DNA of 58,183 bases from a virus (IMGVR_UViG_3300032156_000010:1-58183), one strand, 5' to 3'; counted from the stretch's first letter, positions 1 through 58,183 are shown. The notes: a model not told the origin generated them from the letters alone. Made by a program: numbers and translations.

Positions 1-127
1 GAAAGGCCAGTCTCTCTTGCCGGCTGTTCTCCTTGCCCTTCAATCTCCGCTACAAAATGGGGTTGCGTAGGTGAGAGATACTTCGGCCTTGGAACCTTGC
101 CCGAAAGGGCAGTTTCTCTCGCCGGCT
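1..127. repeat. Terminal direct repeat, left copy (circular overlap)
   Basis: These 127 bases recur without change at 58057-58183. I read this as the closing overlap of a circular assembly, giving a unit of 58,056 bp. A true fixed terminal repeat of this length is possible but less likely, because the repeat cuts through the middle of a Y-RNA-like hairpin rather than ending at a functional boundary. Confidence 0.9.
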
Positions 128-138
128 GTTCTCCCCAT
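57..138 (+). ncRNA. Y-RNA-like hairpin 2 (no tRNA domain)
   Basis: Second of three tandem hairpins upstream of the Ro60 gene. Outer stem ATGGGG (57-62) pairs with CCCCAT (133-138). An internal loop with TTGCGTA on one side and GGCTGTT on the other follows, then a 9-bp stem GGTGAGAGA/TCTCTCGCC, and an apical GCCC-GAAA-GGGC hairpin. The loop sequences are shared with the hairpins at 58010-58093 and 158-286, while the stems differ by compensating changes, which supports a conserved RNA structure. The paired GG..TNCGTAGG / CCGGCTGTT block resembles the Ro-binding site of Y RNAs in position and shape; this assignment is inference from the adjacent Ro60 gene. Confidence 0.75.
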
Positions 139-157
139 TCTCATAAAGTCGTTAAGA

Positions 158-286
158 CCGGGTGTCGTAGGCGACGGATACTTCGACTTATAATCGAGAG
201 GTCGCGGGTTCGATTCCCGTCTGAGTCTTCGGGCTCGGTAGCTCAGTGGCAGAGCGCTTCCGTACCGTCACCGGCTGTTACCCCGG
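158..286 (+). ncRNA. yrlA: YrlA-type Y RNA with tRNA-like domain
   Basis: Outer stem CCGGGT (158-163) pairs with ACCCCGG (280-286). The shared internal loop (GTCGTA / GGCTGTT) and a second stem GGCGACGG/CCGTCACC follow. The tip is a circularly permuted tRNA-like fold: anticodon-like loop CTTATAA at 187-193, variable AGGTC, T arm at 204-220 with loop TTCGATT, acceptor 3' strand CTGAGTC at 221-227, a TTCG tetraloop at 228-231, acceptor 5' strand GGCTCGG at 232-238, TA, and D arm GCTC/GAGC at 241-255. All seven acceptor pairs form (two are G-T). Bacterial YrlA RNAs bind Ro60 orthologues and carry exactly such a tRNA mimic with a closed acceptor stem. The Ro60 gene starts 34 bases downstream. Confidence 0.88.
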
Positions 287-294
287 CTTTTTTT
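270..294 (+). terminator. Rho-independent terminator after the Y RNAs
   Basis: ACCGG and CCCGG can pair around a short loop and are followed by seven T residues (288-294). The 3' strand is the same one that closes the outer stem of the YrlA-type RNA, so the RNA 3' end and the terminator coincide. Some readthrough would be needed to express the Ro60 gene from the same promoter. Confidence 0.65.
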
Positions 295-320
295 ATTTCA
301 ACAGAGGGAGGGCTTCCACA

Positions 321-1850
321 ATGACACCTTTCAACAAATCCACTCAAGGCTCCGAGAAGACCGTCAATTTTGAGGGCGACCTGGCTTTCAATATGGGGCC
401 CCGAGAGGCGCTCTACGCGCTGGCTTGCACATCGAGCCTCCGGCCGAAATTCTATGTACCGGAAGTGGCGAACGAACTAAAGCGGCTGCGGGCACTGATT
501 AAGCGAGTGCCGGCCGAGTTCGTCGCCAAGCTGGCCGTCTATGTTAGGGAGAAGATGTATCTGCGGACAATGCCGCTGGTACTGGCCGTGGAGCTCTGCA
601 GGGTCCACAAGGGCGACGATCTAGTGCGACGGACCGTCCGGCGGGTCATCAAACGGGCCGACGAACTGGCCGAGATTCTGGCCTACTTTGCGGCGGCCGA
701 GGATCGGATCAGCAGGGATCCGCGGTCGAAGATTTTGAACCGGCTGCCGAAGCAGCTCCGCCTCGGGCTGGCCGACGCCTTTAATACCTTCGACGCATAT
801 CAGCTTGCCAAATACGATCGGGAAACGGCGATCAGACTGCGGGACGTCATGTTCCTTGTCCATCCGAAACCGAAGGATGCGAGCCAGGCCGAGATATTCA
901 AGCGCCTGGCCGAGCAGAGGCTTGAGACGCCCTACACCTGGGAGACCGAATTGTCGGCGAAGGGGAATAAAAAGGAGACCTGGGAGGGGCTGATCGATTC
1001 GGGCAAGGTCGGCTATATGGCCCTGCTGCGAAACTTGCGGAACATTCTCAGAGCTGGCGTCTCCAAGAATCACCTCAAGGCGGTCTGCGACAAGATCAGC
1101 AATTCGGTCGAGGTCGCCAAATCTCGTCAACTTCCCTTTCGGTATTTTTCCGCCTATGTTGAGATCTCCGGCAGCGATCAAGCTGTCTTCGAGAAAGCGG
1201 CCGTTTTATTGGCTCTTGAGGCGGCGACTCTTGCCTCGATCGTCAACGTGGCGATCAGCGAGGAGCGGGTCGTGGTGGCCTGCGATTTTTCGGGTTCCAT
1301 GCAGCACAACGTTTCCGAAAAGTCGGTCATCCAAAACCTGGATATCGGGATCGTCCTTGGGGCTCTCCTGAAAAGCAATCGGAAGACGGCGGTGGTCGGT
1401 ATCTTCGGAGATGAATGGAAGGTGATCGATTTTCCGCCCGGCAATATTCTCGGTAATTGCCTCGCTATGCGGAGACGGATTGGGGAAGTGGGTTATTCGA
1501 CTAACGGCCACCTGGCTGTCGAATGGGCCATCGCGAACAAGATCGAAGCCGATCGTTTTTGCATTTTTACAGATTGCCAACTTTGGGATTCGACCTGGGA
1601 TTTGCCTGTCCGCGGATTAAGAATTTCCGGCTATGGAGCGATGAATGATGCTTGGAACAAATACCAGGCTCTTTATCCCAAGGCCCGGCTGACGCTGTTC
1701 GACTTGACCGGCTACGGGACAACGCCGATTTCACTGAGAAGGCGAGACGTGACGCTGATCGCCGGCTGGTCCGATAAGGTTTTCGATGCCCTGGCCGCGA
1801 TCGAGCGAGGCGAGGAGGCTGTATCGGAAGTCGAAAAGATGGAGATATAG
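321..1850 (+). CDS. rsr: Ro60 orthologue (Rsr), TROVE-domain RNA-binding protein
   Basis: A 509-residue protein with the two parts of Ro60: an N-terminal helical-repeat TROVE ring (about residues 1-310) and a C-terminal von Willebrand A domain with a MIDAS motif DFSGS near residue 322. Ro60 is a ring that holds misfolded or structured RNAs in its cavity and Y RNAs on its outer surface; in bacteria the Y RNA can tether Rsr to the exonuclease PNPase. The start at 321 follows a GGGAGGG ribosome site. Three Y-RNA-like hairpins sit directly upstream, so the phage carries a complete Ro/Y pair. Its role in infection is not visible here; stabilising or processing phage or host RNA is the likely theme. 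Confidence 0.93.
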   Translation: MTPFNKSTQGSEKTVNFEGDLAFNMGPREALYALACTSSLRPKFYVPEVANELKRLRALIKRVPAEFVAKLAVYVREKMYLRTMPLVLAVELCRVHKGDDLVRRTVRRVIKRADELAEILAYFAAAEDRISRDPRSKILNRLPKQLRLGLADAFNTFDAYQLAKYDRETAIRLRDVMFLVHPKPKDASQAEIFKRLAEQRLETPYTWETELSAKGNKKETWEGLIDSGKVGYMALLRNLRNILRAGVSKNHLKAVCDKISNSVEVAKSRQLPFRYFSAYVEISGSDQAVFEKAAVLLALEAATLASIVNVAISEERVVVACDFSGSMQHNVSEKSVIQNLDIGIVLGALLKSNRKTAVVGIFGDEWKVIDFPPGNILGNCLAMRRRIGEVGYSTNGHLAVEWAIANKIEADRFCIFTDCQLWDSTWDLPVRGLRISGYGAMNDAWNKYQALYPKARLTLFDLTGYGTTPISLRRRDVTLIAGWSDKVFDALAAIERGEEAVSEVEKMEI

Positions 1851-1852
1851 AG

Positions 1853-2041
1853 ATGGGCGACACGGGCGATATCTGGCGGGCCTTTAAGGAACAGGAACGG
1901 ATAAGAAAGGCTCAATTGGGGATCGATTGCCCCGGCTGCCCGAAAGTCCAGCCCAAGCGTATTCCCTCACGCCTCCTGCCCGGCCAGGTTTGTCGAGTAT
2001 GTGGTTATCGAGTCCCGCGGATGAAGTTGACGACACAATGA
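1853..2041 (+). CDS. Small two-CxxC zinc-ribbon-like protein
   Basis: A 62-residue protein starting two bases after the Rsr stop. Two paired-cysteine knuckles, CPGCP and CRVCG, lie about 22 residues apart, the layout of a zinc ribbon. The first 20 residues look helical and charged. No specific family is recognised. Tight packing behind rsr suggests co-expression, and its stop overlaps the next start (ATGA). Confidence 0.7.
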   Translation: MGDTGDIWRAFKEQERIRKAQLGIDCPGCPKVQPKRIPSRLLPGQVCRVCGYRVPRMKLTTQ

Positions 2042-2304
2042 AGTGGCGGCATTTTAAACGTGGAGCCTATCGAGAAGCCCTCGCTCATATCTATGCCGGC
2101 GGTATTGCCATCCATGATACGGGCATGAAACGGAACGGAAAAGAGACGGCTCACCTTCTCGCCGACGGAACTCTGCTATTCAAGGCGGCTGCGGATTTGG
2201 GGCTATCTGAAAAATATTTACAGATGACGCCTCGGCCGCACTTCGATCTGTTCGGATGGCCGCTGACACACGCGTTGGCTAGGTGCGAGTTGATGTCCGA
2301 ATAG
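2038..2304 (+). CDS. DUF4031-like protein
   Basis: An 88-residue protein whose start overlaps the previous stop. The segment with HLLADGTLLFKAAADLG followed by PHFDLFGWPL matches the pattern of DUF4031 proteins, in which an HxxADt...PHYD signature is typical. The function of that family is not established. It closes the rsr gene group; the inverted structured element begins 26 bases downstream on the other strand. Confidence 0.6.
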   Translation: MKWRHFKRGAYREALAHIYAGGIAIHDTGMKRNGKETAHLLADGTLLFKAAADLGLSEKYLQMTPRPHFDLFGWPLTHALARCELMSE

Positions 2305-2329
2305 GCATCTATGCTAAGATTGAAGGGTC

Positions 2330-2440
2330 TTTTTTTTGCCCCTACAGCCCCTGAGAACCCGCTCTTGACCCCTCTCCACAGGCCCCGCCATTAAATGCAC
2401 CAGGCGCGTTTGTAGGCCCATCCTGAGGGTCCTCGTTGGT
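2330..2440 (-). ncRNA. Structured repeat element, copy 1 (inverted relative to copy 2)
   Basis: About 110 bp that recur, reversed, at 39795-39904 with only a few differences: one loop base, one inserted G and one C-to-T change. Read on the minus strand the element ends in a run of eight A residues. It can fold into a three-part stem with a possible pseudoknot (details at copy 2), and the differences fall mostly in loops or keep pairing through G-T. It lies between the rsr group and the HNH gene. Whether it acts as RNA, as a recombination site or as a mobile element cannot be told from the sequence. Confidence 0.6.
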
Positions 2441-2485
2441 TATCAGAGAGGGAAAGGACCGCGCAAGGGTAGGATTAGGCCATAA

Positions 2486-2746
2486 ATGAGCCCGATGGAC
2501 CGCCTCCTCTATCATCCTGATTGGGAGCGGATTTCGCTCCACGTCCGGGAGCGGGCCGGCTGGCGCTGCGAATTGTGCCGGACTAAACAGAATATGCTTA
2601 CGCGGAGTGGCGGGCCGGTTGTACTGACCGTTCATCATATCAACGGCGATCTCTCAGACAATCGGCGGGTGAATCTCATCGCCCTTTGTCAGAGGTGCCA
2701 TCTCCGGCTCAACCTGCCATTTAAGACGAGAAAAAGAAAGCGATGA
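2486..2746 (+). CDS. HNH endonuclease
   Basis: An 86-residue protein with a clear HNH (beta-beta-alpha metal) motif: CELC, then VHHINGD, then NLIALCQRCHLRLN, giving the paired cysteine zinc site and catalytic His/Asn/His. Phage HNH proteins of this size are either homing nucleases or partners of the large terminase in packaging. It overlaps the next gene by four bases and follows structured element copy 1, so a homing or mobile role tied to that element is also possible. Confidence 0.88.
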   Translation: MSPMDRLLYHPDWERISLHVRERAGWRCELCRTKQNMLTRSGGPVVLTVHHINGDLSDNRRVNLIALCQRCHLRLNLPFKTRKRKR

Positions 2747-3225
2747 TCTCCACGGCCGAAGATATTAAAAAGGCATTCCGAGGACACTATCTAGGGCGCA
2801 TCCAAGATGTTGGCCTTTTCGAATTCGGGATTGAGCACTATGTGCACCTCCGAGAATGGATTGATCACAACTATTCGGATAGTTATCATAAATGTATTTT
2901 CGACGCCTTTATGATCCGAAATTTCGGGAACGTATTCCGAGGATTTGAATTCAAAATCAGTCTGTCGGATTTTCTTCGAGACAAGTTGGCGGGAAAGTGG
3001 AAAAAATATCTCAAATATTGCCATTTTTTTTATTGGGTCTGCCCCGAAGGGTTGATCAAGGTGGCGGAAGTAGAATCTCCGGCCGGGCTCATTTGGATCA
3101 CTCAGGAAGGTTATTTGAGTATTAGAAAAAGGCCGAAGCGGCGAGATGTGGATCCAAAAATAATTCCCGCCATTCTTTTCAGTTTTGCCGCCCGCGTCAA
3201 GATACGGCGCGAGGATTTCTTTTAA
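2743..3225 (+). CDS. MmcB-like PD-(D/E)XK nuclease family protein
   Basis: A 160-residue protein. The core FEFKISLSDFLRDK with GKWKKYLKY and later FYWVCPEGLI...AEVESPAGLIW follows the pattern of MmcB-family DNA-repair proteins, which have a restriction-endonuclease-like fold. The E-F-K at the start of the core would be part of the catalytic D/E-x-K triad. Starts by overlapping the HNH stop (ATGA), so the two nucleases are translationally coupled. Confidence 0.65.
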   Translation: MISTAEDIKKAFRGHYLGRIQDVGLFEFGIEHYVHLREWIDHNYSDSYHKCIFDAFMIRNFGNVFRGFEFKISLSDFLRDKLAGKWKKYLKYCHFFYWVCPEGLIKVAEVESPAGLIWITQEGYLSIRKRPKRRDVDPKIIPAILFSFAARVKIRREDFF

Positions 3226-3233
3226 GGAGGAAA

Positions 3234-3491
3234 ATGATGGGCATTGAGCAAGTACTTATCAGCGAAGGATATCTTAATTGTGCCGTCCACTTTTCTTTGA
3301 CGAAGGATATCAGCGACCCCGCCACTCCAATCGAACTTATGCTTCAAGTCTGGACACCGCCGCATGGATATGAAAAGGTCACGCTCCTTGTTTTAGAGAA
3401 AGGAAAAATCATTTTCGGGGAGAAGGTCAAAGAGAGGGTGGTCGCAGCGTTAGAGAAATACAATCGGGCTAAATTATCGGGCCGAGACTAA
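3234..3491 (+). CDS. Hypothetical protein
   Basis: An 85-residue protein of unknown function with alternating hydrophobic and polar residues suggesting beta strands and a charged C-terminal helix. Two adjacent ATG codons are possible; the second, at 3237, is better spaced (six bases) from the AAGGAGG site. No family recognised. Confidence 0.6.
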   Translation: MMGIEQVLISEGYLNCAVHFSLTKDISDPATPIELMLQVWTPPHGYEKVTLLVLEKGKIIFGEKVKERVVAALEKYNRAKLSGRD

Positions 3492-3504
3492 GGAGAATTA
3501 AAAA

Positions 3505-3888
3505 ATGGGCGATTTATCCAAAGATTTTTCGAGATCGGAATTCGCCTGCAAATGTGGTTGTGGATTCGATGCCGTGAAACCGTACCTGGTAGAGCAGCTT
3601 CAAAAAATGCGGGATCAGCTTGGGTTCGAAATCATCGTTGAATCCGGCTGCCGCTGCTCTCGTCACAACGCCGAAGTGAACGGCGCCGTCGACTCCTCCC
3701 ACCTGACCGGAGAGGCGGCCGACCTGAAACCGGCGGGCGGGAAACCGTGGGGCTCCGAAGTCCGATTCCGATTCATGGAAGCTGCGCTAGCAGCCCGCTT
3801 TAAGCGCGTTGGGATCGGAGAGACAATCTTTCATGTTGATATATCCACGATCTTGCCGTGGCCGAGACTGTGGCTCTACGAGAAATAG
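3505..3888 (+). CDS. M15-family peptidoglycan peptidase (endolysin)
   Basis: A 127-residue protein of the M15_3 / YcbK-like family, which cuts peptide bridges in peptidoglycan. Visible signatures are SGCRCSRHNAEVNG, then SSHLTGEAADL with the first zinc His and Asp, and a late FHVDIS with the last zinc His. Length fits a single-domain phage lysin. Lysis-type membrane proteins follow shortly after (4316, 5078), so this is one of two cell-wall enzymes in the genome; the other is the lytic transglycosylase at 50053. Confidence 0.88.
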   Translation: MGDLSKDFSRSEFACKCGCGFDAVKPYLVEQLQKMRDQLGFEIIVESGCRCSRHNAEVNGAVDSSHLTGEAADLKPAGGKPWGSEVRFRFMEAALAARFKRVGIGETIFHVDISTILPWPRLWLYEK

Positions 3889-3891
3889 GCG

Positions 3892-4296
3892 ATGATCGAG
3901 GCTTATTTTTTTGAGGACGGCAAGACGCTTTATGTCTCAAAATTTTTCACCTATTCCGTCCCGGCCTTGGATCCGCCTGGCTGGGAGCCGATGCTGAGTC
4001 CGGTACAATATAAGCCGTTCAAAAAGAGGAATCTCAGCTATTTTGCGAAACTAATCCGGGATGATCAGACGGTAGGAAGGAGTCTGGTGATTCACTCCGT
4101 TCATCGATGGGGCGATGATCCCCGGGATCCGTTCCGCTCTAAGCGCGAGCGCGTGACGAGGATCGGGATCGGCGACGAGAATCTTGAAACGGTGCGGCTG
4201 ATTCTTTCTCAGGCGATGACGATCGCTTTCCACCGGCCGGATTTCGTCTGCTTCGGCCGGCTTCCCTCCTTGACAACCCGGCCCCTTCTAGCCTAA
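3892..4296 (+). CDS. Hypothetical protein
   Basis: A 134-residue protein starting three bases after the endolysin stop. Rich in aromatic and basic residues, with no membrane segment or motif that I recognise. Its position between the endolysin and a membrane coiled-coil protein suggests the lysis region, but nothing in the protein itself shows that. Confidence 0.55.
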   Translation: MIEAYFFEDGKTLYVSKFFTYSVPALDPPGWEPMLSPVQYKPFKKRNLSYFAKLIRDDQTVGRSLVIHSVHRWGDDPRDPFRSKRERVTRIGIGDENLETVRLILSQAMTIAFHRPDFVCFGRLPSLTTRPLLA

Positions 4297-4315
4297 TCTT
4301 TTGGGCAGGTGACGG

Positions 4316-5056
4316 ATGGACTACAAGCGAGCATTTACCTGGCTCTGCGTTGCCGCAGTCGCCCTCCTTCTTTTCCTCGGCGCTCTGATCGGAACGATTG
4401 CCTCCGCGCGATCGATGGCTAGGGCGCTGCTAGCCGCCGAACAAAAACATTCCGCTGAACTCGAAGCGCAGATCTCTGTTCTGCGGGTCGATATCGCGGC
4501 GGCCCGGGCGGAAGCCAAGCAATCCTCGATCCTGGCGGCGGCCGCTCTCGAGCGGGCGAATGAGGAGGCGGAGGCGCGGCGCCGGGCGGCCGCGGCCGCT
4601 GCCGATGCGGAGGCGAAGCTCAAGGATGCCCCGCCCGAGACGCTCGTCGCCGAAACGCGAAGGATCCTCGGGACGGCCGAGGTATGGTATAAGCCGGAAG
4701 CCGGCACGATCGAACTTTCACTGGCCGCCTTCCGCACCGCTGCCGTCAGGCTCCACGACTGGGCGGACTTCACGCTGGTCCGCGAACCCGCCTACGCCCG
4801 CGAGATCTCCGGTCTGCGGTCGAGCCTGGCCGCCAAGGCTTCCGAAATCTCCTCGCTCAATGTTGGGATCGCCGGCCTCGAGGCGACGATCAAACTCAAG
4901 GACGAGCAGTATGCGGGGCTTCGGAATACGCTCGAGGAAATTACCCGTCTAGCCTTCGTCCCCTGGTGGGAGCGGGCATCCATCCGCTTTGCGTGGGGCA
5001 TCGGCGGTTGTGTGATAGGAACGTTGGTAGAGAGAGCGCGAGGGCGGAAAAATTAA
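4316..5056 (+). CDS. Membrane-anchored coiled-coil protein (spanin-like)
   Basis: A 246-residue protein with an N-terminal transmembrane helix (about residues 8-28), a long Ala/Glu/Lys/Arg-rich coiled coil (about 40-105), a small central domain, a second coiled stretch and a possible C-terminal membrane segment. An inner-membrane anchor followed by a periplasmic coiled coil is the outline of an i-spanin, although this one is longer than usual. Start follows GGTGACGG at 4316. An alternative is a general membrane structural protein. Confidence 0.55.
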   Translation: MDYKRAFTWLCVAAVALLLFLGALIGTIASARSMARALLAAEQKHSAELEAQISVLRVDIAAARAEAKQSSILAAAALERANEEAEARRRAAAAAADAEAKLKDAPPETLVAETRRILGTAEVWYKPEAGTIELSLAAFRTAAVRLHDWADFTLVREPAYAREISGLRSSLAAKASEISSLNVGIAGLEATIKLKDEQYAGLRNTLEEITRLAFVPWWERASIRFAWGIGGCVIGTLVERARGRKN

Positions 5057-5077
5057 CAGAAAAGGGGACACAACAGA

Positions 5078-5476
5078 ATGGCGCTTGAAACCGTGAATAT
5101 CAGCAAGGAGCTTCTCGGCCTGATCGGAGCCGGGGTGGCGATGGCGATTTTGGGCCAGGTTTTTATGTTCGTCAAAGTGATCCTAAGATGGGCCGGCGAT
5201 ATGAAAAAGAAAAACGAGCAAAAACGGATCGATGACGAACGGCAGGTTGCCGGCAATCCCGGGCCGCTGGTATCCGCCGCCCCCCTACTGACTAACGGGC
5301 AGTTGAAGTTTGCCATCAGCGAGGGTTTGAAGCCAATGCAAGAAAGCGTGAACGCTTTAAACGTGACGGTCCAAGTGTTGACGTCACAATTTGGGGGATT
5401 CAAAGAGGCCTGCTCTGAGAGGCGCAAGGAAATATGGGGCGCGATCGACGTGAAGCAAAGAAGGGGGAAGGAATGA
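5078..5476 (+). CDS. Holin-like single-span membrane protein
   Basis: A 132-residue protein with one hydrophobic span (about residues 12-35, GLIGAGVAMAILGQVFMFVKV) and a charged cytoplasmic part containing a short helix. Placed after the endolysin and the coiled-coil membrane protein, so a holin or lysis-accessory role is reasonable. Its stop overlaps the queD start (ATGA). Confidence 0.5.
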   Translation: MALETVNISKELLGLIGAGVAMAILGQVFMFVKVILRWAGDMKKKNEQKRIDDERQVAGNPGPLVSAAPLLTNGQLKFAISEGLKPMQESVNALNVTVQVLTSQFGGFKEACSERRKEIWGAIDVKQRRGKE

Positions 5477-5892
5477 AGGGCAAGGCCAGGACGCCCGATC
5501 TTTATCTATCCATCGTCGAGCATTTCGACGCCGCTCACTTTCTGCCTCGTTACCGGGGCCCCTGTCGCCGAATGCACGGGCACACCTGGCAGGTAAAGGT
5601 GACGGTGACGCCGGAGCCGGATTTGATAATCAAGGACGGGATGCTCATCGATTTCAAGGATTTAAAAAAGATCGTCCGCACTGCCCTTCCCGATCACCGT
5701 CTCATCAACACCTTCCGGCCTTTTTTCAAGGCCAACCCGCCGACGGCCGAGAACGTGGCGCTCTATCTGGCCGAAACGCTGAGGCGAAAATTACACGTCA
5801 AAAAACTCCTCCTGTCGGAGATCGAGGTATGGGAGTCGGAGAAAGCGAGCGCGAAGCTCGTTTGCCCGATCCTGTTCTATGAAAACTCTTAA
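5473..5892 (+). CDS. queD: QueD, 6-carboxy-5,6,7,8-tetrahydropterin synthase
   Basis: A 139-residue T-fold enzyme that turns dihydroneopterin triphosphate into 6-carboxytetrahydropterin, the second step of 7-deazaguanine synthesis. Signatures: FDAAHF with the first zinc His, MHGHTW with the paired His, PTAENVALYL, and the late catalytic Glu-containing IEVWES. It overlaps the holin-like stop by four bases and the queE start by 14 bases, so the pair is co-translated. Phages use this pathway to make 7-deazaguanines for DNA or to boost host queuosine. Confidence 0.92.
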   Translation: MKGKARTPDLYLSIVEHFDAAHFLPRYRGPCRRMHGHTWQVKVTVTPEPDLIIKDGMLIDFKDLKKIVRTALPDHRLINTFRPFFKANPPTAENVALYLAETLRRKLHVKKLLLSEIEVWESEKASAKLVCPILFYENS

Positions 5893-6490
5893 CATTAACG
5901 AGTGCTTTTACAGCTTGCAGGGGGAGGGCGCCCGGGCGGGGATGCCGGCTGTTTTTCTCCGCCTGGCCGGGTGTAATCTGCGCTGTGAATTCTGCGACAC
6001 CAAATACGCTTACGACCAAGGCCAGGAATTGACAACCGAAAAGGCTGTCTGTTTGATTCATTCCAAAGCTCAAGCCGTTAATCCGCCCGTATGCAGAAAC
6101 GTCATCATAACCGGCGGCGAACCGGCGATACAAATGGATGGGCTGATGGACCTGGTGAGAAGATTGCGCGGGTGGAAACCGGCCTGGAACATAGGCATTG
6201 AGACAAATGGCACTATCGACATAAGCGGTCTCGGTCTGGACTGGATCACCGTCAGCCCTAAGCCGCCCGCCCCGCTCATCCAACGCACGGGCCATGAGTT
6301 AAAAGTCCTCTTTTTCCCGGAGCTCGAACGAAGAATCGGGATCGAAATTATTCGAAGTACGACCGAGTTTCTTTATCATTTCATCCAACCCGTCAGCATG
6401 AAGAACGTCGAGGCGGTGGTGCTGTATATAAAAAAGCATCCGCATTGGAGGCTGAGTCTACAGTGGCAGAAACTAATCGGTATCAAATAA
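5879..6490 (+). CDS. queE: QueE, 7-carboxy-7-deazaguanine synthase (radical SAM)
   Basis: A 203-residue radical SAM enzyme that rearranges 6-carboxytetrahydropterin into 7-carboxy-7-deazaguanine (CDG). The cluster-binding cysteines lie in CNLRCEFCDTKYA (about residues 32-44), with QGEGARAG before and TGGEP after, and the C-terminal WRLSLQWQKLIGIK typical of QueE. No QueC is found in the genome, so conversion to preQ0 would need the host enzyme. Downstream pathway genes are damaged (see the remnants at 6463 and about 6580). Confidence 0.93.
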   Translation: MKTLNINECFYSLQGEGARAGMPAVFLRLAGCNLRCEFCDTKYAYDQGQELTTEKAVCLIHSKAQAVNPPVCRNVIITGGEPAIQMDGLMDLVRRLRGWKPAWNIGIETNGTIDISGLGLDWITVSPKPPAPLIQRTGHELKVLFFPELERRIGIEIIRSTTEFLYHFIQPVSMKNVEAVVLYIKKHPHWRLSLQWQKLIGIK

Positions 6491-6612
6491 CCTGGGAGGA
6501 AATCTATGAGCGCCTCGAGCGCCTGCCCCCGGGCCGCCCGTGGGGAGTGCCGAGGGGCGGAGCGGTGCTGGCCGTCGCTGCCTTATTTGAAGCACATCGA
6601 ATATGCCTATAA
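6463..6612 (+). pseudogene. Truncated phosphoribosyltransferase N-terminus
   Basis: From a GTG at 6463, inside the queE end, an open frame of 49 codons encodes WEEIYERLERLPPGR followed by WGVPRGGAVLAVAALFEA. The PRGG block is the N-terminal signature of the phosphoribosyltransferases often found in phage 7-deazaguanine clusters. The frame stops at 6610-6612, long before the PRPP-binding loop, and the sequence runs into the DpdA-like C-terminus in another frame. I infer a deletion that joined the two genes. Confidence 0.6.
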
Positions 6613-6967
6613 AAACAAGATCCGCGTCCACGGCTTCGCCATGAATTCCCAAATGGTCCACGAGACGCTGCCCTTTTTCTCGATCGACAGTTCAAGCTGG
6701 ATGGCAGTCACGCGGTTTGGCAAGGCGAGCACGTTCAATGAAAAAACGGGCCGAGTTGAATACGTCGCCGTCACCCGCAAGATGCTTGCCCAGCCATATC
6801 TAAAATCCCGCATGGCCGCCAAGCTTTTTCCGCGCCGCCTGCGGTACGATCAGCCCGGAATCCGAGAGTCCGGCGCTTGGGCTCTTTTTAAGGCGGAGGC
6901 GGCCTAGAACGCGTTGGCGCGGCATCTGACGGCGATGTGGGCGGCCAAAGGAGTGACATGGGAATAA
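6506..6967 (+). pseudogene. dpdA: DpdA-like C-terminal remnant (7-deazaguanine transglycosylase)
   Basis: From about residue 26 of the frame opened by ATG 6506 the protein reads YLKHIEYAYKNKIRVHGFAM and then LPFFSIDSSSWM, the late part of the TGT-like DpdA family that swaps guanine in DNA for a 7-deazaguanine. The first ~25 residues are only an out-of-frame reading of the neighbouring phosphoribosyltransferase. The catalytic barrel is missing. A TAG at 6905-6907 then interrupts a frame that continues with HLTAMWAAKGVTWE to 6967, which looks like the family's natural C-terminus. TAG is an ordinary stop elsewhere in this genome. So the gene is deleted at the 5' side and broken near the 3' end. 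Confidence 0.65.
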
Positions 6968-7953
6968 GACACGTTATTCTTCCGATTGAGAGGATCGCCT
7001 CCCGCTACAGCCTCCAGTGGTGGCGATGGCTGGCGAGGAGCGCCTACCACCTTGAAGCCAAGGTCGAGTTCGTCGGCAGTTACGTCTCGCAGAAGATCAA
7101 GGAGGGAGAATTCCTTGACGTCTACGGCACCAACCTCTATAAGGCCCATCAACTTGCCCGCCTCCTTCGCCTGCTCCGTTCCGATCACACTTCCGATTTC
7201 AACATATTGATTTGCGACGGCTGGTATCCGGGCCTCGAGAGCCTGGCCTATGTACGGGACGCGGGCCGCAGGAGGGTCAGGCTGACTGCAATACTCCATG
7301 CCGGTACTTATGACCCGTGGGACTTTCTGACCCAACGAGGCCTAACCTCGTGGGCAGAGCATATCGAGAGAGGGTGGTTCCACCTGTTGGACAGGGTTTT
7401 CGTTGCCACCAGGTTCCATCAAAACTTGCTTATTTCGGCCCGCCAGGTTGACCCGGCCAAGATCAGCGTCGTCCGCTTTCCCGTCCACTACAATCCCCGC
7501 CACCACGGGAACCCTCACCGTGAACCGATCGTCGTATTTCCGCACCGCCTGGCCCCCGAGAAAGATCCCGAAGCGTTCACCCGCCTTCACGAATGCTATA
7601 TAACCCGCTACGGAGCGACGCCCGACGGACTCCACTTCGTCACGACGGCGGCCGGAGGCGGCTGCCGGAATAAGAGCCAATACTATGCGCTCCTCTCCCG
7701 CTGCCGCGTGGCCGTCTCTACGGCGCTGCAGGAGACGTTCGGAATAGCGATGCAGGAGGCCGTCAACGCCGGCTGTATGCCGGTCGCTCCGAATCGACTT
7801 TCCTATCCCGAAACACTTCGCGGTCATCGCCTTTACGAGAGCGAGGACGAGGCGGTGGATTTGATTCGGGAGGGGCTTTTGGATTATAAATGTCCTCGAG
7901 TGCTGTATCCCGGGGACATGGACGATATTCTCAGGAGGTTTTTATGTCAATAA
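6958..7953 (+). CDS. Glycosyltransferase resembling tRNA-queuosine mannosyltransferase
   Basis: A 331-residue GT-B glycosyltransferase. The C-terminal half has VVFPHRLAPEKDPEAF, a VSTALQETFGIAMQEA nucleotide-sugar motif (about residue 255-270) and AGCMPVAPNRLSYPE, a pattern I associate with the GTDC1/QTMAN type that mannosylates queuosine. Start 6958 has an AGGAG site six bases upstream. Next to queD and queE it could glycosylate a 7-deazaguanine base in DNA or tRNA; this is inference. The stop overlaps the next gene start. Confidence 0.72.
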   Translation: MGIRHVILPIERIASRYSLQWWRWLARSAYHLEAKVEFVGSYVSQKIKEGEFLDVYGTNLYKAHQLARLLRLLRSDHTSDFNILICDGWYPGLESLAYVRDAGRRRVRLTAILHAGTYDPWDFLTQRGLTSWAEHIERGWFHLLDRVFVATRFHQNLLISARQVDPAKISVVRFPVHYNPRHHGNPHREPIVVFPHRLAPEKDPEAFTRLHECYITRYGATPDGLHFVTTAAGGGCRNKSQYYALLSRCRVAVSTALQETFGIAMQEAVNAGCMPVAPNRLSYPETLRGHRLYESEDEAVDLIREGLLDYKCPRVLYPGDMDDILRRFLCQ

Positions 7954-8291
7954 CCCGCTGGGTCAAAGCCTACTGCACTTTCGCCGGGATCCATTTTTGG
8001 CCGGGCGCCCCGAAGGGCCATTTCCTCGGCCACCCCCACCGGCATCTATTTCACGTCCGGGCCTTTGCCGTTGTCGGCGGCCCAGACCGCGAGATCGAGT
8101 TTATCGCGCTCAAGGAAAAAATTGAACGCTATTGCATCCGTTATTTCCGCGGCCCCCACACGCTAAGTTGCGAGATGATGGCCGAGCAGTTATTGCGGCA
8201 CTTCCGCCTGGCCCAATGCCAGGTGGACGAGGACGGGGAGAACGGGGCGGTCGTGATGGAGGAGGGATGGTGGAAGGAAAAAAAAGAATGA
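7944..8291 (+). CDS. QueD-like T-fold protein
   Basis: A 115-residue protein with FWPGAPKGHFLGHPHRHLF and later PHTLSCEMMAEQLL. The HPHRH cluster and a trailing S-C-E-M-x-A-E helix resemble a shortened, divergent QueD / pterin-synthase fold found in phage 7-deazaguanine clusters. It overlaps the glycosyltransferase stop by 10 bases and has an AGGAGG site, so it belongs to the same unit. The exact reaction is unknown. Confidence 0.55.
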   Translation: MSITRWVKAYCTFAGIHFWPGAPKGHFLGHPHRHLFHVRAFAVVGGPDREIEFIALKEKIERYCIRYFRGPHTLSCEMMAEQLLRHFRLAQCQVDEDGENGAVVMEEGWWKEKKE

Positions 8292-8345
8292 AACCGACAA
8301 ATTTTAAAGGTTCGAACACGGTACCGAGATAGGGGAGAAAATAAT

Positions 8346-9050
8346 ATGAGCGAGGAAAAGCTGCCCGCCGCCATCAAGCCCTACGACATCAAGGCCATGC
8401 GGGAGATTGAGACGAACCGCCTGGTAAAGGCCGAATGGAACTATAAGGACGATGACGAATTTAAATCGGCCCGCCTCCAAGAGAACCTGAAACGGAACGG
8501 GCAGATTGTCAACCTCATCGTCCGCCGCCTCACAACCGGTTACTACGAGGTGTTGGACGGCAATCACCGGCTGGACGCCATCCTCAAACTCGCCTGGCCC
8601 TCCGTGATCTGCTACGATCTGGGCGAGATCTCCGACGCCAAGGCTAAGCGCATCGCCGTGGAGATCAACGAGACGCGCTTCACGACCAATTATCCGAAAT
8701 TGGCGCAGACCATTAAGGACCTCAAAGAAGAGTTTTCCGACGACGATCTCCTCGCCACGCTCCCGTTCACCGAGCGCGAGTTCCAGGCACTTGAGGATAT
8801 GACCGTGGAGTTCGACTGGGAAAAGGCGGGGGCGGAGGCAGGCGCCAAGCAGAAGACCCTCGAGGACGAGATGGGCGGGGACAGGATCAAAATGGAATTC
8901 ATGCTGACAATCGACCAGGCGGGCGTCGTCAACGAGGCCGTTGCCCGCATCGTACTCGGCCTTAAACTCGAGGGATCGTACAGGAACAGCCGGGCTTTGG
9001 AGCTCATCGCCGCCGATTCCATGAATACCCCGCTGGAGAGTTTGACGTAG
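8346..9050 (+). CDS. ParB-like N-terminal domain protein
   Basis: A 234-residue protein with a ParB/Srx-type fold in the first 110 residues: LVKAEWNYKDDDEF, LQENLKRNGQIVNLIVR, and YYEVLDGNHRLDAIL, the GNHR motif being the nucleotide-binding site of the family. The rest is a helical domain. Phage proteins of this kind directly before the terminase may act in DNA modification, nuclease activity or regulation. A second ParB-family protein is encoded at 53240. Confidence 0.8.
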   Translation: MSEEKLPAAIKPYDIKAMREIETNRLVKAEWNYKDDDEFKSARLQENLKRNGQIVNLIVRRLTTGYYEVLDGNHRLDAILKLAWPSVICYDLGEISDAKAKRIAVEINETRFTTNYPKLAQTIKDLKEEFSDDDLLATLPFTEREFQALEDMTVEFDWEKAGAEAGAKQKTLEDEMGGDRIKMEFMLTIDQAGVVNEAVARIVLGLKLEGSYRNSRALELIAADSMNTPLESLT

Positions 9051-9057
9051 GACCGAG

Positions 9058-9702
9058 ATGGGAAAATATAAGCAAGACTCTAAGTTGCTCGACATTATCG
9101 AAAGCCTGAAGAATAAACGAATTTCGGGCGCCGACCTCACGACCCGCTTGAAGCGGAAAATCGTGCAGTTCTTTATGACCGAGCACTCGGAACTCACTAA
9201 CCGTTTTGTCGCCTCGCTCCTCGCCTGTTCGGAATCCCTGGTTTGTAAAATCAAACATCAACTCGTGCGCGATATGTCGTGGGAAATGGATCGGATGGAC
9301 ATAAAGGAAATCGCCACGGCGCACAAGATCAAAAAGACGGAACTCCAACAGCGGGCCATGCGAGCCGGAGATTACGCCCTGGCCTGGAAAATTGAGATGG
9401 ACTATCTCGACAGCCTCCGACGCCTCGGGTTTATCTTTGAGGCGCCCAAGAGACTGTTGATATCCGACGATCCGCTCGCCCTCCGGAGCGAACTCGAGAG
9501 GTTCTTTGATGAATTCGACGTTAGAAACCCGGCGGAATTCGCCCGCCTCCTCCACGCAGCCGCCGCCACGAACGGCGGCGCCAGGAGACTTATCGGCCTC
9601 CCCGCCGCCATTCCAGCTGTTGTTGTTGGAAGCGCCGACGGTGGAGCTGATGGTGAGACAAGCGGGCTTAAAGATCCTATTCCGCCGGGGGATAAAGACT
9701 GA
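9058..9702 (+). CDS. Terminase small subunit (putative)
   Basis: A 214-residue protein with a helix-turn-helix-like segment (LTNRFVASLLACSESLVCKIK, about residues 44-63) and a long helical middle, ending in a low-complexity Gly/Ala tail that overlaps the large subunit start by 53 bases. Position immediately before the terminase large subunit and DNA-binding outline support the call; sequence alone is not decisive. Confidence 0.6.
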   Translation: MGKYKQDSKLLDIIESLKNKRISGADLTTRLKRKIVQFFMTEHSELTNRFVASLLACSESLVCKIKHQLVRDMSWEMDRMDIKEIATAHKIKKTELQQRAMRAGDYALAWKIEMDYLDSLRRLGFIFEAPKRLLISDDPLALRSELERFFDEFDVRNPAEFARLLHAAAATNGGARRLIGLPAAIPAVVVGSADGGADGETSGLKDPIPPGDKD

Positions 9703-11194
9703 GGCCGACGTCCGCGATGCCGTCGATTGGCTCAAGGAGCCGAAGGTCGGTACTCACGTCAATTGCCGCGAGACGGAGCCCTCTCATTGTTCTCCATTCC
9801 GCTTCCTCTCCGATATCACCTTGGCTGCGGGCAAGGAATGGATTGCTTGGGCCAACCGCGCCGGCTCCAAGTCGTACCTGGCCGCGTTGTCGGTGTGGCT
9901 GAGATCAAGTACGGTGCCCCGCCTCGAGACGACAATTCTCGGAGGATCGCTCGAACAGTCGCAGAAGGCGTACAAGGCGATCGATTCCTTTTGGGCCGTC
10001 TCCGGCATGGGCGAGGAACTGCTCGAGAAACCGCCGTTGCGGAGATCGACCGTCTGGAAATCGGGCAGCCAGGTGGCCGTCCTCACGGCCTCCTCGCGCT
10101 CCGTCCGCGGCCCTCATCCGCAGGTATTGATCATGGACGAGATCGACGAGATGCCCCAGGAAATCTATGACGCCGCCCTCTCCCAACCCACCTCCAAGTA
10201 CGGAGCCGCATCAATGCTCGGCCGCCTCTCGACAAATCATCATCTGGGAGGAGTCATGGACCAGGCGCTCGATCGAGCCCGGGCAGCCGGGATGCCGCTT
10301 TACAAATGGTGCGTCTGGGAGTGTCTGGCGCCGTGTCTGGACTATCGCTGTTCGACCTGCGAGTTGGCGCCCTACTGCCCGGGGGAACACATGAAGAAGG
10401 CCGACGGTTACTACGCCGTCGAAGATCTCCTCGCCAAACTGCGGACGATGAGCTATCTGACGCTCGAAGTGGAATGGTTCTGCCGTAAAGTCGGCTCCTC
10501 GGATTTGGTGTATGGTCACCAATTCGGTCTCGATAAACATTCCGGCCCCTGGCTCCCCTCCTTCTCTGATGGCCTCCCGGCACACCTTTCAATCGACTGG
10601 GGGGGCGAGGTGTTCTCGGTCGGCTGCTGGCAGCAATTTGATTTCGGCTGGGTCCGCGTCGATGAGGTCTATATGCGGAATACCACCAACACCCGACTCA
10701 TGGAGGAGTGTAAGACGCGGCCCTGGTGGGCGAATGTCGAGGATGCCGTGGCCGACCCGTCACGCGACGACCTGATCAGGGAATGGAGGGCGGAGCACGT
10801 CCGGTTCCTCGCTGCCGATAACCGCATCGACGTAGGGGTGGGAAAAACGCGGGACGCGCTGGCGCCCGTCATCGGGCCACCCCGTTTTTATGTCAACCGC
10901 CGTTGCCGCGATTGGCTCCGTGAGGTACAATCCTACAAGGAGAAAAACGGGAAGCCGGTGAAGAAGAATGATCACACTCAAGATGAAACTCGATATTTCA
11001 TTATGGCTCATATTGCTGGCCGGGGCCGGGGCCGGATCATCCTGCCTACGGCGCTGAGGAAGCGCGAGGAGGAATCACCGAAACCGTCCGCGCCCATGCC
11101 GGTCGTTGCCGGCGCCGAGAAAAAAGAGATTGGAGGAAACGATGGAAAAGAAAGCGCCGTCCCGAGAAGCCGAGGGCGGATCTTCGTTCCCTGA
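9650..11194 (+). CDS. terL: Terminase large subunit
   Basis: A 514-residue packaging motor. A Walker A-like segment NRAGSKSYLAA lies near residues 66-76 and Walker B VLIMDEIDEM near 158-167. The nuclease half includes LSIDWGGEVFSVG (first catalytic Asp, about residue 313) and later FLAADNRID. I place the start at ATG 9650 after GTGGAG; the frame is open further upstream, but that part only mirrors the overlapping small-subunit gene. It binds the portal and cuts and pumps DNA using ATP. Confidence 0.88.
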   Translation: MVRQAGLKILFRRGIKTEADVRDAVDWLKEPKVGTHVNCRETEPSHCSPFRFLSDITLAAGKEWIAWANRAGSKSYLAALSVWLRSSTVPRLETTILGGSLEQSQKAYKAIDSFWAVSGMGEELLEKPPLRRSTVWKSGSQVAVLTASSRSVRGPHPQVLIMDEIDEMPQEIYDAALSQPTSKYGAASMLGRLSTNHHLGGVMDQALDRARAAGMPLYKWCVWECLAPCLDYRCSTCELAPYCPGEHMKKADGYYAVEDLLAKLRTMSYLTLEVEWFCRKVGSSDLVYGHQFGLDKHSGPWLPSFSDGLPAHLSIDWGGEVFSVGCWQQFDFGWVRVDEVYMRNTTNTRLMEECKTRPWWANVEDAVADPSRDDLIREWRAEHVRFLAADNRIDVGVGKTRDALAPVIGPPRFYVNRRCRDWLREVQSYKEKNGKPVKKNDHTQDETRYFIMAHIAGRGRGRIILPTALRKREEESPKPSAPMPVVAGAEKKEIGGNDGKESAVPRSRGRIFVP

Positions 11195-12674
11195 AACTAA
11201 AAAAGGCCGGATCTTCGTCTACAAGACGAAGGGGGGGTTGGTGCCGGTGTCGAAGGTTGACCGGTTCTCTCTCCGCAAAAAGACTGAGGACAAGGGCGTG
11301 GCCCGGGCCGAGACCCAACAGCTTCTCGATGAGCAACGGTACTATGCGGACAAAGACCTGGTGAACCTGCCCTACGAGCCGCTGGCGATTATCCGGCTGA
11401 TGGAAAACGTATCGTGGTTCGATGCCTGCGTCCGTCAAATCGCCACCGACGTGATCGGTTCCGAGTACACCATCGTGCCCGACCCGCTGGCGGAGACGAA
11501 GGGCACGGAGGAGGATCGGAAACGGCTGATGGCTTTTTTCGAAGATCCCAACAAAGAGGAGCAGACGATTTCCGACGTGCTGACCAACATGGTCATCGAC
11601 TCCGGCCTGGTGGGATCGATGGCGATGGAGGTGAGCCGGGACGAGAGCGGCATTATCGACGGCCTCTACCACCTGCCGGCCCACACGCTGCGGATCCACA
11701 AGGGACGGCAAAAATATTGCCAGCGCCGCGGCACCGAATACCGATGGTTCAAGCTATTCGGGGAGTCGAAGGGGGGGGCACTCGTTCCAAGTCAGGAGGC
11801 GGAGGACATCTCCAGCGCCGACGGTCTCCCGACCAATGATCCTAAACTCCGCGCCCACGAGGTCATTGTCTGGAAAAACTACTGGCCGAATAACTTTTGG
11901 TATGGAATGCCGCCGGCCCTTTCCGCCGTGGGTTCCATGCTGTCGCTCGTTGGGATCCGCGACTACAACCTGGCCTTCTTCGAAAACTACGGAGTGCCGG
12001 CTGCCATCGTCACGCTCACGGGCGATTGGGATGCGGACGATGTGGACGCCTTCTCGAAGTTCATCAACACGGAGATCAAGCGGGCCGAGAACGCCCACAA
12101 GACGATCGTCATGAACCCGGTCGGCACGGGCGAGGTCGATTGGACGCCCCTCACGTCGGAGGCGAAGGAGAAGGAGGGCCATTTCAAGATTTTAATTAAA
12201 ATGCTGCGGGATGAGATCCTGGCTGTCTTCCGCATGAGCCCCTACCGACTGGGGATTGCGGAGACCGGCAATCTGGGCGGATCGACGGCAGAGGAGGCGA
12301 CGCCCGTCTACATCTCCTCCGTCGTCAATCCCATCAAGCGGATCGTGCAAACCGTGATGACACAAAAGGTGATCAGACGAGGATTCGGAATCGTGGGCTG
12401 GGCGTTTCGGCTACCGACACTCGACATCCGCGACATGAATCGCCTGGTGGAGCGCGCAGAAAGACTTTTTGGAATGAGCGTGCTCCATCGGGATGCGATC
12501 CGCGAGCAGATCGGCAAGGAACCGCTCGGCAAAGCGGCAGGCGGTGAGGACTATTACCTAGCCTCCACCTATGCGCCCCTCGGCGCGGAGGGGGTGGCCG
12601 CAGGAGTGGCCGCCCAAGATCAGGCTATTGCCAAACTCAAGCGCGACGTGGATGCCGCGCTGAGAAAAAAATAA
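11142..12674 (+). CDS. Portal protein
   Basis: A 510-residue protein whose order of features fits a phage portal: NVSWFDACVRQIATDVIG near the N-terminus, YHLPAHTLRI, IVWKNYWPNNFWYGMPPAL and SPYRLGIAETGNLGGSTAEEA, the late part being typical of HK97/SPP1-type portals. Start 11142 has GGAGG seven bases upstream and overlaps the terL end by 53 bases. The portal forms the dodecameric DNA gate at one capsid vertex. Confidence 0.9.
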   Translation: MEKKAPSREAEGGSSFPETKKGRIFVYKTKGGLVPVSKVDRFSLRKKTEDKGVARAETQQLLDEQRYYADKDLVNLPYEPLAIIRLMENVSWFDACVRQIATDVIGSEYTIVPDPLAETKGTEEDRKRLMAFFEDPNKEEQTISDVLTNMVIDSGLVGSMAMEVSRDESGIIDGLYHLPAHTLRIHKGRQKYCQRRGTEYRWFKLFGESKGGALVPSQEAEDISSADGLPTNDPKLRAHEVIVWKNYWPNNFWYGMPPALSAVGSMLSLVGIRDYNLAFFENYGVPAAIVTLTGDWDADDVDAFSKFINTEIKRAENAHKTIVMNPVGTGEVDWTPLTSEAKEKEGHFKILIKMLRDEILAVFRMSPYRLGIAETGNLGGSTAEEATPVYISSVVNPIKRIVQTVMTQKVIRRGFGIVGWAFRLPTLDIRDMNRLVERAERLFGMSVLHRDAIREQIGKEPLGKAAGGEDYYLASTYAPLGAEGVAAGVAAQDQAIAKLKRDVDAALRKK

Positions 12675-12696
12675 CGATGGAAGGGAGGGCATAAAA

Positions 12697-12993
12697 ATGC
12701 CGATGATTTTACTTCTCCGTGGGGCACAAAAGCTCGTTAACGAGACGGATCTCAAGGCGGCTATCCGGCGGTCGGACGTCAAGGAGTTTGCCCGGTTCAT
12801 CTCTCATACCGGCCAAGTCGAATACATCCGGGTGAGCGAGATTATGGGGGCCGTCGTCGCCAACGACGAGGACGTGGAACGCTTTAAGGACCGACTCCGG
12901 CACCAAGAGGAAGCGAAAGACCCGGGGGCGGCGGGGATGGGCAGCCGTCTGGTGAAGCCCGGTTTCGCGATTCCGAAAAGCGGTAGAAATTAA
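12697..12993 (+). CDS. Hypothetical protein
   Basis: A 98-residue protein between portal and minor head genes, preceded by GGAGGG. Contains a segment FARFISHTGQVEYIRVSEIMGAVVANDED with a small mixed fold and a flexible tail. No family recognised; a small head-assembly accessory is possible from position only. Confidence 0.6.
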   Translation: MPMILLLRGAQKLVNETDLKAAIRRSDVKEFARFISHTGQVEYIRVSEIMGAVVANDEDVERFKDRLRHQEEAKDPGAAGMGSRLVKPGFAIPKSGRN

Positions 12994-13007
12994 CCGAAGG
13001 AGAGCGG

Positions 13008-13961
13008 ATGATCTGGACTGAGGCGCTGGTGGAGGTGAGCGAGTCGCTTGCCTTTTATCTGAAAAAAGCTCGTGCACCTCGCGCCTATCGGGAACACCTG
13101 CGGTTGGCGGCTCTGGCGGAGCGGCCCCTCAAGGTGGCCATCGATCGATGGTTCCGAATGTTGGCCGCTGCGGTGCGTGAGGAGTTGCCCGCGGAGCGGC
13201 CCGCCGGGACGGCCAGCGAGATAGCCGAGAAGATCGTCGACTGGAAGGCTTTCGAACGGGTGAGCCGTCCCGTGTTGGAGCCGGCGCTGCTCGAGGGGCT
13301 GGTCGCGGTGGGCCGGCGGGTCTATGAGCGCCATCACCGGCGCCGCGAAAAACGAACCTTCGATCTGTTGAAGCAGACGTTTGATCCGATCTCTCAGAGA
13401 GCCACCGCCTATGCCCGCGGCCGCGGCTCGACACTCATCACGCTGATCACCGAGGAATCCAAAGACGCCATCCGCGAGATCGTCGGCGGCGGGCTCCGGG
13501 CGGGGGACTCTTGGCAGACGATGGCCCGCCAGGTCCGTACTCACATCGGCCTCAACCGGCCGCAGATCGGCAGTTATAACCGGACGATTGACGATTGGAT
13601 TTCGCAGGGTCTGGATCCCGACGAGATCAGCGTCAGGGCCGAAGGACTATTCAATCGTCTATTGAGGGAGCGGGCGGAACTGATCGTCCGCACGGAAGGA
13701 AACCGAGCGGCCCGGGCCGGAATCGCCGAGGGGTATGGGCAGATGGGCCTGGAATTTGTCGAATGGATTACCGACCCGGAAGCCTGCGATATCTGCGTCG
13801 CGATCGCCGCTGCCGACGGCGGTCATGGGCCCGGCGTGTACACCATCGAGGAATCCGAGGCGGTGGGTGACACTCACCCAAACTGCGAGTGCACGTGGGT
13901 GGCCGCCGAGCCAGTCGCGGCGCCGGCGGCGGGGGGAACGGAAGGCGGGGCCGGTGAATGA
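13008..13961 (+). CDS. Minor head protein (SPP1 gp7 / Mu gpF type)
   Basis: A 317-residue protein ending in the characteristic gp7/F domain: LIVRTEGNRAARAGIAEGY, then WITDPEACDICVAIA and THPNCECTW, giving the conserved cysteines and His near the C-terminus. Members of this family associate with the portal and a few copies enter the head. Location right after the portal is the usual place. Overlaps the next gene by four bases. Confidence 0.85.
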   Translation: MIWTEALVEVSESLAFYLKKARAPRAYREHLRLAALAERPLKVAIDRWFRMLAAAVREELPAERPAGTASEIAEKIVDWKAFERVSRPVLEPALLEGLVAVGRRVYERHHRRREKRTFDLLKQTFDPISQRATAYARGRGSTLITLITEESKDAIREIVGGGLRAGDSWQTMARQVRTHIGLNRPQIGSYNRTIDDWISQGLDPDEISVRAEGLFNRLLRERAELIVRTEGNRAARAGIAEGYGQMGLEFVEWITDPEACDICVAIAAADGGHGPGVYTIEESEAVGDTHPNCECTWVAAEPVAAPAAGGTEGGAGE

Positions 13962-14149
13962 AAGCCGGTGGTCGGAAGGCCTCGCTCCGGATGGCCGCTG
14001 AGCAGTGTGACCGATGCGGGGGAGCGATGTTCATCATGGCTGCCTGCTGCGGGCTCGAGAAGCGTGGCTGGCAGACGGCGAGGAAGTGTTTGAGGTGTGG
14101 TCACAAAGAGGGCCACGATCGAATCCCTGACAAGGGGGGAGTAAAATGA
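13958..14149 (+). CDS. Small zinc-ribbon protein
   Basis: A 63-residue protein with CDRCGG and CLRCGHKEGH about 28 residues apart, a classic two-knuckle zinc ribbon, plus an extra CC pair between them. The start overlaps the minor head stop (ATGA); a later ATG at 13991 just before the ribbon is also possible. Role unknown; the same kind of small ribbon occurs after rsr and at 50907. Confidence 0.7.
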   Translation: MKAGGRKASLRMAAEQCDRCGGAMFIMAACCGLEKRGWQTARKCLRCGHKEGHDRIPDKGGVK

Positions 14150-16551
14150 GAATTGAAAACATCACGACAGCCGGACTCCGGGCGCTCTCGACCGAGGAGC
14201 TTTGGAGTTTGAGATCTCGCTGCATTAACGTCCACGTCCAGGCTTGCGGCGACGGCAAGGGGGAGGGCTTGGAGGTCATTGCCGGCATAGAAAAGGCCCG
14301 CTTCATGTCGGCCTATGCGGGCGTTGTTTATGAGCTTCAGCGCCGGGGGCTGCCGCCGAAAACAAAAACGACGCTCGACGACCAGATCGCCGTTCACCTG
14401 CTCCGCCGGGCGGTCTGGAAGATCGACATGGCGACCCTACCGGAGATCCTCGTCTCGCCTGGTCACGTGGCGATCGGAGGCGCTTTTGTCTCCGATCCGA
14501 AGGACGCTCAAGATATCGAAGTTTTTGTCAAGCACCCGAAACCGGAAAACAGAACGGCCCTTGAAATAACAATCGAACGCGTGATCCGCGCCGAGGTGCC
14601 CGACAAAGCCACTCGTTTCGTTTATGATCCGGCCGGCCCGCCGGAGGGTTCCGTGGTGCCGCTCTACGACCTGATATTGCAGCCGAGGGCCGAGGCAAGG
14701 GTGGAAAAGGTTGAGAAACAGGTTGAGCAGCCCACCGGGACCCGCCAGACCAATGCCGTAAGGGGCGATGGGGAGGGGGAGGCGGGGGAGGAGTCCCGCC
14801 TGGCCTGTAAGGTTTTCGACTTCCGATCGTTGGACGACGGGCGACGCGCATACCGCTGCTCATTCACCGGCCTCGAGGATCCCGTGGAGGCGGAGCCTAC
14901 CGCCCTCGAGATCCCCATCGGTTCGCTGATCGAGGTGAAGGCCGCGGCGCTGGGACTGGATAAGGCGGGGCGCTCGACGCTGGCCGGGATCTCCGTCGTG
15001 GGCATCGCCGCTGCCGATCGTGTTCCCTCTGATCTGGCCGCGCTGGCGAAAGCGGAGGCAGAGGATCTCAAAGAAGGCGATTCCGGTGCGGGCATCCTGC
15101 AGCTCCACCTCTTGGGATTGTCGGAAGAGGAGGCGGAGGCCGTGCGCGGGGCTGGGGACCGCCTGGTCGTGGCCCGGCTGAAAACCGATCGCCTCGAGGC
15201 ATTGCTCGGCGAACTCATCAAGAAACCCGGCGCCGTCCAGCTTGACTGCCAATTGGCGAAAGGGGCATCCGGATCTCAGTTTGAGTTTTTTGTCGGCGAT
15301 ACGCTCAGCCTGGAAAAATTAGATTCCTTCCTGGCGGGCAAGCGTAAACTGCGAGCCGTATGGAAAGCCGGGGGCGGCGCGATGGACGTCGGCGCCCGGG
15401 GCCCGGTCCTGTTTGAGCCGGGGATAACCGCGATGGCTAACCCCGGATGGGGGGCTGTGCTCCGGCTTGACGCCTTCGACTGGACTGCCTACCAAGCGGG
15501 GCCCCACGTGAAGAAACTCCACGTGAGCGGCAGCCGGATGATGGATGGTAACTGGACGCTCGAGGCTAAGCCCGCCGGCGCCGGCAGAGTGTGGCTGGGC
15601 AGCCGGTTGACCGACGATGATCACGAGAAGGTTGAGAAGAGGCTTTCGCCGGTCGATCAGGCGGACCTGGAGCGGGAGGATGAGGCCATCGCCGAGAACA
15701 AAAAGAAACCCGAGGCTTCCAAGCCCCATCAGTTCAAAGCGGCCGACTGGACGGCCGGGAACGGTCATCCCCGATGCTTGACTTGTGGCGACGAGGAGTC
15801 GACCGGGAAGGTCTGCAATATGCCGGACTCTTGGTATGCCAAACACGACTGGGACGACGAGGCCGCCTGGCTCGAGGAGCGAAAAAAGCTGCGGGCCGAG
15901 GGCGTCATCAAGGCATTCCACGTTGAGAAGCCCTATCCTAACGAACACGCCTGCCGGCTGATCGACCCGGGCCAAGTCACGGTAGTCGGTTCCGGGGAGC
16001 GAGATCACGAGGGGAAAAAGTACCGTGTTCTCTATGCCCGAAGGGACGGGAAAACGGTTGTGCAGGCCCATCGCTATCCGAAGGATGCTTGGACGGCGGA
16101 CGCGGCCCGGGCACACTGCAAAGGATACGGCGGGACGTTCGAGCCGGCTGCGGGCGAGACTAAGGCCGATTCTCGCCCGGAAATTAAATTCAAAATCCTC
16201 AAGGCGGATCGAAAAAGGCAATTTGTGGGAGGCATTGTTTATGAGCCAGACGTGGCCGACTCCCAGGGGGACTGGACGTCATCGCCGGAGATCGAGGACA
16301 TGAAATTCCGATTCATGGAACGCTACGCCATCGATCCTCGCCGGTTCAAAATCATGCACGACGGCCGGCTCCGCACCTATCCCGTCATTGAGAGTTTTCA
16401 GCCCGAGCAAGACACTAAAAAAGGCAGCGATGTGATCAAGGCTGGGGCCTGGTGGATCGGGATCAAGGTGACTGATGACGATGTGTGGAAGGCGATTGAG
16501 GACGGCACCTTGACGGGCTTCTCTTTTGGTGGGACAGCGAGGAAGGGTTGA
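14146..16551 (+). CDS. Large head-maturation protein with XkdF-type C-terminal domain
   Basis: An unusually long 801-residue protein with several parts. Residues about 85-190 (ILVSPGHVAIGGAFVSDPKD, DIEVFV) resemble a nucleotidyltransferase-like or odd ligase-like fold. A linker rich in charged residues follows, then a cysteine-containing segment (RCLTCGDEESTGKVC), a small EHACRLIDP...YPKDAWTADAARAHCKGYGG domain seen in phage proheads, and finally an XkdF-like putative serine-protease domain (KRQFVGGIVYEPDVADSQGD to LTGFSFGGTA). The C-terminal part is the probable capsid maturation protease. The fusion is longer than a typical XkdF protein. Confidence 0.7.
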   Translation: MRIENITTAGLRALSTEELWSLRSRCINVHVQACGDGKGEGLEVIAGIEKARFMSAYAGVVYELQRRGLPPKTKTTLDDQIAVHLLRRAVWKIDMATLPEILVSPGHVAIGGAFVSDPKDAQDIEVFVKHPKPENRTALEITIERVIRAEVPDKATRFVYDPAGPPEGSVVPLYDLILQPRAEARVEKVEKQVEQPTGTRQTNAVRGDGEGEAGEESRLACKVFDFRSLDDGRRAYRCSFTGLEDPVEAEPTALEIPIGSLIEVKAAALGLDKAGRSTLAGISVVGIAAADRVPSDLAALAKAEAEDLKEGDSGAGILQLHLLGLSEEEAEAVRGAGDRLVVARLKTDRLEALLGELIKKPGAVQLDCQLAKGASGSQFEFFVGDTLSLEKLDSFLAGKRKLRAVWKAGGGAMDVGARGPVLFEPGITAMANPGWGAVLRLDAFDWTAYQAGPHVKKLHVSGSRMMDGNWTLEAKPAGAGRVWLGSRLTDDDHEKVEKRLSPVDQADLEREDEAIAENKKKPEASKPHQFKAADWTAGNGHPRCLTCGDEESTGKVCNMPDSWYAKHDWDDEAAWLEERKKLRAEGVIKAFHVEKPYPNEHACRLIDPGQVTVVGSGERDHEGKKYRVLYARRDGKTVVQAHRYPKDAWTADAARAHCKGYGGTFEPAAGETKADSRPEIKFKILKADRKRQFVGGIVYEPDVADSQGDWTSSPEIEDMKFRFMERYAIDPRRFKIMHDGRLRTYPVIESFQPEQDTKKGSDVIKAGAWWIGIKVTDDDVWKAIEDGTLTGFSFGGTARKG

Positions 16552-16553
16552 CC

Positions 16554-16695
16554 GTGAAAAGCGTTGAACGAGTAGGTAAAAGAGGCGGCCGTTATCGTCA
16601 AAAGCGGTTACCGCTTTTCTTAAAGCGGTTACCGACTCTCTGTCTCTGTATAAGTATCTGTATCTGTATCTGTATATTTTAGCTTTAAATTAAAG
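16554..16695 (+). repeat. Relic of the replication-initiator coding segment with AAAGCGGT(T/A)ACCGC repeats
   Basis: This gap between head genes contains AAAGCGGTTACCGCTTTT and a second AAAGCGGTTACCG, followed by a TATCTG microsatellite. In one frame it reads KAVTAFLKAVTDSLSLYKYL. The same arrangement occurs inside the initiator gene at 49090-49165 (KAVTAATSLYKYKSQYLSL). Both the near-palindrome and its order before the CTCTGTATAAGTAT run are shared, so this looks like a moved or leftover fragment of that gene rather than chance. Confidence 0.5.
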
Positions 16696-16711
16696 CCGGA
16701 TCGATGTTTTT

Positions 16712-17020
16712 ATGAAGCGCGAAGGCGAGTGCCGAAGGTGTGGCCGTTGCTGCCAGGACGGCTATGATTTTATCTATTCCATCAGCCGCGACTCCCGAGG
16801 GAAACTCGATTATAAAACATTGAAATTTAAACAGGCCGAGCTCGCCGATTCTTCGGCGCGAAAGTCCTGCATGAAATTGACGTTCGATCCCGAAACGGGC
16901 CGCGCGATCTGTCTCGCCGAGGATGCGAAGCCGGAAATTTGCCGGCGTTATCCAACGACAGCGGGGGAGCGGGTGTTCTCGGATTGCGGATTTCGATTTA
17001 TCGAAACGGGGGGGGCTTGA
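16712..17020 (+). CDS. YkgJ-family Fe-S/zinc cluster protein
   Basis: A 102-residue protein with the YkgJ-type cysteine pattern: CRRCGRCC near the N-terminus, CM and CLAEDAKPEICRRYP in the C-terminal half, and a final C. The family is thought to bind an iron-sulfur cluster or zinc; its biochemical role is unsettled. It stands alone between the head protease and the capsid promoter. The -35 box of that promoter overlaps its stop codon. Confidence 0.8.
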   Translation: MKREGECRRCGRCCQDGYDFIYSISRDSRGKLDYKTLKFKQAELADSSARKSCMKLTFDPETGRAICLAEDAKPEICRRYPTTAGERVFSDCGFRFIETGGA

Positions 17021-17045
17021 CAAACGAAACGAATGCGCCTATATA
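17017..17045 (+). promoter_or_regulatory. Strong sigma-70-like promoter for scaffold and capsid genes
   Basis: TTGACA at 17017-17022, exactly 17 bases, then TATATA at 17040-17045. This is a perfect -35 box and a near-perfect -10. Transcription would start near 17052 and run through a 220-nt leader into the scaffold-like and major capsid genes, the proteins needed in greatest amount. Confidence 0.8.
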
Positions 17046-17051
17046 GACGAT

Positions 17052-17274
17052 GAATGACGGGGCCCCGAGCCCCGGCCACTGAGAAGTCGCCTCCAAGACT
17101 TCGCATCGCGACCGTAGGGCCGCACTCGGTGCCGTGCAATGCGGCGACCGGAGAGCGGCGCCGAGGTCGGCGGACGTCGAAGGGCGCCCAGGCGACGGCG
17201 CTCACGGAAGACGGCCGCTCGACCCCGATGTAAGAACGCGAGAAAAACGCGGACGGCGCGGGCAGGAGACGACG
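17052..17274 (+). ncRNA. GC-rich structured leader of the capsid transcript
   Basis: About 220 nt without a convincing gene between the promoter and the scaffold start. Several hairpins are visible: GGGGC(CCCGA)GCCCC near 17058, GAAGTC/GACTTC around 17085-17105, GCCGCA/TGCGGC around 17117-17145, and GCGCC/GGCGC further on. The base content is much more GC-rich than coding sequence around it. It could stabilise the capsid mRNA, regulate translation, or be processed into a small RNA. I do not recognise a known family. Confidence 0.5.
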
Positions 17275-18045
17275 ATGTTCACGGCATTAACCGGCGGCAA
17301 AGGTCGCCGGAAAATCAAAGACATCGACGCCGAGGAAATCTCGATCGTCGACCTCCCCGCTACCCGCAAAAAATTTTTTCTTCTCAAAAGGAGAACTCAA
17401 CTCATGGAGGAATTACTCGCACTACTCAAGTCCTTCTTGGGGGAGCTGCCCGAGGAGCTGGCGAAGGCTGCCAAAGGGATTCCCGAAGAGGTGATGAAGG
17501 CGTTGAAGGCGGCCCTCGGGACAATCGAAAAATACAAAGGCGAATTGCCCGACGATCTGATGGGCGCGTTGAAAACGCTGGCGAAATACGCCTCCGGCGG
17601 TTTCCCCGGCAAGAAACCCGGCGAGGGTGACGGCTCGGGAGACGGCGAGGGTGACGGCAAGGAACCGAAGAAAAAGGCCGGACGCCGGCTTTCCAAAGCC
17701 ACGGCCGAGGAGCTGTTCAAGGCGCTCGCCATTTTGAAGAGCCTGGTCGAAGAGGATAAGGACGAGGAGCTGAAGAAGAAGGTGGCCGACGGCGATCTGC
17801 CCGAGGACGTGCAGCTCCGGCTCGAGAAACTGGATGAGATCGAGGCCGCGGAAAAAGAGAAGCTGGAAAAGGCCTCCAAGGATCGCGTCGACAACCTCGA
17901 GAAAGACATCAAGGACCTCAAGGCCAAGCTCGAGGCCGCCGTGAAGAAACGGGGCGACTCCCAGCAAGCCAAGGGCACCGACGAGGGCAACGACAAGCCT
18001 GAAGTCGACAACTGGACCACGCTCAAGATCGGCTCCGACGATTAG
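17275..18045 (+). CDS. Scaffolding-like coiled-coil protein
   Basis: A 256-residue, highly charged protein just before the major capsid gene. The N-terminus (KIKDIDAEEISIVDLPATRKKFF) resembles the start of phage capsid-assembly or maturation proteins; the middle is helical with a Gly/Asp/Lys-rich linker, and residues about 190-235 form a coiled coil (EKASKDRVDNLEKDIKDLK). Size, charge and position match a scaffold that templates the procapsid and is later lost. Start 17275 follows AGGAG. Confidence 0.7.
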   Translation: MFTALTGGKGRRKIKDIDAEEISIVDLPATRKKFFLLKRRTQLMEELLALLKSFLGELPEELAKAAKGIPEEVMKALKAALGTIEKYKGELPDDLMGALKTLAKYASGGFPGKKPGEGDGSGDGEGDGKEPKKKAGRRLSKATAEELFKALAILKSLVEEDKDEELKKKVADGDLPEDVQLRLEKLDEIEAAEKEKLEKASKDRVDNLEKDIKDLKAKLEAAVKKRGDSQQAKGTDEGNDKPEVDNWTTLKIGSDD

Positions 18046-18080
18046 CTCCCGCCGTCACACTGTGAAGGAGAACACAACAC

Positions 18081-19187
18081 ATGATTAAATCCATCATGGA
18101 AAAACTGAGGGTTCGCAAGGCATACGACCTGGTCTCGCTGCCCAACATCCAATTCAGCCCCGAGGAGGCGGATCGGTTCATCACCTACATTGTCGAGGCC
18201 GGCGTTCTCAAAAATTTCGCCAGGATCGAACGGATGAATCGTCCGCAGAAGGACATCCCGGCCATCGGTTTCGGCACGGGCCGATTCCTGTATCCGGCCG
18301 GGCAGTTCAACGAGAGCAAATACAAAAAGGAATTTGCCTCGACCAAAATCCGGCTCGAAACTCAACACCTGCGGGGCGCCTTTCCGATTTTCGACAGCGA
18401 CCTGGAGGACCTGCCCGAGAACATGAGCGAAGCGGCCTACAAAGACGCCCTCATCAAACTCATCGCCCAAAAGATCGATCAGGAGATCGAGGCGGCTTTT
18501 TGGATCGGCGATACGGTGGGCCTCAACGGTTTTGCCGCCGACGACATCCGCAGCCTCTTTGACGGCTGGCGCTACCGGATCGTCAACTCGCAGATTGCCG
18601 GCCAGGCCTATTACAACCTGGTGGCCGGCGGCTCCCACGTGATCAACGCCTGCGAGGGCGGCCTTTCGGGATCCGATTTCGCGATTGCCGGAAAAATCGC
18701 CGAGCGGTTGGGCACGCCTCCCTACGACTGGGAGTTCAAGTACCACCAAATGCTCAAGGAAATGCCCGCCCGCTACAAAGCCGGGCTCGCGGATTTCCGT
18801 TTCTTGAACTCCGACCTGGTGACGCAGGACTATATCGGGGCCCTCGCCTCGCGCGGCACCACGCTGGGTGATGCCGTCATCACCGGCACCATCAAACCCG
18901 CTTTTGGGGCGGTACAGATCGTCGACGTGCCGCTCATGCCGACCGACCTGGGCGACCCGACCGCCACCCCCGACACGGATGGCGTTTTGGGCGCGGGCAA
19001 CTACACCGACGTTCTGCTGACGCTGAAAGACAATCTCATCGTCGGTTTTCAGCGGGATATTCGCATTGAGAGCCAGCGCGAGGCGGCCGACGAGGCGACC
19101 TACTTCTTCTACTCCATCCGGGTCGCGCTCGCCATCGAGAATCCTAACGCCATCGTCCTGCTCCGGTGCCTGGAGCACGCCTGCTAG
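18081..19187 (+). CDS. Major capsid protein (HK97-fold)
   Basis: A 368-residue protein in the normal capsid position, with an E-loop-like region (IPAIGFGTGRFLYPAG), a spine-helix candidate (EAAYKDALIKLIAQKIDQEIEAAF cut in two halves around residue 125-150) and a late FQRDIRIESQREAADEATYFFY segment typical of HK97-fold coat proteins. Preceded by GAAGGAG. It assembles into the icosahedral shell around the scaffold. Confidence 0.88.
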   Translation: MIKSIMEKLRVRKAYDLVSLPNIQFSPEEADRFITYIVEAGVLKNFARIERMNRPQKDIPAIGFGTGRFLYPAGQFNESKYKKEFASTKIRLETQHLRGAFPIFDSDLEDLPENMSEAAYKDALIKLIAQKIDQEIEAAFWIGDTVGLNGFAADDIRSLFDGWRYRIVNSQIAGQAYYNLVAGGSHVINACEGGLSGSDFAIAGKIAERLGTPPYDWEFKYHQMLKEMPARYKAGLADFRFLNSDLVTQDYIGALASRGTTLGDAVITGTIKPAFGAVQIVDVPLMPTDLGDPTATPDTDGVLGAGNYTDVLLTLKDNLIVGFQRDIRIESQREAADEATYFFYSIRVALAIENPNAIVLLRCLEHAC

Positions 19188-19221
19188 GAGAGAGGCGCAA
19201 CGGTGACGGAAGCCTAACCTG

Positions 19222-19542
19222 ATGATTGTTCAAAATCACGGCCCACGGCGGACATTCCCGACACGGATTGGCGACCTTTATTTTGTGACGGGTGAGCGGC
19301 GAGAGATCGCCGACCTGGCGGTGGTGGAGGAGATTTCCCATTATCCAATGGTGACGATCGAAGACGCTCAGCCCGCACTTCCCGCGTTGCCGTCGATCCG
19401 CGCCGGGCTGTCCGCAGAGGGGTTCCGTGGTCTGACGCTCATGCAGCTCCGGGTTGAGGCGCGGCGCCTCGCCATCACGCTTCCGACGGGGGCGCGGAAG
19501 GCTAACGTCATCGCAATCCTCGAAAAGGAGATAAACACATGA
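19222..19542 (+). CDS. Hypothetical protein with SAP/HeH-like C-terminus
   Basis: A 106-residue protein. The first 55 residues look like a small beta barrel; the last 35 (GLTLMQLRVEARRLAI... ARKANVIAILEKE) have the helix-extended-helix outline of SAP or LEM/HeH domains often found on phage head accessory proteins. Overlaps the next gene by four bases. Confidence 0.6.
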   Translation: MIVQNHGPRRTFPTRIGDLYFVTGERREIADLAVVEEISHYPMVTIEDAQPALPALPSIRAGLSAEGFRGLTLMQLRVEARRLAITLPTGARKANVIAILEKEINT

Positions 19543-20342
19543 ACGAAACTTTTGACACTGAACGGTTTCCTAAGGTTGGAGCGGACAGACAGCTCTATAT
19601 TCGTGACATCGAGTTCGCCAACCTTCACATCAATCACGACAAGATGGATCTCCTGTGTAACTACCTGGACCTGGCTCAAGCGTTCCGGGTGGAGGAGGAC
19701 TTCAGTTATCTTGACACCGGCCACTGGACCATCGTCTACACGGGAGGGAACGGCTCGGCGACCATTATCGACTGGCCCTGCGGCTTGGCTGAGTTCGTGC
19801 CCGACGTCCACGCCGGCGATGACGTCGAGGTATTCACCCCCGCCCAGGTTTTCGAACTCCATTCCGGCTATCCGGCCTACTTCGAGATCAGAGGCAAGAT
19901 TTGGGGTTTTAGTGACTGTGACTTTTGGTTCGGCCTGGTGGACGCCGGGTTCTTCGCCGGCGCCTACACCAACTGCGTCATCTGGAAAAAGGACGACGGC
20001 GACACCGAACTGGATTACCTGTGCACGACCCCCGACGGCACGACCGCCGGAACGGCCGACGTCGACATCATCGGCGGGGACGAGGTCTTCGGCCGCCTCG
20101 GAATTTATTGGGACGGCAAAGGCAACGTGGCCTTCATCGGGCTGGCCGACGGGGATTGGCCGGAGGCCGTGGTGTTTGTCCACGTGGTGTCCGCCTTCAT
20201 TCCCACGGACATCACTATGTACCTAGGCTTCGGTTTCCAAATCGGCGCTCTCGCCGGGGCCAATGCTCTGTACGTGGACTACGTGAAAGGCGTTCAGCGC
20301 CGGCTGCTGTATGAATACGAGGTGCCGCGCAAACCGCAGTAA
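19539..20342 (+). CDS. Putative capsid-associated structural protein
   Basis: A 267-residue, aromatic-rich, mostly beta protein with many Asp and Gly residues and a lectin- or jelly-roll-like look. Directly downstream of the capsid genes, where decoration or major accessory proteins are usual. No known family recognised. A terminator-like hairpin follows, which marks the end of the abundant capsid transcript. Confidence 0.55.
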   Translation: MNETFDTERFPKVGADRQLYIRDIEFANLHINHDKMDLLCNYLDLAQAFRVEEDFSYLDTGHWTIVYTGGNGSATIIDWPCGLAEFVPDVHAGDDVEVFTPAQVFELHSGYPAYFEIRGKIWGFSDCDFWFGLVDAGFFAGAYTNCVIWKKDDGDTELDYLCTTPDGTTAGTADVDIIGGDEVFGRLGIYWDGKGNVAFIGLADGDWPEAVVFVHVVSAFIPTDITMYLGFGFQIGALAGANALYVDYVKGVQRRLLYEYEVPRKPQ

Positions 20343-20394
20343 ACCGCTGGTACCTTCCGCGAGGGAGTCACGCTTTACTTTTGAACGATGAAGG

Positions 20395-20445
20395 GAGCCG
20401 GGGTGAACGGCTGAGAAAGCCAAGCAGCTCCGGCTCCTTATTTCA
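20395..20445 (+). terminator. Terminator-like hairpin after the capsid genes
   Basis: GGAGCCGG (20395-20402) pairs with CCGGCTCC (20431-20438), with an inner GGCT-GAGAAA-GCC hairpin, followed by TTATTTC. The T-run is weak, so it may only attenuate transcription into the downstream genes or protect the capsid mRNA 3' end. Confidence 0.55.
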
Positions 20446-20484
20446 CGCCTAGCGTCCAGCCCGTCGGGGCTGAGGGAGGGATCG

Positions 20485-21108
20485 ATGGGTTATAACGGAA
20501 ACTATATCTCCGACACCGACATCACCTGGCCTTCCGGCATATCGGCCGCCGAGAAGCAGGAGATCATCGAGACGGCCGAAGCCGTCCTCGAACACGCCCT
20601 GGCCTGGCGCCCCCGCTTCAGTCATTTCGATATTCGGATGGACGGCAACAGCAAAAACCGGATCATCCTCCCCCTGCGAGAGCGGATCATTGAGGTCTCC
20701 GACGTCTACGTCAACGCTCAAAAACTCGAACCGACCTGGTGGACCCACGATCTGTGCTCCGTCTATCTTGACGCTTGGAGCTCCAACGCCGCTCTTCCCT
20801 CCGATCCCGAGCTCGACCGCCTGTTGAGCGAGAGGGACGGCGGGATCTTCGTCCGCGGTTACAATAACATTCGCATTGTCGGCACCTGCGGAGTGAGTGC
20901 CGTGCCGGCCTGGGCCCGCCGGGCCGTCCGCATGATTGTCGACGCGATGAACGATCCCACGGCCTATACCATCTACCACACGGGCGGCGAGACGATCGGA
21001 CGCTATTCCTACAACAGCCCGGCCGGGGCCTGTAAGACGGGCATTCGGGAAGTTGACGAGCTGCTGAAGCTCTTTGTCCGGAAGAAACCGATCCTCATGG
21101 CCCCATGA
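20485..21108 (+). CDS. Head-tail connector (gp6-like) protein
   Basis: A 207-residue protein with the outline of phage head-completion adaptors: a helical N-terminal region (EKQEIIETAEAVLEHALAWR), a central beta part, then VPAWARRAVRMIVDAMNDP and VDELLKLFVRKKPIL at the C-terminus, resembling gp6/gp15-type connectors. A small AGCCC-GTC-GGGGCT hairpin (20457-20471) lies just before its ribosome site. It overlaps the first gene of the glycan cassette. Confidence 0.65.
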   Translation: MGYNGNYISDTDITWPSGISAAEKQEIIETAEAVLEHALAWRPRFSHFDIRMDGNSKNRIILPLRERIIEVSDVYVNAQKLEPTWWTHDLCSVYLDAWSSNAALPSDPELDRLLSERDGGIFVRGYNNIRIVGTCGVSAVPAWARRAVRMIVDAMNDPTAYTIYHTGGETIGRYSYNSPAGACKTGIREVDELLKLFVRKKPILMAP

Positions 21109-21863
21109 CGATTGCCAAGCGGGCCTTCCCCTTCCAGACTAAACGACGGGAGCTCCGTGATCCTGACCAGGATCCTAATTTTGGAACGCCCGACTGGGGC
21201 AATCGTCACGTCGCCGAGGTATTGCCACAGGGCTGTTGGACCGGCCATCCGTGCGTCATCGTGGGAGGCGGGCCGAGCTTCGAGGCGTTCGACGCCTTTC
21301 GGCTCAAGGGCTGGCGCACGATCGGTGTCAACCGAGCCTTCATTCGTTTCGAACCGACGATCGTTTTTTCCATGGACACTCGCTATTTGAATTGGCTTTT
21401 GGCCGGACAATACGGCGTCTCCGAAAAACTCCATTTTTTGACCCTTCGTTCCTACCGCGTATGGCACCTCGTGAGGCCGGCCACCTTGCCGGGCGAATAC
21501 TATTACGCGCAGGGCTATCGCGGGGCCATCAATGCGCTTGATTCCGTGAGTCTGCGCCTCGAGGAGGGGCTGGGGACGGGAGCTAATTCCGGCTACGGGG
21601 CGTTGAACCTGGCGGTGTTGTTGGGGGCCGCCCCGATTTATTTACTGGGCTTCGACTGTAGCCATACACCGAACGGCCGCACTCACTGGCACGCGGGTCA
21701 TCCGGTGTCTCAAACTCAACGCCATCTTAACGCCTTCATTTCGCATTTCACGGCCGCCGCCCGGGAGTTCAAACGCCTGGCCCGCGGTCCGATCATCAAT
21801 CTAAGCCGCGGAACCGCCCTGCGGTGCTTCGATCTGGGCGACCCCGAGGAGGTATTCCAGTGA
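21105..21863 (+). CDS. DUF115 / MptE-like family protein
   Basis: A 252-residue protein with VIVGGGPSFE near the N-terminus and GANSGYGALNLAVLLGAAPIYLLGFDC in the C-terminal half, signatures of the DUF115 family, which includes motility-accessory (flagellin glycosylation) factors, sialyltransferase-like proteins and MptE. It opens a ten-gene glycan cassette embedded in the structural block; a transferase acting on a sugar of the virion is the natural reading. The stop overlaps the next start. Confidence 0.7.
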   Translation: MTIAKRAFPFQTKRRELRDPDQDPNFGTPDWGNRHVAEVLPQGCWTGHPCVIVGGGPSFEAFDAFRLKGWRTIGVNRAFIRFEPTIVFSMDTRYLNWLLAGQYGVSEKLHFLTLRSYRVWHLVRPATLPGEYYYAQGYRGAINALDSVSLRLEEGLGTGANSGYGALNLAVLLGAAPIYLLGFDCSHTPNGRTHWHAGHPVSQTQRHLNAFISHFTAAAREFKRLARGPIINLSRGTALRCFDLGDPEEVFQ

Positions 21864-22213
21864 TCTCAGGCAAAGTGTGGGGCACGACAATGCCTATTTT
21901 TCAGACACCTTTCGTCAAATCCTTCGGGCTAAAAATCAAGGCCGGGGGCTTCTCCTCCGAACACCGTCATCGCTACCGCTCCAACTATTTTTTTATCGCC
22001 ACGGGGCGACTGCGGGTGTTGACCTGGATGGAGAAGGGAAAGGCGCCGGACGTGATCGAGCTCAGACCATTCGAATCGACCTGCGTCCCGCCTGGCCTGT
22101 GGCATAAATTCGAAGCCCTCGAGGCATCGATCGTCGTGGAGTCCTACGTCGGGATGGAAGCGGACAACGGCGACATCGAACGCCGCACTCGCGGCGGGCT
22201 TGGAAAAGGATGA
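21860..22213 (+). CDS. Cupin-fold protein (WxcM/sugar-isomerase-like)
   Basis: A 117-residue protein starting at GTG 21860, overlapping the previous stop (GTGA). It has the cupin spacing: HRHRYRSNYFFIATGRLRV, then a later PPGLWHKFEALEASIVVES, with metal-type His residues in both parts. Small cupins of this sort act as sugar epimerases, isomerases or sensors in glycan clusters. The exact reaction is unknown. Confidence 0.7.
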   Translation: MISGKVWGTTMPIFQTPFVKSFGLKIKAGGFSSEHRHRYRSNYFFIATGRLRVLTWMEKGKAPDVIELRPFESTCVPPGLWHKFEALEASIVVESYVGMEADNGDIERRTRGGLGKG

Positions 22214-22337
22214 TGGGCGAGGTGAGGGGCGGGAGGAGCATGGGCCGAGTTCCGACGTTTTGGACGCGACGGGAAAGCCCTCCCTCACGGCTTGTGCGCC
22301 CGCCTCTCACCACGCCTTTCCACCGTGGAGCCCGGCC

Positions 22338-23246
22338 ATGAAGGTGGCGCTCTATAGCCGGACACCGCTGGCGGCCGCCCCGCTTGAGATCTGGAAGGCA
22401 CTCGAGCGATATGGCGTCGGCATCGAAACTTCGCTCATCAACAGGACGCTCGGCTATAGAGACGGCCGACGATTCCCCGGGCATCTCCTGGCCTCTAACG
22501 CCGATGCCGCAAGGGCATTAAAAGGGGCTGACCTGTGGCACGTTCACAATTATTGGGATCGGGAACCGCTTGACGCGCTTCTCGCTCGATACGGGCGCCC
22601 CGTGGTGGCCCAATTCCATTCCGTCCCAAGGCTGGGCAACTGGGCCGAACTCCAATCGAAGGCAAAAATCAGTTACACAATTCGACAGCCTTTACAGGCC
22701 AGGGAGTACGCGCCCTTTATGACAATGCCCAACCTTGTCGATGCTGACGAGCGCCGGCCCGCCCGTCGATCGATGGAGGGCCCCGTGCGAATTGCCTTCG
22801 CTCCCTCGACCCAAGCCCCGGTCGGACATCCGGCGTCGAAAGGCCGGGCGGAGGTGTTGGCGATCTTGAAGACCGTTGCCGCCGAGCGGGCCGTGGAGGT
22901 GGTGCTGATCGAGGGCGTTCCCTACGAGGAAAACCTGAAACTCAAGCGATCGGCTCACATCCTGGTGGACGACGTGGTGACGGGCAACTGGCATCGCACC
23001 TCCCTCGAGGGCGCCTGCTTCGCCTGTGCCGTCCTCAATGCCGCCCGACAACAGGGCGCCGCCTGGCCGTGGGTCCATGCGACGCTCGCCTCGCTCCGCG
23101 CCAAGCTTCTGCAGCTTATCGACGATCGTCCGCTATTGATCAGGGTGCAGGAAATGACCCGCGCCTGGATTCTCGGTTCCGAGTTTCATGCCCTCGAGGG
23201 CGTCAAGGAATATGTCAAAGCCTATCAGGAGGTGCTAAGTGCGTGA
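22338..23246 (+). CDS. GT-B (family 4-like) glycosyltransferase
   Basis: A 302-residue protein with a Rossmann-like start (MKVALYSRTPLAAAPLEIWK), LWHVHNYWD, then RIAFAPSTQAP and a C-terminal nucleotide-sugar region (ILVDDVVTGNWHRTSLEGAC). The pattern fits a short GT4-like transferase. The region 22214-22337 before it has no gene of its own. It overlaps the next gene by eight bases. Confidence 0.72.
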   Translation: MKVALYSRTPLAAAPLEIWKALERYGVGIETSLINRTLGYRDGRRFPGHLLASNADAARALKGADLWHVHNYWDREPLDALLARYGRPVVAQFHSVPRLGNWAELQSKAKISYTIRQPLQAREYAPFMTMPNLVDADERRPARRSMEGPVRIAFAPSTQAPVGHPASKGRAEVLAILKTVAAERAVEVVLIEGVPYEENLKLKRSAHILVDDVVTGNWHRTSLEGACFACAVLNAARQQGAAWPWVHATLASLRAKLLQLIDDRPLLIRVQEMTRAWILGSEFHALEGVKEYVKAYQEVLSA

Positions 23247-23919
23247 GATCACCGTCATCATCGCTACGCGCGGGCGACTCGAAAAGTTGCGCCGGACATT
23301 GGTCTCCATCCCGCTCCAAGCAAACGGCGCGGCCGTACATGTCGCCGTCGCCTGCGACGCGGACGAAGCGACGTTCCATGAGCTCGGGAAGCAGGGACTC
23401 CGCCGCGCTGGCGAAGTCGATGAACTTGTATTAATCCCGGAGCAGCGGGGGGCCGTCTATTGCCGGAACCGCCTGGCGGAGAACGTGAGGGACGCGGTGT
23501 TGTGGGCTACCGATGACATTGTCTTCAAACCTCGATCGATCGAAGCCGCCGCCGAAAGCCTCTCCCGCCGCTTCACCGAGGAGGACGGGGTTGTGGGTTT
23601 CAATCAGGTGAATCACAAGCATTTCAACCCGACGGGCGTTGGGATTATGGGCCAGGCGTTTCTTCTTCGTTATCCCGAGAAGCACCTATTTTTTCCCGGC
23701 TACTTTCATTTCGCTTGTCAGGAGATTCACTGGTTAGCCACGAGGTTGGGAAAATTTCATTTTGAGCCGATGGCGCGGCTTGTCCACCACCATCCGTCGG
23801 AACGGGAATTTCGAGAGGAGATGGATCAGACGCACGCTGATGCCCGAATTTTCAAGAGCCGCGACATGGCACTCCTCGCCCAGCGTACCGAAGCGGGCGA
23901 GGCATGGGGGGCGGAATGA
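23239..23919 (+). CDS. GT-A (family 2-like) glycosyltransferase
   Basis: A 226-residue protein starting at GTG 23239. ITVIIATRGRLEKL opens a GT2-type nucleotide-binding fold; LWATDDIVF holds the Asp pair equivalent to the DxD metal site, and an EIHW segment follows. C-terminal His-rich stretch LVHHHPSE. A small, single-domain enzyme; the sugar is unknown. Confidence 0.75.
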   Translation: MREITVIIATRGRLEKLRRTLVSIPLQANGAAVHVAVACDADEATFHELGKQGLRRAGEVDELVLIPEQRGAVYCRNRLAENVRDAVLWATDDIVFKPRSIEAAAESLSRRFTEEDGVVGFNQVNHKHFNPTGVGIMGQAFLLRYPEKHLFFPGYFHFACQEIHWLATRLGKFHFEPMARLVHHHPSEREFREEMDQTHADARIFKSRDMALLAQRTEAGEAWGAE

Positions 23920-23952
23920 ACCTGGCCGGGGCGGAGAGGGCCGAGATCAGGG

Positions 23953-24807
23953 GTGGAAATGCCCTGCGATATGCACCAGGTGCATCCTGCTGGGTCAATA
24001 CGGGTGGGCCTTATAAGGACGCCGGAAAGGGCGATCGAGGCTGACGTGGGCAAATTCCCGCCCCGTGTCCGGTTCGTCGTTGAGACGTTCCTGGCCTACG
24101 ACCGGCCCACTCAAACGCCCTCTCCCGAATGGGTTCAATTCCGGCTTCGTTGGTTTGTCGATCACACGCTCCGCTCCCTCCGGGCTCAGACCTGGCGGGA
24201 GTTTGAGATCTTCGTACAGACCGGAGAACGATATCGGGATCTCGTCAACGCTTTCGCCTGGCCGGACGATGTGAGGGTGTGCCGGCAGCGCGGCCGGGAG
24301 GCATATCAGGAGGGGCTGGGGCGTTACGATTTTCTCTCCATGACCCGTATTGATAGCGACGACCTTTTCCGGCAAGATGCCATGGATGAGGTGCGGGCGG
24401 CGGTCCTGTCTCGGCTGCCCGTCAAGGAACGCACGGTATTGGTCTTTCCGGCCCGATCGGTTTGGGATGCGATGAATGGGCTGATCATCGGCCCCCATAC
24501 CCGGCCCTCGAGTCCGTTCTTCACCCATATTTTTCCCTACTCTATGGTAGCCGACTGGCCCGCGTTCCAGGCGGCTCACTTCTGTGGGCACGGTTCGGGC
24601 GGAGCCGGCGACCGTGGAGCGATGCACCTATCGCGAGATAAAGTGATGGTCGTCAAGCATGGATGGAATTGGTCGAATCTTAAACGCGGCAAAAGCTGGC
24701 CGAAGAAGGCGGCCGATCTCGAAAAGCTCCAGGCCCAATTTCCCGGCGTTGAGGTGACGTGTGACCCGGCCAGGATCGCGGCGATCCTTTCGGAGTATGG
24801 ACAATGA
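23953..24807 (+). CDS. Putative glycosyltransferase
   Basis: A 284-residue protein with SLRAQTWREFEIFVQTG and LSMTRIDSDDLF, a DSDD metal site as in GT-A enzymes, plus a basic C-terminal segment (NWSNLKRGKSWPKKA). I give the GTG at 23953; the first ~30 residues are weakly convincing and a later start is possible. Part of the embedded glycan cassette; overlaps the next gene by four bases. Confidence 0.6.
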   Translation: MEMPCDMHQVHPAGSIRVGLIRTPERAIEADVGKFPPRVRFVVETFLAYDRPTQTPSPEWVQFRLRWFVDHTLRSLRAQTWREFEIFVQTGERYRDLVNAFAWPDDVRVCRQRGREAYQEGLGRYDFLSMTRIDSDDLFRQDAMDEVRAAVLSRLPVKERTVLVFPARSVWDAMNGLIIGPHTRPSSPFFTHIFPYSMVADWPAFQAAHFCGHGSGGAGDRGAMHLSRDKVMVVKHGWNWSNLKRGKSWPKKAADLEKLQAQFPGVEVTCDPARIAAILSEYGQ

Positions 24808-25487
24808 TTAGTGAGAAGACATTTTCGGTTCTGATCACCACTCGTGCGCCCGAACGGCGGACGACAATCGGGGAGGTGGTCGGGGCCTGGGCCGCGCAGA
24901 CGGCCGATCAAGTATGGCTTCTCAATTGCGGCGCCCCGCTGCCGGCCATGAAGGGGGCCAGGGTTTTTAACCTCCCCGTCGATCCCGGCACTCGCACCGA
25001 CTATTCGATGGCCTTATTGACGACGGGGGATTTCGTGGTACTAGCCGACGACGACGTGGTCGTGGGCCATGGCTTCCTCGAGGCCTTATTTCAAGGTTGG
25101 CAGGAGGCCGGAGCGAGGGGCCTGGTGGGAATCATAGGCCGAACGTTCCAGGGTTCTACCTATTGGGGGGAGACCACTTTTTTCCGCGCCTCGCTTCTCG
25201 ATCGACCCGTGAGAGTGGGTTTTGTCGGCGTGGTGATCCTGGCGCCGCGCGAGCTGATGGCTTTTGACGCTCGGGGATGCCCGAGAAATTGCGATGACCT
25301 GTGGCTGGCGATGAAGACGTGGCCGGACGAGCCGAAACACGTGGTGCCCGTCCATCCCTACCGCAATCTGGCGGAAGCGAAGGGCAAGTCGGCCATGTAC
25401 CGTGATCCCGCGCTCCGTGAGCAACGGCAGCAATTCTACGGCGATCACTATCTCAAAACCTATGCGCCAGCGGGAAGGAAATTCTAG
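24804..25487 (+). CDS. GT-A (family 2-like) glycosyltransferase
   Basis: A 227-residue protein with FSVLITTRAPERR at the start and FVVLADDDVVVGHGFLEAL, a textbook DDD metal-binding motif. GCPRNCDDLWLAMK later in the chain provides the usual second acidic site. Third of three GT-A enzymes here, which suggests that a chain of several sugars is built. Confidence 0.78.
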   Translation: MISEKTFSVLITTRAPERRTTIGEVVGAWAAQTADQVWLLNCGAPLPAMKGARVFNLPVDPGTRTDYSMALLTTGDFVVLADDDVVVGHGFLEALFQGWQEAGARGLVGIIGRTFQGSTYWGETTFFRASLLDRPVRVGFVGVVILAPRELMAFDARGCPRNCDDLWLAMKTWPDEPKHVVPVHPYRNLAEAKGKSAMYRDPALREQRQQFYGDHYLKTYAPAGRKF

Positions 25488-25488
25488 C

Positions 25489-26031
25489 ATGGTGGATCTG
25501 AAGGTGGCCGCGGTGATCGTTGAAACGATCGTCGGGATTATGGCCGAGGCTGAGATCCCGGTTTTTTTGACGCTTGGCACGGCCCTCGGTGCCTGGCGGC
25601 ATGGCGATTTCCTGCCTCACGATCTCGACATCGACCTAGGATTCCTGGCCGAGGACGGGAAGGCGGCCCGCCTCATCCTCGCCGCCGGAGCATTCATGAG
25701 GGCGGGATTTGTGACGAAAGCGTTGACGACGGGCATGGGTTTCAAGCTCTCCCGCTCCCCGTTCCATGCCGATCTGCCTCCCTATGTATTGGAGGGGAAA
25801 GCGCGAGTAGTCTACTCGAATAATAAAACGAAAAATAAAAGGCATTACAAGTTGGTCTATCCGGCAACGCTATTCGAGCACATGGAGACGGTTAGGCTAG
25901 GAGGTCACCGCTATCTCGCGCCGATGCCCATTGAGACCTACCTACGTCGACAATACGGGCCGACCTATGCCGTGCCGGATCCGGAGTGGAAAGCGCAGTG
26001 GAGCCCGGCGCGGGTATATCTAAAGCCATGA
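25489..26031 (+). CDS. LicD-family phosphotransferase-like protein
   Basis: A 180-residue protein with the LicD core LTLGTALGAWRHGDFLPHDL and DIDLGF: the D-x-D acidic pair after a G-T-x-L-G-A-x-R lead. LicD proteins move phosphocholine or similar phospho-groups from CDP-linked donors onto glycans. The next gene is a cytidylyltransferase that could make such a donor. One base separates it from the preceding stop and it overlaps the next start. Confidence 0.82.
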   Translation: MVDLKVAAVIVETIVGIMAEAEIPVFLTLGTALGAWRHGDFLPHDLDIDLGFLAEDGKAARLILAAGAFMRAGFVTKALTTGMGFKLSRSPFHADLPPYVLEGKARVVYSNNKTKNKRHYKLVYPATLFEHMETVRLGGHRYLAPMPIETYLRRQYGPTYAVPDPEWKAQWSPARVYLKP

Positions 26032-26486
26032 ACACGGACAAGTTGAAGGACCTGGCTCATCCCCGCGTTCTGGTGGTCGGGTGTTTTGATTTATTCCATC
26101 GCGGCCACCTGGCACTCCTCGAGCGGGCTCGCCGTTGCGGCGTCTCGCTCATTGTGGGCGTGGTGACGGATGAATTTCGCGCCAAGACGAAAGGCGCGGA
26201 ACCCATCATTCCGTTTTCCGATCGGGCGATAATCCTGGCCGGCCTCCGGTGTGTCGACGCGGTAGTCGAGGTGCGAGAGCCTGACTTCCGCCCTCTGATC
26301 AAGGAATATGGGATCGATGTTTTCGTTCACTCGCCCGAACACCGCGAGATCCGCTTTCTCGAGGCAACCGACGTTATCCGCCGCCGCGGAGGTCACGTGG
26401 TGTTGTTATCGAGGACGCCCGATATTTCATCGACGATGATCAGACGGAGGATCGTCGAGACATGGAACGAAGGGAGGGTGGAATGA
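26028..26486 (+). CDS. Cytidylyltransferase-like (TagD type) nucleotidyltransferase
   Basis: A 152-residue protein with GCFDLFHRGHLALLERA, the HxGH nucleotidyltransferase signature, and ISSTMIRRRI near the end, equivalent to the ISTT..K/R motif. The family activates glycerol-phosphate, choline-phosphate or ethanolamine-phosphate with CTP. Together with the LicD gene next door it forms a donor-and-transferase pair. Overlaps both neighbours by four bases. Confidence 0.85.
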   Translation: MNTDKLKDLAHPRVLVVGCFDLFHRGHLALLERARRCGVSLIVGVVTDEFRAKTKGAEPIIPFSDRAIILAGLRCVDAVVEVREPDFRPLIKEYGIDVFVHSPEHREIRFLEATDVIRRRGGHVVLLSRTPDISSTMIRRRIVETWNEGRVE

Positions 26487-27061
26487 AAATGACCGCTGAC
26501 GATTACATCCGAAAACATTGGGAGCCGCGCCGGGTCTGGACGCACCTTGAGTGGCCGAAACACCGCAACCGTTTCGCCCGCATCGCGACCATGCTCAACG
26601 GGCCTAGTAAGTCGGGCCTCTACGTGGACGTCGGCTGCTGCTTCGGCCATTCAACATACCACCTGGCTCGCCTTCAAACGGGGACGTGGCATGGTGTCGA
26701 CTTTTCTCTCCGGGCCGTGGACATGGCGAAGACCTTTTTCCCGAAACTCAATTTTATCTTTTGCTCCGGTTTCGACGACTTGGCTCTCCTCGGGCCCTAC
26801 GATGGTGTCGTGTGCTCGGAAGTTATCGAGCACGTTGAGGACGATGCAGGATTAGCCCAGGCGCTGGCTATCATAACGCGCGGGAAGCTCGTCGTCACGA
26901 CGCCGGCGGTGCGGGTGAACGATCCGGGTCACCTCCGCGTTTATAACGAGGCATCGTTAGCCGCCCTTTTCAAAGACCTGGGGCTCCAAGTCTTGACCTC
27001 GATCCATGGGCCGTTTATTTATCTCCAAGGCTGGATGCCGCCAGCCGAGGCGGGAGAATGA
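26483..27061 (+). CDS. SAM-dependent methyltransferase
   Basis: A 192-residue class I methyltransferase: YVDVGCCFGHSTYHLA is the SAM-binding motif I, GVDFSLRAVDMAK follows, and YDGVVCSEVIEHVEDD is the motif seen in small-molecule and sugar methyltransferases. Likely methylates a sugar of the glycan built by the neighbouring genes. Confidence 0.82.
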   Translation: MKMTADDYIRKHWEPRRVWTHLEWPKHRNRFARIATMLNGPSKSGLYVDVGCCFGHSTYHLARLQTGTWHGVDFSLRAVDMAKTFFPKLNFIFCSGFDDLALLGPYDGVVCSEVIEHVEDDAGLAQALAIITRGKLVVTTPAVRVNDPGHLRVYNEASLAALFKDLGLQVLTSIHGPFIYLQGWMPPAEAGE

Positions 27062-27825
27062 TGAAGCAAGCGAGGGTTCTCGATTTCATTATGGAGATCG
27101 ATGAACGAGACGGATTGGGCCGGAAGCTCTTGAAAAATGGAATTTATGAACTCCGTGAAGCCCGTACCTGGCGGGCGATTTTGCGGCCAGGGGCGACGGC
27201 ATTTGACATCGGCGCTCACTGGGGCTATTATTCCATCCAAGCGTCCAAGATCGTCGGCGAGGGGGGCTGTGTTGTCGCCGTGGAGCCTGAGCCGATGAAT
27301 TATGGGATGCTTTGCCGGAACCTCGACCTCAACCGCTGCTCGAACGTCAAGGCAATGGAGGCGGCGGTCGATGGCCCCGATCTGTCCGATTATCCTCCCG
27401 GAGCCTTCCTCCCCAACGCTAAAAATTCCGGCGCCGGCCGCCTCCTCCCCGGCCCGGCCGTTTATCCCCTTCTCCAAACGATTGCCGTCAACCGGTTGTC
27501 GCTTCTTTCTCTTCTTCGCCTTTATCCCAAGGCCAACATCGTAAAATGCGACACACAAGGCGCGGAGGCACACATCTTTTGCGCCGACGCCCTCGAGGAG
27601 CTCCGGCGGCGCGAGGCAAAAATCATTTTTGAGTACTGGCCTCGAGGACTCAACCTTCGCGGTTCCAACGGCAAGGGGCTACTGGCAAATTTTATAAACG
27701 CCGGTTTCGCCCTCTTTCGCTTCGATAAATCCGGCCTCGAGCTCCTCGGCGGGAGGGATCCCCTGGCCGGCGCCCGGGCGGGGCATACAAACCTCTTCGC
27801 CCGCCCCCGGGAGGTCGCGCCGTGA
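27058..27825 (+). CDS. FkbM-family methyltransferase
   Basis: A 255-residue protein with AFDIGAHWGYYSIQASKIVG, VAVEPEPMNYGMLCRNLDLN and VKCDTQGAE, the three hallmarks of FkbM methyltransferases, which O-methylate sugars and other small hydroxyl groups. Two methyltransferases in a row suggest a multiply capped glycan. The stop overlaps the start of the neck gene, so the cassette is transcribed with virion genes. Confidence 0.85.
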   Translation: MMKQARVLDFIMEIDERDGLGRKLLKNGIYELREARTWRAILRPGATAFDIGAHWGYYSIQASKIVGEGGCVVAVEPEPMNYGMLCRNLDLNRCSNVKAMEAAVDGPDLSDYPPGAFLPNAKNSGAGRLLPGPAVYPLLQTIAVNRLSLLSLLRLYPKANIVKCDTQGAEAHIFCADALEELRRREAKIIFEYWPRGLNLRGSNGKGLLANFINAGFALFRFDKSGLELLGGRDPLAGARAGHTNLFARPREVAP

Positions 27826-28124
27826 GCTACCTCTCCCTCCTCCCCAACACCGTCCAGCTCGTCTTGATGGCGCCCGACACCATGAATCGTGTCACCCGGA
27901 GCGTGGTCGCTACGGAGAAAGCCAGGATCGAGTACACGGACAAGCTGTTCCGTATGCCGCAAGGCGAATACATCAGGTCCGTGGCCTGCGTTTTCTTGAC
28001 CGCTAAAAGCGTTGTCCGTCAGGAGCACCTGATCTGCTTCGGCGGGCGAGACTATTCGATCATCGAGCTCCGCCGCGAGCAGGGCGCCACGAAGCTCCAC
28101 CATATCGAGGCTTGGGTCCGATGA
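27822..28124 (+). CDS. Putative head-closure / neck protein
   Basis: A 100-residue, mainly beta protein starting at GTG 27822 by overlapping the FkbM stop. Size, beta content and location between head genes and the tail terminator fit a head-closure protein of the SPP1 gp16 / HK97 type. No diagnostic motif is seen. Confidence 0.5.
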   Translation: MSYLSLLPNTVQLVLMAPDTMNRVTRSVVATEKARIEYTDKLFRMPQGEYIRSVACVFLTAKSVVRQEHLICFGGRDYSIIELRREQGATKLHHIEAWVR

Positions 28125-28561
28125 AACCTCCGGCTATATCCGCCATTTCGACCAAAAATCTTTCGTTGATTTTTGACGATGTGGATTTTTCCAACGGGTA
28201 CGCTCGTTTCATGGGGACGACCGCGCCGGAGACCGCCAAGCGGGCGATATTCCGTACCTGGGCGTTCATCCTTCGCGACGCCATCGTGGAGGAACCGAGA
28301 GCGCCGCACAAGCGCGGTTTCCTCTGGAATTCGCAGACCATCATGACGCCCTATATGATCGGCGACGAGATCGTTTCCATCGGCGGTTTCAGCATCGTCT
28401 ACGCCGGCTATCTTCACGATAAAGGCAAGCCGTCCTGGAATTGGACGCTGGCCGGATCCGGCCCCAGATATCTCTCAACAAAGTTGGCGCGGAACGCCGA
28501 AAAATATCTTCAGATCGCCGCCCGCGAGATGGCCCGCGAGTGGCCGAAGGGAAAGGGGTAG
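28121..28561 (+). CDS. Putative neck / tail-completion protein (gp10-like)
   Basis: A 146-residue protein that includes KRAIFRTWAFILRDAIVEE and a C-terminal AEKYLQIAAREMARE helix. The order helix, basic loop, helix is seen in HK97 gp10-like tail completion proteins. Overlaps the preceding gene by four bases. Confidence 0.55.
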   Translation: MKPPAISAISTKNLSLIFDDVDFSNGYARFMGTTAPETAKRAIFRTWAFILRDAIVEEPRAPHKRGFLWNSQTIMTPYMIGDEIVSIGGFSIVYAGYLHDKGKPSWNWTLAGSGPRYLSTKLARNAEKYLQIAAREMAREWPKGKG

Positions 28562-28564
28562 AAA

Positions 28565-29017
28565 ATGCCCGGCAGCGGATTTGCGGAGCTGATGGCCTGG
28601 ATCGAGACGCGAGTCGGAGCCTACTGGGTCAAGGGACGCACGCTGTTTTACGGTCACCTTCCCAAGCTCACAACCCTCGGTCAGACGCCCCCGCTCCGCT
28701 GCGCCGTCCTCGCCCACATGGATCCCGGGGTGACAGACGGCCAATTGCCCGACTTCGCGGAGTTCTCTTTTCAAGTCTGGAATAGGCACAAGGATTATCC
28801 CTCGGCCGAGGAGGACGCTTATCATTTCTTCTGGATCCTCCACGGCCAGGCGGGCCTCAATCTGCCCGTGCTGACATCGGGGGAGGAATGGACGGCTATG
28901 GTAATTGACGCAATCGGACGGCCCACCGCTATCGGCAATCCCGAGGAGGAGGGCTTTTGGACGTTTGCGACGAACTACATTTGCCGGCTTGAAGCGCCGG
29001 CCCTATCACCCTATTAA
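28565..29017 (+). CDS. Tail terminator-like protein
   Basis: A 150-residue protein in the position of the tail terminator, just before the tail tube gene. It resembles small minor-capsid/tail-terminator proteins: an N-terminal helix, a beta region with PLRCAVLAHMDPG and a short C-terminal strand. Call rests mainly on order. Confidence 0.55.
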   Translation: MPGSGFAELMAWIETRVGAYWVKGRTLFYGHLPKLTTLGQTPPLRCAVLAHMDPGVTDGQLPDFAEFSFQVWNRHKDYPSAEEDAYHFFWILHGQAGLNLPVLTSGEEWTAMVIDAIGRPTAIGNPEEEGFWTFATNYICRLEAPALSPY

Positions 29018-29029
29018 GGAGGAAAAAAC

Positions 29030-29560
29030 ATGGGTGTAAAACTTCCTTTCAATGACATCGGACCCTGCGACGTTGTGTGGGATTACGGCGAGCCAGGCGA
29101 GTACAGCCTCGGCCCGTATGTGGGCCAAGTCAAACTCGCGGCCGAGGATCAGATCGTCAAGGTGTTCGAGGAGAGCCTGGGCGATACGGCGGTCGACGCC
29201 GTTAACTCGGGAATGACGGCGGAGCTGACTGTGCCGCTGACCCGTTCGACGCTCCAACAGTTGGAGCACATCCTGCCGGGCGTCACACTCGATGTCAACG
29301 GCAACCTGGTCTTTCGCCCGAGGTGCGGTTCGGCGATGTATTCCGCCGCCAAGGCGATCGTCATCAAGCCGGTCGAGAACATGGTGCCCGTGGCGGATGT
29401 CGGGAAATGGATCATGTTCTACAAGTGCTATCCGTACAAATCGCTCGAGATCCCCTTCGATCGCTCGAGCCAACGGACGCACTTGCTCAAGTTCCTGGTT
29501 TTCCCGAACATGGACTCGGGCTTCAGCTACGAGATGTGGCAGTACGGCGTTCACCCCTAA
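29030..29560 (+). CDS. Major tail tube protein
   Basis: A 176-residue beta-rich protein with a strong AAGGAGG site, followed by the two-frame chaperone gene and the tape measure, which is the fixed order in siphoviruses. GPCDVVWDYGEPGEYSLG at the start and TVPLTRSTLQQLE in the middle fit the tube-protein outline. It stacks as rings around the tape measure. Confidence 0.78.
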   Translation: MGVKLPFNDIGPCDVVWDYGEPGEYSLGPYVGQVKLAAEDQIVKVFEESLGDTAVDAVNSGMTAELTVPLTRSTLQQLEHILPGVTLDVNGNLVFRPRCGSAMYSAAKAIVIKPVENMVPVADVGKWIMFYKCYPYKSLEIPFDRSSQRTHLLKFLVFPNMDSGFSYEMWQYGVHP

Positions 29561-29603
29561 CGGGATGATGCCGGCTTAAAATTCTACGAGGGAGGGATTC
29601 GCT

Positions 29604-29981
29604 ATGCAAGATGAAAAAATTATCAAAGCGGAGGACCACGCCAAGCGGGTCGTCGTCACGGTAGGCGATAAGCGGCTCGCGGTCCGGCGGTTGACCCGCG
29701 ACGTGATGAAAGAGATCTTCACGCTCGACACCCTACTCAAGAAGATCGACGAGGAAAAAGACCCGATGGCCGCGCTAGAGCTGGTCTACAAGCAGCTCCG
29801 CATTTTCCTCGGCCCGGCGCCGGAAATCGAAGAGCTTTCCTACTCGGAAGCCACCGGCATTTCGCGCGATATCACGGCTGCGCTTTTCCCGGGCAGGAAA
29901 CCGCCCGGTGAAGTGCTGGCGCCGGAAATAGCGGTAGGAAAAAACTTGACAGGGCCTGGGGACTCAAAGCGTCCCGCGTAG
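29604..29981 (+). CDS. Tail assembly chaperone, short (G) product
   Basis: A 125-residue protein between tail tube and tape measure. It is mostly helical and acidic-basic mixed, as expected for a lambda G-like chaperone that wraps the tape measure during assembly. A slippery A-AAA-AAC heptamer lies at 29939-29945, and the last 11 residues of this product come after it, so this is the unshifted form. Confidence 0.8.
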   Translation: MQDEKIIKAEDHAKRVVVTVGDKRLAVRRLTRDVMKEIFTLDTLLKKIDEEKDPMAALELVYKQLRIFLGPAPEIEELSYSEATGISRDITAALFPGRKPPGEVLAPEIAVGKNLTGPGDSKRPA

Positions 29982-30196
29982 CCGCGGAGTTTCCGGGCCT
30001 GTTCTCCGCCGCCGAGTTTTACGAACTCGACTGGAGGGAGCTTGATTACTGGGATCTGCTCGCGGAAATCAGGGAGCGGAGGCGAGAGCTCATGCTCTAC
30101 AGTGCTGCCCGCGCCGGTCAGGCGTCGGACGCTTCGTTCCGCGATGCTACGGACGTGCTTTCCTACACGCTTTTGCTTTTAGGCGAGGAGTTATAG
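29604..30196 (+). CDS. Tail assembly chaperone, -1 frameshift (GT) product
   Basis: At the slippery heptamer A AAA AAC (29939-29945), a -1 shift moves translation from the 114th residue into a frame that stays open for 83 codons to the TAG at 30194-30196, one base before the tape-measure start. The extension reads like real protein (AAEFPGLFSAAEFYELDW, YWDLLAEIRERR). The same logic operates in lambda gpG/gpGT. Total length would be about 197 residues. Confidence 0.88.
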
Positions 30197-30197
30197 G

Positions 30198-33100
30198 ATG
30201 CAAGGAAGCGGCGGAAGTTTTGTTGCCGGCTCGATCGTCGGCCAACTGCGCCTTGACAAGTCGCAGTGGACACAATCGATTGGCGGTGTCAAACAGGATC
30301 TAGGCCAGCTCAAGACCTCTGCGTCCCCCGCCGCGGCCGCTATCGGGGGCCTGGCCGGGCAGTTTGCCCTCGGGCAGCTCGCCGCCATCGGGATTCAAGG
30401 CGCCCTTAGATTTGTCGTCGGACAGCTTGGCTCCTGTATCAAGGAGGCCATCGCAGCCGAAGATTCCATCGCTCAACTCGAGGCCGTCCTCAAGAGTACA
30501 AAAAATGCTTCCGGAATGACGAAGGATGAGCTGATCCTTCTCTCCGAGGGACTCCAGGACGTCACGACCTACAGCGATGATACCATCCTTGCAGGCGAAA
30601 ACCTACTCCTGACTTTCACCAAAATCGGTAAAGATATATTTCCGGAGGCGACGGCTTGTATGCTCGATATGTCGAAGGCCCTCGGGCAGGATCTCAAGGG
30701 CTCGGCCATCCAACTCGGCAAGGCGCTCCAAGATCCGATTCTCGGTATCACGGCCCTGCGGCGCGTCGGCGTCAACTTCAACGATGCCCAGAAGGACATC
30801 ATCCAAAAGCTCGTCGAATCCGGGAACCTTTTCGAAGCGCAAAAGCTCATCCTGAAGGAACTTTCCACCGAATTCGGCGGGTCGGCGCAAGCCGCAGCCG
30901 GGACGTATAGCGGCCGCCTGGCGCAGCTCAAAAACAGCATTAACGACGTGAAAGAGGAGATCGGCGCGGCGCTGTTGCCGGTTCTAAAAAAGATCGTTGA
31001 AGCGATCACGCCCATCGTAAGATCGATCGGGGATTGGATTAAAAACAATCAGGATCTCATTGCCGATACCATCAGGCTTGTCGGCGACACGGCAGATTTT
31101 GTCTGGAACATGGGCAACGCCGGAAGTGTTCTCGGCCTGCTAAACGAAAAATTCGCGGACCTCAAGATCACCCTGGCTGATATCGTTGCCGGCCCGGGCG
31201 GCAAGCTCCTCCTTTGGATCATTGAGACGAATCATAAAATGCGCGACGCTGAGCGCCAGACCGAACGCCTGGTTGATCAGCAGGATAAGGCCAAAACCAT
31301 TCTCCGCGATTGGGCGCGGGAGAACGAAATCGGGGCCGCTACGCTAAATACATTGGCGACGGCATACGACAGCAACTATGTCGCCATGCACAACGCCATT
31401 ATGGAAGGCAAGGTCGGCCAGGGACTCCAAGAATCGCTCGCCGAATGGCACAAAAAAGCGGCCGCGGCCGTGAACGACAACGCCGATGCGACGGACGCCC
31501 TCACGGAAACCGCCAAAAGGCTCGGTTTCTCTCTACGCACGGATGTCATCGCGCAAATCAAGGAATTGGAGGGCGCCCTAGAGCTTTTGAGGAAGAAGGG
31601 CGAGGACACGCCGGGCGCCATCAACGAGATCAACGAGAAAATACGCAAACTGCAAACGCTCCTAGTTGACACGAATAATCCGATGGTAGCCATGCGGCTA
31701 AACCTGGATGATTTAACCGATCGCTATACGAAGTATGGCGCCTCCATGCCGCTCGCCGAACAGTTCAAGCTGAGAACGGAAATCGTCAACACAAAGCTGG
31801 CCCTGGAAGGAGCGACTCCGTCGTTCGAGACGATGGTCGATAAAATGATGCTTCAGCGAGAGACCACCGTCCTTGTGCGCGAGGAAACGAAAAGCCTGGG
31901 AGAAGAATTCGGCATCGTGACGAAAGCGAACATAGCCGCGACCATAGATAAAATCACGCGAGCCTTGGAGGAATACAAAAACGTCGGCGCGACGGGGGAA
32001 ACCGAAAAGCTCGAAATGAGACTCATCCAACTAAAGCTCTCCGCCGCCGGCGCCTATCCTCCGGTCGCGTTACTCGAGGAGGAATTCCGGCTGTGGGCCA
32101 AGCAGGGGCCCCCCGTTCGCATGGGCATCGTGGAAATCGGGCAGGCGCTTGGGGTGACGTTCAGCAAGGATATCGAGAATCGAATCGCCATGATCACGCA
32201 GCTCTTCCAGGACTACGGCGATCAACTTCCGGTTGGGCAACAGCGGGCCTTCCGCGAGGAGATGGCCCAGTTAAAGCTCGGCGATATGGCGACGGAATGG
32301 TTTAACTTCTTCGACGCTGTATCGCAGGGCGCCGGGAATGCGGTTAAGGAATGTATCAAATTGCCGGCGGAAATGCGCAAATGGGTGGACGAGTTGCCGC
32401 CCCTCCTGGGGGGCTTGTTCACCTCGATTTATGACGCCTTTTCCCAGATGGTCGCCGATATGATCACGAAATGGGTGAAGGACTTTCTGGTCTCCCTGGT
32501 GAGCGAGACGGCCACCGCAGCCGGCAAAGCTACGGCTTCACTTGTCGGTATCGGCAAGACCGTCATGCAGACCACCGGGGACGTCGCGGGCGCGGCGGCC
32601 AAGACGGCGACCGGGGCCATCAGCGGAGTGGCGACGAGCCTGGTCAACACGATTTCCGGCGTCGTGACGGCCGTCGCCAGCGTCCTAAACCTATTCAAGA
32701 AGGCCGATTACTCGTCCATGACTTACTGGCTCAAGATGATAAAGGATTTGAATCAGGAGATGAGGGATTATCTGTTCATCGTGCTCGAGGGCCAGCACCT
32801 GGGTTACATGCACGACATCATGGTGGACGACAATAAGTGCCTTTGGGATCTGGTCTACAAGGGACAAGGCATCCTCGACCTCTTGGGCAGCGGGTTCCAG
32901 TCCGTGGTGGATGCCATCCACGGCATCAAGAGTATGCAGGGCGGCGGTTACGTGGAACGGGGCGGACTCGCTATGCTGCACGCCGGGGAGCGGGTGTTGT
33001 CGGCCCCCGGCCATGAAAGACCCTTTCAGATGGCGACTGCCGCCGGCTCCGGTCAAACCGTAGCGATCACCATGAACAACACGTTCGAGATCTCCGGCAG

Positions 33101-33218
33101 CGCCTCCGGGGATGACGTTCGAAAACAAGTGCGCGGGGAAATAATTCCGGCCATTCTCGATTCGCTGGACGTGCACTATATGAAAGCCCTTTGGCAACAG
33201 AAATTAGGGGTGAAATAG
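30198..33218 (+). CDS. Tape measure protein
   Basis: A 1,006-residue, helix-rich protein that sets tail length. N-terminal part carries the usual Ala/Gly-rich hydrophobic segment, then AEDSIAQLEAVLKSTKNASG and the conserved GSAIQLGKALQDP...GITALRRVGVNF domain. A hydrophobic region near residues 745-835 and a C-terminal GGGYVERGGLAMLHAGERVL motif complete the standard layout. Length predicts a tail of roughly 150 nm by the common rule of 0.15 nm per residue (inference). Confidence 0.93.
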   Translation: MQGSGGSFVAGSIVGQLRLDKSQWTQSIGGVKQDLGQLKTSASPAAAAIGGLAGQFALGQLAAIGIQGALRFVVGQLGSCIKEAIAAEDSIAQLEAVLKSTKNASGMTKDELILLSEGLQDVTTYSDDTILAGENLLLTFTKIGKDIFPEATACMLDMSKALGQDLKGSAIQLGKALQDPILGITALRRVGVNFNDAQKDIIQKLVESGNLFEAQKLILKELSTEFGGSAQAAAGTYSGRLAQLKNSINDVKEEIGAALLPVLKKIVEAITPIVRSIGDWIKNNQDLIADTIRLVGDTADFVWNMGNAGSVLGLLNEKFADLKITLADIVAGPGGKLLLWIIETNHKMRDAERQTERLVDQQDKAKTILRDWARENEIGAATLNTLATAYDSNYVAMHNAIMEGKVGQGLQESLAEWHKKAAAAVNDNADATDALTETAKRLGFSLRTDVIAQIKELEGALELLRKKGEDTPGAINEINEKIRKLQTLLVDTNNPMVAMRLNLDDLTDRYTKYGASMPLAEQFKLRTEIVNTKLALEGATPSFETMVDKMMLQRETTVLVREETKSLGEEFGIVTKANIAATIDKITRALEEYKNVGATGETEKLEMRLIQLKLSAAGAYPPVALLEEEFRLWAKQGPPVRMGIVEIGQALGVTFSKDIENRIAMITQLFQDYGDQLPVGQQRAFREEMAQLKLGDMATEWFNFFDAVSQGAGNAVKECIKLPAEMRKWVDELPPLLGGLFTSIYDAFSQMVADMITKWVKDFLVSLVSETATAAGKATASLVGIGKTVMQTTGDVAGAAAKTATGAISGVATSLVNTISGVVTAVASVLNLFKKADYSSMTYWLKMIKDLNQEMRDYLFIVLEGQHLGYMHDIMVDDNKCLWDLVYKGQGILDLLGSGFQSVVDAIHGIKSMQGGGYVERGGLAMLHAGERVLSAPGHERPFQMATAAGSGQTVAITMNNTFEISGSASGDDVRKQVRGEIIPAILDSLDVHYMKALWQQKLGVK

Positions 33219-33220
33219 CC

Positions 33221-34000
33221 ATGTCCATGCTCTACGCGATAAATAATCTAATCAACTTAAACACGCTGGTGGCGACGAGCACGGAGGATCCCGTCTACGT
33301 GAAAGAATGGCTTTATGATCGGCGCCCCAGCCGGCCGTTCCGGTTCACGGTCAAGACGGCTCAGTGGATAAAGGTGAATTTGGGCGCTCCGATGCAGATC
33401 ACCCTGGCCGCCCTCTTCAATCACAACCTGCAGGATGCGGTCTCCTCCGTGCTGCTGGAAGCGGATAATGCCGGCGCCTGGCCGCCCGGTTGTTACCAGC
33501 AGGCCATGACCTGGCGCGCCGAAGATCAACGGTTGCTCCTAAATCAGACCTACCAGTGGTGGCGCCTGGCGGTATCCGATGCCACGAATTCCGAGAACCT
33601 ACAGGTGGGCGATTTTTTCCTCGGCAATTGGCAGAAATTCGCCTATGGCAAGGTACAGCCGGGCCGGGCCGACGGGCCGGTACTTCATCGATCAACCTAC
33701 ACCACGCCCTACGGCCAGCTTTGGAGCTCCTATTTCGGGAAATCCGGGAGATTCGAGATAAGGATTCGGAATTTAAGCAGCGCCGCCCAAGTCGATGAAC
33801 TACAAACGTTTATCGAAGCGGTGGCCGCCGCTGGCGGGACATTCGTATTTATGCCGCGGGACACTTTGCCCCATGTCTATTATGTTTTTTTGGAAAACGA
33901 AGAAGCCTTTGCCCAGCAGATCGTAGCCGGCCCGACAGAGGAATTGCGGGACTGGAGCCTGAGGCTTCGCGTTCTAAACAAGGGGATCACCCTGCTGTGA
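33221..34000 (+). CDS. Distal tail-like protein
   Basis: A 259-residue protein following the tape measure. N-terminal part resembles a ligand-binding/discoidin-like sandwich (RPFRFTVKTAQWIKVNLG, ALFNHNLQ); the C-terminal part (RIRNLSSAAQVDELQTFIE, FVFMPRDTLPHVYYVFLE) looks like a tail-hub beta domain. Position corresponds to Dit or the minor tail proteins at the tail tip. Confidence 0.6.
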   Translation: MSMLYAINNLINLNTLVATSTEDPVYVKEWLYDRRPSRPFRFTVKTAQWIKVNLGAPMQITLAALFNHNLQDAVSSVLLEADNAGAWPPGCYQQAMTWRAEDQRLLLNQTYQWWRLAVSDATNSENLQVGDFFLGNWQKFAYGKVQPGRADGPVLHRSTYTTPYGQLWSSYFGKSGRFEIRIRNLSSAAQVDELQTFIEAVAAAGGTFVFMPRDTLPHVYYVFLENEEAFAQQIVAGPTEELRDWSLRLRVLNKGITLL

Positions 34001-34863
34001 ATACCGCCGACGAGATCAAGCAACTACGCCAGGAGGTGACCCGGATAAACTTCCTTCTCATGCAACTTCGGGGCTCGGCTGGACCCGGCGCCGCTCATAA
34101 TCTTTTATCTGCGATGCATGCCGACAGCACGCCGGCCTCTCCGGTACTTGGCGACGTTATCGTGGCAGGGGCCGCCCCGGCTTGGAAAAGGAAAGCCGGC
34201 AACATAACGGCGACCCGGAAATTCTTGAGGCAGGTGGGGACGGGGGCGGTTTCTGACGAACCCGAATGGGACACCCTTCAGCCCGGAGACCTCATGGGCG
34301 CGCTTAACCCGCTCTCCGGAGGGACGCCGCTGGAATACTGGCGGCACTGGGGCGCCACTAATTATGTGAGTTGGTATGCGCCCACTTTTGCACCTGGGAC
34401 GACGACTGGCACCATGACCAAAGACCAGCTTTACGCAGTCCCCTTTAGCTGTCCGAAGAATATCACGCTCGATCGAATCGCCTGCAGGTTGAACACCGCC
34501 GTCGCGGGGAATGCGCGAATCGGGATCTATACTGACGGCGGGAATATTTATCCGGCCTCCCTGGTCTTGGACGCCGGGACGATCAGCACCGCCGCGCCCA
34601 CGGGGCTCAAAACGCTGACGATAAATCAGGCGCTTGTCGGGCCGGCGCTCTACTGGCTTGTCATCGTATTCAGTGCGAACACTTCGATGGTGTGCTCCCA
34701 AGGAGGGGGGACAATTTCTATAGTGGGATTTTTTGATCCGACCGTTGTGGCCACCATAGGTCTTTGGGCGGCCTTCGCTTATGGTGCTCTGCCTGCGAAT
34801 TTTCCCGGGTCGCCAACATTAGTCTCTGTCATAAATGCTTTTTGGGTCAGGTTATCGGCATGA
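33997..34863 (+). CDS. Tail tip / fibre-like protein
   Basis: A 288-residue protein starting at GTG 33997 by overlap (GTGA). A short coiled-coil start (ADEIKQLRQEVTRINFLLMQL) is followed by a Gly/Thr-rich beta region (APGTTTGTMTKDQLYAVPF) like those in phage fibres and receptor-binding proteins. It probably trimerises through the coiled coil. Call is from composition and order. Confidence 0.55.
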   Translation: MNTADEIKQLRQEVTRINFLLMQLRGSAGPGAAHNLLSAMHADSTPASPVLGDVIVAGAAPAWKRKAGNITATRKFLRQVGTGAVSDEPEWDTLQPGDLMGALNPLSGGTPLEYWRHWGATNYVSWYAPTFAPGTTTGTMTKDQLYAVPFSCPKNITLDRIACRLNTAVAGNARIGIYTDGGNIYPASLVLDAGTISTAAPTGLKTLTINQALVGPALYWLVIVFSANTSMVCSQGGGTISIVGFFDPTVVATIGLWAAFAYGALPANFPGSPTLVSVINAFWVRLSA

Positions 34864-37601
34864 TTCCCTTCCGCGAATGGTACGAATTTTACAGCGCCAC
34901 CCTGGAAGCGCTGGACGCGACGGACTTTACCACCGCCGCACAATGGGGCATCGGCCACTACGGCTACTGCTCGCTCGGCCATCAAGAAGAACTCCCCGGC
35001 GGGGTCGGCTGCCTCAACCGCTGGGACGCGCTTTTCAAACCGAAAGACTCGGCCTTCTCCACTGCCAGCGCGGATCACATCTTCGCCTATGCAGCGTGCC
35101 TGAACCTCTGCGTAGCTCAGAACGATTGGGGCGGTGGGAGTTTGACTTCGTTCAAACTGCGGCTCGGCCAGGTGAATGACGTCGTCCATGCCGTCGACGT
35201 CTGGGAGCCGGCCCTGGTGAGCGGCCGCATGTATGACGGCGCAAATAATTGGAGCGGCTTCCCGGTCGACGGCTACTGGCCCTATCCCGTCCCCACCATA
35301 ACGGTCGCCAGCCTCCCGGCGAGCATAGTGACGGAGAAGTCGTGCTATGAACTCGGAGTCGGCTGGGGAGCGCATCACGGCCAACCTGGGATGTTCCGCA
35401 ATGGGTTCCATATCTACCTTGAGAGTTTTGTCCCGGGCCGGCTCCCGGGCGACGTGTTCCGGGCCGGCTGTCGAATAGAATATCTCCGCTGCTACATGGT
35501 CAACTGCGTCGTGAACAGTCTGAGCCGGGTCTGGGTGCACGAAGCGGGCGGCGACACTCTGGTACTGGCGGGGCTGGGCTTCGACAACACAGATGCCGAG
35601 GTGGCCGCGATCGGCCCCGGCGACGTGCCAGGGGGCGGGTTCCTTGACGCCGTGGACTTTATTTATCTGGAAGGGCTGCAGGGCCAGGGTACCTATACGT
35701 TGCAACGCACTTTGGGCCACTTCACGATCGACAGCAATTCGCAGATCACCATCGCCGCCACCCCGGCCATGATACGCGGTACCTATGCCGTTCGGCTGCA
35801 GAAGGTAGGCGTCAACTGTGATGGCGTGGTGCCGACCGTCAATAGCTATGCCGGCGATTTTTGGTGTACCAGTGATGGTCGGATGTACGCCGGTGCCCGC
35901 ATGGCCCTGCAGGTGGGCGAGCCCTTGACGCGACGCCGGCCCATCACGCTGACGAGATGGCGATTCCGAAAGCGGGACGGTACCTATATCACTAAATATT
36001 ACGCACCCATCGACACCTGCGCGCCTGACGTATTTTATGACGGCCGCATCTTGAGCATCGGCAGTCTGGATCGCGGCATGGACGATCTCACGGGGATGCC
36101 CAATATTGCGGAAATGACCGTGGAGATGGCTAATACCGACAAGGAATTCAGCAAACTATTGGACGAATATGTGCTCAAGAACGCCGAGTGCGAAGTGTGG
36201 CTGGCCTGGGCCGAGGAACCGCACGGGCTCAAGGTAGCGCAGACACGCCTGGTGGTGGATGATTACAGCCGGAAAGGCACCGCGTTCAACTTTATTCTGC
36301 GGGATGTTTCGACTCAATATTTCAAAGTCCAAGTGCCTCGCTATTTTGTCACTAAAGTCGAGTATCCGAACGCTCACGAGCAGGCGCTCGGCCAGCCGAT
36401 GCCCGAAGTACTCGGCTATAATGTACACGACACCGGCGACGCGCCCGGCGCCGTTACGGCGCTCTACGTGGACATCACCACCTTCACGTATCTGGCCGCT
36501 CGCGGGAGTCTTCATGCCGTACTCGCCGTCTATTCGGACGGGGTATTAGTGGGCGGCGGGAGTTACGAGGTGTTTTATGACGTCCAAGGGCGCACGCTCA
36601 TCCAGTTCGCCGGCGACCAGGGGAGCAATAAAATCACTTTCAATGCCGAAGGTTATATGTTTGAACCGTGGAATAGCGCCAACGATTACGTGCAAAATCC
36701 GATTTATATTTTGCTTTTTTATCTGGCCCTTATTGCGGAGATCCCGATTGAATTCTTCCGGCTCGATAAATTCATAGACTTGGCCGCCATCTACGACACG
36801 CTCGGCTGGGGCGAAGCCGGGCGATGGGCTGCCGCCAGTTTTCAAGGCGCGGACAGTGGTCTGCAGGAATTACTATTCAGCTTCGGGTGCAAACTCTATC
36901 AGGAAAAATCAGGCCAGTTCGTCGTCGGCAAAAAAGATATTTCGAGCTTTGCCAATTCCATGCGGCTGTTCGATCAGATTGATGCCTTGGAACCTGCTGG
37001 GCAGGCCTTCAGTTTACGCTCCGCGGTGAACAGCCTGCGGGTGTTGGCCGATCTCCAGCTGGCCCCTGGTCTTTGCAAATTGGCTAAACAACAACAGCGC
37101 CAAAGTAGCATTGATGACCTACAGGCTGTGATCGAGCCCGGCACTTCGCCGACCGTTTTTCCTTGGATAACGTTGGAAAGTATGCTCGATCAGTTGATGC
37201 AGGATTATCTGCTCAAATACGGTTATGGTGATCAAAAACTTACCTTCCCGGTCGGCATTCATTATATCGACGAACTGGAAATTTTCGGCAACTTCCGTTT
37301 CCAAGACCTTTTCGGTTTGGACAAATTGGGCGTTGGTCAACCCGGCCGCTATTATTATATCGAGCGCATGAGCACGGATTTGCTGGGCGGGGCCATTACG
37401 ATCACGGCCATTGACTTCCAGTGGCTGTTGCGCCAGTATTTTATCTTGGGAGACGAGGGCGCCCTGGCCGCGACCTGGGCCGCCGCAAGCGACACCGACC
37501 GGATGTATGGCTATCTGTGCAACGAAGTGACCGGGAAGTTCGCCGACGGCGAACCCGGCAAAATACTCGTAGATGAAAACGTGTTGGGGAGCGGCACCTA
37601 A
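34860..37601 (+). CDS. Large tail hub / tail tip protein
   Basis: A 913-residue protein, the second largest of the tail. The N-terminal ~350 residues are Gly- and Trp-rich and may bind ligands; from about residue 390 (TLTRWRFRKRDGTYITKYY) the sequence is like hub proteins that hold the central tail fibre (MTVEMANTDKEFSKLL, LVVDDYSRKGTAFNFIL). Overlaps the previous stop. Contains no obvious peptidase motif. Confidence 0.6.
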   Translation: MIPFREWYEFYSATLEALDATDFTTAAQWGIGHYGYCSLGHQEELPGGVGCLNRWDALFKPKDSAFSTASADHIFAYAACLNLCVAQNDWGGGSLTSFKLRLGQVNDVVHAVDVWEPALVSGRMYDGANNWSGFPVDGYWPYPVPTITVASLPASIVTEKSCYELGVGWGAHHGQPGMFRNGFHIYLESFVPGRLPGDVFRAGCRIEYLRCYMVNCVVNSLSRVWVHEAGGDTLVLAGLGFDNTDAEVAAIGPGDVPGGGFLDAVDFIYLEGLQGQGTYTLQRTLGHFTIDSNSQITIAATPAMIRGTYAVRLQKVGVNCDGVVPTVNSYAGDFWCTSDGRMYAGARMALQVGEPLTRRRPITLTRWRFRKRDGTYITKYYAPIDTCAPDVFYDGRILSIGSLDRGMDDLTGMPNIAEMTVEMANTDKEFSKLLDEYVLKNAECEVWLAWAEEPHGLKVAQTRLVVDDYSRKGTAFNFILRDVSTQYFKVQVPRYFVTKVEYPNAHEQALGQPMPEVLGYNVHDTGDAPGAVTALYVDITTFTYLAARGSLHAVLAVYSDGVLVGGGSYEVFYDVQGRTLIQFAGDQGSNKITFNAEGYMFEPWNSANDYVQNPIYILLFYLALIAEIPIEFFRLDKFIDLAAIYDTLGWGEAGRWAAASFQGADSGLQELLFSFGCKLYQEKSGQFVVGKKDISSFANSMRLFDQIDALEPAGQAFSLRSAVNSLRVLADLQLAPGLCKLAKQQQRQSSIDDLQAVIEPGTSPTVFPWITLESMLDQLMQDYLLKYGYGDQKLTFPVGIHYIDELEIFGNFRFQDLFGLDKLGVGQPGRYYYIERMSTDLLGGAITITAIDFQWLLRQYFILGDEGALAATWAAASDTDRMYGYLCNEVTGKFADGEPGKILVDENVLGSGT

Positions 37602-37613
37602 TAGGAGGATCCC

Positions 37614-37928
37614 ATGCCACTCATTGACGGCCTGGATTTTATCTCGGGCGACATTCTAAGTTATCAGGAAGCGAATCGGCTGAAAAATAATTTCCGGGGG
37701 GCCGGCGTACCGGCCAGTATTCAGCCCGGGATGCTATTTTCCGACAGCGACGACGACCGCCTCTACCACCGCGGCGCCGCGGCCGTGGAGGAAACGCTGC
37801 AAGAAACGCGCAGCAAATATGCCGACCCGCTGTTTTCCGATGGGCAGTTTAAAAGCCTGAACATCGTCTGTAATAACGACGAAGTGCTGGTGAACGACGA
37901 CGACGTGGTGTTCATCACCGCTTATTGA
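37614..37928 (+). CDS. Small tail-tip protein
   Basis: A 104-residue protein after a TAGGAGGA ribosome site. It has a GMLFSDSDDDRLYHRGAAA segment typical of the Asp-rich stretches found in phage tail-tip and fibre accessory proteins. Otherwise unknown. Confidence 0.55.
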   Translation: MPLIDGLDFISGDILSYQEANRLKNNFRGAGVPASIQPGMLFSDSDDDRLYHRGAAAVEETLQETRSKYADPLFSDGQFKSLNIVCNNDEVLVNDDDVVFITAY

Positions 37929-37942
37929 TAGAGGAGGATAAG

Positions 37943-38332
37943 ATGAATTTAAAACAGTACGCGCCAACGCTGGTCGCTACCATTGCAGGAATCAATGCCA
38001 AGGCGGTAGCCATCACCAGTCTTTACACGGTGCCGCCCGGCTACAAGTTCATCCCGGTGTTCGTGCACATCCGGGTGACGGCCTTCGTGGTAGGCGCCAA
38101 GGCCGTCCAGGCCGTCGCGTCCTTCGGCTGCAACGCCGCGACCTACGACGATTATCTAAACAGCATCACCTATACGGTGGCGGCCGTGGATAAGTTCATC
38201 CGCGACAGCGTGGAGGACAGCGCCCTGCCCATCTGCACGGCCGGTCAGGTGTTCAAAATCAGCGTTGAAATCGGCTCCGATGCCACCACGGAAACCTGGG
38301 CCGTGGATGTATTCGGCTACCTGACGGTCTGA
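37943..38332 (+). CDS. Small beta-rich tail or fibre-associated protein
   Basis: A 129-residue beta-rich protein with a strong GAGGAGGA site. LYTVPPGYKFIPVFVHIRV resembles phage fibre-head or tip modules in which a TVPxGY motif is common. No catalytic residues seen. Likely a virion component. Confidence 0.55.
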   Translation: MNLKQYAPTLVATIAGINAKAVAITSLYTVPPGYKFIPVFVHIRVTAFVVGAKAVQAVASFGCNAATYDDYLNSITYTVAAVDKFIRDSVEDSALPICTAGQVFKISVEIGSDATTETWAVDVFGYLTV

Positions 38333-38355
38333 TAGGAAACAAAGAAGACGAGGAA

Positions 38356-39750
38356 ATGATGGAAATAAAAAGATGGAATAAGCCCGAACTATCCGCGGCC
38401 ATTACGATCACTATTCTTTTGCTATTTTGTTTTGGCTGCCCCCCGCCCAAACCGATCTGGGTCGATGTTGTCGTCTGCTCTGCCTCTCATCTTCTTCCGA
38501 CGGAAAACTGTCCGGAACGCGTCATCATAAAATTCGAGGCCGGGAAGGAGCCTAAGGATCCCTGCTTCGTTCATCCCGCCGGTCGGGTCAAGGTCTGTAC
38601 CGATACGGGCGAATTAGCCGGCGCCGGCTGTCCATCGATCCATGAAGTTCCGTTCTACGAGAAGCCCACGGATTTTTATTGTCTCCGGCACGCTCGGAAT
38701 CCTCTTCCTCGGCCCCTGCTGATCCTGGCCTGGCTGGACGGGCAAAGCAAAATTCATCGCATGACTGATGAGCAGACTGAGGACGGTTCTCACAAGGTCG
38801 GAGAGGCAGGCGTGAAATATATGCGGATTTTTTATCCCGGCTGGCTTGACGGCCTGGATTGTATCCTCCCCTATCTGCAGGAGGCGGATGGACGATTCAA
38901 TCTTGATCGGCCCAATCCGAAATATGATGAAAACTTGAGGCGCCTGGCCGTCGCGCTGGGGCGCCATGAGGTCGGTCTCCTGATCGACATGGCGGATCAG
39001 TGTGGATGGAATTCGGAATGGGATTTTTGGCGAAAAAACGTGAACGGCGTCTACGGCTGGCAGGATGAATCGGCCGTGGCCTTTGAATACTGGAAGACGG
39101 CCGTCAATAGAGTGATCGAGGATATCGGCGGCCTCGAGGGGAATTTGATCGGGCTTGGGAATGAACTCCGCCATCCGGCCGACGACGATCTGGTAGGCTC
39201 CTGTACGTGGGCCTTGACTTGGGCGGGCAAGCGAGTCGATTATCTCGTCTCTCTCGGCCAACCTCGGCCCGTCCTTTTTTCAGGTTGCTGCAACACGGCT
39301 CACAAAATCATCGGCTGCGTCTCGAGCGAGGACGGATACTATCCCGACAATCGTTTCGTCTCGCTGGTCATTCACGGCATAGGACTTGTCGATCATCAGC
39401 CCGATGGAAAACCGCTGGCGGAATGGTTGGCCGGGCTGTCGGTGACGAGGCCATTCGGCTATTCAACCGACGGCGTCGACACGGCGACCTGGAATCACGT
39501 CCCGCCCGAACGGGCCGGGACTTGTGATAAATTCGGCGGCTGCTCCGGGAATATCGAGGAGACCATCGCCGTCATCCGTCTTTTTGAACGCTACCTTGAC
39601 GAAGGCCGGTTTGTGTCGATCGAATATCTTCCGCGTGAGATCAGCTTTGATGAACCCCTCTCCGCAATCCAACAATTGAGTCTCGATATGTTTTGGCGTA
39701 CCGCTCTCGAAGTCTACGGTGTGGACGTGAGGCGGGCTTTTTCTGATTGA
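38356..39750 (+). CDS. Putative exported glycosidase-like (TIM-barrel) protein
   Basis: A 464-residue protein with an N-terminal hydrophobic segment (about residues 13-27) ending in FCFGC, a lipobox-like but imperfect signal (Cys and Phe precede Gly-Cys). The body from about residue 125 has the strand-helix rhythm of a TIM barrel, with NLIGLGNELRHPAD where the acid/base Glu of clan-A glycosidases would stand, and a late VSIEYLPREI that may supply the second Glu. It could be a polysaccharide depolymerase or an exclusion lipoprotein. Last gene of the late block. Confidence 0.55.
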   Translation: MMEIKRWNKPELSAAITITILLLFCFGCPPPKPIWVDVVVCSASHLLPTENCPERVIIKFEAGKEPKDPCFVHPAGRVKVCTDTGELAGAGCPSIHEVPFYEKPTDFYCLRHARNPLPRPLLILAWLDGQSKIHRMTDEQTEDGSHKVGEAGVKYMRIFYPGWLDGLDCILPYLQEADGRFNLDRPNPKYDENLRRLAVALGRHEVGLLIDMADQCGWNSEWDFWRKNVNGVYGWQDESAVAFEYWKTAVNRVIEDIGGLEGNLIGLGNELRHPADDDLVGSCTWALTWAGKRVDYLVSLGQPRPVLFSGCCNTAHKIIGCVSSEDGYYPDNRFVSLVIHGIGLVDHQPDGKPLAEWLAGLSVTRPFGYSTDGVDTATWNHVPPERAGTCDKFGGCSGNIEETIAVIRLFERYLDEGRFVSIEYLPREISFDEPLSAIQQLSLDMFWRTALEVYGVDVRRAFSD

Positions 39751-39794
39751 AACGCGGAATTTCGTCCGTGCGGCTCCTTTTGCCTCTCTGGTAG

Positions 39795-39904
39795 CCAACG
39801 AGGACCCTCAGGATGGGCCTACAAACGCGCCTGGTGCATTTACTGGCGGGGCCTGTGGAGAGGGTCAAGAGCGGGCTCTCAGGGGCTGTAGGGGCAAAAA
39901 AAAA
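39795..39904 (+). ncRNA. Structured repeat element, copy 2
   Basis: Near-identical, inverted copy of 2330-2440. Fold: GACCCTC (39803-39809) with GAGGGTC (39860-39866), inside it GGCC (39816-39819) with GGCC (39850-39853), then CGCC (39828-39831) with GGCG (39845-39848). The bulged CCTACA (39818-39823) is complementary to TGTAGG (39887-39892), giving a possible pseudoknot. The element ends in nine A residues, which on the minus strand form the T-run of a terminator. The two copies bracket the 37-kb late block. Confidence 0.6.
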
Positions 39905-39951
39905 GGCCCGCTGCGGGCCTTTCCCGCAAACGGGCCTTTTCTTTTCGGCTA
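39896..39951. terminator. Bidirectional terminator between convergent operons
   Basis: GGCCCG-CTG-CGGGCC (39905-39919) flanked by nine A residues on the left gives a strong rho-independent terminator for leftward transcription. For rightward transcription, CCCG-CAAA-CGGG (39923-39934) followed by CCTTTTCTTTT serves. It separates the late block from the convergent leftward operon. Confidence 0.82.
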
Positions 39952-39967
39952 GAATCCTCCTGATCTA

Positions 39968-40765
39968 TCAGGCGTCGTAGGCGTCGCCAGGTTCGCCGCT
40001 CTTAATGCTTTCGACAAAATCATTGATGTTGATGCAGGGATCGTCGCGGAGCCTGATCGCCGCGTTGCAGAGATCGACGAGTTTGCGCTGTTTGTCGAAC
40101 TGTCCGATAAGTGACGTCTGGGCGTGGGTCAGAAAATCAGTGGCGGCGCCGTGAAACGCTCGCAGATTGGATTGGGGATAGACTGTCTCGCGGAGCTGGA
40201 TAAAATCACGGATCGAGGAGCCGGGGATAATCCCGAGCGCGACGGCGGTCAGGGTGAGATAGGAAAATTTCGCCGGATGGAGGCTGTAATCCGTCAGCCC
40301 TGCCTCCCATGCGCCCAAGGCATCGAAGCGAGGGATCGTCTTTTCGATCGCCTCGCAAGATAACGCATAGAGTTCATCGCTTGTCAGGAGTCCCGAATGT
40401 TTACGGAACAGGACCACGTCGCCGCTGAAAGCCAGGTTGTCGCAGACGAAGACCCGCATTCCTACGGCCAGACCGACAGCCATCGACTTGTCCATCGAAT
40501 TTCGGATCCCCAGCGCGAAGCTGCTCTCGAAGCCGTAACGCTTGCCGAAATCCCAAAGGCCAAACATTTTGTGGCCGTTGGCCGAGAGCGAATAAGTCCG
40601 CTTGAGGGGCACTAGGCTCTGCTTTTCGCAGGCGGCACCGATCGTGTCAAGGATTACGGCGTGATGGATGGGGCGCCACGATGCCGTGAAAGGAACCGCG
40701 GACACCGCTCTCACCCTTTCCTCGGTGGTGTAGATAGTATCCCCGTGGGCAATTAAACCGTTCAT
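39968..40765 (-). CDS. DUF932-family protein
   Basis: A 265-residue protein, last in the leftward operon. FALGIRNSMDKSMAVGLAVG followed by RVFVCDNLAFSGDVVLFRKH is the DUF932 / phage-plasmid-related (TIGR03299-like) signature. Function of the family is unknown. A strong AGGAGG precedes the start, with a structured 110-nt leader above it. Confidence 0.75.
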   Translation of the reverse strand: MNGLIAHGDTIYTTEERVRAVSAVPFTASWRPIHHAVILDTIGAACEKQSLVPLKRTYSLSANGHKMFGLWDFGKRYGFESSFALGIRNSMDKSMAVGLAVGMRVFVCDNLAFSGDVVLFRKHSGLLTSDELYALSCEAIEKTIPRFDALGAWEAGLTDYSLHPAKFSYLTLTAVALGIIPGSSIRDFIQLRETVYPQSNLRAFHGAATDFLTHAQTSLIGQFDKQRKLVDLCNAAIRLRDDPCININDFVESIKSGEPGDAYDA

Positions 40766-40875
40766 TTAAAACCTCCTTTACCGCGCCTCCCCGCCAAGTC
40801 CTTTCGGACCCCCCCTTTCTGGCTCGGGGCTTTGGGTCGGGCTGAAGACGGGGCCGCGGGGCCCCGCCCTCCTGG
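40766..40875 (-). ncRNA. Structured leader A before the DUF932 gene
   Basis: Read on the minus strand: a 9-bp hairpin (GGCGGGGCC/GGCCCCGTC) right after the previous stop, then GCCCCGAGCC, AGAAAGGGG, a GTCC-GAAA-GGAC hairpin and the block GGACTTGGCGGGGAGG before the ribosome site. Leader B (41778-41880) has the same order of parts. It stands where other junctions of this operon have hammerhead ribozymes, but the CTGANGA core is absent. I do not recognise the family. Confidence 0.45.
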
Positions 40876-41124
40876 TCATTTGTCTCGCGTGAATTTGTGC
40901 ATCTTCAAGATAGCTTCACAGGCTTCTCTCACCGCATTCCTGTCCCAAGAATCGAGGAACACAAATAGTGCCGTGGGCAACGTCTTCGTCCAAAAATCCT
41001 TTTTCTCGTGTCCCAACTGCTTCCCCAAGGCCAGAGCCGCGATCTCGAAGGTGTTGATGGTTTTTTGCTCGGCTGCGTAGACTTGTGGCGCTGCTTCTCG
41101 GCCGAGAAAGTGGAAGTCGATCAC
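40876..41124 (-). CDS. Hypothetical protein
   Basis: An 82-residue helical protein starting at GTG 41124, overlapping the previous stop (GTGA). Contains INTFEIAALALGKQLGHEK and FVFLDSWDRNAVREACEAI. No family recognised. Translationally coupled to the gene at 41121-41777. Confidence 0.6.
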   Translation of the reverse strand: MIDFHFLGREAAPQVYAAEQKTINTFEIAALALGKQLGHEKKDFWTKTLPTALFVFLDSWDRNAVREACEAILKMHKFTRDK

Positions 41125-41777
41125 TTCTTCGCTCCGGTGGCTTGCTGGACTTCTTCTTCCTGAATTGCCTCCCGCAGCGGCACCAGCCATTTTTGATCAG
41201 GCCGGCAGCCCTTGGGAAGCGCTTCGAGATAGCCGAGACATCCTTTCGCCGCCGTCAATAGCTTTGACGGTTCCTTCGATTCCTTGGCCGGGAGCTTTTT
41301 CTCCTCCCAACGTCGCCAGCCATCACCCGTAAATTTGCCACCAAGCTCATGCTCGATAACCGCTGCGACGTCGGCCGAGATATTTGGCCACGTTCTTTCT
41401 CCGCACATTCCGCAGATATTCTCGGCCTGGAAAACGTCAGGAAGATCGCTTCGCTCAGCATAGTCGCCGACTACGGCAATCCGATCACCGGCCCAGCGCC
41501 CGATGGTCCGCCTGGCAATCTCTGGATACTCCTCGGGCATGGGGCCTGGGCAGGTGTTGTGCTCGAGAAACGTGCGCTCCGGCCCGTGCCAATTCTTGTC
41601 CATGTCCAGATCGCCGCCGCCTCTCGGCTCCGGCATGGCCGCGCAGAGAACGATGAGCGCCGCCCCCGGGCCCGGATAAGCCGAAAGCTGTTCCGACAAT
41701 TTAAGCCCGGACCCAAGGTCGTGCGGGTTGATGAATTCCCGCTTGTCAAGATTGACCACATACCAATATTGTCCCAT
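41121..41777 (-). CDS. Conserved phage-type protein of unknown function (MGQYW family)
   Basis: A 218-residue protein starting MGQYWYVVNLDKREFINPHD, then GSGLKLSEQ. This N-terminus recurs in conserved hypothetical proteins of phages and bacteria, although no function is known. Two CxxC pairs (CGMCGE) and a basic, helical C-terminus are seen. The better-spaced start is at 41777, not at an upstream ATG at 41795. Confidence 0.7.
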   Translation of the reverse strand: MGQYWYVVNLDKREFINPHDLGSGLKLSEQLSAYPGPGAALIVLCAAMPEPRGGGDLDMDKNWHGPERTFLEHNTCPGPMPEEYPEIARRTIGRWAGDRIAVVGDYAERSDLPDVFQAENICGMCGERTWPNISADVAAVIEHELGGKFTGDGWRRWEEKKLPAKESKEPSKLLTAAKGCLGYLEALPKGCRPDQKWLVPLREAIQEEEVQQATGAKK

Positions 41778-41880
41778 TTCCTTGACCTCCTTCATTGGCT
41801 CCCCGGCAAGTCCCCGCCGCGGGGGCTCCGCTTTTCCGCCTCAGCGCGGAGGCTCGGGCAGGAGGCGGGCCAGACCCGCC
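41778..41880 (-). ncRNA. Structured leader B
   Basis: On the minus strand: GGCGGG-TCTGG-CCCGCC hairpin directly after the upstream stop, GCCCGAGCC, GGAAAAGCG, a CCCC/GGGG hairpin, then GGACTTGCCGGGGAGCC and the ribosome site. Same order as leader A, with changed but still paired stems, so the two are likely the same RNA class. Not a hammerhead. Function unknown. Confidence 0.45.
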
Positions 41881-42177
41881 TCACCTCACCACATTCCGGC
41901 AATTGACGATAAGATCATTCAGCATCCCGTGAGCATCTTCGCTCGGCGGTTCCGGCAACATCCCGCCATGGATGACATGGTCGGCAAGTTGGCGAAGAAA
42001 AAGACCAAGTTCGGCCGGGATCTCCACATACCGATATCGCCCGGCTGCCATCTTGATCTTCTCTGCCACTCGTTGATCATGGGCCTTGATCCGCTCAACA
42101 ATGATTCGTTTAAACCGGCTACAGTCATTCGTCTTGGGCCGGCCTCTCGGCCGGCGCCCGATGGATTCGTTGTTCAT
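41881..42177 (-). CDS. Hypothetical basic protein
   Basis: A 98-residue protein with a basic N-terminus (GRRPRGRPKTNDCSRFKRI) like an AT-hook or flexible DNA-binding tail, followed by a helical part. Starts by overlapping the stop of the 53-residue gene before it. Possible DNA-binding protein. Confidence 0.6.
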   Translation of the reverse strand: MNNESIGRRPRGRPKTNDCSRFKRIIVERIKAHDQRVAEKIKMAAGRYRYVEIPAELGLFLRQLADHVIHGGMLPEPPSEDAHGMLNDLIVNCRNVVR

Positions 42178-42335
42178 GATTTCAGCCTCAAGTTCCGTAG
42201 CCGTCCGAAAGCGGTGCTGAGTTTAGCCTCGATCCTGTCCCGGCCAGGCCCGTCCGGCTCGCGCCGCAGAGCGGCGACCAGGCTGGCGATCTTTGCGGCC
42301 CTGGCTCCGGTCCCGTTTTTGGATCTCGAACGCAT
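42174..42335 (-). CDS. Small basic protein behind a hammerhead leader
   Basis: A 53-residue protein (MRSRSKNGTGARAAKIASLV at the start) supported by a strong GGAGG site nine bases before the ATG and by overlap of its stop with the next start. Basic and helical. A longer open frame on the same strand in another phase (42188-42373) has no ribosome site and runs through the ribozyme, so I reject it. Function unknown. Confidence 0.7.
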   Translation of the reverse strand: MRSRSKNGTGARAAKIASLVAALRREPDGPGRDRIEAKLSTAFGRLRNLRLKS

Positions 42336-42364
42336 TTGAAAACCTCCTCATTGAAATTTGACCT

Positions 42365-42427
42365 GCCTTTCATCAGCGCCAGGAGGTCAATCCTAGCGGA
42401 CCGGGCCGCTGATGGCCCGGTTTCGGC
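42365..42427 (-). ncRNA. Type II hammerhead ribozyme 1
   Basis: Minus strand, 5' to 3': GCC, core GAAA, stem III CCGGGCC/GGCCCGG, cleavage triplet GTC, stem I CGCTAGGA/TCCTGGCG (8 bp), core CTGATGA, two extra A, and GGC closing stem II with the first GCC. All conserved hammerhead core bases are present. Predicted cut lies between 42399 and 42398. It begins one base after the preceding stop codon and ends 29 bases before the next ATG. Stem II being the open one defines type II. Confidence 0.88.
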
Positions 42428-42428
42428 T

Positions 42429-42851
42429 TCATTTGGAAAGGACGCGTTTTTCGGATTCCCTCAAGGCGTGCTCGTAAGTCCGGACAGTTGATTTGATTAA
42501 CGGATTAAGCAATCCCGTCGCCTTCCAGCGCCGCCAGGAATACAAGTTACGGACGATCTGATCTAACATCTCGTCGAAATGCGCGGACGTAATCTCGGAG
42601 GAATCCGATTTGAATTTTTCGAGTACCATCTCATTGATTCTTTTGGTGAAAGATTCGAGGGTCAGATCATGTCCATCCCGCTTGGAGAGATCGACGGCCG
42701 TTAAAGCTGCGGAGATAAAATAGGTTATTCCCGACGCGAACCCGGCCGAAAATGTCCCAGCGTCCTCTTCGAGAAATGAAAGGCCCTTGGCGAGCATTGT
42801 TATGTGAGCCAGGATTAGAGCCGTCGTCCTGATGTGATCTTTGGCTTCCAT
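42429..42851 (-). CDS. Hypothetical protein
   Basis: A 140-residue protein, mostly helical, with hydrophobic stretch FSAGFASGITYFISAALTAV that could be amphipathic rather than membrane-spanning. Third gene in a tightly packed trio (43605 to 42429). No family recognised. Confidence 0.6.
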   Translation of the reverse strand: MEAKDHIRTTALILAHITMLAKGLSFLEEDAGTFSAGFASGITYFISAALTAVDLSKRDGHDLTLESFTKRINEMVLEKFKSDSSEITSAHFDEMLDQIVRNLYSWRRWKATGLLNPLIKSTVRTYEHALRESEKRVLSK

Positions 42852-42864
42852 GTCTTTTTTCCTT

Positions 42865-43152
42865 TTAAAAAGCCAAGAGCTTTTTTAGACAGCCGGTATG
42901 GAAAGCCCGCCCTTCCCGCAGCTTGATGTCATCAAGGCCAACCGGTTCGCCGCAATAACCGCAGTAACTCAATCGCCGGATCCCAATGCTGTTCAGCTGG
43001 CCGCCGGCCTCCCTTTCCTTTCGTTCCCGCTCTATGCGGGCTTCCTTGGCTTCAAGACTTCTGACCCGCCTGGCCGCCCGATCCGTCCTCGCTTTGGCGT
43101 CCACCTGGCGCAATAATTCTCGCTGCTGCGCTTTCAATCGGAGCTTTTTCAT
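42865..43152 (-). CDS. Small protein with a helical arm and zinc site
   Basis: A 95-residue protein: a highly charged helix (LRQVDAKARTDRAARRVRSL, about residues 13-60) followed by YCGYCGEPVGLDD and FHTGCLKK, giving three or four metal-type cysteines as in DksA-like or small zinc-finger proteins. The outline of coiled coil then zinc finger suggests an RNA-polymerase accessory, but this is only resemblance. Confidence 0.6.
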   Translation of the reverse strand: MKKLRLKAQQRELLRQVDAKARTDRAARRVRSLEAKEARIERERKEREAGGQLNSIGIRRLSYCGYCGEPVGLDDIKLREGRAFHTGCLKKLLAF

Positions 43153-43155
43153 CTC

Positions 43156-43605
43156 TCAGCCCCCAAACATCTTATTGGTCAGGACACGAAACGCCTCGGT
43201 TGCCGCATTTTTTCTGACGAATATCCGACTTCCCCGCTTGCCGAGCACTGTGCCGGTCGGATAGAGACAGGCCAGGCGGGTGAGCCTTTGCGCATCTTCG
43301 CGGATAATGGCCGTCGCTTCCTCGGGCGTGTGATATTTCGCCCATCCGGCTTTTTTAAACGACTTACGGACTTCGGAGAGAAATTCGCCGGGTGTCATGT
43401 CGGGCTGGTCTTCAATCTTAAATGAGGTCGTCGCCCTCAGGCATTCCATCCCGACCATCGAGCGTCGGCAGCCGCACCGACCGTCCCAGCGGTCGTCGCT
43501 GTCGCACTCCATTGCGAATGTCACCAGTTCGCCTTCGGGTACACAACAGAAGTCCCGTCTGCCCCAATCGCCTTGCGTCTCCTTTGTGGAAACTAATACC
43601 TTCAT
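43156..43605 (-). CDS. Hypothetical protein with DUF7715-like outline
   Basis: A 149-residue protein with MKVLVSTKETQGDWGRRDFC at the N-terminus, then DDRWDGRCGCRRSMVG and a helical C-terminal half. This N-terminal pattern with a CxC segment recurs in actinobacterial and phage hypothetical proteins, so the family name is only a tentative memory. First gene after hammerhead 2. Confidence 0.55.
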   Translation of the reverse strand: MKVLVSTKETQGDWGRRDFCCVPEGELVTFAMECDSDDRWDGRCGCRRSMVGMECLRATTSFKIEDQPDMTPGEFLSEVRKSFKKAGWAKYHTPEEATAIIREDAQRLTRLACLYPTGTVLGKRGSRIFVRKNAATEAFRVLTNKMFGG

Positions 43606-43635
43606 CGAAAACCTCCTCCTGAAAGATTTGACCTT

Positions 43636-43698
43636 GCCTCATCAGGTTGTAGACGGTCGGGCTACAACGACCGAGGCCCCGTGGTCCTCGGTTTCGGC
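43636..43698 (-). ncRNA. Type II hammerhead ribozyme 2
   Basis: The cleanest of the four. Minus strand: GCC, GAAA, stem III CCGAGG/CCTCGG, cleavage GTC, stem I GTTGTAG/CTACAAC (7 bp), CTGATGA, GGC. No core deviation. Predicted cut between 43669 and 43668 gives a 63-nt leader for the next gene. It starts two bases after the previous stop and ends about 30 bases before the ATG. Confidence 0.92.
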
Positions 43699-43700
43699 TT

Positions 43701-43919
43701 TCAGCCTTCCTCCTCGTCTTCTTCTTTCGTTGGTTGAAGCTGGGAATAAGTCCAGTTTTTGTAATCGTCGGCGATCCCGAGACAAACCTCGATCAGCGTC
43801 TTTGCTGCCCGCATTTCCTCTTTGGAATCGCTCACCTCGGCGTTCTCCAGCGCCGACCGGCACGCATTCAAGTCTAGGAGCGTATTCTGGAACCGACAAT
43901 AACTCATATTCGCCATCAT
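43701..43919 (-). CDS. Small hypothetical protein
   Basis: A 72-residue acidic, helical protein (YCRFQNTLLDLNACRSALEN, ending in an Asp/Glu tail). This composition recurs in short phage early proteins that bind host factors. Preceded by GGAGGG. Its stop sits two bases before hammerhead 2. Confidence 0.65.
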   Translation of the reverse strand: MMANMSYCRFQNTLLDLNACRSALENAEVSDSKEEMRAAKTLIEVCLGIADDYKNWTYSQLQPTKEEDEEEG

Positions 43920-43946
43920 CCCCTCCTTCCTGAACGTCTTCTCCCT

Positions 43947-44276
43947 TTAACAAAGCGGTTCGGTATCAACATATCGACGCTCAAAAGCCGCCATGACCAG
44001 TTTGACGATCCGCCCATTTTCCTGCCTTGCAAAAACGACTTTTTTGTGCCGCAACCTTGTCTTGATGACGGTCAGGCAGGATCCATCTCTCGTAAAGAGC
44101 AGCATCCCTTCCCGAAGTTTTAGGAGCAGGGAGCGAGTTTCCTTTGCGTTTCTCCGGTCGAATGTTTTGGCCGGAATAGCCACAAGTTTCTTGATCTTGG
44201 GCGTCCATTCTGTGGCCTTGAGTTTGCATTTGAACAAAGAACGGAAAAAAGAACCGATCCATTTAATGAGTTTCAT
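43947..44276 (-). CDS. Hypothetical basic protein
   Basis: A 109-residue, very basic protein (LIKWIGSFFRSLFKCKLKAT at the N-terminus) with an amphipathic first helix and a small beta domain. The ATG at 44276 is preceded by GGAGG and lies 28 bases after hammerhead 3. Upstream in-frame codons would run through the ribozyme, so I do not use them. Confidence 0.62.
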   Translation of the reverse strand: MKLIKWIGSFFRSLFKCKLKATEWTPKIKKLVAIPAKTFDRRNAKETRSLLLKLREGMLLFTRDGSCLTVIKTRLRHKKVVFARQENGRIVKLVMAAFERRYVDTEPLC

Positions 44277-44304
44277 TCGAAAACCTCCTGAAAAAATTTT
44301 GACC

Positions 44305-44362
44305 CGCCTCGTCAGATCGTGGTCGGTCAAGCCACGATAACCGGGCCGGAGCCCGGTTTCGG
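44305..44362 (-). ncRNA. Type II hammerhead ribozyme 3
   Basis: Minus strand: GCC, GAAA, stem III CCGGGC/GCCCGG, cleavage triplet GTT, stem I ATCGTGG/CCACGAT (7 bp), core CTGACGA (the variable seventh position is C), GGC. NUH allows T at the cleavage position, although GTT is usually slower than GTC. Predicted cut between 44338 and 44337. Begins three bases after the preceding stop codon. Confidence 0.88.
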
Positions 44363-44365
44363 CTT

Positions 44366-44560
44366 TTAGTGGACGTCGAAATACTCCGTGCACGTCCCGA
44401 GCAAATTGTCGTAATCGCCGGACATCGCCTTCTTCATAAATTCGTCCAGCCTTTCCTTCGACCAGCCGGCTTTCTTGGCCGCCCTAGATGCCAGGCCCAA
44501 GACCACGAAGGCGTTGCCGTCCTGTCCGATCAGCGTAAGTTTCGGCTTTGTCTCGTTCAT
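44366..44560 (-). CDS. Small hypothetical protein
   Basis: A 64-residue protein starting by overlap with the preceding stop (ATGA). Contains AFVVLGLASRAAKKAGWSKE and a helical tail ending in acidic residues; this outline is common among short phage proteins annotated only as conserved. Function unknown. Confidence 0.65.
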   Translation of the reverse strand: MNETKPKLTLIGQDGNAFVVLGLASRAAKKAGWSKERLDEFMKKAMSGDYDNLLGTCTEYFDVH

Positions 44561-44901
44561 GATGATCTCCTGATTCGCCGCTGTTCCTTCCTGTACCAGA
44601 GCCGATCCTCATGCCTTCCGATATCCAAATTCTCCCAATCTGCGAGTTGGCAATCGGGCCGCTCAAACCGTTCGGCCATTATTGGCATTGCGGCATAAGG
44701 ACAAAACACGTCGTCCCGGCTGCAGGAAAATTCCTGTGGGTCGCCGGCCCGGGCAGGACACTCTTTTTTCCCCCGTTCTCGCATCCGCCCATCCATGTAA
44801 CCCCTGCAAAAATCTTTGGGGCCGACCGCCAGCACCGGGATGCCCCGCCGTTCGTGATCCACGCCCCGCGCAAAGCCATCTGTGTACATTTTTTTGACCA
44901 T
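44557..44901 (-). CDS. Hypothetical cysteine-containing protein
   Basis: A 114-residue protein with an RDDVFCPYAAMP segment and several further cysteines, rich in Arg and Asp, perhaps a small metal-binding protein. Preceded by GGAGG and by hammerhead 4. Coupled to the next gene. Confidence 0.6.
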   Translation of the reverse strand: MVKKMYTDGFARGVDHERRGIPVLAVGPKDFCRGYMDGRMRERGKKECPARAGDPQEFSCSRDDVFCPYAAMPIMAERFERPDCQLADWENLDIGRHEDRLWYRKEQRRIRRSS

Positions 44902-44928
44902 TGAAAACCTCCTTCGAAAATTTGACTT

Positions 44929-44990
44929 GCCTCATCGGGCTGCGCGTTGTCATCGCGCAGCGACAGGCCCCGGCGGGGGCCTGTTTCGGC
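44929..44990 (-). ncRNA. Type II hammerhead ribozyme 4 (core variant)
   Basis: Minus strand: GCC, GAAA, stem III CAGGCCCC/GGGGCCTG, cleavage GTC, stem I GCTGCGCG/CGCGCAGC (8 bp), core CCGATGA, GGC. The second core base is C in place of the conserved T, so cleavage may be slower or absent. Everything else, including position (two bases after a stop, 27 before an ATG), matches its three neighbours. Predicted cut between 44962 and 44961. Confidence 0.78.
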
Positions 44991-44992
44991 TT

Positions 44993-45412
44993 TCAGATTA
45001 TCCCGGCCGTGATCAGCCAGGATTGGAAACCGTGCGGACATTGGCCATCGGGTTCAACCCGGCAGCCGTCCGTTGCCTTGGCTACGCCATCCATCGCCCA
45101 TCGTTCCATCGTATGGAGTGAAGGTTGACGGATTCCGGCACTACTGATGAAGCCCTGTTTGTCGTGATAGAACTGGAAAAATCGGGTCGTCATTTCTGCC
45201 TGTGTAAATGCCCATTCTTTTTTGTAGCGCCGCCACAACTTCCATTCTCCTAAGAGTGTCTTCCGCAGGATTTCGCCGTCGCTCATGAGGGCAATCAGCG
45301 ACCCTGATTTCGGGTTGAACAGCCGGACAAGTTCCTTCTTGACATTCTTCGTGTGTGGATGCTTTTTTATATACAGCACCACCGCCTCGTGTACGCTCAT
45401 CGATTTTGCCAT
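44993..45412 (-). CDS. First protein of the leftward operon, unknown function
   Basis: A 139-residue, basic, helical protein (VHEAVVLYIKKHPHTKNVKK, then WKLWRRYKKEWAFTQAEMT). May be a nucleic-acid-binding early protein. Preceded by AAGGAGG and a long structured leader. It is the promoter-proximal gene, so it should be the earliest made. Confidence 0.6.
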   Translation of the reverse strand: MAKSMSVHEAVVLYIKKHPHTKNVKKELVRLFNPKSGSLIALMSDGEILRKTLLGEWKLWRRYKKEWAFTQAEMTTRFFQFYHDKQGFISSAGIRQPSLHTMERWAMDGVAKATDGCRVEPDGQCPHGFQSWLITAGII

Positions 45413-45820
45413 CCTGAACCTCCTTAAAAATTTTTATTGGCGCCCTCTCGCACCGGCTACCTAAACCGGCCCCTTTTATTGCGCCGTCAGAGCAAGGCGA
45501 GAGCGGGCAGCGGCCAGTAGGCGCTGACCGTGATCTGCCCATTCGGAGGTTTTGGAGGTTTGTTGTGCTGGTGAATGATTTTCGGTACCTGGCAAATTTT
45601 TACCGCTGCCCCGACGTCTGTTCGGTCTCCTTAGGCTGTCGGGAATATCCCGAATCCGCCGAGACCGTCAGCCGGACAGCGTCATCCGCCGTCCCTACTC
45701 ACCACATTCTTTCTGCGCCTGACGATCAGACCTGGCCTTAGCCGTTCCGTCCGTCCCCTCTGCCTTGGGGCCCGTCAGGCTTTTTTCAAAGATCAATTGC
45801 TACGCCCGGTAGCTGCTTAT
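45413..45820 (-). promoter_or_regulatory. Long untranslated leader of the leftward operon
   Basis: About 400 nt with no convincing gene. It holds several GC-rich hairpins on the minus strand, including GGGCAG...CTGCCC near 45520 and GGCGC...GCGCC (about 45436-45490) next to the first gene, an inverted TCGGGATATTCCCGA hairpin around 45650, and three CTGACGG motifs. A short patch near 45705-45735 resembles the 3' end of the gene at 41881. It may hold antitermination or regulatory sites; no known family recognised. Confidence 0.45.
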
Positions 45821-45849
45821 ATAATAAGTATATCCATTAGTATTGTCAA
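45821..45849 (-). promoter_or_regulatory. Leftward promoter of the hammerhead operon
   Basis: On the minus strand TTGACA (45849-45844), exactly 17 bases, TATTAT (45826-45821). A perfect -35 and 5/6 -10 match in an AT-rich pocket within a GC-rich genome. No other convincing promoter was seen in the leftward block, so all its genes appear to depend on this one. Confidence 0.85.
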
Positions 45850-45922
45850 GACTCTACAGACAATTTATGGAAAATAATCAACTCCGTAAGTTTCTTAAAT
45901 TAAAGGGGTTACGCTTTTTGGG

Positions 45923-45951
45923 TTGATTTTTATGCTAATCTATCTTATTTT
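45923..45951 (+). promoter_or_regulatory. Rightward promoter of the early/replication block
   Basis: TTGATT (45923-45928), 17 bases, TATTTT (45946-45951), with TATAAT also present slightly downstream. It faces away from the leftward promoter, about 75 bases apart, so this AT-rich gap is the main divergent early control region. The first product is a ribbon-helix-helix protein that could bind here. Confidence 0.6.
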
Positions 45952-45982
45952 ATAATAGATTGCCAGATAAAGGAGGCGTGGA

Positions 45983-46174
45983 ATGAGGCAGAAAATCGGG
46001 GAGCCCAAAAGCTCCACCATAACATTCACCCTTGAGCCCTCGCTGAGGGCCAGGTTGGAGACGCAGGCAAGGCAGGAGGGCCGGTCGGTGTCGAGCATGA
46101 TCAGACAGCTTGTGATGACCGCCCTCCATCGAGAAGTCCGCCCGCTCGAGACGCGGACTCCGGCTCCGAAATAA
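45983..46174 (+). CDS. Ribbon-helix-helix transcriptional regulator (CopG/Arc-like)
   Basis: A 63-residue protein with STITFTLEPSLRARLETQAR and EGRSVSSMIRQLVMTAL, the strand-helix-helix pattern of RHH DNA-binding proteins; the strand residues contact the operator as a dimer. It lies directly downstream of the divergent promoters and has an AGGAGG site. A regulator of early transcription is the natural role. Confidence 0.85.
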   Translation: MRQKIGEPKSSTITFTLEPSLRARLETQARQEGRSVSSMIRQLVMTALHREVRPLETRTPAPK

Positions 46175-46178
46175 AGTT

Positions 46179-46547
46179 ATGGCATCGGCCAGGCCGAAGT
46201 GCCGCTTTATTTTTTGCCGAAAATCATTTATCCCAAAACGGCCTTGGCAGACATTCTGCCGATATAATCATCAAAAAGCCCAAGAGCGGTTTGAGCGCGG
46301 AGCGATAAATATTTTCTCAATCAACCTGCAGGCGCTAGCCGACTTTGTGGCTAAAGTGAAGGGGGTGAGAATCAGGGGAAGATCAGATTTTAAAATCAAG
46401 AAGTCGAGGAACAAAAAGGCCCCGGCCTTTTTGTCTCGAGTTGGGAGATCAAGGTCGGAGCGGGCCCCGGGGGGGCCGAAGAGGCGTGCTATCCACAAGG
46501 TAGGTTCCGGCCGGATGATTGTCAAGAGGGAGAAAAAAAATGATTGA
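46179..46547 (+). CDS. Small basic protein with N-terminal zinc-finger-like site
   Basis: A 122-residue, strongly basic protein. KCRFIFCRKSF and FCRYNHQKAQ at the N-terminus provide cysteines and His spaced like a small CGNR- or transposase-associated zinc finger. A long low-complexity basic tail follows. Likely nucleic-acid-binding. Overlaps the next gene by eight bases. Confidence 0.6.
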   Translation: MASARPKCRFIFCRKSFIPKRPWQTFCRYNHQKAQERFERGAINIFSINLQALADFVAKVKGVRIRGRSDFKIKKSRNKKAPAFLSRVGRSRSERAPGGPKRRAIHKVGSGRMIVKREKKND

Positions 46548-47610
46548 TACAAAAAAAGAGCCGGGGCCGGGTCCGGTCGAATCTAGGCCTCCGGCTGCTC
46601 AGTCCATCGCCGAGCACACAGTGGGCGAGACGAAAACATCGACAGCCGCCGATTTTGGGAAAGTGTGGTTTGCTGTCGGGCCTGACGGCAAACTGCTCAA
46701 ACCGTTTGCCGCTTCGATCCGGCTATTCGAGCGTGCCGGCCATCTCTACAAGGTGCCGGGCGGAGGGAAGGCTGGCGATCGATGGGGGATCACCATGCCG
46801 GGTTACTCGGTGTTGAATAAGGTGGCGTCGGTATCGGTGTTGACTCCGCCCTGCGTGTCGTTCGGGGGCCGGGAGGTTTCAAATCCATATGTGGAAAGAA
46901 ACGCGGTCACCCGGGCGATCGAAAGCGTGATTATCCGCAAAGTCGCCTTGGGAATGACGCCGGTGGGAAACGTAGTCGTGATCGACAAGACCCTCTATTA
47001 CAACCCCTACACTTATTTCCTGCAATCCATCCAAGCGAAGGCCAGGAGAAAGGTGTGGGAGATGGGGAAGATGACCAACAAACTCGCCCACCCCGACGCC
47101 GCTCGGCTGGGCACCAAGGATGTCCAGCCCGAAGGGGCGACCGCTGGTCGATGGATTTTCAAGCCCATCGACGAGACGATCGGATATTGGATCAACATTG
47201 ATGACTCGGCCATTCAAGAAGTCATTGACGAGCACCTACAACGGCAGCGATTCGGTGATCGGATAGCGCAGACCATCTGCGCCCGCAACGCGCTCAAAGA
47301 CCATCCGGCCATCGCTGTTTCTCAGGTCCAGCCGGAATTCGTTTATCACAAGGTGTACGGTAAGGATAAGGAGGAGGCCTTCGCCGAGGTGTCCATCACG
47401 GTCTACGGATATCGACATGAGCTTGGTCGGGATACGCAGGAAAATATTATGCTCAGCCTGGTGATGCCCGGCACTTCTACCAGACCGCTTTCCGGGCCTG
47501 TCGAGCATAGGCGGGAAACTCTGCCTTCGCCGTTGCCCGAGGACGAGGCCTTTGCGCTCAAAGAGTCGGCCGAGGAAGAGGACGCGGAGCTCGGGCTGAA
47601 AAAGGAATGA
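46540..47610 (+). CDS. Putative recombination-associated protein
   Basis: A 356-residue protein with no motif that I can name with confidence. It sits directly before a Cas4-like nuclease and the initiator gene, the place where many phages encode a RecT-, Erf- or Rad52-type annealing protein or its accessory. Mixed fold, with SVIIRKVALGMTPVGNVVVI and TQENIMLSLVMPGTS. The last ~40 residues are acidic, as in ssDNA-binding partners. Function inferred from context only. Confidence 0.5.
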   Translation: MIDTKKEPGPGPVESRPPAAQSIAEHTVGETKTSTAADFGKVWFAVGPDGKLLKPFAASIRLFERAGHLYKVPGGGKAGDRWGITMPGYSVLNKVASVSVLTPPCVSFGGREVSNPYVERNAVTRAIESVIIRKVALGMTPVGNVVVIDKTLYYNPYTYFLQSIQAKARRKVWEMGKMTNKLAHPDAARLGTKDVQPEGATAGRWIFKPIDETIGYWINIDDSAIQEVIDEHLQRQRFGDRIAQTICARNALKDHPAIAVSQVQPEFVYHKVYGKDKEEAFAEVSITVYGYRHELGRDTQENIMLSLVMPGTSTRPLSGPVEHRRETLPSPLPEDEAFALKESAEEEDAELGLKKE

Positions 47611-48692
47611 CCCCGATGAGCACGCCGCAAGAATTATTTGAAGATATGACGGAGCCGGCCCGGCCCGGCGCCTCCCCGGCCGCGGAGCAGCGGTTCCCGG
47701 AGGGGCTGGCGGAATTGACGGTCGAAATCGAAGCGAAGCTTGACGAGCAGACTAGGCTTGACGAGGAGCGAGACCCCAGCGAGCCGATCGATCATTCGGC
47801 CTCAAATTGGGCGTCGGAAATCGGCCATCCCTGCCAGCGAATGCTTGTCTACGCGAGACTCAACTGGCGGGAGCGAAAACCGATCGATATCGCCGGTCTT
47901 TATAAAGTGCAAGAGGGCAAGCGGCAGGAGCGGGAGTTGAAACACAAACTCGAGCGAGCGGGTTTTGAGGTCGTGGAGGGCCAAGCCCGTTTCACCTGGC
48001 CGCAATTCGAGATTAGCGGCAAGATCGACGGCAAGCTCCGCCGTCCGCGCACCAAGGCGCTTTTCCCGCAGGAGACCAAATATATCAACCCCATGTTTTT
48101 TGATCAGATCAGAACGGTCGACGACCTGAAACGGAGCCGGAAGTGGTGGCTTCGAAAAATCCCCTCCCAATTAAACTGCTACCAATTTATGACGAATATC
48201 GAGGGGGGGATTTTGGCTTTGACGACGGCCGGGAGGAAACCCAAGATACTGCCCATGGCGATCGATTACGACCTGGCCGAGGCTGATACTCGAAGGGCGG
48301 AGGCTATCAACGCCCATGTTGCGGCCGGCACCTATCCCGCGCCCATTCCCCACGATGCCTCGATCTGCGGCCTTTGCCCATTCGATCACCTCTGCCCGCA
48401 ACTCAAGGTGAAGGGCGCCGATTGGACGGAGCTCACGGATGACGATTATTGGGAACTCAAACTCATGCTCCATCTTGAGGAGCAGGGCAAAAAGGGAGAC
48501 AAGATCAAGGCCGAATTAATCGGAACCGAGAAAAAGCCGGGGAGGTTTTTCGGCCGGAATGCCCTGATGAACGATATCGAGATTGTATCGAGGAAGCGAG
48601 GGCAGACCACTTTCAACATCCCGGCCGAGATCAAAGAGCCCTATAAGAAGGTCGGCGAGATCACCGTGACGTCCGTCGAGATAACCGAATGA
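47607..48692 (+). CDS. Cas4/RecB-like PD-(D/E)XK nuclease
   Basis: A 361-residue protein with a Cas4-type arrangement: an early cysteine (HPCQRMLVYARL, about residue 76), FEISGKIDGKL (catalytic Asp, about 140), FPQETKYI (E-x-K, about 155), and a C-terminal CGLCPFDHLCPQ cluster that with the first Cys would hold an Fe-S cluster. Such phage enzymes chew DNA ends for recombination or replication. The ATG at 47607 overlaps the preceding stop; 47616 is an alternative. Confidence 0.8.
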   Translation: MTPMSTPQELFEDMTEPARPGASPAAEQRFPEGLAELTVEIEAKLDEQTRLDEERDPSEPIDHSASNWASEIGHPCQRMLVYARLNWRERKPIDIAGLYKVQEGKRQERELKHKLERAGFEVVEGQARFTWPQFEISGKIDGKLRRPRTKALFPQETKYINPMFFDQIRTVDDLKRSRKWWLRKIPSQLNCYQFMTNIEGGILALTTAGRKPKILPMAIDYDLAEADTRRAEAINAHVAAGTYPAPIPHDASICGLCPFDHLCPQLKVKGADWTELTDDDYWELKLMLHLEEQGKKGDKIKAELIGTEKKPGRFFGRNALMNDIEIVSRKRGQTTFNIPAEIKEPYKKVGEITVTSVEITE

Positions 48693-48728
48693 AACACGGG
48701 AATTTATGAAATACACCAGGAGGGCACC

Positions 48729-49547
48729 TTGAAAAGAGGGCGCTCATACGATTGGATCCCGTTGTGGGTCAAGAAGTGGCTCTGGGGTTCGACCCGCCAT
48801 GAACTCAAGCATGACGAGCGGGCAATCTTTATCGACCTGTTGGCCCTAGCCTCGCAGGACGACGGCTACATCAGGGCCAGCGAGACAATCCCTTATCCGC
48901 TTTATCAGCTTGCCGGGATGCTACAGGCCGAACCCGAGCTCGTCCAGAGGACTATCGATAAATGTCTCAGGGAGGACATAAAAAAACTTGAGAGAAAGGA
49001 AAACGGCACTCTCTATATTATCAATTGGGAGGAATATTGTCTGGCCCCAGGTTACAAAAGAGCGGTGACTGCTTCAACAAAAGCGGATACCGCTTCTCCT
49101 AAAGCGGTTACCGCGGCTACGTCTCTGTATAAGTATAAGTCTCAGTATCTGTCTCTGTCTTTTATTCAAGAACATAAGAACGTCCTCACGGAGGAGCAGA
49201 TCAAGCCCTCCAATAATGCCCGGCGATTAGTCGCGGAGCTTATCATCCTCATGGAACGGAACGATCCAAGAAGCAGGACGCTGAGGAACCTGACGGAGCG
49301 GAGGCGCGAGGCGTGGGAGAGGGAGGCGTGGCGGATTGTGGCGCTTGACGGCTATACCTTTGAACAGGCGCTGTGGCTGTTAAGGTGGTGCCAGGAGGAC
49401 GCCTTCTGGCGAGGCAATATCCTGTCCATGCCGAAATTCCGCGAGAAGTTCGATCAGCTGAAACTCCATGCCGCGCGGAAGCATGGCCCTTCGGCGGCCT
49501 ACGAATGGCTGAAAGAAAAACGGGAAAAGGAGGAAAAAATAAAATGA
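48729..49547 (+). CDS. DnaD-like replication initiator / replisome organiser
   Basis: A 272-residue protein starting at TTG 48729 after AGGAGGG. An N-terminal winged-helix-like domain (ELKHDERAIFIDLLALASQD, YPLYQLAGML) is followed by a low-complexity linker with AVTASTKADTASPKAVTAAT and a C-terminal helical domain. Phage replisome organisers have this plan. Within the linker DNA lie three AAAGCGGNNACCGC-type repeats, as in lambdoid origins where iterons are embedded in the initiator gene, so 49070-49125 may be the replication origin. A remnant of the same segment occurs at 16.6 kb. Confidence 0.75.
   Translation: MKRGRSYDWIPLWVKKWLWGSTRHELKHDERAIFIDLLALASQDDGYIRASETIPYPLYQLAGMLQAEPELVQRTIDKCLREDIKKLERKENGTLYIINWEEYCLAPGYKRAVTASTKADTASPKAVTAATSLYKYKSQYLSLSFIQEHKNVLTEEQIKPSNNARRLVAELIILMERNDPRSRTLRNLTERRREAWEREAWRIVALDGYTFEQALWLLRWCQEDAFWRGNILSMPKFREKFDQLKLHAARKHGPSAAYEWLKEKREKEEKIK
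49065..49125 (+). promoter_or_regulatory. Possible replication origin: iteron-like repeats inside the initiator gene
   Basis: Three GCGGT-type units, GCGGTGACTGCTT, AAAAGCGGATACCGCTT and AAAGCGGTTACCGCG, are spaced about 22-24 bases apart, roughly two helical turns. Each contains a near-palindrome GCGGNNACCGC. Phage initiators often bind repeats within their own gene. No AT-rich unwinding run is seen except the TATAAGTATAAG stretch immediately after (49126-49145). Confidence 0.5.
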
Positions 49548-50056
49548 TAGAGGACGTGGTTTTCGCACAACTTATGAGACGCCTCGAGCGGGCTTTCCCG
49601 ACCGTCAAATTGACGAAGGAGGTGGTCGATCTATATTGGGATTTTTTGAATGACGTTAACGAGGACGCCCTAATCCAGGCCGTGAGTTTTATGATTGCCA
49701 CCCGAAAGGACCCCCGCTTTCCGACCGTCGGTGAGCTCCGGGCGGCCGTCTTCGGTTCTCTCGAGCTCAAGGCGATCGAAGCCTGGGGGCAGGCGAAAGA
49801 CCCGAAGTTCACCCGGCACCGCATGGAGGAGGAGGGGCCAGAGAACGAGGACGATCAGCTCGTCCGCAAGGTTATCAGGACGGCCTGGGGCAGGGAACAG
49901 CATTTCGGCCGGGCGGAGGTGAATGAGGCCGCTGATCGACGGGCCTTTATCGACACCTATAAGCTGGTGGCGGTCCGGGAGAGGAAGGCGCCGGAACAGC
50001 GGTTGTTGTCGGCGAAACAATTTTTTCTCGACATAGGACAAAAAAAGGAGGAATGA
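49544..50056 (+). CDS. Helicase-loader-like protein (G39P type)
   Basis: A 170-residue, helical protein starting by overlap with the initiator stop. FPTVKLTKEVVDLYWDFLND and RFPTVGELRAAVFG match the N-terminal helical domain of phage G39P-like loaders, which bring the host replicative helicase to the origin. Together with the DnaD-like initiator it forms an initiator/loader pair, consistent with no helicase gene in the genome. Confidence 0.65.
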   Translation: MIEDVVFAQLMRRLERAFPTVKLTKEVVDLYWDFLNDVNEDALIQAVSFMIATRKDPRFPTVGELRAAVFGSLELKAIEAWGQAKDPKFTRHRMEEEGPENEDDQLVRKVIRTAWGREQHFGRAEVNEAADRRAFIDTYKLVAVRERKAPEQRLLSAKQFFLDIGQKKEE

Positions 50057-50910
50057 AAAATGATTACGAACGAGCGGATTTTCTAGTCATGGGCGATCCC
50101 ATCAAATTTGAATCAGAGGGAGAGGGGCGACGGACGCCATGGGGGCAACTTGTTCGTTATCTTAAAGGCGTCTCTCCGCTAAAATGGCGGCAGGCAATCA
50201 CGAGGATTGTCGCCTCATTGATCGGAGCGGCCGGTATCGCCGGAATTATTTATTTCGGGAATCAGTGGCGATACGCGGATTTGAAAGCAGACCTGGCGGC
50301 ACTCACCATGAACGTCAGCGGCATGATGGATGACAATGCCGGGGCCGAACGGGAGCTCCGTGCCGCGCTCGATGTGGCTTCGATCTTGGCAACGGATTCG
50401 CGAAATAAAATCAGCTTGCCAAAGGCGGTCGAGACGGCGAGGGTCATTCGCCGGAAATGTATCGCCTATGGCCCGGCCTACGGATTGGATGAAGCCAGGG
50501 TGCTGGCGGTCGGAGAGCGGGAGACGGATGGATTCGACCCGCGGGCAAGGTCATCGACGGGCGCCTTGGGTCTCATGCAGGTTGTGGGGACAACGTACAG
50601 GAAACACCTGGCAAGAATCGGGATGGCCGATAAATTCACCGAGGAGCTTGCCTTCGATCCGGCCGCTAACGTCGAGATCGCCATCGAGGAGTTAATTGAA
50701 CAGCGACGCACGTTCCAGCCGATCGAGAAGGACTCCTGGCTCTTGACCTTGACGGCCTACCGCTGGGGCCCAGGCGAGGCGCAGAAGCTGATCAGTCACA
50801 TGATCGGCGGGCAGACGACGAGCCTCGAGTATGCCGTGAATGTCGAGCAGCGGGCTGACCGCTGGCGGAAAAAACTGGCCGAGATCCGGGCGGGGAGGGT
50901 GAGACAATGA
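50053..50910 (+). CDS. Membrane-anchored lytic transglycosylase
   Basis: A 285-residue protein with a transmembrane helix around residues 50-73 (RIVASLIGAAGIAGIIYFG) and a C-terminal SLT domain: VGERETDGFDPRARSSTGALG with the catalytic Glu about residue 157, then LMQVVGTTY and AYRWGPGEAQ. It cleaves glycan strands of peptidoglycan. Its place among early genes, away from the M15 endolysin, is unusual and suggests use at entry or in building a lysis or replication site. Confidence 0.85.
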   Translation: MKNDYERADFLVMGDPIKFESEGEGRRTPWGQLVRYLKGVSPLKWRQAITRIVASLIGAAGIAGIIYFGNQWRYADLKADLAALTMNVSGMMDDNAGAERELRAALDVASILATDSRNKISLPKAVETARVIRRKCIAYGPAYGLDEARVLAVGERETDGFDPRARSSTGALGLMQVVGTTYRKHLARIGMADKFTEELAFDPAANVEIAIEELIEQRRTFQPIEKDSWLLTLTAYRWGPGEAQKLISHMIGGQTTSLEYAVNVEQRADRWRKKLAEIRAGRVRQ

Positions 50911-51197
50911 AATACTGGGGCATGCCTGGCCCGGGAGGAAGCTTGGGCAAGTGTGCGGTCTGCGGCAAGCCCTTCCTGGTGGAAATCTTGATGGGGCAGC
51001 CCGTCCAATCATTCAAGATCAAAGGCATTGCGGAGATGCTCTATGCTCACCAAAAGTGCGCCGATCTGTTGAAGAAAATCATGGATAGCGATGCGAAGGA
51101 CTGGCGGGAATTACCAGGGGGGCCGCTACGGACGGCATTTGAGGAACAGGAAAAAACGGGGCCGATGGCCGAGGAGGGGGAGGGTGAAAGCAAATAA
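50907..51197 (+). CDS. Small zinc-binding protein
   Basis: A 96-residue protein with KCAVCGKPF and HQKCADLLKK, together a C-C-H-C zinc site. The start overlaps the transglycosylase stop. Compact metal-binding phage protein of unknown role. Confidence 0.62.
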   Translation: MKYWGMPGPGGSLGKCAVCGKPFLVEILMGQPVQSFKIKGIAEMLYAHQKCADLLKKIMDSDAKDWRELPGGPLRTAFEEQEKTGPMAEEGEGESK

Positions 51198-51468
51198 ATG
51201 GCAAAATTGTTTTTTGTGTCCTTCGCGTGGCCCAGGTCGATGGTGCTGGGAATTAAAAGCGGTACTTGATGACATGGATTTTGATAAAATTCACCCCTCC
51301 TGTCCCCTTCCCGACTGGCCGAGTGTGAGCAAAAAAGATATTGAAAATTGGATTGATGAACTTTGGCAAGAAGCCATTGAAAAAGATGGAGCGATTAAAT
51401 TTTTAATTAATCAAATCCGCTCCCTCGGCATCATCATAACCGAGCCGGATAAGGAGGTGCCGAGATGA
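51184..51468 (+). CDS. Small paralogous protein 1 with cysteine lead
   Basis: A 94-residue protein starting at GTG 51184. NCFLCPSRGPGRWCWE at the start provides cysteines; the C-terminal half, IENWIDELWQEAIEKDGAIK then IRSLGIIIT, recurs in the genes at 51658 and 51924. These three share a W/ELW...LG-F/Y-EI pattern and probably arose by duplication. The local base content is much more AT-rich than in the late block. Confidence 0.6.
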   Translation: MKANKWQNCFLCPSRGPGRWCWELKAVLDDMDFDKIHPSCPLPDWPSVSKKDIENWIDELWQEAIEKDGAIKFLINQIRSLGIIITEPDKEVPR

Positions 51469-51665
51469 CTATTGCAATTGATATTTTACGGGAACATCTT
51501 ATAGGAGCCAAAAATCCTGACGAGTGGTCTGTTATTCAAGATGCAATAAATTATTTATCAATGAGGGATGATTTTATTCAGTTAGTTTTTAAAACAAGAC
51601 ATCAAATGGCTGAATTTTTGGACGCTTGGCCGGAGATAAAGCCGAAGGAGGTGCCGCATGACTAA
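51465..51665 (+). CDS. Small hypothetical protein
   Basis: A 66-residue protein with AT-rich codons, overlapping both neighbours (ATGA at 51465 and eight bases at the end). Segment HLIGAKNPDEWSVIQDAINY suggests a small helical protein. No family recognised. Confidence 0.58.
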   Translation: MTIAIDILREHLIGAKNPDEWSVIQDAINYLSMRDDFIQLVFKTRHQMAEFLDAWPEIKPKEVPHD

Positions 51666-51927
51666 ACAAGAACGGCTGGATTCGTTTGACGAGATGTGGG
51701 CGTCGGCCGCAATAGGAGAAACCTGGAAACTGCACGACCGAATCCGCTCTCTCATCTCCGCCCACGGCGGGGAGGCCGAACAGAAGCGGATGGTGAATAG
51801 ATTAGATTTTGACGAATGGGTTGATTTTTTGTGGCACTCATTAGATCGAAAAGATCACAGTCTTTTGGGAAGAAGATTGGAATATATTCTTTCTCATCTT
51901 GGCTTTGAGATAAGGGAGAGAACATGA
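51658..51927 (+). CDS. Small paralogous protein 2
   Basis: An 89-residue protein. Its C-terminal half, DEWVDFLWHSLDRKDHSLLG then ILSHLGFEIRE, is related to the proteins at 51184 and 51924. The N-terminal half is helical and different. Overlaps both neighbours. Confidence 0.6.
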   Translation: MTKQERLDSFDEMWASAAIGETWKLHDRIRSLISAHGGEAEQKRMVNRLDFDEWVDFLWHSLDRKDHSLLGRRLEYILSHLGFEIRERT

Positions 51928-52406
51928 GCTTCGTCGAGGTGGGGGATGAGGAAAGGGAAATTTTGGCTGGTCACATTATGTGTGATTTTGAATTTGACCA
52001 AGAAATATCCCCAATAAAACCATGTCCTCTCTGCCAGCGAATCCGCGTCCTCATCCGGCAGAAGCGGATGATGAGCAGGGAGCAAATAGAGGAGTGGGGA
52101 AGAGAGCTTTATGAGGAGGCCAGGTTTATCGGTTCCTGTCGGCCTAAATTAAAATCGATTCTCTCCGATCTCGGCTATGAGATAGTGGGATTGAGAGCGA
52201 GAAGTTTTTATATTACGTTTGGGCAAATTCACGTTCATTCAATCGAGGGCAAAACGTTTGATAAAGATTGTGTGGCAAAAATTCAAGAAAAGGACTTCGA
52301 CAAAGCACGCGAAAAAGCCATGATCATTTTCAAGGGAAAATTTTGTTTTTTATATGAAGAAATTCCCGATATGAGTTATTACCCGCGCGGGATTATCGAG
52401 ATTTAG
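51924..52406 (+). CDS. Small paralogous protein 3, extended
   Basis: A 160-residue protein. A CPLC pair (about residues 33-36) lies before the shared segment IEEWGRELYEEARFIGSC then ILSDLGYEIVG, and an extra C-terminal domain follows (TFDKDCVAKIQEKDFDKARE). Third member of the paralogous set. Function unknown. Confidence 0.6.
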   Translation: MSFVEVGDEEREILAGHIMCDFEFDQEISPIKPCPLCQRIRVLIRQKRMMSREQIEEWGRELYEEARFIGSCRPKLKSILSDLGYEIVGLRARSFYITFGQIHVHSIEGKTFDKDCVAKIQEKDFDKAREKAMIIFKGKFCFLYEEIPDMSYYPRGIIEI

Positions 52407-52439
52407 AGAGGGCGGCGATGTCCGATAAGAGGAGGGGAG

Positions 52440-52673
52440 ATGAAAAACAGGAAGGCTAAACTCACCATGATTTTTGATACGAGTCCGCATGGCAAAGTTT
52501 TGACCTGCGGATATGAGGCCTTTCCCGGTATCTGCGGTAGCATCAATTTCGAAATAACTCCCAAACTTAGAATCCGTTGTTCTGATTGTGGCCGGATCGT
52601 GGGTTATGCCAAACGATCAACAGTGGCGCCCCGGGGCGAGGCCGCGCAGCACGAAGACGATGAAAAAAAATAG
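52440..52673 (+). CDS. Small zinc-ribbon-like protein
   Basis: A 77-residue protein with CGYEAFPGICG and RIRCSDCGRIVGY, two cysteine pairs about 28 residues apart. A ribbon fold that may bind RNA or DNA. Stop overlaps the next gene by 14 bases. Confidence 0.6.
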   Translation: MKNRKAKLTMIFDTSPHGKVLTCGYEAFPGICGSINFEITPKLRIRCSDCGRIVGYAKRSTVAPRGEAAQHEDDEKK

Positions 52674-52968
52674 CCTATGGGTTCTGCTGGAGCGGTTCCT
52701 GGAGAAAGACCCAGCCATGTTCAAGTGCTTGTTCAAGCATGTCGTCATCGGGGAGCTTCGTCGGCATGGTGTCAGCACGGTCGACCTGAGTATGGGCCTA
52801 GACGACAAGGGGGGCCTGTGGATGAAGGCCGATTATTGGGACAAGGGCATCATTTTCAAGGATGGACCGGTAGCGTTCCTGTCCCTGCTTGGCGAATTGA
52901 AAGGCTGTGGCAACCCGGCCGTTTTTTGGGCCGCGGTATCTCCGATTGAAGAAAAAAAGAGAGGATGA
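52660..52968 (+). CDS. Hypothetical protein
   Basis: A 102-residue protein. FKCLFKHVVIGELRRHGVST and DKGGLWMKADYWDKG suggest a mixed helix-strand fold. Neighbour genes overlap on both sides, as throughout this block. No family recognised. Confidence 0.55.
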   Translation: MKKNSLWVLLERFLEKDPAMFKCLFKHVVIGELRRHGVSTVDLSMGLDDKGGLWMKADYWDKGIIFKDGPVAFLSLLGELKGCGNPAVFWAAVSPIEEKKRG

Positions 52969-53210
52969 ACAGGATGACAACTAGAACCCGGCTGATGGAA
53001 ACGGTCGCCTTGCTGGCGCTTACGGCGACATTCACCAAAAAATACAGCTTCGGGCAGCTAGGAATGGGCTTACAGCGGGATTACGATCCTCGAGGCCAAT
53101 TGAGCCCTGGCCCGGGAAATCCGCGAGTTGTGCGGGCGCCTGGTCCGACGGAATCGCGGCCGCTCGTGAAACCGATTCTAAAAATCCCCGGGCGGAGAAA
53201 AAATAGATGA
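52965..53210 (+). CDS. Small basic hypothetical protein
   Basis: An 81-residue protein, Pro/Arg-rich in the second half and with a short hydrophobic start (METVALLALTATFTKKYSFG) too weak for a secretion signal. ATG 52965 overlaps the previous stop; 52974 is an alternative start. Likely disordered. Confidence 0.5.
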   Translation: MNRMTTRTRLMETVALLALTATFTKKYSFGQLGMGLQRDYDPRGQLSPGPGNPRVVRAPGPTESRPLVKPILKIPGRRKNR

Positions 53211-53239
53211 GATCAAAAATCAAAAGGAGGAAAAATCAA

Positions 53240-54940
53240 ATGGGCAAAGAAAGTTCTGTCGAAGTCGGAGCGGGAATCCTTTCGGACATCCCGCTGGATC
53301 AGATCGCAACGAATCCCTTGAATCCCCGGTTGAATATCACCGGGGGCGAGGCATTCGCAGACCTGGTGAAGTCTGTAAAGATCAAGGGCGTGATCGTCCC
53401 AATCATTGTGAGGCTGTTAAAGAGCGTGACGTATCCCTATCAGCTCGTGGTCGGGGAACGGCGTTTCCATGCGGCTCGGGCAGCCGGGCGTGCCACCGTC
53501 CCTGCTTTCATCCGAGAGTTGACGGATGGCGAAGCCTATGAAATCATGCTCATCGAAAACCTGCAACGGCAGGATCTCACGGAGCGCGAGGAGGCCAATA
53601 CCTTCAAAGCCTTCGAGGGGGCCCACGGTAGCATCCAGACCCTCTCTGAAAAGACGGGTGTCAGCCCGCGCTATATCCGGGCTCGGATCGCGGTACTGGC
53701 GCTGCCGGACTTCCTCCTGGTGGCCTGGGAGAAGGGCGTGCTCAAATACGACCATCTGGAACAATTCCTAAAGCTACAAGGCCAGACGGAGCGGATGAAA
53801 CTCCTATTCCGCCGGGTCAAGGATCAAAGTCTTTCTGCCGTCCAGATGAAAAAAGATATTGGAGAGGAGCGGATCCCCCTGAGTATGGCCCTCTTCGATG
53901 TCAAAAAATCGTGTGCCGAATGTCGTTCAAACTCCGCCGTGCAGAAAGACCTGTTCGGGCTCGGAGATTCAAAGAAAATCGCCTGCTTCGATCCAAAATG
54001 TTTTAAGGCCCAACAGGGGCGGTGGCTCACCGCCCACTGGTCTGAAACAGCGGAAGGGAAAAAGTACGGGACGAAAGGCGTCCGGTTTGACGATGAGATT
54101 CGTTGGAATGAAAAAGAGGCCTTCAAGAGCAGTGGACCCGTTCCCAAAAAATGCCTCGAGTGTATGCAATTCGCTTCTCTCGTCTGGTTGAACGGCAAGA
54201 TCAGGCATGAATATGGTGACGCCCGCGTCTGCATTGGAAACAAACCGTGTTTCAAGGCCGTTCAAAAAGAGATGATAGCTTCGACCCGAGGGAAGAAAAA
54301 GGGAGTAATCGCCGGCGCCATCGGCAGTGGACCGCGGGTCGCCTGGCATGGCGAGTATTTCCGCAACGCGTTTTATAAAAAAAGAGTGCCGGAAGTGCTG
54401 GCCGGGATGAAGGCCGAAGACCCGAAGCTCAAGACCCTGCTCGTCGCCTGCCTAATCCACACCAACGGCTATGCGCTCGATGCCGCGGCGAAGGCGCTCC
54501 AAACAAAAAATTACACATCAAAGGCCGACCTGATGAAAAAATTGTTTGCCCAGCCCTACGAGAAGGCCGTGGCCCCGCTTTTCGCGAAGATCGTGGAGGC
54601 CATGTTTGACGAGGGTCAGAACGTGGGGGAGCGGAACGGTCTCGGGTCCAGCTGCCGGCGCGAGATCGGCAATTTCCTTGGTATCAACCTGGCGAAGGAA
54701 TGGGCCCCCACAGAGGAATACTTCCAGAAAAAAACGACCAAGGAGATATTGGCCTTCGGGAAGAAATCCGGTCTGTTTGCTGAGCCCAAGGTGAAAGAAT
54801 ACCTGGCGAAGACGATGAAGAAGAAGCCGGATTCGTTTGACAGGCTGAAGAAGTCAGAGCTCATCACTCTTCTCCTCAAATCCGGCGTGACCCTTGTTGG
54901 TCGAGTCCCCGACGAAATTATTAAAGCCCAAGAGGTGTGA
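53240..54940 (+). CDS. ParB/RepB/Spo0J-family protein, extended
   Basis: A 566-residue protein. The N-terminal ~210 residues are a full ParB core: IPLDQIATNPLNPRLNITGG, YQLVVGERRFHAARAAGRAT (CTP-binding ERR motif), AYEIMLIENLQRQDLTEREE, and a helix-turn-helix (LSEKTGVSPRYIRARIAV). A cysteine-rich middle (CAECRSN, CFDPKCF, CLECMQF) and a long C-terminal domain follow, like ParB-type phage proteins that also act as partition or nuclease factors. No ParA is found. Start 53240 follows AAGGAGG. Confidence 0.85.
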   Translation: MGKESSVEVGAGILSDIPLDQIATNPLNPRLNITGGEAFADLVKSVKIKGVIVPIIVRLLKSVTYPYQLVVGERRFHAARAAGRATVPAFIRELTDGEAYEIMLIENLQRQDLTEREEANTFKAFEGAHGSIQTLSEKTGVSPRYIRARIAVLALPDFLLVAWEKGVLKYDHLEQFLKLQGQTERMKLLFRRVKDQSLSAVQMKKDIGEERIPLSMALFDVKKSCAECRSNSAVQKDLFGLGDSKKIACFDPKCFKAQQGRWLTAHWSETAEGKKYGTKGVRFDDEIRWNEKEAFKSSGPVPKKCLECMQFASLVWLNGKIRHEYGDARVCIGNKPCFKAVQKEMIASTRGKKKGVIAGAIGSGPRVAWHGEYFRNAFYKKRVPEVLAGMKAEDPKLKTLLVACLIHTNGYALDAAAKALQTKNYTSKADLMKKLFAQPYEKAVAPLFAKIVEAMFDEGQNVGERNGLGSSCRREIGNFLGINLAKEWAPTEEYFQKKTTKEILAFGKKSGLFAEPKVKEYLAKTMKKKPDSFDRLKKSELITLLLKSGVTLVGRVPDEIIKAQEV

Positions 54941-54941
54941 T

Positions 54942-55358
54942 ATGTTAAGCACGATAACCTATTGCGTGAAGCGACTCTTGGAAAAAGGGGTCGAGGCGTG
55001 GCGTCATGACGGCCTCCGGCTTTCCGACCCGCCGGTAAGGGTGAAGCACATCGTGTATCATTCGCCGGACGGCTTTGAGTGCGGATACGGCGGGAGCGGG
55101 CCGGCGGACCTGGCTCTGTCCATCCTGGCTGATTTCACCGACGAGACGGAGCGTAACCCGCGCCGGGATCGCCCGGGCGTCGCCATGAGGAATCATCAGG
55201 AATTCAAGTGGCGGTTCATCGCCGGCTTGTCTCTCAGGCCGGGAGAAGAAAAATATATCGGGGGCAATGATATCGCGGCCATGCTCGATCAGATAGAACC
55301 GGAATGGAGATCGGAAAAACCGAAAGGAAAAGAGAATGGGGATGAACACGCCTCCTGA
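54942..55358 (+). CDS. DUF6166-like protein
   Basis: A 138-residue protein with HIVYHSPDGFECGYGGSGPA then DLALSILADF, the pattern I associate with DUF6166. The family has no known function. One base separates its start from the ParB stop. Confidence 0.65.
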   Translation: MLSTITYCVKRLLEKGVEAWRHDGLRLSDPPVRVKHIVYHSPDGFECGYGGSGPADLALSILADFTDETERNPRRDRPGVAMRNHQEFKWRFIAGLSLRPGEEKYIGGNDIAAMLDQIEPEWRSEKPKGKENGDEHAS

Positions 55359-55752
55359 AAAATGGGTCGAGATCTCCGACCTGGTGGAAAAGATCGGCGA
55401 GGATTTAAGCGCGATGATGAAGACACTCTATTCCCTCAGTAATTTGTTTGCCTATCTCGCCGGGCTTCTTAACACGCCGGAAATGCGGGCCGCCCTCTCG
55501 GAGCTCCGCCGGGAGGACCAGACAAGTGGATCGTTGGAGATCGAGGATGAGGAAGCCGAGAAGTATATCAAACTGGCCGGTTACGAGACGATCAACGCCA
55601 TCCTCGAGGATGGAACATCCGGCTGGCTAAAATTGAATGCCGCCCTCATTCTTTCTGAACGTATAACCGTTGATGATTTTCGCGAGGCTAGGGATTCGAT
55701 CATCCGGGCCCTAAAAAAGAAGGGCCTTGAATTTGGGCCGACACGGCCCTGA
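55336..55752 (+). CDS. Hypothetical acidic protein
   Basis: A 138-residue acidic, helical protein (ISDLVEKIGEDLSAMMKTLY, LAGLLNTPEMRAALSELRR). Overlaps the preceding gene by 23 bases and has a second ATG six bases on. No family recognised. Confidence 0.55.
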   Translation: MGMNTPPEKWVEISDLVEKIGEDLSAMMKTLYSLSNLFAYLAGLLNTPEMRAALSELRREDQTSGSLEIEDEEAEKYIKLAGYETINAILEDGTSGWLKLNAALILSERITVDDFREARDSIIRALKKKGLEFGPTRP

Positions 55753-55765
55753 AAGGAGAAGGAAT

Positions 55766-56050
55766 ATGGACGTAGCGGTATTAGCAGCAGCCGTCGTGTT
55801 GGGCGTCCAGGTTATTAAGACCGGGTTGAAAGAGTTGGGGCTGATCGTCCAAGGATGGGGAGCTGTCCTCTTGGCGATCTTGGCTTCGGCGGCCGTCGTC
55901 TCCTTTGAGGCGGTTCACCAGGTGATACCTTTTAACCTGGCCCTCTTTTGGATCTTCGCCCAGGTCGCCTTTTTCGCGGCTACCGGCAAGGCGTTCTTGA
56001 GCTACACCATCAATAAGCTCAAGGCGCCAACGCTTCCTCCGGTACCCTGA
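55766..56050 (+). CDS. Holin-like multi-span membrane protein
   Basis: A 94-residue protein with three likely membrane segments (VAVLAAAVVLGVQVI, GWGAVLLAILASAAVVSF, LALFWIFAQVAFFAATG). It follows AAAGGAGA. Class I holin outline; lies in the early block near another small membrane protein at 56443. A role with the transglycosylase at 50053 is possible. Confidence 0.6.
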   Translation: MDVAVLAAAVVLGVQVIKTGLKELGLIVQGWGAVLLAILASAAVVSFEAVHQVIPFNLALFWIFAQVAFFAATGKAFLSYTINKLKAPTLPPVP

Positions 56051-56146
56051 CTACCCTGACGGTGAGCGGGGTCGGCTTCGGCCGGCCCTAAACCCCAGTC
56101 CGGGTACGCAAGGCCCGGCCAGGGAATTTGAACAAGGAGGAATCGA
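56051..56146 (+). other. Short intergenic gap with GC hairpin
   Basis: About 95 bases with no gene. GGCTTCGGCC and CCGGCC runs allow small hairpins; an AAGGAGGA ribosome site for the next gene ends it. No T-run or promoter seen. Confidence 0.4.
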
Positions 56147-56446
56147 ATGGTACAAAGACGGGACATGGATCCCAGGATGGAGCTCATCGAGCGGATGAGG
56201 ATTAAAGTCAGAGCGGATTGCTCTAAGGAAATTGCAGACATCGAAAACCGAAAGGCGAAGACGATGGAATGGCTCGACATGGAGGAGCTACGCGTGGCGA
56301 AGTCGGCGCTGACGGGCGGGGTGATATCACTGACGCTGGAAGAAGATGCCCGCGGTCCGAAAGTCACGGACAACCGGTCGGGCGAGACAACGCGGCTGCC
56401 CGGCCCGCTGCCGGAGGAACAAAAAAAAGAGGAGAAAGAAGCGTGA
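56147..56446 (+). CDS. Hypothetical protein
   Basis: A 99-residue protein: an amphipathic helical start (RMELIERMRIKVRADCSKEI), then a small strand region and an acidic tail. Overlaps the next gene by four bases. No family recognised. Confidence 0.55.
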   Translation: MVQRRDMDPRMELIERMRIKVRADCSKEIADIENRKAKTMEWLDMEELRVAKSALTGGVISLTLEEDARGPKVTDNRSGETTRLPGPLPEEQKKEEKEA

Positions 56447-56646
56447 TAAAAAAGCCAAAAGGAAAGGGTCTGGCAAGTCTGATCGCCGCCACAATTGCCT
56501 TCGCCCAGGTCGTGCTCATCGTTCTCAAACTGGACCATCGGATTGATTCTTGGCTTTTGGCGCTGAGCCCGCTGTGGAGTTTTATGATTGTAATTATCAT
56601 ATTGCTGGCGATCGGGACATTCATTGACAAAGGACCAACTGGATGA
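56443..56646 (+). CDS. Small two-span membrane protein (holin-like)
   Basis: A 67-residue protein starting at GTG 56443, overlapping the previous stop (GTGA). Two hydrophobic segments (LIAATIAFAQVVLIVLKL and SFMIVIIILLAIGTFI) with a basic N-terminus. Holin or anti-holin outline; may pair with the protein at 55766. Confidence 0.6.
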   Translation: MIKKPKGKGLASLIAATIAFAQVVLIVLKLDHRIDSWLLALSPLWSFMIVIIILLAIGTFIDKGPTG

Positions 56647-56794
56647 AAGAAGCTGGCCGGAGTGACCGGAGACCCGTAGCAGGGCGGTGTCGACGGGTTT
56701 TTTGCCTGGGTTCCCTACCCATTTCATTGACCCCTCCTTTTTGGACTTGCCTACTCGCCCGCCCCACTCCGGCCGGCTCTTATTGGAGGGACTA
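56647..56794 (+). other. Intergenic gap
   Basis: About 150 bases. A longer frame starting at 56687 runs into the next gene but its first 36 codons are Pro/Phe-rich and unconvincing. A TTGGAGGGA ribosome site lies at the end. No promoter or terminator identified. Confidence 0.4.
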
Positions 56795-56968
56795 ATGACG
56801 GTAAAAGAATTGGCTGCCGATCTGAGGGCGGCCCAAAAGAGAAATTCGGGCGCTTATTTGATTCTATCTCAAGTGGCGGCAATTTCGGAAGACAGAATCC
56901 GAGATATTGCCGAAGAGAAAGTTCTGCCGACCGTCTATGAAAAAGGCGTACTTGAGGCCTTGAGATAA
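56795..56968 (+). CDS. Small helical hypothetical protein
   Basis: A 57-residue protein with KELAADLRAAQKRNSGAYLI and AEEKVLPTVYEKGV. A three-helix outline resembling a short DNA-binding fold (a helix-turn-helix-like SQVAAISEDRIRDIA), but this is speculative. TTGGAGGGA precedes the start. Confidence 0.6.
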   Translation: MTVKELAADLRAAQKRNSGAYLILSQVAAISEDRIRDIAEEKVLPTVYEKGVLEALR

Positions 56969-56991
56969 AAAGAAGAAGGAAGGATAAATAA

Positions 56992-57489
56992 ATGAGCGAA
57001 AATGATTGGCGAGATTTATATGGGGATCGCTCGCAGGATTTCTTTGCGGGGATACGGGCAGCCCTTAAAACGCTCGGTATTAAAGAAGGCAGTATTCAGA
57101 TAAAAAATTCTTCCTTGGAGACGTGCATCGAAAAAGATTTTTGTTGCAAAATTCACTATCTGGGCATTAAGCCGGAACTCAAAATAGGAGATACGATTCT
57201 TTGGCCTGATCGCGATGGCGATGTGATTGGATCGTTCGACGAACTTATATTTGCCCAAAGACATCGTGATGATGTGGTTTTAATATGGGATTGGAAGCGA
57301 GCTTGCGCCTGGTTGATAGAAAAGGGATGGACTATTTTGACACTTAATCGCCATGACTTGGGCTCGGACTTTGAGGCGTATTCCGGTGGATTAAATAAAA
57401 AATTAAAAGCAAAGGGAGATACCGGCCTAGAGGCGATTTTAAAAGTCTTTGTGGCCGCGGCAGGGGAAGAGACAAATGGAAGAAAATAA
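56992..57489 (+). CDS. Hypothetical protein
   Basis: A 165-residue protein with AT-richer codons. Mixed composition with DDVVLIWDWKRACAWLIEKG and a Lys-rich C-terminal tail. Overlaps the rusA gene by 14 bases. No family recognised. Confidence 0.55.
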   Translation: MSENDWRDLYGDRSQDFFAGIRAALKTLGIKEGSIQIKNSSLETCIEKDFCCKIHYLGIKPELKIGDTILWPDRDGDVIGSFDELIFAQRHRDDVVLIWDWKRACAWLIEKGWTILTLNRHDLGSDFEAYSGGLNKKLKAKGDTGLEAILKVFVAAAGEETNGRK

Positions 57490-57991
57490 AATAATCTGGC
57501 AAAAAATCTTCGAGGCCTTTATTCCCGGCCCGGCCAAAGGACAACCGAGGCCGCGGGCAACGGCCATGATGGGGAGACGTGGGCGATTCGTCGGCCACGT
57601 CTATAAGAGTCGGGCGCAGGAGATCGCCGAGGCTATTTGCCGGGTGGCGATGGATATAGAGGGCGAATATTCGCTCGGTGTCAAGGGCCCCTTTCCTACC
57701 GAATCCCCGGTCGAGCTCCGCGTTTCTGCTTATATCCGTCCGCCCAAGACGATGACAAAACAGCGACGGGCGGAGATCGCGGCCGGCATCGCTTTCCCGA
57801 TTAAAAAACCTGATCTCAAGAATATCATCGCCCTGGTCGAGGATGTGATGACCGGTAGGATATTTAGAGACGATGCTCAGGTGGTCTGTATCTCGGCGAC
57901 GAAAGACTACACGAAAGAAGGTAGTGAGCTCCGAGATCGCGAGGGGATTCGCGTCGTAGTGAATGAGGCCACCGTTGACAAAGCACTCTAA
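57476..57991 (+). CDS. rusA: RusA-like Holliday junction resolvase
   Basis: A 171-residue protein with GPAKGQPRPRATAMMGRRGR, SAYIRPPKTMTKQ and KKPDLKNIIALVEDVMTG followed by IFRDDAQVV. The Asp residues in KPDLKN and FRDDAQ are the metal-binding acids of RusA, a dimer that cuts four-way DNA junctions to resolve replication and packaging intermediates. Early start ATG 57476; the -35 box of the Y-RNA promoter lies within its last codons. Confidence 0.88.
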   Translation: MEENKIIWQKIFEAFIPGPAKGQPRPRATAMMGRRGRFVGHVYKSRAQEIAEAICRVAMDIEGEYSLGVKGPFPTESPVELRVSAYIRPPKTMTKQRRAEIAAGIAFPIKKPDLKNIIALVEDVMTGRIFRDDAQVVCISATKDYTKEGSELRDREGIRVVVNEATVDKAL

Positions 57992-58003
57992 TAATGTTAG
58001 ATT
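57975..58003 (+). promoter_or_regulatory. Promoter of the Y RNA / Ro60 unit
   Basis: TTGACA (57975-57980), 17 bases, TAGATT (57998-58003). The expected start, seven bases on, is G at 58010, which is the first base of the outer stem of Y-RNA-like hairpin 1. This exact fit supports both the promoter and the RNA 5' end. Confidence 0.75.
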
Positions 58004-58009
58004 ATAAGC

Positions 58010-58093
58010 GGCGAGGTTGCGTAGGTGAGAGTTACTTCGTTCAGCAAACGTTGGCCGAAAGGCCAGTCTCTCTTGCCGGCTGTTCTCCTTGCC
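58010..58093 (+). ncRNA. Y-RNA-like hairpin 1 (no tRNA domain)
   Basis: Outer stem GGCGAGG (58010-58016) pairs with CCTTGCC (58087-58093). Then TTGCGTA / GGCTGTT internal loop, stem GGTGAGAG/CTCTTGCC with G-T pairs, and apical GGCC-GAAA-GGCC. Same design as the hairpins at 57-138 and 158-286, with different stem sequences that still pair. First of the tandem set, at the promoter start point. The last part overlaps the terminal repeat, so the next hairpin is reached by crossing the circle closure. Confidence 0.72.
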
Positions 58094-58183
58094 CTTCAAT
58101 CTCCGCTACAAAATGGGGTTGCGTAGGTGAGAGATACTTCGGCCTTGGAACCTTGCCCGAAAGGGCAGTTTCTCTCGCCGGCT
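58057..58183. repeat. Terminal direct repeat, right copy
   Basis: Identical to bases 1-127. Joining the two copies gives one continuous run: Y-RNA-like hairpin 1, hairpin 2, the YrlA-type RNA, terminator, rsr. This continuity across the junction is further evidence that the molecule is circular. Confidence 0.9.

What the first reader, a model, noticed from the sequence alone, without database searches (positions are those of the whole stretch)
42365..44990. Four type II hammerhead ribozymes punctuating one phage operon
Seen: at 42365-42427, 43636-43698, 44305-44362 and 44929-44990 the minus strand has GCC-GAAA-stem III-NUH-stem I-CTGANGA-GGC, with stems that differ completely in sequence but pair in every copy. 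Each begins 1-4 nt after a stop codon and ends 27-31 nt before the next ATG, so cleavage would give each downstream message a uniform ~60-63 nt leader. Known: type II hammerheads occur in bacterial and phage sequences, usually singly. A series acting as processing signals between small genes is, to my knowledge, not a standard description.
Basis: partly seen in the sequence, partly recalled or inferred. Interest (0 to 1): 0.95.

Follow-up and report, generated by a model that had tools for sequence, protein, structure and literature searches.

The report
Self-cutting RNAs between phage genes
A phage gene cluster carries four self-cutting RNA elements (type II hammerhead ribozymes), each wedged between a stop codon and the next gene's ribosome-binding site; they very probably chop one long message into small ones. 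The same arrangement was described in prophages in 2011 and proves common in phages.

Summary
The four elements are real. Rfam calls all four Hammerhead_II, two over and two under its curated cut-off. A stem-and-core scanner finds exactly these four, and none scoring 18 or more in 491 randomised windows. All four can form the loop I to 3'-tail pseudoknot known for type II, just upstream of AGGAGG.

The novelty claim fails. Perreault et al. 2011 described clustered hammerheads flanking single genes in prophages, proposed processing into single-gene mRNAs, and showed cleavage of three tandem arrangements. Arrays of 2-11 type II hammerheads turned up in many unrelated phage contigs.

63% of 281 ribozymes abut the upstream stop codon (-3 to +5 nt; control 3%). 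The median leader from cut to start is 59 nt, all 115 neighbouring pairs share a strand, and the arrays are almost purely type II. Best explanation: natural counterparts of ribozyme insulators. Activity and benefit are not shown here.

The parts
44929..44990 (-). Type II hammerhead, copy 4: GCC-GAAA, stem III 9 bp, GUC, stem I 8 bp, core CCGATGA (U4C), GGC; predicted cut 44962/44961; possible pseudoknot UGAC/GUCA
   Evidence: Rfam 31.6 bits, below gathering score; scanner score 24; stems I and III P>=0.98 in native context
44306..44363 (-). Type II hammerhead, copy 3: triplet GUU, core CTGACGA; predicted cut 44339/44338; possible pseudoknot UUGACC/GGUCAA (6 bp)
   Evidence: Rfam 37.7 bits, over gathering score; scanner score 26
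43636..43698 (-). Type II hammerhead, copy 2: fully canonical core, GUC; predicted cut 43669/43668; possible pseudoknot GACC/GGUC
   Evidence: Rfam 29.4 bits, below gathering score; scanner score 24
42365..42427 (-). Type II hammerhead, copy 1: core CTGATGA with an AA insertion before stem II, GUC; predicted cut 42399/42398; possible pseudoknot UUGACC/GGUCAA
   Evidence: Rfam 46.3 bits, over gathering score; scanner score 24
44902..44928 (-). 3' tail of copy 4 (pseudoknot strand GTCAAA) and ribosome-binding site AAGGAGGTTTTC; equivalents at 44277-44305, 43606-43635 and 42336-42364
   Evidence: sequence; alignment of the four cassettes, tail and RBS nearly invariant while stem arms vary
44993..45412 (-). 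Block 1: 139-aa ORF upstream of copy 4
   Evidence: no PHROG
44366..44901 (-). Block 2: 114-aa ORF and 64-aa ORF (phrog_1933), stop and start overlapping (ATGA)
43701..44276 (-). Block 3: 109-aa and 72-aa ORFs (72-aa: phrog_8760)
42429..43605 (-). Block 4: 149-, 95- and 140-aa ORFs, closely spaced
41881..42335 (-). Block 5: 53- and 98-aa ORFs after copy 1
45821..45849 (-). Promoter-like site TTGACA-17-TATTAT (11 of 12), the only minus-strand promoter-like match in 39700-46200; candidate single promoter of the operon
   Evidence: a consensus match only

Best explanation
The four elements are type II hammerhead ribozymes that punctuate one leftward phage transcript. As each is transcribed it folds (stems I, II and III plus the loop I to 3'-tail pseudoknot) and cuts 3' of H17. 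Because stem II is the open stem, each cut would leave a hairpin at both new ends. The upstream message keeps its stop codon and ends in the stem III hairpin with a 2',3'-cyclic phosphate. The downstream message begins with the stem I hairpin and a 5'-OH, followed about 60 nt later by a strong Shine-Dalgarno and ATG. The transcript becomes blocks of one to three genes, each with a standard leader independent of what lies upstream: the logic of the engineered RiboJ insulator, and of host RNase III cutting of phage T7 early RNA (the latter from own knowledge), but needing no host enzyme. Shown here: motif, layout, statistics, recurrence. Inferred: cleavage of these four copies, the single transcript, and the benefit (uniform leaders and protected ends).
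For: Rfam and scanner identification. In 149 viral pattern hits chosen without regard to stems, 87% form the stems versus 0.4% with shuffled interiors. Loop I to tail pseudoknot of 4 bp or more in 74% versus 44% with swapped tails, 5 bp or more in 46% versus 17%. The upstream stop codon ends within -3 to +5 nt of stem II in 63% versus 3% for shifted positions. SD plus start within 80 nt in 136 of 177, versus 19% for random positions. Median cut-to-start distance 59 nt, interquartile 55-66. All 115 neighbouring pairs share a strand. Arrays of 2-11 copies recur. In the window every ribozyme sits in an 89-95-nt gap, while the genes between ribozymes overlap or are closely spaced. Published: tandem hammerhead arrangements cut in vitro, one in E. 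coli (PMC3088659). Hairpinned 5' ends hinder RppH and RNase E (PMC3997798). Ribozyme insulators normalise the 5' UTR, with cleavage of about 0.84-0.94 for most parts (PMC7536230).
Against: No cleavage or 5'-end data for this phage. Three of four copies depart from the canonical core or triplet (AA insertion, GUU, U4C), and two score below Rfam's cut-off. Cleavage can destabilise rather than protect: glmS self-cleavage gives a 5'-OH mRNA degraded by RNase J1 in B. subtilis (PMC3997798). Predicted change in SD accessibility on cleavage is small (0.51 to 0.55 unpaired). Flush placement after stop codons may reflect only genome compaction. Two other gaps of comparable length in the region (41796-41880, 40766-40875) lack a hammerhead.
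Confidence: 0.68

Rival explanations
1. Down-regulation rather than insulation: self-cleavage exposes 5'-OH and cyclic-phosphate ends and speeds decay of the accessory mRNAs, keeping these genes at low or transient levels, as in glmS.
For: The glmS precedent: a 5'-OH mRNA degraded by RNase J1 after ribozyme cleavage (PMC3997798).
Against: Each cut is followed within about 60 nt by a strong SD and start, and preceded by an intact stop codon, so both products keep complete ORFs. Both new ends are hairpinned.
Confidence: 0.13
2. Regulated switch: cleavage is gated, for example by a ribosome terminating at the abutting stop codon (which would cover stem II and GAAA) or by the competing pairing of the tail with loop I, coupling upstream translation to downstream release.
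For: Flush stop codons. In pseudoknot-free folds, stem I of copies 1-3 competes with alternative pairings (P 0.01-0.33).
Against: The competition is partly an artefact of leaving out the pseudoknot. SD accessibility barely changes. Flushness is explained by compaction. No ligand-binding domain is seen.
Confidence: 0.08
3. Selfish or neutral module linkers: ribozyme plus RBS cassettes that spread by duplication or recombination and serve mainly as shared sequence for swapping accessory genes; cleavage is incidental.
For: Cassette ends and RBS nearly invariant in the window. Copies within an array resemble each other more than between arrays, stem III 0.71 versus 0.47. Flanking genes are not constant: only 2 of 80 loci with relatives of the 64-aa protein carry hammerheads.
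Against: Pairing and pseudoknot are kept while stem sequences diverge, which needs selection on the folded RNA.
Confidence: 0.08
4. Chance or degenerate hammerhead-like hairpins without catalytic activity.
For: Non-canonical features in three copies; two below Rfam's gathering score.
Against: No comparable score in 491 random windows; four on one strand, each in an intergenic gap, each with a possible pseudoknot.
Confidence: 0.03

Closest known systems
Clustered hammerheads in prophages (Perreault et al. 2011, PMC3088659; e.g. Clostridium scindens, Azorhizobium caulinodans, Agrobacterium tumefaciens with ardA)
   Same: Several hammerheads close together, flanking single genes or short blocks; processing into shorter mRNAs proposed; pseudoknot of loop I with the 3' tail; cleavage shown
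   Different: Here a series of four in an otherwise unmatched phage, all type II, with a strict stop/ribozyme/SD layout; two variant cores and one GUU triplet
Hammerhead_II, Rfam RF02276
   Same: Core, permutation, tail; all four matched over the whole model
   Different: Two copies under the gathering score; AA insertion in copy 1, U4C in copy 4
RiboJ-type ribozyme insulators (synthetic; PMC7536230)
   Same: Hammerhead placed before an RBS so that cleavage sets a uniform 5' UTR
   Different: Engineered, sTRSV-derived (own knowledge), with an added 23-nt hairpin; here natural, type II, between genes of an operon, with a pseudoknot reaching to the RBS
Host RNase III processing of T7 early RNA (own knowledge)
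   Same: Phage polycistronic RNA cut at hairpins between genes into short mRNAs
   Different: Protein enzyme of the host; here the RNA would cut itself
glmS ribozyme
   Same: Self-cleavage in an mRNA leader leaving a 5'-OH upstream of the ORF
   Different: Ligand-dependent, represses one host gene; different fold

Membership tests
Hammerhead ribozyme, type II (RF02276) | Three stems around the core with stem II open (GAAA-stem III-UH-stem I-CUGANGA) | tested here: met
   exceptions: U4C in copy 4, AA insertion in copy 1
Hammerhead ribozyme, type II (RF02276) | Score at or above Rfam gathering cut-off (37 bits) | tested here: inconclusive
   copies 1 and 3: 46.3 and 37.7; copies 4 and 2: 31.6 and 29.4
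Hammerhead ribozyme, type II (RF02276) | Cleavable NUH triplet (H not G) | tested here: met
   GUC in three copies, GUU in copy 3
Hammerhead ribozyme, type II (RF02276) | Loop I to 3' tail pseudoknot of 4 bp or more (typical, not obligatory) | tested here: met
   4-6 bp in all four; survey 74% versus 44% with swapped tails
Hammerhead ribozyme, type II (RF02276) | Self-cleavage leaving 2',3'-cyclic phosphate and 5'-OH | not testable with these tools
   needs in-vitro transcription or 5'-OH RNA-seq
Clustered prophage hammerheads (Perreault 2011) | Two or more hammerheads near each other on one strand, flanking individual genes or short blocks | tested here: met
   four within 2.7 kb between blocks of 1-3 ORFs
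Clustered prophage hammerheads (Perreault 2011) | Phage or prophage context | tested here: met
   IMG/VR virus record with portal, head-morphogenesis and tape-measure matches
RiboJ-like insulator (function, not descent) | Cleavage makes downstream expression independent of upstream sequence | not testable with these tools
   layout compatible; no expression data

The most novel reading that the evidence does not exclude
Phages across many lineages use a standard stop codon / type II hammerhead / pseudoknot / SD cassette as a transferable, host-independent punctuation and insulation device. The type II permutation would be preferred because it alone leaves hairpins on both new mRNA ends, and cleavage may be timed by the ribosome terminating at the abutting stop codon.
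Probability: 0.22. Interest if true: 0.65.

Novelty: new member of a known kind. Interest (0 to 1): 0.38.

Why it matters
The biological role of phage hammerheads has been called unknown since 2011, and again in 2023 (PMC10085705). The regular layout measured here (flush stop codon, roughly 55-65-nt leader to the start, type-pure same-strand arrays) makes the question testable. It predicts exact 5'-OH ends, protected hairpin termini and insulated expression, and it points to natural ribozyme insulators that might be useful genetic parts.

Tried and rejected
(1) Close relatives of this phage, to see whether orthologous ribozymes covary. The 140-aa protein and the portal found none and the 265-aa DUF932-like protein one 39% relative without hammerheads; DNA search in phages found nothing useful. 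(2) A link of the ribozymes to a particular gene. The 64-aa phrog_1933 protein also lies next to or within about 1 kb of hammerheads in L060, L044 and L054, but only 2 of 80 loci with its relatives carry hammerheads within 3 kb, and four named phage relatives have none. Rejected. (3) Cleavage as an SD-unmasking switch. The predicted change is small. (4) Type I or III hammerheads mixed into the arrays. Rfam models found none in 18 array-bearing records, though the type I search rang nowhere and so proves little. My own descriptors (90-98% sensitive on permuted controls) found one type III in about 130 loci. Loci were picked by type II hits, so this does not speak for phages in general. (5) Other ribozyme classes in the window: no Rfam match at E<=1. 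(6) A common function of ribozyme-led genes. They are small (median 102 aa) and mostly unknown; ArdA, GemA, Mu transposase, DUF932 and HNH each occur once or twice.

Full report
Observation. The four elements lie on the minus strand of a 58,183-base IMG/VR virus record with portal, head-morphogenesis and tape-measure matches. Rfam matches all four to Hammerhead_II along the whole model: 46.3 and 37.7 bits over the curated cut-off of 37, and 31.6 and 29.4 under it. [quoted passage not shown] in 491 Markov-randomised windows the highest score was 17. They are not chance.

Corrections. Copy 1 has two extra A between A9 and stem II. Copy 3 has the triplet GUU, so its cut should fall at 44339/44338. 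Only copy 2 is canonical throughout. All four can pair loop I with the GTCAAA-containing tail (4-6 bp as scored), the pseudoknot reported for type II hammerheads (PMC3088659). Perreault et al. note that U4C lowers activity strongly in vitro but still permits viroid infectivity, so the variants may be slower, not necessarily dead.

Layout in the window. Stop codon, 1-2 nt, ribozyme, 27-30 nt holding the pseudoknot strand and a strong SD (AGGAGGTTTTC), then ATG. Leaders from cut to ATG are 60-63 nt. The ribozymes fill gaps of 89-95 nt; the genes between ribozymes overlap or are at most 27 nt apart, so the ribozymes divide the operon into blocks of one to three ORFs. The cassette ends and the RBS are nearly invariant, while the stem arms differ and still pair. 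One promoter-like site (TTGACA-17-TATTAT) lies upstream of the whole operon and is the only such match on the minus strand in 39700-46200.

Survey. Of the viral pattern hits 87% also form the stems, against 0.4% when the interiors are shuffled. Many contigs hold arrays; Rfam counts 11 in the phage of L014, 9 in that of L080 and 7 each in those of L007 and L022. All 115 neighbouring pairs within 3 kb (97 viral, 18 genomic) share a strand; the median spacing is about 550 nt.

Layout in the survey. In 281 ribozymes the stop codon of the upstream ORF ends within -3 to +5 nt of stem II in 63%, against 3% for shifted positions, with the peak at -1 and 0, the closest that the GCC of stem II allows. 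The median cut-to-start distance is 59 nt, interquartile 55-66. Caveats: the loci were seeded with a canonical motif and were not made non-redundant, and ORFs were called by simple rules.

Mechanism. In the type II permutation the cut falls between two closed hairpins. Upstream mRNA would end in stem III, downstream mRNA would begin with stem I. This follows from the fold; that it protects the ends is inference. Support: hairpinned 5' ends block RppH and RNase E (PMC3997798). Against: glmS cleavage leads to decay by RNase J1 (same source). The closest working analogue is the RiboJ insulator, a hammerhead placed to normalise the 5' UTR (PMC7536230). Predicted SD accessibility rises only slightly on cleavage, so this is not a simple unmasking switch. 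Nested folding gives low stem I probability for copies 1-3; since the method cannot hold the pseudoknot, this is weak evidence either way.

Literature. Perreault et al. [quoted passage not shown] coli. A 2017 review repeats the clustering around small ORFs. A 2023 paper says that the reason for these associations remains unknown. I found no paper that states the flush stop codon or the constant leader length, but subscription papers are not held and figures could not be read, so this is not a claim of priority.

Verdict. A well-supported new instance of a known kind, with a quantified layout that makes a long-open question testable.

Noticed in passing
45413-45850, minus strand: A leader of about 400 nt between the promoter-like site and the first ORF of the operon folds far better than shuffles (z -3.7) and matches no Rfam family at E<=1, no phage record by distant blastn and none of the fetched loci significantly: possibly an unknown structured RNA.
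   Followed up: partly
155-1850, plus strand: A Y-RNA-like (YrlA) match with a tRNA-Ile(TAT)-like fold at its 5' part overlaps the start of a Ro60 (TROVE plus vWA domain) ORF: a phage-encoded Ro60/Y RNA pair.
   Followed up: no
L014 (67,627-base phage contig): Eleven type II hammerheads in one phage record, the largest array seen.
   Followed up: partly
41796-41880 and 40766-40875, minus strand: Two further gaps of 85 and 110 nt in the region hold GC-rich hairpins but no hammerhead; they do not fold better than shuffles.
   Followed up: partly
43156-43605, minus strand; L123:8522-8887: The 149-aa protein behind copy 2 has a 39% relative in another hammerhead-array phage, where the ribozyme follows the gene instead of preceding it.
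   Followed up: partly
21105-21863, plus strand: Protein matching the PHROG of an alpha-2,3-sialyltransferase (E 6.5e-25) among the structural genes.
   Followed up: no
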